Below, in pieces: positions 1-33,851 of a DNA stretch of 33,851 nucleotides. Position numbers and translations under genes: made by a program. The first letter of the stretch is position 1, and each line of letters opens with the position of its first letter. The DNA lies in the NCBI GenBank assembly GCA_944350385.1, contig CALVOV010000011.1, positions 1-33,851 of the forward strand, read 5' to 3'. Origin of the DNA: an uncultured Bacilli bacterium. Its GTDB lineage: Bacteria > Bacillota_I > Bacilli_A > RF39 > UBA660. A model generated the notes under the pieces. It searched no databases and had not been told where the DNA came from. It saw only the letters and a program-made list of their open reading frames with translations.

Positions 1-849
1 ATTAAGAACTTTAACTTTATCTAAAATAATATCGACATTTTTATTGGATTCTTCGATATTATAATCGATATTCAAATAATCCAAAGGATATCCTTCGCCA
101 ACCATATCATCATAAATTTCTTTTATTTCTTTGATTCTTTTAGGAATAGCTTGTCGTGCCATAAATAAAACATCCGGCATTTCCTGAACAACAATTTCCA
201 TATGATCAATCATCTCATACAAGGCTTTAGTAATATGAACAACCTCTGGATAATCACTATTTTCCATCACTTTCTCAAAATCCAAAAATCTACGTTCGAT
301 ATTTTCTAATTGCAATTCAATTGCTTCCTGCATGTCTTCATACAATTCTTTATGATTTTGAAATTCCATATTCAAACTTCTATATTTTGCTTTTAATTTG
401 ATAACACTAGAACGATATTTTTCTTCACTTTTACCTAAATCCTTTATTTCATTCAAAAGATGTTGAGCACTTTCTCTCACTTTATATATTTCAATTTCTA
501 TCTTAGCAATTCGATAACCACAAGATTTATAATCTCTCTTATCCACATATAAATCTAAATCAATTAACATATCATCAATCTTTGATAACCTGTTTTCTTT
601 TAATTCAGTAAAACGATCTTGCCATCTATTGTATTTTTCTTCCATCCTATCATTTTTAATAATAGGTTCAACCCTTGATAACTCTAATAATACTGGAGTA
701 GAAGCAACCATATTACGTTGCACTTCCAAATCTTTTATTTTATTTCTATAAAACTTAAATCTAAGTTTTCTAACAACCTGAATAATAATTACAAGAGCAA
801 TAAAAACAAGAACAATAATAGAAGCATAAATTAAATATTGACCTTGCAT
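1..849 (-). CDS. ezrA: Septation ring formation regulator EzrA (N-terminal 283 residues, 3'-truncated by window)
   Basis: EzrA is a membrane-anchored spectrin-like protein that restrains FtsZ ring assembly and links division to wall synthesis in Bacilli. The reading frame is open from the ATG at 849-847 to the window edge, giving 283 residues without a stop; the C-terminal half is missing. Seen directly: a single N-terminal membrane segment at residues 4-23, then long charged helices rich in Glu and Lys. Residues near 50-65 (STPVLLELSRVEPI) and the later IPKRIKEIKEIYDDM region resemble the corresponding EzrA segments. A GAGGTG ribosome binding site precedes the ATG. It diverges from rpsD; ezrA and rpsD are also close neighbours in Bacillus subtilis. 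Identification is strong despite truncation. Confidence 0.92.
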   Translation of the reverse strand, partial: MQGQYLIYASIIVLVFIALVIIIQVVRKLRFKFYRNKIKDLEVQRNMVASTPVLLELSRVEPIIKNDRMEEKYNRWQDRFTELKENRLSKIDDMLIDLDLYVDKRDYKSCGYRIAKIEIEIYKVRESAQHLLNEIKDLGKSEEKYRSSVIKLKAKYRSLNMEFQNHKELYEDMQEAIELQLENIERRFLDFEKVMENSDYPEVVHITKALYEMIDHMEIVVQEMPDVLFMARQAIPKRIKEIKEIYDDMVGEGYPLDYLNIDYNIEESNKNVDIILDKVKVLN

Positions 850-964
850 ATACACACCTCTACATCTTATCAATCATATAACATAATTTTATCACAATAA
901 TATGACAATTTTCTACTATTTTAAAAAAATAATAAATATTTTATTTATAAATAAAAACAAATTC

Positions 965-993
965 TTGACTTATAAATAAATTTATCATATAAT
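965..993 (+). promoter_or_regulatory. Strong sigma-A-type promoter of rpsD
   Basis: TTGACT at 965-970, a 17 nt spacer and a perfect TATAAT at 988-993. Transcription should start near position 1000, leaving a leader of about 147 nt before rpsD. Confidence 0.85.
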
Positions 994-999
994 TAATAC

Positions 1000-1146
1000 T
1001 GCAAATTCCTTGAAACAGCGTGTTTAGAGTGGTTTAATGTGTTTTCAAAATTAAGTAGCAATAGCTGTTTATGTGAAAGAAAAACTCCCTAAGTTACGAC
1101 TAAACAATTCATGTGTTTTTGTAAAAATATAGAAGGAGGTATATCA
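1000..1146 (+). promoter_or_regulatory. rpsD 5' leader, candidate S4-binding autoregulatory RNA with pseudoknot
   Basis: The roughly 147 nt untranslated leader contains two perfect 7 bp helices that interleave: AAACAGC 1013-1019 with GCTGTTT 1064-1070, and TGTTTAG 1021-1027 with CTAAACA 1100-1106. The A-B-A'-B' order is a pseudoknot. Ribosomal protein S4 is known in Firmicutes to repress its own mRNA through a structured leader (the Rfam Ribosomal_S4 leader family), so this is the expected place for it. The match to that family is inferred from position and topology; no covariance search was run. The stretch 850-964 upstream holds only AT-rich spacer and the start region of ezrA. Confidence 0.7.
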
Positions 1147-1749
1147 ATGTCAAGATATACAGGTTCAAGTTACAAACAAGCTCGTCGTGTTGGTTTTTCA
1201 ATTTCTGAAACTGGTAAAGAATTAGCAAAACGTGAATTTGGTCCAGGACAACACGGAAATGCCCGTAAGGGAAAATTATCTGATTATGGTACACAATTAA
1301 AAGAAAAACAAAAAGTACGTTTCATGTATGGAGTTAGTGAAAGACAATTTAGAAAAACTTTCAACGAAGCTGAAAAAATGAAGGGTATCCAAGGTACTAA
1401 CTTCTTAAGATTGTTAGAATCAAGACTAGATAACTTAGTTTATAGAATTGGATTTGCATCTACTCGTCGTGGTGCAAGACAATTAGTTAATCATGGTCAT
1501 ATAACTGTTAATGGTAATAAAGTAGATATTCCATCTTATAGAGTTAAACCAGGAGATGTTATATCATTAAAAGATAAAGATAAGAGCTTAAAAGTAGTAA
1601 CTGAAGCATTAGAAAAAGTAACTCGTAGAGTTGATTTCATTACTTACGATGAAAGCAAAATGGAAGGTACTTATGTAAGAATGCCTGAAAGAAATGAATT
1701 AAATGCTGATATCAATGAAGCATTAATCGTTGAATTCTATAATAAGTAA
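1147..1749 (+). CDS. rpsD: Small ribosomal subunit protein S4 (uS4)
   Basis: S4 binds 16S rRNA early in 30S assembly and represses its own synthesis. The product is 200 residues, the usual length. The N-terminus [16 protein letters not shown] and the conserved GPGQHG segment are typical. There are no cysteines, so this is the zinc-free C-minus paralogue. The RNA-binding S4 domain lies around residues 90-150 ([19 protein letters not shown], then [10 protein letters not shown]). The ATG at 1147 is chosen because AGGAGG at 1134-1139 sits in front of it; an in-frame ATG at 1111 would add residues not seen in the family and place the start inside the leader. It is monocistronic and ends at a strong terminator. 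Confidence 0.98.
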
Positions 1750-1750
1750 T

Positions 1751-1783
1751 AAAAAAAAGCATCAATAAAGATGCTTTTTTTAT
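1751..1783. terminator. Bidirectional terminator between rpsD and the histidine phosphatase gene
   Basis: Stem GCATC 1759-1763 and GATGC 1770-1774 with a 6 nt loop, flanked by an A-run on the left and a T-run on the right, so it works for the two convergent genes. Confidence 0.85.
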
Positions 1784-2325
1784 TCTTGTATTTCAAAAGT
1801 TTCACAATACAAATTTGGAATATCTATATCCAATAAATTAGAATTATAATCATGATTTAAAATCAAATGTCTTAATGCTCTAATCAAAGAAGCATGTGAA
1901 ACAATTAAAATTTTTTTGTTTTCACCTTTATATTTTTCTTTAATATCATTAAGAAAATCTTCCGCTCTTTTAAAAATTTCTTGAACCGGTTCTACACCTC
2001 TATCACTAGAGTTCAAATAATAATCCCAAAACTTCTTAGAGTCATAAAATTTTCTTGACATCCCTTCAAATTCACCCAAATTTCTTTCAATCAATCTATC
2101 ATCAGGAATAGTTAAAACACGATCTCCCACTAAAATAATTGCTGTCTCGACAGTTCTAAGCATTGGAGACATATAACAATAATCAAACTTTTCATTTTTC
2201 AATTTTTCTTTTAATTTTAAACATTGCCTTCTTCCAGAATCATTTAAAGAAGAATTTTTTCTTCCCTGACACACTTCTAAAAAATTTTGTTCAGTCATAG
2301 CATGTCTAACCAATGTTACTTTCAT
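1780..2325 (-). CDS. Histidine phosphatase family protein (phosphoglycerate mutase-like)
   Basis: Cytosolic phosphatase of the branch-1 histidine phosphatase superfamily. The phospho-accepting histidine is in LVRHAMTEQN (residues 5-14; the usual RHG is RHA here), the acidic residue in ERNLGEFEGM, and the second catalytic histidine in VSHASLIRAL. At 181 residues it is shorter than true glycolytic phosphoglycerate mutase (about 230-250), so a small-molecule phosphatase is more likely; the substrate cannot be read from sequence. Start supported by a GGGGGT ribosome binding site. It lies 1 nt downstream of the membrane-anchored repeat protein gene and is probably co-transcribed with it. Confidence 0.88.
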   Translation of the reverse strand: MKVTLVRHAMTEQNFLEVCQGRKNSSLNDSGRRQCLKLKEKLKNEKFDYCYMSPMLRTVETAIILVGDRVLTIPDDRLIERNLGEFEGMSRKFYDSKKFWDYYLNSSDRGVEPVQEIFKRAEDFLNDIKEKYKGENKKILIVSHASLIRALRHLILNHDYNSNLLDIDIPNLYCETFEIQE

Positions 2326-2326
2326 A

Positions 2327-3520
2327 TTATACCCCCATACTTTTCAAAGAAGTACTGAATAAAAACAACTTAGAGCTGACATTTTCTGAACTAATTTTTG
2401 AATTACCAATAATAGCATATTTGTTATCATATACTTTTACATCTTTAAAAGAAAAATTACGATCAGTGGAATATTTAACAATATTTAACTCCCTTAACTC
2501 AAAATTATATTTTCCAATAACCCCTTCACTATAAAGCTCATCATTAACATTAGTAAACGAATTACCAATAACAATAACATTACCTAAAGAATCATTAATT
2601 ATTTTATCAAAAGAAACATTATTATATTTTTGATAATTAATTTCATTTAAATACGTTCCATCTAGATTGTATCGTACAACTAAGCCATTTATATTATTAT
2701 TATTAATTTTTCCACCACATAGATATAAATAATTATTATAAAAACTTAATGACATAAAACCATTTTCGTCCATATTATTATAATAAACATTATTTATAAG
2801 TTGCCCATCAGTATCAAAAATAGATAAAATTCCTATACCATTATCAACACCTACTGCATAAATATAATTATTATAAAAAGCTACATCATTATATACTGCA
2901 TAAGTATTTCCAGAATATCTTCTCCAAACTTCATTTCCATCTGCAGCATATTTTATTAAAACAGCACCTGATTCATCAGTATTAAGATTAACAGCTTTTC
3001 CACAAACTATATAACCATCATTTACCTTAGCAACAGCCTTATAATTTGAATTACTGTTAACTTGAAAATCAGTTTCAAAAATAACATTACCACTAAGATC
3101 ATACTTGACAATTAATGCCGTTCTAGTACCATTTTTTACATCACTCTTCGTAGCCTCATAATTTCCTACAGCAACGTACCCGTTGCCATCAAATAGCACA
3201 TCATTATAAACTGAACTATAACCCTTATTATATACCTTCTCTAAAATTTTAGTTCTAGAAGAATCATAAACAGAAATTCTTGCTTTCTCCAAATCACTAT
3301 TATTATGATTATTACTACCAACAACAACATAATAATTGTCGTTTAAAATATCAAAAGAGTTACTAAAATCTAAATAAACAGGGTCTTTTCTCTCTAACAC
3401 TTTAGGTTCAGGTTCATTATTAAAAAAATAGATAGAAAAACTAATAACAATCAAAGCAACTACATTAATAAAAATAAATCGCAATATTTTTTGATTTTTT
3501 TTCTCCACTATATACACCAT
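2327..3520 (-). CDS. Membrane-anchored extracytoplasmic protein with beta-propeller-like repeats, function unknown
   Basis: 397 residues. A short basic N-terminus is followed by one membrane segment (about residues 14-31, FIFINVVALIVISFSIYFF), so most of the protein is probably outside the cell. The exported part has imperfect repeats of about 45-55 residues with a G-[YN]-[IV]-V-x-G type strand, for example GYVAVGNYEA, GYIVCGKAV, YIYAVGVDNG, YLYLCGGKI and VIVIGNSFT, each followed by a strand like ALIVKYDLSGNVIFE. This spacing suggests a beta-propeller; the fold is inferred. No catalytic motif is visible. It precedes the histidine phosphatase gene by 1 nt. The ATG at 3520 has only a weak purine-rich site; a downstream GTG is possible but would shorten the cytosolic tail only slightly. 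Confidence 0.7.
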   Translation of the reverse strand: MVYIVEKKNQKILRFIFINVVALIVISFSIYFFNNEPEPKVLERKDPVYLDFSNSFDILNDNYYVVVGSNNHNNSDLEKARISVYDSSRTKILEKVYNKGYSSVYNDVLFDGNGYVAVGNYEATKSDVKNGTRTALIVKYDLSGNVIFETDFQVNSNSNYKAVAKVNDGYIVCGKAVNLNTDESGAVLIKYAADGNEVWRRYSGNTYAVYNDVAFYNNYIYAVGVDNGIGILSIFDTDGQLINNVYYNNMDENGFMSLSFYNNYLYLCGGKINNNNINGLVVRYNLDGTYLNEINYQKYNNVSFDKIINDSLGNVIVIGNSFTNVNDELYSEGVIGKYNFELRELNIVKYSTDRNFSFKDVKVYDNKYAIIGNSKISSENVSSKLFLFSTSLKSMGV

Positions 3521-3554
3521 TCTTTCAACTTAATTTTATCAAAAAAGAAAAATT

Positions 3555-3590
3555 AAAAAAAGGTTTTGACAAAAATTCAAACAACCTTTT
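3555..3590 (-). terminator. Terminator downstream of tyrS
   Basis: On the minus strand AAAGGTT (3589-3583) pairs with AACCTTT (3565-3559), extended by TTGA/TCAA after a small bulge, followed by a T-rich tail (3558-3551). It ends the CYTH-tyrS operon. Confidence 0.75.
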
Positions 3591-3604
3591 CTACTCTTTA
3601 CTAT

Positions 3605-4837
3605 CTAATTGTAAATACCAAGAAAATATTTTTTCTTTCCTCTACGTATGATTAAATATTTATCATGTAAACAAAGTTCTTTTTTTACCAAAAAATTTAA
3701 ATCTGTAACTTTGTCACCATTAAATGTAATAGAACCATTTTGAATAAATTCTCTAGCTTCTCTCTTACTAGAGCAAGAACCAGATTCAACCAATAAATCG
3801 ACGATATTTTTATCTTCACTTATTTCAAATGGTTTTAATCCAGAAAAAGCAGATTTAATTTCTTTTTCAGTAAAAGACTTAACATTACCATTAAATAAAG
3901 ATTCACTTATTTTTAAAGCCTCTTCATAACTTTCCTTACCATGAAGATCAGTAATTATTTCACGAGCCAAAATTTTATGAGCTTCTCTTGCTCCAGGATT
4001 TTCAAGATGCCTTTTTTCTATTTCTTTTATTTCTTCAACACTTAAGAAAGTAAAGATTTTTAAATAAGAAATAACCATCTCATCATCAACATTTATTAAG
4101 TATTGATATAATTCATAACTAGAAGTTTTATTTTCATCTAACCACAAAGCATTTCCTTCACTCTTACCAAACTTTTTACCATCCTTGTCTGTTACAAGTG
4201 GCATGGTAAAAGCATAAACATCTTTACCCAATTTCTTTTTAATTAAATCAATACCTGTAGTAATATTTCCCCATTGATCAGAGCCTGCCACTTGCATAAT
4301 ACAATTCTTATTTTGATATAGCCATAAAAAATCATATCCTTGTATTAATGTATATGCAAATTCAGCAAAAGTTATACCAGATTCCAATCTTCTTTTAATT
4401 ATATCTTTATTTAATAAATAATTTACAGTTATATACTTACCAACATCCCTTAGAACATCTGTATATTCATAGCCTTTAAACCAATCATAGTTATTAACAA
4501 CTTCTACATTACCATTCATAATTTTAGTAACTTGTTTCTTTAAAGATTCTAAATTGTGATTTAATTTTTCTTTAGAAATAATCTCACGCTCAGCTGTAGG
4601 TCTAGGATCACCAATCAATCCAGTAGCCCCACCGACCAGCAAAATAGGATGATGTCCAGCTTTTGCTAATCGTTTTGCCATAATTAAAGAAGAATAATGT
4701 CCTAAATGTAAGCTATCAGCAGTAGGATCGGTTCCCCAATAGAAAGTAACGCACTCATTATTTAATTTATCAGCTAAATCATCTCCAGCTTCATCTTTAA
4801 TTAGTCCTCTCCATTTTAATTCATCATAAAATTTCAT
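3605..4837 (-). CDS. tyrS: Tyrosyl-tRNA synthetase
   Basis: Class I synthetase that charges tRNA-Tyr in the cytosol. 410 residues, within the usual range. HIGH-type motif HLGH at residues 44-47, tyrosine-binding YTLIQGYDF at 162-170, GSDQWGNI at 185-192, and the KMSKS-type loop KFGKS at 222-226, which is the common TyrS form. An S4-like RNA-binding domain occupies about residues 345-405 (SSKREAREFIQNGSI). A strong GGAGGAGG site supports the start. The gene overlaps the upstream CYTH gene by 4 nt, so translation is probably coupled, and both lie under the tyrosine T-box at 5394-5600. Confidence 0.98.
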   Translation of the reverse strand: MKFYDELKWRGLIKDEAGDDLADKLNNECVTFYWGTDPTADSLHLGHYSSLIMAKRLAKAGHHPILLVGGATGLIGDPRPTAEREIISKEKLNHNLESLKKQVTKIMNGNVEVVNNYDWFKGYEYTDVLRDVGKYITVNYLLNKDIIKRRLESGITFAEFAYTLIQGYDFLWLYQNKNCIMQVAGSDQWGNITTGIDLIKKKLGKDVYAFTMPLVTDKDGKKFGKSEGNALWLDENKTSSYELYQYLINVDDEMVISYLKIFTFLSVEEIKEIEKRHLENPGAREAHKILAREIITDLHGKESYEEALKISESLFNGNVKSFTEKEIKSAFSGLKPFEISEDKNIVDLLVESGSCSSKREAREFIQNGSITFNGDKVTDLNFLVKKELCLHDKYLIIRRGKKKYFLGIYN

Positions 4838-5379
4838 TTTCTTTCCTCCTCCAATAATAAATTATATATTTCACTTAATGTATAACCATAACTTTGATAT
4901 ATTCCTTCAACATCTTTAGTTGTTATATCACTTTTTGAAATTCCCAAATTAGAAATAATGTCATAGATAGCCTTTTCTGAAGGACCTTCTATCTCTAAAT
5001 ATGTCGGAATATGTGGCCAATAATCAATATCTATCTCAACACCATTCAAACTATATTGAATTCTTCTATTTTCTTGATATCCTTTAGCTTCATATCCCAA
5101 ATCTTTTAAAATTAAATTACACTTTTCAAAATCACTTACTTCAATTTCCAATTCTTGTGTACCATCAATTTCACTAGAAACCAAATTTTTGATAGTTAAT
5201 GTAGTTTTCAATCCATTAGTCCTTAATCTTATCCATTTTCCATCAACTTTAGGTATAAAATCATAAACATATCTTCTTTGCAAACAATCCCACTCAAATT
5301 TTGCTCCTACTTCTTCAAGTTTATTTTTAATAGAATCTACATCTATTTCTAAAATCCTAACTTCATATTCTGTGTGCAT
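4834..5379 (-). CDS. CYTH domain protein (class IV adenylate cyclase / triphosphate-binding tunnel family)
   Basis: 181 residues covering one CYTH (triphosphate tunnel metalloenzyme) domain. Seen: the N-terminal alternating acidic motif EYEVR at residues 4-8, a RRYVYDF strand, the basic strand WIRLRTNG, LTIK, the acidic ELEIEVSDF strand, ENRRIQYS, and the closing acidic patch EIDIDYWPHIPTYLEIEG. The alternating Glu/Arg/Lys residues bind a triphosphate and metal in this family. Members are triphosphatases, thiamine-triphosphatases or CyaB-type cyclases; the substrate here is undetermined. Start supported by GGAGGTG. It is the first gene after the tyrosine T-box and overlaps tyrS by 4 nt, an unexpected placement suggesting tyrosine-responsive expression. 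Confidence 0.88.
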   Translation of the reverse strand: MHTEYEVRILEIDVDSIKNKLEEVGAKFEWDCLQRRYVYDFIPKVDGKWIRLRTNGLKTTLTIKNLVSSEIDGTQELEIEVSDFEKCNLILKDLGYEAKGYQENRRIQYSLNGVEIDIDYWPHIPTYLEIEGPSEKAIYDIISNLGISKSDITTKDVEGIYQSYGYTLSEIYNLLLEEERK

Positions 5380-5393
5380 AATTCACCTCCCAA

Positions 5394-5600
5394 AACAAAA
5401 GACTCTCATCCTATAAGGACGAGAGTCTCGTGGTACCACCTTAATTCGTAAGTAAAACTTACCTCAATATCTTAACGCGATTAACGTTTTTTCTCAAAAT
5501 AATGTAATTTCAAAAATTATTTTTCTCAGTTTCCACCAAACCACTAAGTCTCTTAAAATTAAATAATTTTTTACTTATTTATTTCTCATCGAAAACATAG
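5394..5600 (-). promoter_or_regulatory. T-box riboswitch (tyrosine specificity) of the CYTH-tyrS operon
   Basis: On the minus strand the T-box AAGGTGGTACCACG (5442-5429) is followed directly by an intrinsic terminator whose 12 nt arms are 5428-5417 and 5411-5400 with a T-rich tail. Upstream, a Stem I distal loop of the GGTTTGGTGGAAACTGAG type lies near 5540-5523. On the descending side of Stem I a UAC triplet (5506-5504) is placed as the specifier codon, followed by A. UAC is Tyr, agreeing with tyrS downstream. Uncharged tRNA-Tyr should stabilise the antiterminator and allow transcription of the CYTH gene and tyrS. Outer boundaries are approximate. Confidence 0.93.
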
Positions 5601-5604
5601 CATT

Positions 5605-5632
5605 ATTATATCACAATTTACGATAAAGTAAA
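5605..5632 (-). promoter_or_regulatory. Promoter of the tyrosine T-box transcript
   Basis: Minus-strand TATAAT at 5610-5605 with TTTACT at 5632-5627, spacer 16 nt. It lies just after the ytxH-like gene and before the T-box leader. Confidence 0.65.
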
Positions 5633-5636
5633 GATT

Positions 5637-6053
5637 TTATTTATTTTCTTTTTTTTCTAACTTTTTTAATACTTCTTTAGTTACATCAACAGCTTTTAAA
5701 CGAACTTCTTCTGCTGCATCACGTAAAATTGGAGTTCCTTTATCAATAGATAAATTTACCAATTCCTGAGTTTTATCTTTTAATTGAGCTGATTTTTCTT
5801 TAGCAATTTCAAGGACTTTTTCTTTATCTAAATTAGCAATTTCAACTTTCAAATCTTCTACTTTATTTAAAAATTCTGCTTTTACTTCTTGAACATCAAT
5901 TTGTTTAGCTTGTTCAACTAAATCGTTAATTTTCTCTTTTAATTCTTTTCTTGTTTCACTACCTTTTTTTGGAGCAAACAACAACCCTAAACTAGCACCA
6001 ATAGCAGCACCAATAACAAACTTTCCTAAACCAGATCCTTTTTCCTTACTCAT
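5637..6053 (-). CDS. YtxH-like protein
   Basis: 138 residues from the preferred start. The N-terminus has a glycine- and alanine-rich hydrophobic helix followed by a basic patch (KFVIGAAIGASLGLLFAPKK), the signature of YtxH-domain proteins, then a long amphipathic charged helical region (about residues 30-137). In Bacillus the ytxGHJ genes belong to the general stress response, but the molecular role is not known. The ATG at 6053 is chosen because GAGGAGG lies in front of it; longer in-frame starts up to 6122 would add residues read through the overlapping upstream gene. It overlaps the DUF948 gene by 8 nt, matching the ytxG-ytxH order. Confidence 0.85.
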   Translation of the reverse strand: MSKEKGSGLGKFVIGAAIGASLGLLFAPKKGSETRKELKEKINDLVEQAKQIDVQEVKAEFLNKVEDLKVEIANLDKEKVLEIAKEKSAQLKDKTQELVNLSIDKGTPILRDAAEEVRLKAVDVTKEVLKKLEKKENK

Positions 6054-6342
6054 TATAATCATCCTCCTCATATTTTTTATTTTTATTAATAAATCTTGAT
6101 AAAACTGTATTAACAGCACCAAAGATTGTATTACCTATTCCTACAATACTATCAGATGTCTTATCTATAATAGAAAAAGCAGTATTTAAAGAATCAACTT
6201 TATCCTCTATATTATCTACCAATCTATCAACTTTATCTAATACTCCTATAAATTTTATGCTTAGTACAATTAAAATTATTAATAAAACAATCGCACAAAT
6301 ATATAAAAGCATTGGTAAAAAAATATTCACTAAATCAACCAT
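6046..6342 (-). CDS. DUF948 (YtxG-like) membrane protein
   Basis: 98 residues. One N-terminal membrane helix (about residues 8-32, rich in Leu, Ile and Val) is followed by an amphipathic coiled-coil-like stretch (VDRLVDNIEDKVDSLNTAF) and a short acidic tail (KYEEDDYNE). Length, topology and position directly before a YtxH gene match the DUF948/YtxG family of Bacillota. Function is unknown; in Bacillus the neighbour order is associated with general stress. AGGAGG at the correct distance supports the start. Third gene of the operon that starts near 8236. Confidence 0.8.
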   Translation of the reverse strand: MVDLVNIFLPMLLYICAIVLLIILIVLSIKFIGVLDKVDRLVDNIEDKVDSLNTAFSIIDKTSDSIVGIGNTIFGAVNTVLSRFINKNKKYEEDDYNE

Positions 6343-6353
6343 ATATTATCCTC

Positions 6354-7535
6354 CTATTTTTCAACATACATTGAATCAATTAAGTCAAACAAATTATCAT
6401 CATTCTCTACATCAACAGAATCTTCTTTCTTATCAGAACTATCGTTAAACTTATCATCAAGTTTATCTTCTTTATCTTTTTTTTCCTCTTCTAAAATTTC
6501 TTCTTCATGTCTTTTTTTGTTAATACTATCTTCATTTTTATTTATCTCAAATAATTCAGGTTTTTCATCATAATTATCCTTAACACGTCTACCAGTAGCT
6601 TTTTCTTTACTAGCATCAACATAATCAACATTATATTCTAATCCTAAATCTTGAAAATATTCTAAAGCATCACCCATAGTAATTTCTTTGACTGATGGTT
6701 TATCACCATCTTTACTTAAGTCAACTAATAAATTGTCATCGTCTTCATCATCATCTTCTTCAAACATTACCTTATTGTTTTCTTCTTCAAGAACTTCTTG
6801 TCTCTTTTTTTCAACAATACCATAAGCCTTATTTCTAACATCATCGACAGTAACATTATCTTTATTGTTAGAATAAGTAGAATAAGATTTTAAATGAACT
6901 TCTTTTTTTTCTTTTACATCCTCCTTCTTATAATTTTTATCTAAAACTCCATAGATTGGTGAAATTATTGGAGAAGGTTTGAATCCAGTTTTTGTCTCTT
7001 TCTTTTCATATGCTTTTCCATATTCTTGTACTAAAGATTTGCTAGATTCATCTATACCATAAGGAGCTTTTTCGTGTACTTCTTGTCTATATATAACTCT
7101 TTCTTCAACTTTTGGTGTTGCATTATTGTACGCACTATAGTATTTATCTTGCTCATAAGATTCTGTTTCATACCTACTTTCTTCTCTATTAGTAGGATAT
7201 TCTTCCTCAACTTTAAAGTCATTATCATTCATTACTTTAAAAGCAGGATGCTTTTCCTCTGCAGAAACAATAGGAGGTTCAATTGAAATATCATCTTGAA
7301 TTTGAGTTTCAGCTGCTCTACTATCAAAATTCTCTACATTTTTGTCTTCTCTTATTTCCCTTGTTTCTTTATTTCTATCCTTTTTAGGATTTGATAAAAT
7401 AACTTTTTTAGCAATTGGTTTATCTATACTTTTATCATTTTTATTTTGTTTATCTTTTTCTTTTCCTTCATCATTTTTTACTTCAACATACTCTACTTCA
7501 AATAAAGCATTTTTAATTGCATCAACAATTTTCAT
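6354..7535 (-). CDS. Acidic, largely disordered protein with short conserved-looking motifs, function unknown
   Basis: 393 residues, dominated by Lys, Glu, Asp and Asn, with low-complexity stretches (EEDDDEDDD at 259-267) and no signal peptide or membrane segment. Three islands look ordered: an N-terminal amphipathic segment MKIVDAIKNALFEVEYVEV, comparable in character to the membrane-targeting start of SepF; a proline-containing PSPIISPIYGVLDK at 187-200; and a hydrophobic helix near 286-306 (ITMGDALEYFQDLGLEYN). The C-terminus ends in LFDLIDSMYVEK. Such architecture suggests a cytosolic scaffold with linear binding motifs, but this is inference. It is 14 nt downstream of the lipoprotein gene and 11 nt upstream of the DUF948 gene. 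GAGGTGG supports the start. Confidence 0.7.
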   Translation of the reverse strand: MKIVDAIKNALFEVEYVEVKNDEGKEKDKQNKNDKSIDKPIAKKVILSNPKKDRNKETREIREDKNVENFDSRAAETQIQDDISIEPPIVSAEEKHPAFKVMNDNDFKVEEEYPTNREESRYETESYEQDKYYSAYNNATPKVEERVIYRQEVHEKAPYGIDESSKSLVQEYGKAYEKKETKTGFKPSPIISPIYGVLDKNYKKEDVKEKKEVHLKSYSTYSNNKDNVTVDDVRNKAYGIVEKKRQEVLEEENNKVMFEEDDDEDDDNLLVDLSKDGDKPSVKEITMGDALEYFQDLGLEYNVDYVDASKEKATGRRVKDNYDEKPELFEINKNEDSINKKRHEEEILEEEKKDKEDKLDDKFNDSSDKKEDSVDVENDDNLFDLIDSMYVEK

Positions 7536-7549
7536 GAGTCCACCTCTTT

Positions 7550-8215
7550 TTACTCATTATTTAAATCTATCTGTTCTTCATCAATAGCATTAGAATACTC
7601 TTCGCCTTCATATTTACTAACAACATCTAAAAAATCTTCTTTTGTAGAAGTAGTATCAAACAAATTGAAACTTTCTTCTTGATAACTTAAAACATTATCA
7701 CCAATCAAACTTTCAAGAACTTTGTCATTAAATGTAATTGACCTTAAAATATGGCACATATTATCAATGGCAAAAATTAAATCACGCTTAGAAACATAGC
7801 ACTCCATTTTGGCATAATTAAACATAAAATTAACAATATAATTTTCATCTTCTTGCTCATCAATTTGAATATAGCCATCTTTATTATTATAATACAACTT
7901 TCTGGAATAGTGTGACATATCATTTTCTTCATAAGTGTTTTCAACTTTATGATAATAACTAATAGCATCAACATATAGATAATATTTATTGCCATATCTA
8001 TCTAAAAAAGTTGCATTATAATCCTCTTTGTTTAAAAAACTTAAACCTTTAGGAACATAATATTTATATCCATCAAAGTAAACATTATATATTTTTGCCT
8101 TTTCTGCTAACAAGGTCTTTATATTACTTCCAATATCAACACTACTTAGTACAGTAACACTACAACCAGTCATCAACAAAAGTACAGCAGAGAGTAAAAC
8201 AACTAATCTTTTCAT
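7550..8215 (-). CDS. Putative lipoprotein, function unknown
   Basis: 221 residues. A clear lipoprotein signal peptide (MKRLVVLLSAVLLLMTGC) puts the lipidated cysteine at residue 18. The exported part has a Tyr-rich region around residues 45-100 (VYFDGYKYYVPKGL; YGNKYYLYVDAISYYH) and a C-terminal acidic tail. I do not recognise the family. It is the first gene of a four-gene operon with the acidic protein, DUF948 and YtxH genes, preceded by its own promoter at 8236-8263 and an AGGTGA ribosome binding site. An envelope role is likely from the lipobox and neighbours only. Confidence 0.75.
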   Translation of the reverse strand: MKRLVVLLSAVLLLMTGCSVTVLSSVDIGSNIKTLLAEKAKIYNVYFDGYKYYVPKGLSFLNKEDYNATFLDRYGNKYYLYVDAISYYHKVENTYEENDMSHYSRKLYYNNKDGYIQIDEQEDENYIVNFMFNYAKMECYVSKRDLIFAIDNMCHILRSITFNDKVLESLIGDNVLSYQEESFNLFDTTSTKEDFLDVVSKYEGEEYSNAIDEEQIDLNNE

Positions 8216-8235
8216 ATTTCACCTACTCTTACTAC

Positions 8236-8263
8236 ATTATACCAAATTTTTTATAAATGTAAA
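8236..8263 (-). promoter_or_regulatory. Promoter of the lipoprotein-YtxH operon
   Basis: Minus-strand TTTACA (8263-8258), 16 nt spacer, TATAAT (8241-8236) preceded by TGG, giving an extended -10 element. Confidence 0.75.
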
Positions 8264-8283
8264 ATAAATTGCTATTATTTACA

Positions 8284-8910
8284 CTATTTTCTAGCTTCTA
8301 AAGAATAAATTGGCATACCCTTAGAAGAAAATTTATCCTCATATTCAGTAGTAATCAATTCCTCTTGACTAGTGTTATGTAAATCAAATGTAATATTAAA
8401 AAGTTTATAACCATTCTGTGATAAACTTTCTAAAGAATAAATAAATAATTGTTGATTATCAGTTCTTTGAAATATTTCACAATAATTTTTAAAAATAAAA
8501 TCATACTTGTTTAAAAATACTTTACTAGTCAATCTTCTCGAATGATGTCTAATCTTTGGCCAAGGATCAGAAAAATTTAAATATATCCTATCAATTTCTT
8601 TGCTAAAAACTTTTTCTATATTTAAAGCATCCATTCTTATAATTTTAAGATTTTTTAATCCTTCAGGTATTTTAGGTAAACAACGAGCTAAAACACTATC
8701 AAACTTCTCTATGCCAATAAAATTAATATTTGGATATTTAATAGCATTTTCAATAATAAATTTTCCTTTTCCCATTCCTATCTCAATATATATAGGATTA
8801 TCATTATAAAAAGTATTTTTCCACTGACCAATATATTTTTCAGGATTTCTAACTAAATATTTAGATTGATTTAAAATTTCTTCTTTGTTTTTAACATTTC
8901 TTAAACGCAT
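8284..8910 (-). CDS. trmB: tRNA (guanine-N7-)-methyltransferase
   Basis: Transfers a methyl group from S-adenosylmethionine to N7 of guanine-46 in the tRNA variable loop. 208 residues. Motif I IEIGMGKGKF at residues 42-51 binds the cofactor; the signature NFSDPWPKIRHHSRRL and a late TTEYE segment are diagnostic of TrmB. The start at 8910 (MRLRNVK, typical of the family) is preceded by AGGTGA; the longer frame from 8937 lacks a site and would add nine unlikely residues. Single gene facing away from the small coiled-coil gene at 8986. Confidence 0.96.
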   Translation of the reverse strand: MRLRNVKNKEEILNQSKYLVRNPEKYIGQWKNTFYNDNPIYIEIGMGKGKFIIENAIKYPNINFIGIEKFDSVLARCLPKIPEGLKNLKIIRMDALNIEKVFSKEIDRIYLNFSDPWPKIRHHSRRLTSKVFLNKYDFIFKNYCEIFQRTDNQQLFIYSLESLSQNGYKLFNITFDLHNTSQEELITTEYEDKFSSKGMPIYSLEARK

Positions 8911-8930
8911 AAATTTCACCTGTAGATATT

Positions 8931-8962
8931 TTAACACAATTTAAAGATAATTTGCATATAAT
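8931..8962 (+). promoter_or_regulatory. Probable promoter of the 56-residue gene
   Basis: TATAAT at 8957-8962 lies 23 nt before the ATG. The -35 is poor: TTAACA at 8931-8936 is 20 nt away. Only the -10 is convincing. Confidence 0.5.
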
Positions 8963-8985
8963 ATCATGAAAGTAAGGAGACTTAT

Positions 8986-9156
8986 ATGAATCAAACACCT
9001 TTTCCATTTTTGCCACCAATGGTTCAAAATAATTATGATCAAAGATTAGCTAACATAGAAAAAGAATTAAAAGAAATTAATGATAAATTAAACACCTTGA
9101 TTAAGCAAAAGAAAAAAAATTACATTCAAAATGATGACAATCTATATATGCTATGA
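8986..9156 (+). CDS. 56-residue coiled-coil microprotein, function unknown
   Basis: ATG at 8986, stop TGA at 9154-9156. AAGGAG at 8974-8979 is well spaced for translation, a TATAAT lies upstream and a terminator hairpin overlaps the stop, so this is a complete small transcription unit. The protein begins with a proline- and phenylalanine-rich segment (MNQTPFPFLPPMVQNN), continues with a heptad-like amphipathic helix (residues 20-40, LANIEKELKEINDKLNTLIK) and ends in a basic then acidic tail (DDNLYML). No membrane segment. The helix probably self-associates or binds a partner; no family is recognised with confidence. The isolated locus between trmB and the FemABX genes gives little functional hint. 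Confidence 0.7.
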   Translation: MNQTPFPFLPPMVQNNYDQRLANIEKELKEINDKLNTLIKQKKKNYIQNDDNLYML

Positions 9157-9178
9157 GCACAAATGTGTTCATTTTTTG
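9155..9178 (+). terminator. Terminator of the 56-residue gene
   Basis: GAGCAC 9155-9160 and GTGTTC 9165-9170 form a 6 bp stem (one G-U) with AAAT loop, followed by ATTTTTTG. Confidence 0.7.
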
Positions 9179-9205
9179 TCTATTATTATCTTTATATGGT
9201 ATACT
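9176..9205 (+). promoter_or_regulatory. Promoter of the FemABX operon
   Basis: TTGTCT 9176-9181, 18 nt spacer, TATACT 9200-9205 preceded by TGG (extended -10). Confidence 0.7.
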
Positions 9206-9231
9206 AAGCTTATAGGAAAGTGAGGCATATC

Positions 9232-10548
9232 ATGTTAAAACTAAAAAATATCGAAAAAGAAACATTTGATAATTTTGTAGTAAACCACCCAACTAAATCC
9301 CATTTTTTACAATCAGCAGAATGGGGAGAACTATGCAAAGTAAAACGACACTTAACTCCCTATTATTTAGGTTTAGTTAATGAAAGTGATCAATTGATAG
9401 CCACAACTTTACTACTGCAAAAAAGACTTCCATTTAACTATTGCTATTTCTATGCTCCTCGAGGCTTTATCTTAGATTACAATAAAAAAGAACTATTAAA
9501 AATAATGACAAAAAAAATCGTAGAATTCGCTAAAAATAAAAAAGCAATTTTTATAAAAATAGATCCTGATATAATCTATAAAGTATATAACTACTTAAAT
9601 GAAGAACAGCCACTAAAAAATAACCCCAATGAAATTTTTAAAACACTACAATCTTTAGGGTGGAAGCATAAAGGATTTACTAAAAATTTTGAAACAATGC
9701 AACCGAGATATACTTTTAGAATTGATTTAACTCAAGATTTAGAAACAATAGAAAATCACTTTTCTAAAACAACAAAACAAAGAATTGCAAAAGCTAAGAA
9801 ATTAAATACTAAAGTAGAAATAGGTACAAAGAAAGATATAGAAGAATTTTATAAATTAATGATACTTACCGAAACAAGGAAAAATTTTGTATCATATGAT
9901 GAAGATTATTACGAAACGCTATATGAAATTTTCAATGGAAGCGAAAATAGTAAAGCTTACTTATTTCTAGGAAAAATATATTTTGAAGAAACTATTGAAG
10001 AATTAGAAGAAAATTTAAAAAAAATAAGAAACCAAATTTCCATTATGCCAATTGATAACTTAAGTAAAAGTGCTAAAGAAAAATTAACAGAATTAGAAAA
10101 GCAAAAAGAAAATACTAGTAAAAACATAGAAAAATATAAAAAATATAAAGAAAAATATGGAGAAGTTTTAACATTATCAGCATATATGATTATCAGATAT
10201 GGTGATAAAGCTTGGGTATTATATGCGGCAAATCATAATGATCTAAATGAAACTTACGTAAATTACAATACATATTTTAAACATATAAAATTTTGTAAAG
10301 AACAAGGTGTTAAAATGTATGATCAATTTGGTACAATAGGTGACATGTCTGAAAACAATCCACTACTAGGAATTCACGAATTTAAGAAAAAGTTTGGTGG
10401 TAACTATATAGAATTTTTAGGAGAATGGGATTATGTCATTAATAAATTTGCTTATATAATATTTACTAAATTAGTACCTATATATAGAAGTATAATCAAA
10501 AAAATAAGCAAAAAGGAGATCGAACATGAAGTTAGTAAAATTAAATAA
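9232..10548 (+). CDS. FemABX-family aminoacyltransferase (peptidoglycan cross-bridge), first copy
   Basis: Family members add amino acids from aminoacyl-tRNA to the stem-peptide lysine of lipid II or to the growing cross-bridge, at the cytosolic membrane face. 438 residues, the usual FemA/FemX length. Two GNAT-like halves are visible: FLQSAEWGELC at 25-35, YFYAPRGFILDY at 73-83, QPRYTFRIDL at 157-166, and the C-terminal MYDQFGTIGD, HEFKKKFGG and EFLGEWDYVI (residues 362-403). A charged coiled coil at about 250-310 matches the tRNA-interacting arm. The ATG at 9232 is chosen because GTGAGG just upstream is its ribosome binding site; a GTG at 9220 lies within that site. Overlaps the second copy by 23 nt. 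The amino acid added cannot be deduced. Confidence 0.93.
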   Translation: MLKLKNIEKETFDNFVVNHPTKSHFLQSAEWGELCKVKRHLTPYYLGLVNESDQLIATTLLLQKRLPFNYCYFYAPRGFILDYNKKELLKIMTKKIVEFAKNKKAIFIKIDPDIIYKVYNYLNEEQPLKNNPNEIFKTLQSLGWKHKGFTKNFETMQPRYTFRIDLTQDLETIENHFSKTTKQRIAKAKKLNTKVEIGTKKDIEEFYKLMILTETRKNFVSYDEDYYETLYEIFNGSENSKAYLFLGKIYFEETIEELEENLKKIRNQISIMPIDNLSKSAKEKLTELEKQKENTSKNIEKYKKYKEKYGEVLTLSAYMIIRYGDKAWVLYAANHNDLNETYVNYNTYFKHIKFCKEQGVKMYDQFGTIGDMSENNPLLGIHEFKKKFGGNYIEFLGEWDYVINKFAYIIFTKLVPIYRSIIKKISKKEIEHEVSKIK

Positions 10549-11827
10549 AGAAGAATTTAAAAAATTTGCTGATAAACATGAACAAATTACTTTTCATCAA
10601 ACGAAGGAATGGGGAAATTTAAAATCTAAAAACAATTGGACTCCATACTATATAGGATTAAAAGAAAAAGATGAAATTAAAGCAGGTGCTCTAATATTGG
10701 CAAAGAATATACCAATCATTAATAAAAAAATATTTTATTCACCAAGAGGATTTTTGATAGATTACAATAATAAACAACTCCTTACAGAATTCACAACTGA
10801 AATAAAAAAATTATTAAAAAAAGAAAATGGTATTTTATTAAAAATAGATCCTTATATAGAATATCAAGAGCGTGATAATAATGGTCAAATTGTTGAAAAT
10901 GGTCATAACAATAAAGGAGCTTATCAAAACTTAGTTAAACTAGGATATAAACATTTTGGATTTAATTTAATGCAAGATACATTACAACCGAGATGGATGC
11001 ATGTTATTGAAATAAATAATCGTACTGAAGATCAAATTCAACAAGATATGGAATCTAAAACAAGACAAATATTAAGAAAAAATGAAAAAGCTGGCATTAC
11101 AACAAGAGAAATAACTAAAGAAGAACTGCCAATATTTAAAGAAATTATGGAAAAAACTTCAGATCGTCGAGAATTTATTGATAGACCTCTTTCTTATTAT
11201 GAAAGTATGTGGGATTCTCTTCATGATTCTGGCATCATGAAAATAATGATTGCTGAAATCGATTTCAACAAATTTAAAAAAAATACAAATGAAGAATTAA
11301 TTACTACTGAAAAAAATCTAAAAGAAAGAATTTATAAACATGATAATAAATTATTAAAAATGAATGAAAAAAAATATCTAAGCAATAATAAGCAAGATGA
11401 AGAAACTATCAATCGTTTAAACAAGCAACTAGAAAAAATTGAAGAATATAAAAAGATATATGGTAATAAAAAAACACTAGGAGGTATATTATTCCTAATA
11501 TACGGAAATGAAGTTTTATCATTGTATGGTGGAACTGATGATAATCTAATGCAATTTCAATCAGCATATACAGTTCACTACGCAGGAATTAAATATGCTA
11601 TTGATCATAAATATAAAAGATATAATTTCTATGGCATAACTGGAAATTTTAATAAAGATAATCCATTATATGGATTGTATCTATTTAAAAAAAGTTTTGG
11701 AGGACATGTTGTAGAATTAATAGGAGAATTTGATTTGATTATTTCTCCATTCTGGTACCATATGTATAATTTAGCCTTTAAAACTTATCACAATATAAAA
11801 TTAATAAAGAAAAAAATAAGCAAATAA
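10526..11827 (+). CDS. FemABX-family aminoacyltransferase (peptidoglycan cross-bridge), second copy
   Basis: 433 residues, same architecture as the preceding gene: FHQTKEWGNLK near residues 24-34, YSPRGFLIDYNN at 71-82, QPRWMHVIEI, a charged coiled coil at about 255-315, and YNFYGITGNF, FKKSFGGHVVELIGEFD near the C-terminus. AAGGAG directly precedes the ATG inside the end of the first copy, so the two are co-translated. Two adjacent, clearly diverged paralogues usually act one after the other, for example adding the first and then the next residue of a cross-bridge; the division of labour here is inferred. The operon ends at a hairpin shared with the convergent flippase gene. Confidence 0.93.
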   Translation: MKLVKLNKEEFKKFADKHEQITFHQTKEWGNLKSKNNWTPYYIGLKEKDEIKAGALILAKNIPIINKKIFYSPRGFLIDYNNKQLLTEFTTEIKKLLKKENGILLKIDPYIEYQERDNNGQIVENGHNNKGAYQNLVKLGYKHFGFNLMQDTLQPRWMHVIEINNRTEDQIQQDMESKTRQILRKNEKAGITTREITKEELPIFKEIMEKTSDRREFIDRPLSYYESMWDSLHDSGIMKIMIAEIDFNKFKKNTNEELITTEKNLKERIYKHDNKLLKMNEKKYLSNNKQDEETINRLNKQLEKIEEYKKIYGNKKTLGGILFLIYGNEVLSLYGGTDDNLMQFQSAYTVHYAGIKYAIDHKYKRYNFYGITGNFNKDNPLYGLYLFKKSFGGHVVELIGEFDLIISPFWYHMYNLAFKTYHNIKLIKKKISK

Positions 11828-11860
11828 AAATACCAATTTTATTGGTATTTTTATTTTTTT
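11826..11860. terminator. Bidirectional terminator between the FemABX operon and the flippase gene
   Basis: Perfect 11 bp stem, AAAAATACCAA 11826-11836 and TTGGTATTTTT 11842-11852, loop TTTTA, with T-rich tails in both directions. Confidence 0.9.
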
Positions 11861-13497
11861 ATAATATGTTTTAAAATTTTCTTATATTCAACACCAAAAA
11901 TAGAATCCAAAACTTTAGTCTTATAGCAATAACCAAAGAACAAAATAACACCCAATATAGCATATAAAAATATAAATAATAAATTTAATAATCTATTAGA
12001 TGTTGTGATTGGAATAATGAAATCAATTGCAATCAAAATTAAAATCATAAAAATACTAGCACACAATATATCAAATAAATTGGTAATTAATTTTTCAAAA
12101 TTAATTTTTATTTTAATATTCAAATATATAAAACAAAAAATAATAGATAAAATATAGCCTAATAAAGTAGCAGTAATAACCCCATAATAAGGAGGTAATC
12201 CCTCTCTATAAAAAGAACTAATTAATGGTATATTAAATAAAAACTTTGCTAAAACACCAATAAGTAAACTAATAAATAATGCTTTATAATCTTTAAACAA
12301 TTCCATAATTGTAATCACAACTATGAAAATACTGGAAAATAATCCAGTAAAAACAAAATAACTCAATAAGGTAGTTCCTACATCATTAGCACCATAGAAA
12401 ACAGTCCATATTGATTTAGATAAAAAAGACATCCCAAAAGTCATTGGTATAACAAAAAACAAACATAAACTAATAGCCTTATTTATCTTACTATTAATAT
12501 ATTCTTTATTACCTTTTATAATTGATTCAGTTAAATTAGGAATCAAGCTAACAACAACACCAGTCGCTATTGATGAAATAATCATATTAAATTTAGTTGC
12601 CCAAGTAGAAAGCATACTAACAATTACCTCAGCATCATTAGTAGTAAACTTAGCATAATCAACCAATCCATTTACTACAGTTAAAGTATCAATAAAACTA
12701 TAAATAGATTTAGATAAATCTATTAAGCACAAAGGAAATGCATAATAAAAAATTTTCTTTAAAATAGTAATATCAGAAACAGGAATTTTTATTTTAGGAA
12801 CATTATTCTTAAATTTATTTTTATTATTCAATTTTTTATTTAATAAATACATATAAGCAGTAAAAGCTCCAGCAGTAGCTCCAAAAACAGCTACACCAAT
12901 AGCTGTTGCTAAACTTAATTTAAAAACATCTAAAACTAAAAAACTTCCTAATAATATAATAACTATTCTTACTATTTGTTCTAATATTCGAGAGAAAGAA
13001 GATGGTTCCATATATTTAAATCCCTGAAAATATCCTCTATAAATACCCAAAACAGGAACAACTAATATAGCTGTAGAAATAATTCTAATTACCATAGTAA
13101 CACTCTCTATGCTATTTCCACCAGCTAAATCACCTAGAATAATTTTTGCAAAATTAGGAGCAAAAGTACTTAATAATATAAAAGACCCTAACCCAAAAAT
13201 AAAAGCAATCTTTTTACCTAGAACAAAAGCTCGATCTCTAGCATCATAATTTCCTAACATATTATACTCAGAAATAATTTTACTAATAGCTAGAGGTATT
13301 CCTGCAGATGATAGAGATATAAAAAAAACATAAATATTATACGCATAACTATAAAGAGCTCCACCCTGCTCACCAACTAAAGAATAAAATGGTATAACAA
13401 AAAGTACTCCTAAAACCTTAGTAATAATTATACAAGCAGATACTAATAAAGCACCATTAATAAATGTATTTTTCTTCATTAATTTATCTTTTTTCAT
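11851..13497 (-). CDS. murJ: MOP-family lipid II / polysaccharide flippase (MurJ/YtgP-SpoVB type)
   Basis: 548-residue polytopic membrane protein with about 14 hydrophobic segments and the MATE/MVF arrangement. The N-terminal region resembles Bacillus YtgP: FINGALLVSACIIITKVLGV, IPFYSLVGEQGGALYSYAYN, then GIPLAISKIISEYN; RGYFQGFKYMEPS is another conserved segment. YtgP is a MurJ lipid II flippase; SpoVB is a close relative, so the exact name is less sure than the family. Location next to two FemABX genes, which modify lipid II, fits a precursor-export role. The start at 13497 has TGGAGTG before it; a second in-frame ATG at 13479 lacks a site. Probably co-transcribed with the Cse60-like gene. 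Confidence 0.82.
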   Translation of the reverse strand: MKKDKLMKKNTFINGALLVSACIIITKVLGVLFVIPFYSLVGEQGGALYSYAYNIYVFFISLSSAGIPLAISKIISEYNMLGNYDARDRAFVLGKKIAFIFGLGSFILLSTFAPNFAKIILGDLAGGNSIESVTMVIRIISTAILVVPVLGIYRGYFQGFKYMEPSSFSRILEQIVRIVIILLGSFLVLDVFKLSLATAIGVAVFGATAGAFTAYMYLLNKKLNNKNKFKNNVPKIKIPVSDITILKKIFYYAFPLCLIDLSKSIYSFIDTLTVVNGLVDYAKFTTNDAEVIVSMLSTWATKFNMIISSIATGVVVSLIPNLTESIIKGNKEYINSKINKAISLCLFFVIPMTFGMSFLSKSIWTVFYGANDVGTTLLSYFVFTGLFSSIFIVVITIMELFKDYKALFISLLIGVLAKFLFNIPLISSFYREGLPPYYGVITATLLGYILSIIFCFIYLNIKIKINFEKLITNLFDILCASIFMILILIAIDFIIPITTSNRLLNLLFIFLYAILGVILFFGYCYKTKVLDSIFGVEYKKILKHIIKK

Positions 13498-13528
13498 TAC
13501 AACACTCCATCATAGTAATTATAACATA

Positions 13529-13696
13529 CTAATAATAGATAATCATTGCTGAAAAACAAAATATTTGCTCTTCACTAAAAATACCAACACTAACTTGATA
13601 CTTTATGTCAACTAACTCCTTAATTTCAGATAAAAAAGAATTAATAGAATCCTCCAAATCAATTTCATCTTCACAATCAAAAATTTTAACTTTCAT
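13529..13696 (-). CDS. Cse60-like small protein
   Basis: 55 residues from the ATG at 13696, preceded by GGTGAT. The start MKVKIFDCEDEIDLED, the middle IKYQVS and the end EEQIFCFSAMIIYY match the Cse60 (DUF2758) family, first named for a sigma-E controlled sporulation gene of Bacillus. Relatives occur in non-sporulating Bacilli, so no sporulation role should be assumed. The longer frame from 13744 adds a hydrophobic stretch translated from the AT-rich upstream region and has no ribosome binding site. Located 31 nt upstream of the flippase gene. Confidence 0.8.
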   Translation of the reverse strand: MKVKIFDCEDEIDLEDSINSFLSEIKELVDIKYQVSVGIFSEEQIFCFSAMIIYY

Positions 13697-13715
13697 AAGA
13701 TCACCATAATAAATA

Positions 13716-13744
13716 TAAATAAAATATATAAAAAAAATTGTCAA
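13716..13744 (-). promoter_or_regulatory. Probable promoter of the Cse60-flippase operon
   Basis: Perfect TTGACA on the minus strand (13744-13739), 17 nt spacer and TATTTA (13721-13716). The -10 is weak, so confidence is moderate. Confidence 0.5.
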
Positions 13745-13776
13745 AAAAAATCAGTAAAATAACTGATTATTTTTTT
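13745..13776 (-). terminator. Terminator of the Fic gene
   Basis: AATCAGT (13749-13755) and ACTGATT (13762-13768) form the stem, flanked by A- and T-runs. The right arm contains the Fic stop codon. Confidence 0.8.
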
Positions 13777-14633
13777 AATGTCTTATTTTTATCATTTGAA
13801 TTAATTCTTTCATTTATATCTAATTCTATTATTGAATCACATAACTTAAAACGATAAAAAGAATTGATACCTGAGTAGTCCTCATAATCAATTGCTTTTT
13901 CCATAGCAGACAAATAACTATTCTTTTCTTCTTTCTTTATATATATAGAAGGTAATCCACCATCTTCCATAAGCTTATTTACAAAACACCTTATAGTACG
14001 TCCATTTCCATCAGGAAAAGGATGAATTTTAATTAATTCACACCCTAATTTAACACATTTATCCAAATAAAGTAAAATTAACCTAGAATTATGACAATCC
14101 TTTATAGCTGAAGATATTTGCCTAATATCTTTAACAGATTCATCCAAATCTCGCAGTTTAAAATAAATATAAGTCCAATCACATAAATTAGTTTTAGCAC
14201 CTTCTAAATAAGCAAATTGTCTTCTAAAATCCCCACCAAATTCAGGATGTAAAGTACAAGAAAATAACTTTTTATGCAAATCTTTTATAGAAAATATATC
14301 AAAATTAACCTCAATTTTCTCAGAATGCATATACTCATACATTTTTTTCAAACCTTCTACTTCTTCTTTATCATGTAAAATATCTACACCTTCAACAGCA
14401 CTCTCATTATAAATATATTTTTTAACAAAAGATCTTTTCATATTATTAAACTCAGTCTTTTCAAAAGTTAAATCATAATACATACTAAGTAATAAATCTA
14501 CATAATCGGAATTTTTTAATATATCTACATGATTACGTTTATAGTAAGTAAACCCATTCAATATGAATTTATCAATATCAATTCCATGATTTAATAAATA
14601 ATTAATAATTAACTTCTTATCTTCTATATTCAC
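13767..14633 (-). CDS. Fic family protein (AMPylation-type)
   Basis: 288 residues. The catalytic motif HPFPDGNGR is complete at residues 204-212 and followed by TIR, so nucleotide transfer (usually AMP from ATP) to a protein hydroxyl is expected. The substrate-clamping flap precedes it (GGDFRRQ at 133-139). An N-terminal helix carries ESAVEG at 77-82, which resembles the inhibitory (S/T)xxxE(G/N) helix but with Glu where Ser/Thr is usual; the inhibitory Glu81 and Gly82 are present, suggesting a self-inhibited class II Fic. Start codon is GTG with GGTGA close upstream. It stands alone, without an antitoxin gene beside it. The target is unknown. Confidence 0.9.
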   Translation of the reverse strand: MNIEDKKLIINYLLNHGIDIDKFILNGFTYYKRNHVDILKNSDYVDLLLSMYYDLTFEKTEFNNMKRSFVKKYIYNESAVEGVDILHDKEEVEGLKKMYEYMHSEKIEVNFDIFSIKDLHKKLFSCTLHPEFGGDFRRQFAYLEGAKTNLCDWTYIYFKLRDLDESVKDIRQISSAIKDCHNSRLILLYLDKCVKLGCELIKIHPFPDGNGRTIRCFVNKLMEDGGLPSIYIKKEEKNSYLSAMEKAIDYEDYSGINSFYRFKLCDSIIELDINERINSNDKNKTLKK

Positions 14634-14657
14634 ACTATCACCAACATATGGCTTAAT

Positions 14658-14686
14658 ATTATATCACAATTTCATAAAAAAAACAA
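14658..14686 (-). promoter_or_regulatory. Promoter of the Fic gene
   Basis: TTGTTT (14686-14681), 17 nt spacer, TATAAT (14663-14658) with TGA directly before it. Confidence 0.7.
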
Positions 14687-14715
14687 AAAAATAAAGACAC
14701 CAATGTGTCTTTATT
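14681..14715 (-). terminator. Terminator of leuS operon
   Basis: AATAAAGACAC (14690-14700) and GTGTCTTTATT (14705-14715) make an 11 bp stem with CAAT loop; on the minus strand it is followed by a T-run (14689-14684). Confidence 0.88.
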
Positions 14716-17104
14716 TAACAACGATATTTACTATTTTACCTTTAATAACTATTATTTTAACAATTTCTTTTCCTTCAATATGTCTTTGAACATTTTCTTC
14801 TTTCATTGCTTTTTCTTTGATAATATCATCACTATCATCTATATTAACAATAACTGTTCCTCTTAATTTACCATTTACTTGAACAGCAATTTCTAACTCA
14901 TTTTCTATTAAAATAGATTCATCATATTCAGGATAACTTTGATTATGAATAGAATACTCATTACCAATATGCTCCCATAATTCCTCAGTTAAATGTGGTG
15001 CAAAAGGAGCCAAAATTAGTAATAGTTGTTCAATATAATAGCGCGGAATACCTTGAGATTCATACTTTACTAGTATATTAGAATATTCCATAATTTTAGA
15101 CATTGAAGTATTAAATTGAAATTTTTCAATATCCTCTCGTATAGATTTAATGGAATTATGTAATACCTTATCAATTTCATGAATACGAGTATTATCTTCT
15201 CTAATTGCTTCAACTAATCTTTCAACTTTACGATAGAATTTATTAATAGAAACAATACCATCATCTGTCCAAGGGCCGCCATCTACATAATTAAATCCAA
15301 ACATTAAGTATCCCCTTAAAACATCTGAACCATACTCATCAACAAGTGGATCAGGAGCTACAGTATTACCTTTGGATTTTGACATTTTTTCTCCATCTGG
15401 ACCTAAAATTAATCCTTGATGTACAAGTGAAGTAAAAGGCTCATCAAAATCTAGATATCCCATATCTCTTAAAGCCTTAGTAAAGAATCTTGCATAAAGT
15501 AAATGCATACAAGCATGTTCAACTCCACCAACATATTTATCAACAGGCAACATTTTGTTAACAATTTCTTTAGTAAATGGACTATTAGCGTTATGAGCCT
15601 CTGGATATCTCAAATAATACCAACTTGAACATACAAAAGTATCAAGAGTATCAGCTTCTCTGGTTGCTTCACCACCACATTTTGGACAAGTACAATGCAT
15701 GAATGAATCGCATCTCTTAAGTGGACTTTCACCATCAGGAGTAAACTCAACATCCATAGGAAGTTTTACAGGTAAGTCATCTTCAGGAACTGGAACCATA
15801 CCACATTTTTGACAATAAATAATAGGAATAGGAGCTCCCCAATATCTTTGGCGAGAAACAAGCCAATCTCTTAATTTATAAGTAATGGTCTTTTCTCCAA
15901 TACCTTTTTCCTCTAGATATGCGCACATTTTAGCAATTGAATCTTCTTTATTTAATCCATTTAAGAATTCTGAATTAATGTGTAGCCCATCAGCAGTATA
16001 AGCTCCTTCTGAAACATTACCACCCTCAAGTACTGGAATAATTTCCAAATTAAATTTCTTAGCAAAAGCATAATCTCTATCATCATGAGCAGGAACAGCC
16101 ATTATAGCCCCTGTACCATAAGTAGATAAAACATAATCACTAATCCAAATTGGTATTTTTTTACCATTAACTGGATTGATTGCATAACTACCAGTAAATA
16201 CTCCTGTCTTTTCTTTTGCAGTATTTGTTCTTTCAATTTCACTTTGCTTACTAGCTTCTACTTTATAATCTTCAACAGCTTGCTTTTGATCATCAGTAGT
16301 AATTTTATCAACTAATTTATGTTCAGGTGCAAGAACACAATAAGTTGCGCCAAACAAAGTATCACAACGTGTAGTAAATACTCTGAATTTTTCTGAAGAA
16401 TCAGCAACTTGAAAATCTACATAAGCTCCAACACTCTTGCCAATCCAATTACGTTGTAATGATTTAGTCCTTTCAGGCCAATCCAATTTATCTAAGTCTT
16501 GTAATAACTCTTCTGCATAATCAGTAATTTTAAAGAACCATTGACTCATATTTTTACGTACGACAACAGTCCCACATCTCTCACATTCACCAGATATTAC
16601 TTGCTCATTAGCTAATACAGTTTGACATTTAGGGCAAAAGTTAACAGGTGCCTCTTTCTTATAGGCTAAACCATGTTTATATAATTGTAAAAACATCCAT
16701 TGAGTCCATTTATAATAATCCTCATTGCAAGTCTTAATTTCATAGTTCCAATCCCAAGACCCACCTATTCTTCTTAATTGTTTCTCCATAGTTTCAATAT
16801 TTTTATTAGTGCTAATAGATGGATGAACCCCTGTTTTGATAGCATAATTTTCAGCAGGTAAACCAAAAGCATCAAATCCCATAGGATGAAACACATTAAA
16901 ACCACACATTCTTTTATATCTAGCCCAAGTATCTACAACGCCATAATTATACCAATGACCTAAATGTAATTTGGCACCACTTGGATAACTGAACATCTCT
17001 AAACAATATAATTTTTTCTTATCACTATTTACATCAAAATTATATAAGCCATCTTCTTCCCACTTTTTTTGCCACTTTAATTCTGCTTCATTAAAATTAA
17101 TCAT
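14711..17104 (-). CDS. leuS: Leucyl-tRNA synthetase
   Basis: Class Ia synthetase charging tRNA-Leu with proofreading. 797 residues, normal for bacterial LeuRS. HIGH motif HLGH at 47-50; zinc-binding CPKC and CERC at 157-160 and 174-177, and a second Cys set at 431-476; CP1 editing domain with TTRCDT at 244-249 and [15 protein letters not shown] at 330-344; KMSKS at 573-577; C-terminal anticodon-binding and terminal domain. GAGGAGTG precedes the start. It overlaps the upstream small membrane protein gene by 8 nt and both are placed under the leucine T-box at 17464-17670. Confidence 0.99.
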
Positions 17105-17453
17105 TATTAATCACTCCTCTTTTTTTATAAAATAAATAAACCAAATGATAACTAAAGAAAATAATAAATAAAATTGCTATAAAACCAACTACAATCATTA
17201 AAATAAAATTGTTAAATAAATTAATTATAGTTACAGCAAGTGCAATGTCTAAAGATGAAACAATAGAAATACTATGAAGTAATTTATTATAATCAACTTT
17301 CTTAATATCTAATTTATAAACATTTTCCAAATATTTAACTTCGATAGGTACTTTTTCTTTAGTTTTTGAACTTTTAGTTTTTGAAATTATAAAAATCTCA
17401 TAAATTATAAATATAAATATGAATGTTAAAAAAAATAATTTTACCTCTAGCAT
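17097..17453 (-). CDS. Small integral membrane protein in the leucine T-box operon, function unknown
   Basis: 118 residues from the ATG at 17453, chosen because GGAGGTGG lies directly before it; the frame extends to 17477 but that part contains the ribosome binding site. Three hydrophobic segments are seen: residues about 5-22, a two-helix hairpin at about 70-88 and 85-108. Between them a charged loop has [19 protein letters not shown] followed by [14 protein letters not shown]. Proteins of this layout occur in other Bacillota, but I know no assigned function. Being first in a T-box operon and overlapping leuS by 8 nt implies control by uncharged tRNA-Leu. A role in leucine or peptide handling is conceivable but not shown by any motif. 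Confidence 0.78.
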
Positions 17454-17463
17454 ATCCACCTCC

Positions 17464-17670
17464 AAAAAAAAACTCATCCTGAATACATAAGGACGAGTTA
17501 TCGCGGTACCACCTTACTTCATAGATTAACTATGCAGCTTTATAGAGATAAAGGTCTTACCCTAAATATCACTAATTTAGTCAAGTTCACAAATTTCATC
17601 TAACCTATTTTCACCAACCATAAGCTCTCTAAATAGATATAAAATGCTACTACTACTAACAATATTTCAA
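17464..17670 (-). promoter_or_regulatory. T-box riboswitch (leucine specificity) of the membrane protein-leuS operon
   Basis: The T-box AAGGTGGTACCGCGA (17515-17501) is followed by a terminator with arms ACTCGTCCT (17498-17490) and AGGATGAGT (17480-17472) and a T-run. Upstream, a Stem I distal loop of GGTTGGTG type appears near 17626-17619. On the descending strand, CUUG occupies 17585-17582; whichever register is used, CUU or UUG, the specifier is a Leu codon, in line with leuS downstream. The UUG register is followed by A, as in the tyrosine T-box here. The 5' limit is estimated from the promoter. Confidence 0.93.
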
Positions 17671-17681
17671 AAACTAATCAT

Positions 17682-17710
17682 ATTATATGCAATTATTTTT
17701 TATTTTTCAA
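17682..17710 (-). promoter_or_regulatory. Promoter of the leucine T-box transcript
   Basis: TTGAAA (17710-17705), 17 nt spacer, TATAAT (17687-17682) on the minus strand. Confidence 0.8.
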
Positions 17711-17714
17711 GTAT

Positions 17715-18650
17715 TTATTTGAATATATTAATATTTTTCGTAGAGGGATTATCAAATCTTTCTAATAAAGACTGATTCTGAATTATCCAATTATCTCTTA
17801 AATCATCTCTATTGAGACCTTTTAATATTTTTTCATCGTTCATAACAACATGACTATCTAATCCTAGTTTTTCTTGATATTCAAAAAACATATCAATAAC
17901 ATTTTTTTCAAATTCATCTTCATTCATAAAAAAGCCAGATAATTGCGAAGCAACTTGAATAAAATCACTTCTATTATCTAAATTATAAGATTCACCATTA
18001 ATTCTGAAATATAATTCTAAAGATAGCAATAATGAATCCGTAATTTTAATTTCTCCATTATCATAAAAATATAAAACACCCTCTGGATATTCTAATAAAA
18101 TATTTTTTTCATTATCAGTAAAAACATCAAACATAGTATCAGGATCACTGATGTCATTAAAAACTGCAAATAAAATATCATCATTAACAAAATTTCTTCT
18201 AATACTTTCTACTGCACTTAAATATCTATCTCTATACTTTGATTTAGCATAATTTTCAAAAAGTTTTAAAGATTTTTCTCCACCAACTATAAACATTTTT
18301 ATTAAAAAATCAAAATTATCTAATAATTGATAAATAATCAAGTTATAATCTTCAACTGGTATATCACTAACCGAATCAATCCAATATATTGGATTGTCAT
18401 TATAAAAGCATAAGTTCTGATAATTATGTATAACATTTAAAATATCTTTTTTAGTTTTATTACTCATATTATCAAAAACATAGCTATCAAAATAATCATC
18501 TAAGTTTCCGCAAACAAAATGTCTAACTAAATTATCATAAAAATCAAGTTCTTCATCAATATTAATTTCATCCAAATAATTAGAAAGAACAGCATTTTTT
18601 AGATTTTCTAATACTTTAAACTTTTTACTTACATCTTCATTATCAACCAT
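17715..18650 (-). CDS. Unknown cytosolic protein co-transcribed with GH31 glycosidase
   Basis: 311 residues, acidic (many Asp, Glu, Asn), without a signal peptide, membrane segment or recognised catalytic motif. The composition and spacing suggest an all-helical fold with buried aromatic residues: NLVRHFVCGNLDDYFDSYVF at about 42-61 and LFENYAKSKYRDRYLSAVES at about 129-148. AGGAGGAG supports the start. It begins 9 nt after the GH31 stop codon, so the two are almost certainly one transcript. I do not recognise the family. The 3' end lies next to the -35 of the leucine T-box promoter. Confidence 0.7.
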   Translation of the reverse strand: MVDNEDVSKKFKVLENLKNAVLSNYLDEINIDEELDFYDNLVRHFVCGNLDDYFDSYVFDNMSNKTKKDILNVIHNYQNLCFYNDNPIYWIDSVSDIPVEDYNLIIYQLLDNFDFLIKMFIVGGEKSLKLFENYAKSKYRDRYLSAVESIRRNFVNDDILFAVFNDISDPDTMFDVFTDNEKNILLEYPEGVLYFYDNGEIKITDSLLLSLELYFRINGESYNLDNRSDFIQVASQLSGFFMNEDEFEKNVIDMFFEYQEKLGLDSHVVMNDEKILKGLNRDDLRDNWIIQNQSLLERFDNPSTKNINIFK

Positions 18651-18659
18651 TTACTCCTC

Positions 18660-21080
18660 CTAAACTTCACTAATATATTCAAGCAACTTTAAAAATAAAG
18701 CAACATAAGTTTTAGACAATCCACCTTTTTTTAATTTTCTAATTGCAATTCTTTTTTTAGTAATAGTATCATTTCCAAACATAATTAAACTAATTTTTTC
18801 TTTCATATATGTATCAATTTTCAAGTCCATCAAAATACTATTTATATCATCATTAATTAAACGTAAAGCATCTATTTCAATATCTTTACCCTTACAATTT
18901 ATTGATAATTGACCAATAGTAGGACAATTTTTTACCTCAACAATAAAATCGTTACCATCAATATAACTTTCAACATTAATCTGTGTAGAATTGAAATAAA
19001 CAACTACATCATTTGCCTGTTTTGTATTTCTAAATACTACTTTATAGTTTCTATAATCTGGAACAATACCACTTTTTCCATCAACAGATCTAAAAATTAC
19101 TGTGTAATTATTTTTTAAATAATTATAGTCTATAGAAGTTTTTAAATAATATCCTTCTTTATATAAAGAAGTTATACCATCATCTTCATATAAAGTATAT
19201 GTATTAGAAACACCAGGGAAAATTTGAACTTCCAAATCAGTAGGCAAACCTGTATTATTATAATCGCTTCTATTTGACAAAGGAATAATAGAACCAGCAT
19301 GAGCAAAAACTGGATAATCACTTTCTTTAAAGAAAGATGTATACTTCTTATTTCCTGGAAATTTTTTACCGGTCACAAAATCATACCAAGTTCCTTCTGG
19401 TATAAAGAATTTATGAACAGTACGATTCATTGTAGTATCAAGGGGTTCAACAATTGGACAAACTAACAATTGAGATCCAAAGTAATATTGATTCCTATAT
19501 AAATCATCATCATAAGTCCACATATAATTATAATAAAATGGTTGAATAAGTGGAGTACCTGTTTTTGTATAATTATAAGCTTCAGTATAAAGATAAGGTA
19601 TCAAACGATGTCGTAATCTTAAATAATCTGCAGCAATATTTTCTGTCTGTATATCCCACAACCATGGTTCTTTTTTATAATATTGACCTCTAGCTCCATG
19701 AAATCTAAGAATCGGAGAAAAAACACTCAATTGCAAATAACGAAGGTATAACTCACTATCCTCAATACCACCATGATTACCTGCTACATCATGACTCCAC
19801 CAACTAACTCCTATATTAGCAGCATTTAAATACTGAAAAGGTAACTTTTTCAAATTATCCCAACTTATTTCACTAGATCCACCATATAAAATTGGATATC
19901 TATGAGGAGCGTATATACCATTCCTTGCTAAAATCATTGGTCTTTGATTATTAGAACGCATCTTATCTAAAAACATATAATGATTAATAGCCCATAATTT
20001 AGATACATCATTATTAGCTTTAGAATCATTCCAAAAGAAATCAACCCCCAAAGATTCTAAAGGATGTAAAAAAACTTTAAATAATACATCCAATAACTTA
20101 GGATTTAAAGGATCAAACAAAATAACTTTAGAATCTAAAACTTCAAGATATTCACTAGCTGGCTTATAATAAGCCTCATGAGGATAAAATCCTTGCATAG
20201 GATCTACAACTAAACCAACTTTAATACCCTTGCTATGCAATGATTCTATAGTTTTCTGAGGCTGATTAAATAGAGCCGAATTGAACGTATATCCAGCCTT
20301 TAGATTTTTAAATTCACCAACATTACGATAATGCCAATCATGATCTAATAATATAACAGAAAGAGGAATTTTCTTCTTTTCAAATTTTTTAGTTAACTCA
20401 TTTAAACTTTTATCATCATAGGTAACATTTCTACTCCACCAATTTCCTAAAGCATATCTAGGTATCATAGCAGGAGAACCAGTTATTTTAAAATAATCAA
20501 ATAATGCTTGCTTAAAATCTCTATCATACATAAATACATAAATATCGATGTGCCCAACGATTGGTTCCAATAGAGTACCATCTTGTGCTATAATTCTACT
20601 ATTACTATCATCAAAAGAAGCAAAACCATCTAAAGAAAACAAGCCACGTTGTAAACTTTTATCAACCGGAAAATCAACAGATACCATATTACCACCCATA
20701 TTACGAACTTCTGGGTGACCATAATACCAATCTTTTTGCCTATCTTTATCATGACTTAACAAAGTAATTTTCAAATTTTTTGCAGGATCTAAATGTCCTC
20801 CTACAAAAGGTGCACCTTTTACATAAGTCAAAGCAAAATATTTAGTACTAATTTTCAATAGAGAATTATCCTGTTGAACGTTAAAATCAGGAATTCCAAT
20901 ATTTCTTCTTCTAACAAATTGAGTGGCATTGTCGATGAATTGATTATTTTCAGAGTACTCAAGTCTAACACAACGATCAGAAATTATTGAAATACGATAA
21001 TTATTACCTTCAAAAACGCAATGTGAATCACACCTAGTTTTATCCGAATTAACTTCAAATTGCTTTCCTAATGGATACAT
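18660..21080 (-). CDS. Glycoside hydrolase family 31 protein (alpha-glucosidase-like), atypical acid/base site
   Basis: 806 residues. GH31 enzymes cleave alpha-glycosidic bonds by a retaining mechanism. Order: N-terminal beta-sandwich (about 1-200), TIM barrel (about 205-520) and C-terminal beta-domains; an extra helical end of about 80 residues follows. Barrel strands include SVILLDHDWHY at 241-251 and DFFWNDSKA at 347-355, where Asp352 fits the nucleophile. The usual acid/base strand W-(S/T)-G-D is YGGSSEISW at 399-407: the Asp is Ser402. WWSHDVAG at 427-434 and the RFHGARG segment at 459-465 are GH31-like. No signal peptide, so it acts in the cytosol. GAGGGTG precedes the start. Substrate unknown; co-transcribed with the gene at 17715. 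Confidence 0.88.
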   Translation of the reverse strand: MYPLGKQFEVNSDKTRCDSHCVFEGNNYRISIISDRCVRLEYSENNQFIDNATQFVRRRNIGIPDFNVQQDNSLLKISTKYFALTYVKGAPFVGGHLDPAKNLKITLLSHDKDRQKDWYYGHPEVRNMGGNMVSVDFPVDKSLQRGLFSLDGFASFDDSNSRIIAQDGTLLEPIVGHIDIYVFMYDRDFKQALFDYFKITGSPAMIPRYALGNWWSRNVTYDDKSLNELTKKFEKKKIPLSVILLDHDWHYRNVGEFKNLKAGYTFNSALFNQPQKTIESLHSKGIKVGLVVDPMQGFYPHEAYYKPASEYLEVLDSKVILFDPLNPKLLDVLFKVFLHPLESLGVDFFWNDSKANNDVSKLWAINHYMFLDKMRSNNQRPMILARNGIYAPHRYPILYGGSSEISWDNLKKLPFQYLNAANIGVSWWSHDVAGNHGGIEDSELYLRYLQLSVFSPILRFHGARGQYYKKEPWLWDIQTENIAADYLRLRHRLIPYLYTEAYNYTKTGTPLIQPFYYNYMWTYDDDLYRNQYYFGSQLLVCPIVEPLDTTMNRTVHKFFIPEGTWYDFVTGKKFPGNKKYTSFFKESDYPVFAHAGSIIPLSNRSDYNNTGLPTDLEVQIFPGVSNTYTLYEDDGITSLYKEGYYLKTSIDYNYLKNNYTVIFRSVDGKSGIVPDYRNYKVVFRNTKQANDVVVYFNSTQINVESYIDGNDFIVEVKNCPTIGQLSINCKGKDIEIDALRLINDDINSILMDLKIDTYMKEKISLIMFGNDTITKKRIAIRKLKKGGLSKTYVALFLKLLEYISEV

Positions 21081-21106
21081 ATAAACACCCTCTTATTCTT
21101 ATAAAC

Positions 21107-21135
21107 ATAATATCATAATTAAGATTTTATTCCAA
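21107..21135 (-). promoter_or_regulatory. Promoter of the GH31 operon
   Basis: TTGGAA (21135-21130), 17 nt spacer, TATTAT (21112-21107) on the minus strand, just past the carboxypeptidase stop codon. No terminator separates the two genes, so read-through from upstream is also possible. Confidence 0.65.
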
Positions 21136-21138
21136 TAA

Positions 21139-22266
21139 TTAATCATCTAAAAACATCGCATAATATTCTTCAAAAGACATACTATTATTATGCATATAAG
21201 TTGATATTTTTACTCCTACATATCGATAATGCCAAGGCTCTTCTCTAAATCCCGTAACACTTGCATACTTTTTTGGAAAACGTAAAATAAATCCATATTT
21301 ATAAGCATTTTCTTGCATCCAATCATATTCTTTTGATTGAATAAAAATATTAGAAGTAGTACTACCAATATCAAAACTAAGACCAGTTTGATGCTCTGAA
21401 AAGCCAGGTTGAGCTACATATCTTGTGACATAAGATTCTCCATATAAATCTTTATATGTATCACATACTTCTTGCTGATCTTGATAACTTCTATATGCTG
21501 AATTTATAACTAATCCATATCCATCTTTTAAAGCTGCATCATACATCTTTTTAAAAGCATTAAGAGCAATTTTACTAGATTGAAGACCTTCAGTAGAAGC
21601 ATAAGGAGTTGGAATATCAACTAAATCAGACGGAACATACTTGTCACTAAGTTTTCTATGCTTATTAACTAACATATCAATAGAAAATTCTGTAACATTT
21701 TTATAATCAGTATAATCTTCCTTATCTAAATCCATATTAACTATTAAAACCGTAGTTTCTTCATCTTCACCTGTTTCATTTGAATAAGCTAAGTAACGAT
21801 CGTAATTTTTTAACTTAGCATATGGTACACTATAAAATTCTTCTAAATATTTAACTTTTTCCCTTTTAGCAAAATCAGTTACTTCTTCATTATTACCATG
21901 TTCAAAAATCATATTAATATCATTAACTGAATAGCCCTTATCTAATAATGTATTAATATTTTTAATGAAATTACTTTGATCAAAATATTTGATATCCTGA
22001 TACTTTTCCAAATACTCCTCTCGGTAATTTTCACTGGAAAAAGCCGCATTTAAAGTATCATTCTTACCAATAGTTAAAATATAATCTTTTAAATCATTAA
22101 ATAAAATAAAAGTACTAGACTGATTAGTATAATCTAATTTAGTAAAAATACTAATTTGATAAGAATAAAAAAGATATCCAATTAATAAAATCAAAATAAT
22201 TATGAAAATTTTTTTTAATGCATGTGAAACAGAAGACTTTAATCTCAGTTTCTTAATAGTTGCCAT
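21139..22266 (-). CDS. Membrane-anchored D,D-carboxypeptidase, VanY/M15B family
   Basis: Zinc peptidase that removes the terminal D-alanine from peptidoglycan stem peptides outside the membrane. 375 residues: basic N-terminus, one membrane helix (about 18-37), a linker domain (about 90-200, GYSVNDINMIFEHGN; possibly wall-interacting), then the catalytic domain. INSAYRSYQDQQ at 254-265 contains the substrate-binding Arg259; SEHQTGLSFD at 290-299 supplies zinc ligands His292 and Asp299; EPWHYRYVG at 343-351 gives catalytic Glu343 and zinc ligand His346. All key residues are present. AGGTGAGG precedes the ATG. Divergent from the patatin operon; no van regulatory genes nearby, so this is a housekeeping enzyme rather than a resistance gene. 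Confidence 0.94.
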   Translation of the reverse strand: MATIKKLRLKSSVSHALKKIFIIILILLIGYLFYSYQISIFTKLDYTNQSSTFILFNDLKDYILTIGKNDTLNAAFSSENYREEYLEKYQDIKYFDQSNFIKNINTLLDKGYSVNDINMIFEHGNNEEVTDFAKREKVKYLEEFYSVPYAKLKNYDRYLAYSNETGEDEETTVLIVNMDLDKEDYTDYKNVTEFSIDMLVNKHRKLSDKYVPSDLVDIPTPYASTEGLQSSKIALNAFKKMYDAALKDGYGLVINSAYRSYQDQQEVCDTYKDLYGESYVTRYVAQPGFSEHQTGLSFDIGSTTSNIFIQSKEYDWMQENAYKYGFILRFPKKYASVTGFREEPWHYRYVGVKISTYMHNNSMSFEEYYAMFLDD

Positions 22267-22289
22267 CTATTACCTCACCTACTATATAA

Positions 22290-22295
22290 AGTATA
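22290..22295 (-). promoter_or_regulatory. Probable extended -10 promoter of the carboxypeptidase gene
   Basis: TATACT (22295-22290) preceded by TGA gives an extended -10; no good -35 is visible at the usual distance. Confidence 0.5.
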
Positions 22296-22306
22296 TCATA
22301 GAATTA

Positions 22307-22335
22307 TTGATAGAAAAGTTATTTTATGTTATAAT
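22307..22335 (+). promoter_or_regulatory. Promoter of the patatin-radical SAM-DUF1294 operon
   Basis: TTGATA 22307-22312, 17 nt spacer, TATAAT 22330-22335 with TGT immediately before it. Confidence 0.8.
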
Positions 22336-22368
22336 TTACTCGATTTTGATAATAAATTGAGGTGTAAT

Positions 22369-23541
22369 ATGCGAGCATTAGTATTATCTGGTGGTGGAGC
22401 AAAAGGTGCTTATCAAATAGGGGTTTGGAAAGCACTTAAAAAATTAAATATAAAATTCGATATTGTTACAGGAACATCAGTAGGATCAATAAATGGTGCT
22501 TTAATAACTCAAAATAGCTACTTTACAGCAATACGAATATGGAAGAAATTAAGTTATGAAAAAATTTTCGATGAAAAATTCAACAATAATGAAGACATAA
22601 GAAGTATATACAAGAAATTTGCTAAAAACTTTTTTAATGAAGGAGGAACGGAAGCTAAAGAGCTTAAAAAACTTATTAATCAAAAATTAAATAAAAAAAA
22701 ATTTTACAATTCAAAAATAAACTATGGATTAATTACTTTTGATATAACGCATAAAAGGCCAATACAACTAGAAAAAAAAGATATACCAAAAGATAAATTA
22801 GCAGATTATATTTTAGCATCAGCTTCCTGTTTTCCAGCATTCAAAAAGATGGAAATAAATGGTATTGAATACATTGATGGTGGATATTATGACAATTTAC
22901 CAATTAATTTAGCTATTAAAATGGGTGCTGATGAAGCTATTGTAGTTGATTTAGGAGCAATCGGCGTAAAACGTATTACTAAGTCAAAAATAAAAAAAAT
23001 TACTATAAAACCAAATAATGACTTAGATAATTTCTTAAAGTTTGATAAAGATATTGCTAGAAGAAATATAAATTACGGATATAATGATACCATGAAAATA
23101 TTTAATAAATATGAAGGAAATAAATATACATTTCAATTAAATCAACTAGAAAAAATCGAAAATAAGTATAAACAAAACTTTAAAATTATCTTAAATAAAG
23201 CCTTTTCTTCAACAGACCAAATTGAAAAACTAAAAAAAATACTAAATATAAAATCTAGAGAAAACATAAAAAAAGAATTAATAAAAATGATCATCGAAGA
23301 TATTGGCTACAAATATAAAATAGATGACTCAAAAGTATATACAATAAATAAATTTAATAAAATATTAATAAAAAAAATAAAGAAAAAAATAAAATCAAAA
23401 GAAGAAGATTCCATACTAAGTTTTTATAAACACATAAAACAAAATAATTATAGTAGAATAAAAAAAGATGCTGTTATAAGACCATTTGACTTAATTAGAT
23501 CAATTTATATTTACACCATAATGGAGGAAATCAATGAATAA
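22369..23541 (+). CDS. Patatin-like phospholipase / acyl hydrolase
   Basis: 390 residues. Ser-Asp dyad lipase of the patatin/RssA group: oxyanion loop SGGGAKGAY at 7-15, nucleophile elbow GTSVG at 35-39 with Ser37, and catalytic Asp170 in YIDGGYYDNLP. The catalytic domain ends near residue 190; the remaining 200 residues are Lys-rich, helical and probably accessory. No signal peptide, so cytosolic or peripheral to the inner membrane; natural substrate unknown. The ATG at 22369 follows GAGGTG; an in-frame TTG at 22357 overlaps that site. First gene of a three-gene operon, overlapping the radical SAM gene by 8 nt. Confidence 0.9.
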   Translation: MRALVLSGGGAKGAYQIGVWKALKKLNIKFDIVTGTSVGSINGALITQNSYFTAIRIWKKLSYEKIFDEKFNNNEDIRSIYKKFAKNFFNEGGTEAKELKKLINQKLNKKKFYNSKINYGLITFDITHKRPIQLEKKDIPKDKLADYILASASCFPAFKKMEINGIEYIDGGYYDNLPINLAIKMGADEAIVVDLGAIGVKRITKSKIKKITIKPNNDLDNFLKFDKDIARRNINYGYNDTMKIFNKYEGNKYTFQLNQLEKIENKYKQNFKIILNKAFSSTDQIEKLKKILNIKSRENIKKELIKMIIEDIGYKYKIDDSKVYTINKFNKILIKKIKKKIKSKEEDSILSFYKHIKQNNYSRIKKDAVIRPFDLIRSIYIYTIMEEINE

Positions 23542-24466
23542 TTTTAAATATAGTAATACAAATAAAAGATATCACACTTTAGATTATTTTTATAAAAACA
23601 AATTTGGGTGTAAAATATGTAAAATAAGTTTAAATGCTGGTTTCACTTGTCCAAACATTGATGGTACTGTTGGTTATGGTGGATGTATTTATTGTTCGAA
23701 AACAGGCAGTGGAGAATTTGCTGGTAATAAAAAAGACAATATATCTAAGCAGTTTAACGATATTAAAAATATAATGAAAAAGAAATGGCCTGATGCAAAA
23801 TATATTGCATACTTTCAAGCAAGAACAAATACCTATGCACCAGTCGATAAACTGAAAGAATTATATGAAACAGCTTTAAACCAAGAAAATGTTGTTGGAT
23901 TAAATATAGCAACTAGACCAGATTCTATTTCAGAAGAATGTTTAGATTATTTAACCGAATTAAATAATAAAACATTTTTAACAATCGAATTAGGTTTACA
24001 GACTACAAACGAAAAAACAAGTAAACTCATCAATAGATGTCACACTATTCAATGCTTCGAAAATATGGTTAAAAAACTAAGAGAAAGAAAGATAAATGTG
24101 ATAGTTCATATAATAAATGGACTACCATACGAAACAAAAGATGATATGTTAAATACTGTAAAGTACTTAAACAAATTAGATATACAAGGTATAAAAATAC
24201 ATATGTTAAGTGTATGTAAAGATACTGCTTTAGAAAGAATGTATGAGAAAGAAAAATTTCATATTCTTACAAAAGACGAATACATAGATATTGTAATAAA
24301 TCAACTAGAATTACTAAGACCAGAAATAGTAATACATAGAATAACAGGAGATCCAAAAGTAGAAGATTTGATAGAACCAAAATGGTTAATAAAAAAATTT
24401 TGCATTTTAAATGATATAGATAAAGTTATGAAAGAAAGAAATTGTTTTCAAGGTAGCAAATTATGA
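23534..24466 (+). CDS. TIGR01212-type radical SAM protein (YtqA/YhcC family)
   Basis: 310 residues. The [4Fe-4S] cluster cysteines are Cys39, Cys51 and Cys54 in the pattern FTCPNIDGTVGYGGCIYCS, with the 11-residue spacing typical of this family rather than the usual CxxxCxxC. Conserved IAYFQARTNTYAP, GLNIATRPD, ELGLQT and HIINGLPYET segments follow the radical SAM barrel. The exact reaction of this family is not established to my knowledge. GGAGG supports the ATG at 23534, which lies inside the end of the patatin gene. It ends in ATGA shared with the DUF1294 start. Confidence 0.93.
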   Translation: MNNFKYSNTNKRYHTLDYFYKNKFGCKICKISLNAGFTCPNIDGTVGYGGCIYCSKTGSGEFAGNKKDNISKQFNDIKNIMKKKWPDAKYIAYFQARTNTYAPVDKLKELYETALNQENVVGLNIATRPDSISEECLDYLTELNNKTFLTIELGLQTTNEKTSKLINRCHTIQCFENMVKKLRERKINVIVHIINGLPYETKDDMLNTVKYLNKLDIQGIKIHMLSVCKDTALERMYEKEKFHILTKDEYIDIVINQLELLRPEIVIHRITGDPKVEDLIEPKWLIKKFCILNDIDKVMKERNCFQGSKL

Positions 24467-24720
24467 TCAACTACTATTACATAATAATAAATATTATAAG
24501 TTTTATTTTATTTGGTTTAGACAAATTTCTAGCAATAAAACATAAAAATAGAATTAGTGAAAATACTTTAATATTAATTTCATTTTTGGGAGGAAGTATA
24601 GGATCATTGCTAGGGATGAAATTATTCAGACATAAAACAAAAAAGCCAAAGTTTTATATTTTAATTCCATTATTTATAATTATTAACATATTATTGTATA
24701 AAAAAATATCACTAAATTAG
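24463..24720 (+). CDS. DUF1294 family small membrane protein
   Basis: 85 residues with three hydrophobic segments (about 4-22, 34-53, 64-79). The features FGLDKFLAIKHKNRISE, then GGSIGSLLGMKLFRHKTKKPKF are the DUF1294 signature, with the conserved aspartate-lysine pair after the first helix and the basic RHKTKKPKF loop. Function unknown. It overlaps the radical SAM gene by 4 nt (ATGA) and ends at a shared terminator. Confidence 0.88.
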   Translation: MINYYYIIINIISFILFGLDKFLAIKHKNRISENTLILISFLGGSIGSLLGMKLFRHKTKKPKFYILIPLFIIINILLYKKISLN

Positions 24721-24735
24721 TGATATTTTTTTATT
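24700..24735. terminator. Bidirectional terminator between DUF1294 and SPFH genes
   Basis: AAAAAATATCACT (24701-24713) and AGTGATATTTTTT (24719-24731) form a long stem with a short AAATT loop and poly-A/poly-T flanks. Confidence 0.9.
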
Positions 24736-25618
24736 TCTTATCTTTCATAGTTTCAGATAAAGTAGTACCAATAGTAGCTAAATTTTGCAATTCACTTGGA
24801 ACAATAATTTTGGTTGATTGTCCATTTGCAACATCTACTAAAGCTTCATAGCTTTTTAATTTTAAAACAGCCTCATCAATTTGAGCCTCTTTTAATAATT
24901 TCAAACCTTGGGCATTAGCTTCTTGAATTTTAACAATAGCTTCAGCCTCTCCTTCAGCTTCACGAATCTTGGCTTCTCTCCTAGCATCAGCTCTTAATAT
25001 AGTACTTTCTTTTTCACCTTCAGCAGTAAGAATGGCAGCCTTTTTTTCACCTTCAGCACGTAAAATTGCTTCACGTCTTTCACGTTCAGCTCTCATTTGC
25101 TTTTCCATAGCATCTTGAATATCCCTAGGAGGTAAAATATTTTTTACCTCAACACGATTAACCTTTATTCCCCACGGATCTGTAGCTTCATCAAGAATAG
25201 AACGCATTTTTGTATTAATAAGATCCCTACTAGTTAAAGTTTCATCTAATTCAAGTTCACCAATAATATTACGTAAAGTAGTTGCTGTCAAATTTTCAAT
25301 TGCGCTAATCGGATTATCAACCCCATATGTATATAATTTAGGATCTGTTATTTGAAAATATACAACAGTATCAATTTGCATAGTAACATTATCCTTAGTT
25401 ATAACAGGCTGTGGAGCAAAATCTTTTACAATTTCTTTTAAACTAACTTGATTAGCAACTCTTTCAAAAAAGGGAATGACATAATTTAAACCAGTTTGCA
25501 TTGTTCTATGATATGCCCCTAATCTCTCAATAACATAAGCTTTTGATTGAGAAACAATCTTAATACCAGATATACCAATACAAATAATAACAATAAATAA
25601 AAATAAACCTAATTCCAT
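24731..25618 (-). CDS. SPFH/Band 7 (stomatin-like) membrane scaffold protein
   Basis: 295 residues. One N-terminal membrane helix (about 2-20), an SPFH domain (about 25-180: RLGAYHRTMQTGLNYVIPFF, TKDNVTMQIDTVVYFQITDP, WGIKVNRVEVKNILPP), then a long alanine-glutamate coiled coil (about 180-240, repeated AEGEKK/AEGEAE units) that drives oligomerisation. Such stomatin/QmcA-type proteins form large ring or cage assemblies on membranes. The directly upstream gene, 1 nt away, is an NfeD-like protein, a well-known and very common pairing in bacteria. Start preceded by a GGAG site inside the end of the NfeD gene. Confidence 0.95.
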   Translation of the reverse strand: MELGLFLFIVIICIGISGIKIVSQSKAYVIERLGAYHRTMQTGLNYVIPFFERVANQVSLKEIVKDFAPQPVITKDNVTMQIDTVVYFQITDPKLYTYGVDNPISAIENLTATTLRNIIGELELDETLTSRDLINTKMRSILDEATDPWGIKVNRVEVKNILPPRDIQDAMEKQMRAERERREAILRAEGEKKAAILTAEGEKESTILRADARREAKIREAEGEAEAIVKIQEANAQGLKLLKEAQIDEAVLKLKSYEALVDVANGQSTKIIVPSELQNLATIGTTLSETMKDKK

Positions 25619-25619
25619 A

Positions 25620-26039
25620 CTATTTTTTCTCCTTCTTTACAATAAGTTTAACACCTTCTATTTTTTCTACTATTACTTTATCACCAACCTCCAATTCATC
25701 ATCACTAATAGCACTCCAAATAGTGTCTAAAACTTTAACTTCGCCTTTTTGATTATAAGAAATTTTTTTTATAACTACACCACTTTTACCGATAAATCTA
25801 TCTAAATTAGTAGGCTCAAACTTCTTTGCTTTTAATTTACTAGTAATAGGTTTAGTTAACACTAATCCTAATAAACTTGCTAATATAAATACAATTGTTT
25901 GAATAATAATAGAATCAAAATATAATGAGACAAACACTGTAATCAAACTTCCAAAAGCAAACCAGATAGTAACTAAGTTAATTGTAATAATTTCAATAAA
26001 AATAAAGATTAAAAATAACAATCCCCAAAATAAAGTCAT
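25620..26039 (-). CDS. NfeD-like membrane protein
   Basis: 139 residues from the ATG at 26039, preceded by AGAGGTG; the frame reaches 26165 but the extra part overlaps the promoter. Hydrophobic segments at about 2-24, 28-45 and 48-64 are followed by an OB-fold domain (about 75-139: RFIGKSGVVIKKISYNQKGEVKV, WSAISDDELEVGDKVIVEKIEG). This is the short NfeD form without a protease domain. NfeD proteins associate with the SPFH partner encoded 1 nt downstream. Confidence 0.92.
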   Translation of the reverse strand: MTLFWGLLFLIFIFIEIITINLVTIWFAFGSLITVFVSLYFDSIIIQTIVFILASLLGLVLTKPITSKLKAKKFEPTNLDRFIGKSGVVIKKISYNQKGEVKVLDTIWSAISDDELEVGDKVIVEKIEGVKLIVKKEKK

Positions 26040-26058
26040 ATCTGCACCTCTTAGCTTT

Positions 26059-26087
26059 AATATAGCATAGTAGAATATTTTTTTCAA
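26059..26087 (-). promoter_or_regulatory. Promoter of the NfeD-SPFH operon
   Basis: TTGAAA (26087-26082), 17 nt spacer, TATATT (26064-26059) preceded by TGC. Confidence 0.75.
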
Positions 26088-26096
26088 TAATATATC

Positions 26097-26125
26097 TTGA
26101 ATAGACAATCTTTTTATAATATAAT
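26097..26125 (+). promoter_or_regulatory. Promoter of the Ig-like protein gene
   Basis: TTGAAT 26097-26102, 17 nt spacer, TATAAT 26120-26125; a second overlapping TATAAT begins at 26115. It is back to back with the NfeD promoter, with -35 boxes 9 nt apart. Confidence 0.72.
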
Positions 26126-26152
26126 TTACATAAGATAGGAGAAAATATTTAT

Positions 26153-26836
26153 ATGAAACGAACAAAAAAAATTAAAAAATTACGAATATTTTCCCTAACT
26201 TTAATATGTTGGGGAATACTTCTTATTGGTAGTGGAATTGCTATGACAACAAAAGATACGACAATTACAAAATATACTTATTCTATAAATATTTCACAAA
26301 ATAAAGTAGCTGAATCCAAAATTAATGAAATAAAATTAAAAGAAATGTCGCAAGAAGTAAATACACCAATAAGTTTAGATGTGAAAAATTATTTGGAAAA
26401 TGTTGAAAAAATTGATGATAGCGTACTTTCAGCACTAAATTTAGACACATCACACGTTAACATTAATGAAGCAGGTACTTATACATATACAATTAGCTAC
26501 AAGAAGAAAACATTTAATGGCACTTTCATAATTACTGAAAAGCCTCTTCCAAAAGTAAATTTAACTTTAAAAAATTTAACTTTAAAAAAAGATAGTGTAT
26601 TAGATACAAATTTATCAACATACATAAATGAACCTTTAACAGAAGAAGTATCAAAAAATATTGTTTTAGATTTAAGTTCTGTTAAAACAAATATAGAAGG
26701 TACATATCAATATACAGTTACTTACAATAATAAATTATATACCGGAAAAATAGAAATATATACTCCACAAGCAACAACTATAATAACACCAAATAATCAA
26801 GTCCAAGAAGAAAATAGTGATTTAGAAGTAGAATAA
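26153..26836 (+). CDS. Membrane-anchored protein with two Ig-like repeats, function unknown
   Basis: 227 residues: basic N-terminus, one membrane helix (about 12-31) and an exported region. Two diverged copies of a bacterial Ig-like domain are visible, at about residues 68-127 and 138-201. Each ends with the same pattern: AGTYTYTISYKKKTFNGTFIIT in the first and EGTYQYTVTYNNKLYTGKIEIY in the second, preceded by LNLDTSHVNI and LDLSSVKTNI. The tail is Thr/Asn/Glu-rich and has no sorting motif. Such domains usually mediate surface adhesion or structural spacing; no ligand can be deduced. The AGGAGA site is a little far from the ATG (about 12 nt). Single-gene unit. Confidence 0.75.
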   Translation: MKRTKKIKKLRIFSLTLICWGILLIGSGIAMTTKDTTITKYTYSINISQNKVAESKINEIKLKEMSQEVNTPISLDVKNYLENVEKIDDSVLSALNLDTSHVNINEAGTYTYTISYKKKTFNGTFIITEKPLPKVNLTLKNLTLKKDSVLDTNLSTYINEPLTEEVSKNIVLDLSSVKTNIEGTYQYTVTYNNKLYTGKIEIYTPQATTIITPNNQVQEENSDLEVE

Positions 26837-26864
26837 AAAAATCAGGAAAGCACCTGATTTTTTT
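26834..26864. terminator. Bidirectional terminator between Ig-like gene and fhs
   Basis: AAAATCAGG (26838-26846) and CCTGATTTT (26853-26861) pair around an AAAGCA loop, with A- and T-runs outside. Confidence 0.88.
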
Positions 26865-28479
26865 ATGACAAACCAACAATTTCACCATTTACTACATCAA
26901 TTTTTTCATAATTAGGGCTTTTAGAAAGACCGGGCATAACCATAATAGCACCTAAGTATACAGTTATAAATTCCGCTCCATTAAATATTTCAACATTCTT
27001 TACTGTGATAGTAAAATTCTCAGGAGCACCTAATAATTTAGCATCATCTGAGAAAGAATATTGAGTTTTAGCAATACAAACAGGATAATCAGCATAACCA
27101 TTTTTTTCAATTTTTTTAATTTTATCTAAAACTAAATCAGAAAATTCAACATTACTAGCATGATATATTTTTTTTGCAACACAATTTATTTTTTCCACAA
27201 TAGAAAGATTATCATCATACAATAATTTAAATTTGCGTTCTACATTACATTCAGAAACAATTTTTTCAGCTAAGTCTTTAGCACCCTCACCACCATTTGA
27301 ATAAGCTGTAGATACACTAAATTTTACTAATAACTTTTTACAAAAATCTTCTACTATACTAATTTCACTATCTTTATCAGTTGAAAATTTATTTAAGCAA
27401 ACAACAACAGGAACACCATATTGCTTTAAATTATTAACATGACGTTCCAAATTTTTTAAACCTAACTTCAAAGCATTATTATTTTCTAAAAATATATCTT
27501 CTTTTGAAACTCCACCATGATATTTTAAAGCTTTAATTGTTGCTACTAAAACAATAGCATCAGGAGCCAAATGAGCTTTACGACACTTAATATCTAAAAA
27601 TTTTTCCGCACCAAGATCAGCACCAAAACCTGCTTCAGTAACAACATAATCAGCCAATGATAAGCCCGTTAAAGTAGCAACGATACTATTGCAACCATGA
27701 GCAATATTAGCAAAAGGGCCGCCATGAATAATAGCTGGAGTTTCCTCTAAGGTTTGTACTAAGTTTGGCATAAATGCATCTTTTAAAAGTGCTAAAAGAG
27801 AACCTTCTATTTTTAAATCTTTAGCATAAATAAACTCACCATTACTATTAGAACCAATAATTATATTTCCTAGACGCCTCTTTAAGTCATCAAAAGAAGA
27901 AGCTAAGCAAAAGATAGCCATAATTTCACTGGCAGCAGTAATAGAAAATTTTTCTTCACGATTTTCTAATTCAACATTACGTAAAGCTCGATCATTAACA
28001 TCCAAGCATCTATGAAAATAAATTTCTTTTATATCTAATTTATTACCAAAGTATATATGGTTATCAATCGCAGAACATAATAAATTGTTAGCAGAAGTTA
28101 TTGCATGAAAATCTCCAGTAAAATGTAAATTAATATCTTCCATAGGTACTACTTGGCTATAACCACCACCAGTTGCACCACCTTTAATACCAAATACAGG
28201 TCCCATAGATGGCTGTCTTAATACAACAATGGAATTTTTATTTTCTTTTCTTAATGCATCAGCTAAACCAATACTAACTGTAGTTTTTCCTTCCCCTAAT
28301 GGTGTTGGAGAAATTGCGGTTACTAATATCAACTTACCTTTACTCTTTTTAGAAAAAGATTTTATCTTACATTTATCATTTCCATATAATACAATATCAT
28401 TCTCTGATAAGCCGATTTTTTTTGCAATTAATCTAATATCTTTTTTATTACATTTTCTTGCTATTTCGATATCTTCCAT
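26863..28479 (-). CDS. fhs: Formate--tetrahydrofolate ligase
   Basis: Makes 10-formyl-tetrahydrofolate from formate, ATP and tetrahydrofolate, feeding purine synthesis and one-carbon metabolism. 538 residues, slightly shorter than the common 555-560. The ATP-binding segment SPTPLGEGKTT at 57-67 is intact; RQPSMGPVFGIKGGATGGG, LHFTGDFHAITSANNL and GFGADLGAEKFLDIKCR are family signatures. Conserved to the C-terminus (VMPGLSKSP). GAGGTGG precedes the ATG. Monocistronic, with its own promoter; no other Wood-Ljungdahl genes are in the window, so a folate supply role is more likely than acetogenesis. Confidence 0.98.
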   Translation of the reverse strand: MEDIEIARKCNKKDIRLIAKKIGLSENDIVLYGNDKCKIKSFSKKSKGKLILVTAISPTPLGEGKTTVSIGLADALRKENKNSIVVLRQPSMGPVFGIKGGATGGGYSQVVPMEDINLHFTGDFHAITSANNLLCSAIDNHIYFGNKLDIKEIYFHRCLDVNDRALRNVELENREEKFSITAASEIMAIFCLASSFDDLKRRLGNIIIGSNSNGEFIYAKDLKIEGSLLALLKDAFMPNLVQTLEETPAIIHGGPFANIAHGCNSIVATLTGLSLADYVVTEAGFGADLGAEKFLDIKCRKAHLAPDAIVLVATIKALKYHGGVSKEDIFLENNNALKLGLKNLERHVNNLKQYGVPVVVCLNKFSTDKDSEISIVEDFCKKLLVKFSVSTAYSNGGEGAKDLAEKIVSECNVERKFKLLYDDNLSIVEKINCVAKKIYHASNVEFSDLVLDKIKKIEKNGYADYPVCIAKTQYSFSDDAKLLGAPENFTITVKNVEIFNGAEFITVYLGAIMVMPGLSKSPNYEKIDVVNGEIVGLS

Positions 28480-28496
28480 CTAACCACCTCAAAAAA

Positions 28497-28525
28497 ATTA
28501 TATCATGAAAAACTATGAATGTTGA
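28497..28525 (-). promoter_or_regulatory. Probable promoter of fhs
   Basis: TATAAT (28502-28497) preceded by TGA, with TCAACA (28525-28520) 17 nt upstream. The remaining interval 28526-28620 is very A-rich without other recognisable elements. Confidence 0.6.
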
Positions 28526-28620
28526 TAATTCTTTACATATACAACAACAAATTTAAAAAAATAATTTTATATTTTAATATAACCATTCAAAAAAAAAATT
28601 AAAAACTAAAAATTAGCAAT

Positions 28621-28649
28621 TTTACAAAGAAAAAATAAAATGATATTCT
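28621..28649 (+). promoter_or_regulatory. Promoter of the adhesin-sortase operon
   Basis: TTTACA 28621-28626, 17 nt spacer, TATTCT 28644-28649 with TGA before it (extended -10). AGGAGG lies at 28669-28674 before the ATG. Confidence 0.65.
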
Positions 28650-28680
28650 CTAGCCGTTAAGAAAAAAAGGAGGAGAAATC

Positions 28681-30114
28681 ATGAAAAAGAAAATAATTTT
28701 CTTAATAACATTATGTGCCATATTTTTAGGAATCAATAAAAATGTATATGCAGAAGAATCACGTTTCTATGAATCAGAATATGTACCTAATATTTGGATG
28801 AATAGAATACTAAGCACTAGACCAAATACTATTTATTATCAAACAGCAAGATTTTTTAGACAAAGTCAAACAGGTAAAGTATCATATTGTATTCAGCCAA
28901 CAAAACCATTTGATGAAAATGCAATATATACAAAAGTAGATATACCAAATAATCTTTCACAAGAACAAATGAATAGAATAAATGCTCTTGCTTACTATGG
29001 ATATAATTATAAAAATCATTCTGATAAAAAATGGTATGCTATCACTCAACTGCTTATTTGGAAAACAGCTGATCCACTAGGAGACTATTATTTTACAGAT
29101 ACATTAAGTGGAAATAGAATAGAAAGATTTACATCAGAAATAAATGAACTAAATTCAATGGTACAAAAACAAAATATCAAACCTAATTTTTCACAGAAAA
29201 AATTCATAATAAGAGAAGGAGAAACCTTAAAAGTAGTAGATTCAAACAATGCATTATCCAATTATGAAACTTCTTTAGGAAGAATTGAAAATAATAATAT
29301 AATTTTTGAAAATTTAAAAGAAGGAAATTACCATATAATAATAAAAAATAAAAATTATAATAACTATCAATATCCAGTAACATATTATCAATCAGATACG
29401 AGTCAGAACATGCTTATAACTGGAAATATTCCTGATGAAACATACATTGATATAGAAGTTATAAAAACAAAAATTAATATTACAAAAATTGATAAAGATA
29501 CTAAAGAAAGCACCCCACAAGGTTATGCATCTTTGAAAGATACTACATATAAACTTTATAATGAAAACAATGAAGAAATAAAAACTATAATAATAGATGA
29601 AAATGGAAAAGGTAGTGTAGAAAATTTAGACTTTGGAACTTATTATTTAAAAGAAACCAAACCTGGTAAAGGATATAATTTAGATGAAAGTAAATATAAA
29701 ATAACAATATCTAGTGATAATCCACAAGTAAGTTTAACATTAGAAAATGAAATAATAAAAAAAGAAATAATCATCCACAAAGTTTATGGTAATAATAATG
29801 AATTTTATCCAGAAGAAAATGTCATCTTTGAAATCTATGATAAAAATAAAAATTTAATTGATACTATAAAAACAGATAAAAATGGGCATGCTAAAACAAC
29901 ACTTATATATGGTGAATATACAATTAAACAAATAAATACTAAAGAAGGATATGCGAAAATTGAAAATAAAAATATCATTGTAGATAATAATAACAGGGAA
30001 ATCTATGAACTAACGGACTACAAAATAAATGTTCCAAACACATATATAAATTATTCTCCAATGCATAAAATAATCGATTTCATTCTTGAATATATAAATA
30101 TGTGTATATGTTAA
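28681..30114 (+). CDS. Secreted surface adhesin: Cys-Gln thioester domain plus two Cna-B/SpaA-type domains
   Basis: 477 residues. Signal peptide 1-24, probably cut after VYA. A thioester domain (about 30-160) shows Cys70 in VSYCIQP and Gln123 in AITQLLIW, the pair that forms an internal thioester able to bond covalently to host proteins. Then a spacer domain (170-258) and two Cna-B-like domains. Domain one (262-358) has Lys269 (NITKID), Glu325 (LKETKP) and Asn356 (LENE), suited to a stabilising isopeptide bond. Domain two (362-448) has Lys367 but Gln417 where Glu is usual, and Asp446. No LPxTG; the C-terminus is VPNTY (451-455), a weakly hydrophobic stretch and MCIC. The following sortase gene overlaps by 7 nt. 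Confidence 0.88.
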   Translation: MKKKIIFLITLCAIFLGINKNVYAEESRFYESEYVPNIWMNRILSTRPNTIYYQTARFFRQSQTGKVSYCIQPTKPFDENAIYTKVDIPNNLSQEQMNRINALAYYGYNYKNHSDKKWYAITQLLIWKTADPLGDYYFTDTLSGNRIERFTSEINELNSMVQKQNIKPNFSQKKFIIREGETLKVVDSNNALSNYETSLGRIENNNIIFENLKEGNYHIIIKNKNYNNYQYPVTYYQSDTSQNMLITGNIPDETYIDIEVIKTKINITKIDKDTKESTPQGYASLKDTTYKLYNENNEEIKTIIIDENGKGSVENLDFGTYYLKETKPGKGYNLDESKYKITISSDNPQVSLTLENEIIKKEIIIHKVYGNNNEFYPEENVIFEIYDKNKNLIDTIKTDKNGHAKTTLIYGEYTIKQINTKEGYAKIENKNIIVDNNNREIYELTDYKINVPNTYINYSPMHKIIDFILEYINMCIC

Positions 30115-30662
30115 AAAAAATATTAAAAATATTCTTAATATTATTATTCTTCTTAATTGCATGCTATAAAATTTATAATTCTGAAAATAGTAGAATAGAT
30201 AATCATTTAAAAAAATTAAAAATTAAAAATTCAGAAGAAATAATTGAAGAAGAAAAATTGATAGAAAAAAGCATTGGAAAAATTATCATAAAAAAGATTA
30301 ATTTAGAGAAACAATTATATAATATTGAAAGTTCAGAAAATAATGTTAATAAAAATATAACAATATTAAAAGGTAGTATAGAACCATCAGAGCATAATAG
30401 CATTATATTTATAGCAGCTCACTCTGGAACAGGAAAACTTGCTTATTTTAAAGATTTAGATAAATTAGAAAAAAATGATCAAATACAATTATTTTATAAA
30501 AATAAAAATTATTATTATCAAGTTACCAATAAATGGGAAACAAAAAAAGATGGTGATATTGAAATAACAAAAAGTGAAGGAAAACAATTAATCTTGACAA
30601 CATGTAGTCCAACTAATAAAGATAAACAATTAATTATTAATTGCATAGAAAAAGAGTCTTAA
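30108..30662 (+). CDS. Sortase-like transpeptidase, atypical active site
   Basis: 184 residues. N-terminal membrane helix (about 4-20), a charged linker and a sortase beta-barrel (about 55-180). Catalytic His105 in AAHSGTG and Cys166 in LILTTCSP are present. The usual Arg seven to nine residues after the cysteine is replaced: the stretch is NKDKQLII, so Lys173/Gln174 stand there. Sortases normally cleave a C-terminal motif of a surface protein and attach it to the wall or another subunit; the adhesin just upstream is the obvious substrate. ATG at 30108 overlaps the adhesin stop (ATGTTAA) and no clear ribosome binding site is seen, so translation is probably coupled. A GTG at 30102 would add two residues. 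Confidence 0.82.
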   Translation: MLKKILKIFLILLFFLIACYKIYNSENSRIDNHLKKLKIKNSEEIIEEEKLIEKSIGKIIIKKINLEKQLYNIESSENNVNKNITILKGSIEPSEHNSIIFIAAHSGTGKLAYFKDLDKLEKNDQIQLFYKNKNYYYQVTNKWETKKDGDIEITKSEGKQLILTTCSPTNKDKQLIINCIEKES

Positions 30663-30674
30663 GACTCTTTATTT
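30651..30674. terminator. Bidirectional terminator between sortase and S41 protease genes
   Basis: Perfect 20 bp palindrome AAAGAGTCTT/AAGACTCTTT at 30651-30670; functional hairpin AAAGAGTC-TTAA-GACTCTTT, with moderately T-rich tails. Confidence 0.75.
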
Positions 30675-31928
30675 AGTTAAATGATTAAATGCTTCTTCCA
30701 AGACTTCATCTTCCTCAGTATTAGGATCATTTACTTTTTCAATATCTGGTTTAACTCCAACTTCATTAATAGTATTTCCTTTTGGTGTTAACCATTCATC
30801 AGAAGTAAATTTATAACTTGTACCATCAGAAAAAGTTGCTGTTTTCTGTACTGTACCTTTACCATAAGTTGTAGTACCTATTATAGTAGCATTTTTATAA
30901 TTTTCTCTAAAACATGCTGCAACAACTTCAGAAGCAGAAGCTGTGGAACTATTAGTTAAAATAACTACTGGATATGTTCTCTTATCTTCAGTCCTTGCTT
31001 CATATTTGCTTACTCCATTTTTAGATTTTATTTGAAATAAAACTGTTTTTTTAGAAAAAAATAAATCTAAAATTTCTGTAGCCTGTGTTAAATGTCCACC
31101 AGTATTATCTCTCAAATCTAAAATAAGTGAATCAATTTTTTGATCTTCTATATTTTTTAAATTTTTTACAAATTGATCATATGTGTTGGAAGCAAAGTTA
31201 TTAACATAAATATATCCCACTTTTTTTCCGGATCTTTCCTCTACATATGAAGATACTGACTGAATTTCTATCTTTTTTAGAGTAACAAATAATTCTTTTT
31301 CTTCCTCTCCTCTTTTTACAACAACGCTAATTTTGTCATCTAATTTATGTTTTTTAATAACATCAGAAATATCAGAGGCGCCATTACTATATACATCTTG
31401 ATCATCAACTGATAAAAGAACATCGCCTATTTGAATACCTGCATTTTTAGCAGGAGAATTATCAAAGACTTCAATAATGCGATTACCTTCTTGATAGTAT
31501 TCAATTGTTATACCTATACCAATAAAACTTCCATTTGTTGCAGTATTCAAAGATTCAGTTTCATCTTCATCTAAGTATGCAGAATATTGATCACCCAAAG
31601 AACTAATCATAGCAGAAATAGCATTATCTATAAGTGAAGATTTATCAACATCTTTATAATAAACATTACTTATATTACTATAAACATTCAAAATCTTTGA
31701 AATATTGCTATCTACACTAGTACCTAAGACGGAATTAGTAAATAAAGTTACTAAACATCCAAATACTACACCAAACATCAAAAATATCCCAGCAACAAAA
31801 AACATTTCAAAAGTAGTGAATCTTTTTTTACTAATTTTTATTTTATTACCAAAGCTAACCTGTTCAGTAAAAAATTTCTGTTTTATTCTTGCTTTAATAG
31901 ATTTATTTTTTTCAGACTTAAATAACAT
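30669..31928 (-). CDS. S41 family carboxy-terminal processing protease (CtpA/CtpB-like)
   Basis: 419-residue membrane-anchored serine protease acting outside the membrane. Basic cytosolic tail 1-38, membrane helix about 41-65, an N-terminal helical segment with GDQYSAYLDEDE (112-123), PDZ domain about 132-205 (GIGITIEY; NSPAKNAGIQIGDVLLSVD), and catalytic domain with LILDLRDNTGG at 268-278, the serine loop TNSSTASASE at 325-334 and the lysine in TYGKGTVQK (Lys357). Ser-Lys dyad is intact. GAGGTGG precedes the ATG. CtpB of Bacillus works in sporulation signalling, but most relatives have general roles in envelope protein turnover; the substrate is unknown. Confidence 0.95.
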   Translation of the reverse strand: MLFKSEKNKSIKARIKQKFFTEQVSFGNKIKISKKRFTTFEMFFVAGIFLMFGVVFGCLVTLFTNSVLGTSVDSNISKILNVYSNISNVYYKDVDKSSLIDNAISAMISSLGDQYSAYLDEDETESLNTATNGSFIGIGITIEYYQEGNRIIEVFDNSPAKNAGIQIGDVLLSVDDQDVYSNGASDISDVIKKHKLDDKISVVVKRGEEEKELFVTLKKIEIQSVSSYVEERSGKKVGYIYVNNFASNTYDQFVKNLKNIEDQKIDSLILDLRDNTGGHLTQATEILDLFFSKKTVLFQIKSKNGVSKYEARTEDKRTYPVVILTNSSTASASEVVAACFRENYKNATIIGTTTYGKGTVQKTATFSDGTSYKFTSDEWLTPKGNTINEVGVKPDIEKVNDPNTEEDEVLEEAFNHLTK

Positions 31929-31984
31929 TAAACCACCTCATAGTCTACATTTATAATAGCATAATATATAATTTTTAGAAATAG

Positions 31985-32013
31985 AAAAAAAAGAAGAGTC
32001 ACTTCTTTTTTTA
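31985..32013 (-). terminator. Terminator of the thioredoxin-fold protein gene
   Basis: AAAAAAGAAG (31987-31996) and CTTCTTTTTT (32002-32011) form a 10 bp stem with AGTCA loop; the T-run follows on the minus strand. Confidence 0.78.
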
Positions 32014-32019
32014 ACATCA

Positions 32020-32655
32020 TTATTCAGCATCACTAAAGCTATCTATATAAGTTTGAACATCATTAAAGCCATATATATATTCTTCAACAGAACCATTAGA
32101 AAACTTAATAATAGTAGGTCCATTTAACAATAAATCTTCAGCATCTATTGGCTTAGTATTTGGCTCATTTGTTGTAACTAGAGGCTTATTAAATGCATTA
32201 CCTAAATCACAAGTATATATATTAATATCAGGAAATTTATTTCTAAAATTACTAATGGAATTTGTTAACTCAGTTGTTTCATCATTTTCAGAATCACTCA
32301 TATCATAATATACAACATAATAATTATCACCCATGTCAAAACTACTTCCAGCTAAAATTTCAGTATATTGAAAAGAAACCTCATTTTTTTCATCCTTTTT
32401 AAATAAAGAATTACCAGTTGCTTTAACAGAAATTATATAAAAAACACCTAAAACTAGAAGAACAACTACGCAAGTCCATATTGTCTTTTTTATTTCTGAA
32501 TTTAAAGAAATTTTTGTTTCATCAGCATAACTTTTATGTTTTACTTTCCTTGTAATTTTATTAACATTAGATTTATTAACTTTTTTGTCATTTTTTACTT
32601 CTTTTTTAGAATTTTTTCTGCCATTTAAATCGTCTTTTTTATTTTTTTTTGCCAT
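32020..32655 (-). CDS. Membrane-anchored protein with thioredoxin-like fold, without CxxC
   Basis: 211 residues. A 60-residue cytosolic tail extremely rich in Lys and Asn is followed by one membrane helix (about 58-80, IWTCVVVLLVLGVFYIISV) and an exported domain. The exported part reads as a thioredoxin fold: YYVVYYDMSDSEND where the active-site strand and turn should be, INIYTCDLG as the next strand, the cis-proline-like LLLNGPTIIKF, and a final GFNDVQTYIDSF helix. The CxxC pair is absent: DMSDSEN occupies its place. It may be a structural or binding version; this is inferred from the pattern only. GGTGG lies before the ATG. Own promoter and terminator. Confidence 0.72.
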   Translation of the reverse strand: MAKKNKKDDLNGRKNSKKEVKNDKKVNKSNVNKITRKVKHKSYADETKISLNSEIKKTIWTCVVVLLVLGVFYIISVKATGNSLFKKDEKNEVSFQYTEILAGSSFDMGDNYYVVYYDMSDSENDETTELTNSISNFRNKFPDINIYTCDLGNAFNKPLVTTNEPNTKPIDAEDLLLNGPTIIKFSNGSVEEYIYGFNDVQTYIDSFSDAE

Positions 32656-32673
32656 TCATACCACCCTGAAAAC

Positions 32674-32702
32674 ATTATAGCATAATGAATTTTTAAGGTA
32701 AA
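32674..32702 (-). promoter_or_regulatory. Promoter of the thioredoxin-fold protein gene
   Basis: TTTACC (32702-32697), 17 nt spacer, TATAAT (32679-32674) preceded by TGC (extended -10). Confidence 0.75.
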
Positions 32703-32705
32703 GAA

Positions 32706-33707
32706 TTATTTCATTGTAGGCAATGCATAAATAGATTGTGCAATATCAACTAACTCATCGCTTGATAGTACATCACTAACTAGATAATATTCAATACCAT
32801 TAGTCACCCACGATAATGAATTATCAGTCATTACACCTAATGTATCCATCAACTGATATGGAACACCATTTGTTGGAATAATCGTAAATTCATCTTCTAC
32901 ATTAGCAGTCTCTTCAACTAATAGAAATGGTTTTTCACCTTCAAATGTCATCAATACTCTCTCGCCATTAGTCTTTTTTATTTTCTCTTCACTAGATAAA
33001 GTTGTACCTGTTGGAATAACTAAAGGATATATAGTGTCTTCTATTGTCATAGTTTCTTTAACATTTTCGCTAGATTTATTATCTGCAAATGTTTCCATAA
33101 TAGTATTCAAATCAAAATAATTATCTTCAAAAGCAGGAGAATAATCAATTTCATCTATAATAAATTCCATAGAAGGAACATCATTTTTATCATATACAGT
33201 TACTTTTTTTAAATTAAATTTCTTATCTAAAACTATTTTTTGATTTTTAAGATCTTTATTATTGGGATAATTAACAGCAGTATTAAAAGTATAGTATTTT
33301 TCACTTTTATTAAATTTCAACTCATTATCATTTTTTAAATCATTAGCCAAAGCTTTCAATAAATAAATTTGTGAATTATTATATGGCCAATCACTTTGAA
33401 ATTTAAAACTTCTATTAAGTGCTGGCGTCAAAATATAAACCCCATCATTATTTTTTAAAATTATTTGTACTGAATCATTAGCTTTATTAGTTAAAGAAAC
33501 TTTATAATTAGACTTTTTTTCATAACTAACTTCTACTAAATAATTATAAACTTCATCATTATTTCTTAGTTCTAAGTTTCCTTTCAAAAAATAAGAATCA
33601 CCACTATCTATCTTTTTCAAAAAACTATTTTTTATATCATCTTCACTTTCTTTAGCACAACCTGTTAATAAAATTAATATAATTAAAAATAAAAATAATT
33701 TCTTCAT
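32706..33707 (-). CDS. Lipoprotein with LolA/YdcC-like domain (putative)
   Basis: 333 residues from the ATG at 33707. Lipoprotein signal peptide MKKLFLFLIILILLTGC with lipidated Cys17. The mature part begins with a beta-rich region: YFLKGNLELRNNDEVYNYLVEVSYEKK, then NYKVSLTNKANDSVQIILKNNDGVYILTP, the pattern of alternating strands seen in LolA/RseB-like domains of Gram-positive lipoproteins such as YdcC and GerS. A second module (about 215-330) ends in ELVDIAQSIYALP, resembling a DUF4367-type end. Assignment to the superfamily is by pattern, not by a search. GAGGTGG supports the start; an in-frame TTG at 33719 overlaps that site. Function unknown, probably binds a lipophilic ligand or senses envelope state. 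Confidence 0.68.
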   Translation of the reverse strand: MKKLFLFLIILILLTGCAKESEDDIKNSFLKKIDSGDSYFLKGNLELRNNDEVYNYLVEVSYEKKSNYKVSLTNKANDSVQIILKNNDGVYILTPALNRSFKFQSDWPYNNSQIYLLKALANDLKNDNELKFNKSEKYYTFNTAVNYPNNKDLKNQKIVLDKKFNLKKVTVYDKNDVPSMEFIIDEIDYSPAFEDNYFDLNTIMETFADNKSSENVKETMTIEDTIYPLVIPTGTTLSSEEKIKKTNGERVLMTFEGEKPFLLVEETANVEDEFTIIPTNGVPYQLMDTLGVMTDNSLSWVTNGIEYYLVSDVLSSDELVDIAQSIYALPTMK

Positions 33708-33756
33708 ATTCCACCTCAATATCTAGTTAACTATATGAAAAAATTTATTTATTATT

Positions 33757-33790
33757 ACAAAAAAAGATAAGCTATATCAAGCTTATCTTT
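33757..33790 (-). terminator. Terminator of the gene that continues beyond the window
   Basis: AAAGATAAGC (33763-33772) and GCTTATCTTT (33781-33790) pair around TATATCAA; a T-run follows on the minus strand (33765-33758). Confidence 0.85.
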
Positions 33791-33851
33791 CTGTTATAAC
33801 TACTTTAACTTTCTTAGTCTTTGAAGTATATGATAACGTTAAATCATCACC
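33783..33851 (-). CDS. C-terminal 22 residues of an unidentified protein (5' part outside window)
   Basis: The minus-strand frame is open from the window edge to TAA at 33785-33783 and reads GDDLTLSYTSKTKKVKVVIT then ER. The stop falls inside the stem of a strong terminator, which supports a real gene end. Too short to identify. Confidence 0.5.
   Translation of the reverse strand, partial: GDDLTLSYTSKTKKVKVVITER

Follow-up and report, generated by a model that had tools for sequence, protein, structure and literature searches.

A thioester adhesin and its neighbouring sortase with Gln at the catalytic Arg position: a probable dedicated pair in an uncultured RF39 bacterium

The textbook catalytic set of sortases is His-Cys-Arg. 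A paper of May 2026 gives this set for all sortases (PMC13257024), and a literature search of open-licence papers found no description of natural sortases devoid of the Arg. The role of this residue is debated, being viewed either as a stabiliser of the oxyanion or as a holder of the substrate, and recent structural work calls for more tests of it (PMC9520033, PMC13104033). In SpySrtA, Arg216 bonds the carbonyls of P4 and P3 but is more than 6 Å away from that of P1, and Thr207 forms the oxyanion hole (PMC9520033). Replacement of the Arg by Ala abolishes the activity of SpySrtA (PMC9520033) and of F. alocis SrtA (PMC13257024). An engineered SrtA carrying R197S remains active (PMC13104033), so a sortase can work without the Arg. 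In parallel, the beta6/beta7 loop of pneumococcal SrtC was found to touch the middle residue of the sorting motif (PMC5640630).

The best sequence and fold matches of the sortase described here are class C and D enzymes (S. suis SrtC1 3re9, S. agalactiae SrtC1 4d7w, C. perfringens SrtD 4d70) and the class A SrtA of B. anthracis (2kw8), with which it has in common the beta-barrel fold, the His, the TLxTC motif and an N-terminal membrane helix. Unlike in these enzymes, the Arg is replaced by Gln, the beta6/beta7 loop contains Lys-x-Gly, and the partner has a VP[DN]T motif with a free P1' residue. The engineered S. aureus SrtA-beta (R197S, LMVGG-selective) resembles it in being active without the Arg and in having a changed substrate motif too (PMC13104033, PMC9520033), but that enzyme arose by directed evolution and has Ser, whereas the Gln lineage is natural, numbers more than 200 sequences and is tied to a resident partner. 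The adhesin is akin to TIE/TED adhesins (SaTIE 6fx6; 6fwv), in which a thioester domain with Cys and Gln is followed by Cna-B-like domains; in contrast to these, it has no LPxTG, ends in VPNT and a short non-basic stretch, and has its own sortase encoded alongside. Closest in setting are Arg-type RF39 pairs (L280, L282, L283, L300-L303, L315), found in the same bacteria with the same operon plan and Cna-B adhesin partners, yet with the Arg kept, no Lys-x-Gly and a partner motif of L/M/YPxT.

The window, that is the whole stretch of 33,851 nucleotides that was analysed, comes from a genome of 1,358,122 bases in 50 contigs. The gene order is fhs, adhesin, sortase and a convergent S41 protease gene, fhs and S41 being named by reading their translations. 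The features are as follows.

28668..28673, + strand: Shine-Dalgarno-like AGGAGG, 7 nt 5' of the adhesin ATG, read in the sequence
28681-30114, + strand: thioester adhesin of 477 aa (profile matches; AlphaFold2 mean pLDDT 90.1)
28882..29100, + strand: Pfam TED match by profile search, residues 68-140
28888..28890, + strand: Cys70, thioester Cys (74/74 homologues)
29047..29049, + strand: Gln123, thioester Gln (76/76 homologues)
29470..29751, + strand: first Cna-B/SpaA domain, residues 264-357 (Lys269 and Glu325 invariant; Asn356 in 72/76)
29758..30024, + strand: second Cna-B/SpaA domain, about residues 360-448 (Lys367 and Glu378 invariant)
30031..30042, + strand: VPNT sorting motif, residues 451-454 (Pro452 and Thr454 each in 76/76 homologous adhesins)
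30043..30111, + strand: 23-residue C-terminal segment with a predicted helix at 460-476, without basic tail, an end typical of the sub-type
30108..30662, + strand: Gln-type sortase of 184 aa, start ATG at 30108 (GTG at 30102 a possible alternative start)
30420..30422, + strand: His105, catalytic His (264/264 aligned sortases)
30546..30554, + strand: Lys147-x-Gly149 of the beta6/beta7 loop (211/215 Gln-type, 0/44 Arg-type)
30600..30602, + strand: Thr165, putative oxyanion-hole Thr (214/215 Gln-type; role from PMC9520033)
30603..30605, + strand: Cys166, nucleophile (264/264), in a TLxTC-like motif that reads LTTC in the window
30627..30629, + strand: Gln174 (CAA), occupying the site of the catalytic Arg where beta8 begins, from alignments
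30651-30670, + strand: terminator-like palindrome, lying between the sortase gene and the convergent S41 protease gene

The sortase ATG overlaps the adhesin stop by 7 nt, in agreement with the earlier note on this DNA. The same genome has two more adhesin/sortase pairs, located on contigs C7 and C1; their adhesins end in VPDTS and their sortases bear Gln. These pairs (L002, L003), like those of genus relatives, are followed by a co-directional gene whose membrane-protein product has about 290 or 190 aa; the window pair lacks this gene. On contig C24 of this genome (L009:1444-1725), a short sortase-like ORF of 93 aa (TCYNNSEKMVIHAKL), possibly a remnant, adjoins a surface-protein-like ORF with an NPKTF end.

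The adhesin consists of a signal peptide, a thioester domain, two Cna-B/SpaA domains, the VPNT sorting motif and a short hydrophobic end. It matched Pfam TED at 2.5e-9 (37.9 bits, above the cut-off of 22) and Pfam SpaA/Cna-B at 3.2e-25 over two stretches and, its fold being assessed by sequence comparison alone, it matched the solved SaTIE thioester domain 6fx6 (E 5e-11). With both the TED profile and the Cys...Gln pair present, the protein is assigned to the TED-type adhesins and the thioester bond is predicted. The Cys70/Gln123 pair lies where the earlier note had placed it and is kept throughout the homologues, the adhesin counts being taken over 76 adhesins that partner window-like sortases. 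Cna-B was rightly recognised there as well, in two stretches rather than the single domain described.

The adhesin ends in VPNTY-INYSPMHKIIDFILEYINMCIC, with neither Lys nor Arg in its last 10 residues. Judged by the LPxTG, hydrophobic segment and basic tail that define LPxTG surface proteins, it is not one of them. The end had been reported as VPNTY without LPxTG or basic tail, which is accurate except that a sorting motif, VP[DN]T, does exist. In window-like partners, a median of 19 residues follows VPxT, the last six residues are free of Lys and Arg in 44/77 and a final Cys is found in 24/77; the other Gln-type partners have a median of 31 residues, with Lys and Arg missing in 6/107. As the tail without basic residues recurs across the sub-type of the window, it is a trait of this sub-type and not a defect; judging from these sequences, it is specific to the sub-type that includes the window.

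The sortase combines an N-terminal membrane helix with a sortase fold. It matched Pfam Sortase (PF04203, peptidase C60) at 2.3e-15 with 56.9 bits (cut-off 26.6) and TIGR01076 with 47.7 bits (cut-off 39.35). Its AlphaFold2 model (pLDDT 86.8) shows the sortase beta-barrel fold and compares with 3re9 at VIA Z 17.6 and an rmsd of 2.3 over 128 residues; in this predicted structure Cys166 ends beta7 and Gln174 opens strand beta8. The NCBIfam class models gave 54.5 bits for class C (cut-off 160), 50.8 for class D (165), 54.4 for SrtD (140) and 28.4 for class E (160), so that the window sortase scores well under the cut-offs of classes C, D and E, and no NCBIfam model of class A, B or F appeared among its matches at E up to 1. 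By profile and predicted fold it is placed in the sortase superfamily as a homologue, not as a canonical His-Cys-Arg sortase: the third residue of the textbook triad is Gln174 instead of Arg, as it is Gln in 215 of 264 relatives.

The earlier claim that His105 and Cys166 are present and the usual Arg absent was thus confirmed, and the Arg position, within the stretch TCSPTNKDKQLIINC, is occupied by Gln174. An alignment artefact was ruled out by a MAFFT alignment of 264 sequences and by profile alignment to solved sortases. In the latter, Gln174 aligns with the Arg of B. anthracis SrtA (2kw8) and Lys147 falls on the Pro of the EPTDT loop in the class C sortase 24rr; C. perfringens SrtD was one residue off, no gap having been opened. 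The placement was also checked by eye (Q-L/T-I/V-I/Y at the start of beta8). An Arg elsewhere in the protein taking over was rejected as well, since no Arg is invariant in the family.

These features were found well beyond the window. All five genus relatives sampled have the sortase, with KQL[IV]IN and Gln, and the S41 gene is adjacent in each locus read; the adhesin end, readable in four of them, is always VPNT[YRN] and a short tail, the contig of the fifth (L023) stopping inside the sortase. At the family level, a profile search found such sortases in 106 of 145 sampled genomes, and 100 regions were fetched for comparison, plus loci from further searches. The Arg site is Gln in nearly all fetched family members. 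The sortase start and the stop of the upstream ORF overlap in 183/197 of the fetched cases, and 115/139 upstream ORFs end in [VIL]PxT, the residue after Thr being variable. No strong match outside the family of the window was found among the sampled genomes of the class (395) and phylum (392), and the remaining matches that were read carry Arg.

It had been considered that homologues might show LPxTG and Arg, the window being a decayed or frameshifted copy of such a pair. Nothing more than the odd ends themselves speaks for decay, and this origin, whose probability we regard as practically nil, is excluded by five genus orthologues and 76 homologous adhesins that share these features, Gln and VP[DN]T being kept. 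A lack of co-occurrence elsewhere had been named as a second refuting condition, but the two genes co-occur very widely. This co-occurrence, together with the conserved Gln and motif, supports the dedicated substrate/enzyme pair proposed in the earlier note; the odd features are real, but they are a trait of the entire lineage and not the peculiarity of one locus.

Among 23 divergent homologues, picked as less than 42% identical, His105, Gly107, Phe114, Tyr135, Tyr137, Lys147, Gly149, Thr165, Cys166 and Gln174 are invariant. SrtA mutants are inactive once the Arg is lost, which would suit a catalytically dead sortase serving as membrane chaperone or tether for the adhesin. Nevertheless, some loss would be expected in a dead enzyme, yet His and Cys are kept in all 264 sequences and the Thr preceding Cys in 214 of 215, and the Pro and Thr of the adhesin motif are invariant, and we hold this explanation to be very improbable. 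The Gln sortase is real and conserved, and is probably an active enzyme.

In one alignment of the 264 sortases, the Arg site is occupied by Gln in 215, Arg in 44, Tyr in 4 and His in 1, the Arg set taking in class C and D sortases of the ordinary LPxTG kind. L324 (TCSKTNSKIQEIYY), counted among the four with Tyr, may have a Gln that was shifted in the alignment. Arg-type sortases of the same family adjoin the same kind of Cna-B/thioester adhesin, but the partner motif is L/M/YPxT with them and VP[DN]T with the Gln sortases. P4 is Val in 173/191 with Gln versus 0/26 with Arg (Fisher 3.5e-22, on counts that are mostly inherited), and P2 is D/N in 167/191 with Lys147 versus 5/24 without it. A simple pattern mis-picked a few adhesin motifs (e.g. 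L054, L121), and re-scoring gave the same outcome. When all columns of the domain were ranked, 174, 149 and 147 separated Gln-type from Arg-type best; moreover, position 155 is Arg/Lys in the former and acidic in the latter.

The tree requires only 4 Gln/Arg changes, 2 of them forced by well-supported branches. Changes being so few, the contingency counts are largely inherited, and an independent-contrast test gave no significance, there being too few independent switches. Both types occur in single genomes (G105, G080, G078, G106, G007), so the switch follows the substrate and the wall cannot be its cause. The earlier suggestion of an altered recognition motif or anchoring chemistry is well supported for the motif, P4 being Val with Gln and L/M/Y with Arg, whereas the chemistry half found no support.

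Several neighbouring types were also observed. A few rare sortases in which Tyr occupies the Arg/Gln site (L157, L326, L328) have the unusual partner motifs VPNA, LPNTG and TPDT and could represent a further motif/enzyme step. Three Arg-type sortases near the Gln clade (L279, L281, L321) have partner ends of the form LPxL[YG] (LPDLY, LPQLY, LPFLG), in which Leu replaces the motif Thr. A second, class B-like sortase type (contig C23 L008/L358; L359-L374) carries TCTR[FYM], with Arg at Cys+2, and has N, T, E, K, D, S or Q at the usual pre-beta8 Arg site in the sequences read; this could be one more line in which the Arg was lost or moved. Finally, G003, of the same genus, has a class C pilus cluster of the ordinary kind, in which LPLTG and Arg sortases are found (L029/L030), which indicates that both systems can coexist.

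The covariation could also mean that another residue, most likely Lys147, performs the chemical function of the Arg in a rearranged catalytic set, the change of motif being secondary. The conservation of Lys147 comes close to that of the catalytic residues, its presence coincides almost exactly with absence of the Arg, and the basic position 155 of Gln-type enzymes points the same way. However, Lys147 aligns to a substrate-contacting loop position away from the oxyanion hole, and there is no invariant Arg in the family. Such a substitution, which overlaps largely with the best explanation, appears quite improbable.

The best reading of these sequences is a dedicated one-enzyme/one-substrate lineage in which replacement of the Arg would have gone together with changes of both beta6/beta7 loop and sorting motif. 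On balance, we lean towards natural and widespread His-Cys-Gln sortases that work without the Arg, the substrate-holding charge having moved to the Lys of the beta6/beta7 loop and the motif having co-evolved to VP[DN]T. The operon itself likely encodes one covalently displayed adhesin and its private sortase, with a Gln174/Lys147 mechanism and thioester adhesion. The adhesin would be exported and retained by its short hydrophobic end. The sortase would bind VPNT, and Cys166 would attack the Thr carbonyl with the help of His105, the oxyanion being held by Thr165 and backbone amides. Given that the canonical Arg contacts the P4/P3 carbonyls, that the Thr before Cys is kept and that the loop contacts the motif, Gln174 is proposed to replace Arg in backbone hydrogen bonds to these carbonyls; Lys147, in the place of the canonical Pro/Asp/Glu, may hold the P2 D/N side chain or otherwise provide the missing positive charge. 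Cleavage would take place between VPNT and Y, with transfer of the acyl group to a wall precursor, and the remaining chemistry would be as in other sortases. The mature adhesin may then bind a host or neighbour surface via its Cys70-Gln123 thioester.

RF39 genomes retain srtA/B and most peptidoglycan genes, and a peptidoglycan wall is predicted (PMC10868615), which makes a wall acceptor plausible. The short tail, which has no basic residues such as normal sorting signals carry, counts against this best explanation. The active Gln sortase could instead be mainly a protease or adhesin-to-adhesin ligase, which clips between VPNT and Y and releases or joins adhesins with no wall attachment. The same sequence evidence suits any thioacyl-forming sortase, the acceptor not being readable from sequence; the conserved short non-basic tail would hold the precursor weakly, and the closest solved folds are those of pilus class C sortases. 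On the contrary, in the loci read every sortase has a single adhesin as neighbour and no further pilin-like gene beside it, adhesins of the same kind are served by Arg-type relatives within the same genomes, and RF39 is predicted to keep its peptidoglycan wall (PMC10868615). A protease or ligase role is considered unlikely.

The Gln lineage amounts to a natural mutant experiment on the sortase Arg, in which Arg and Gln versions serve similar adhesins inside one cell. If the favoured explanation is true, the Arg would serve to recognise the substrate and would not be required for the chemistry. In addition, the VP[DN]T motif may be orthogonal to LPxTG, which would offer sortases for protein ligation. 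For the bacteria themselves, an uncultured gut lineage that is very common, the pair seems to be a major system of covalent display.
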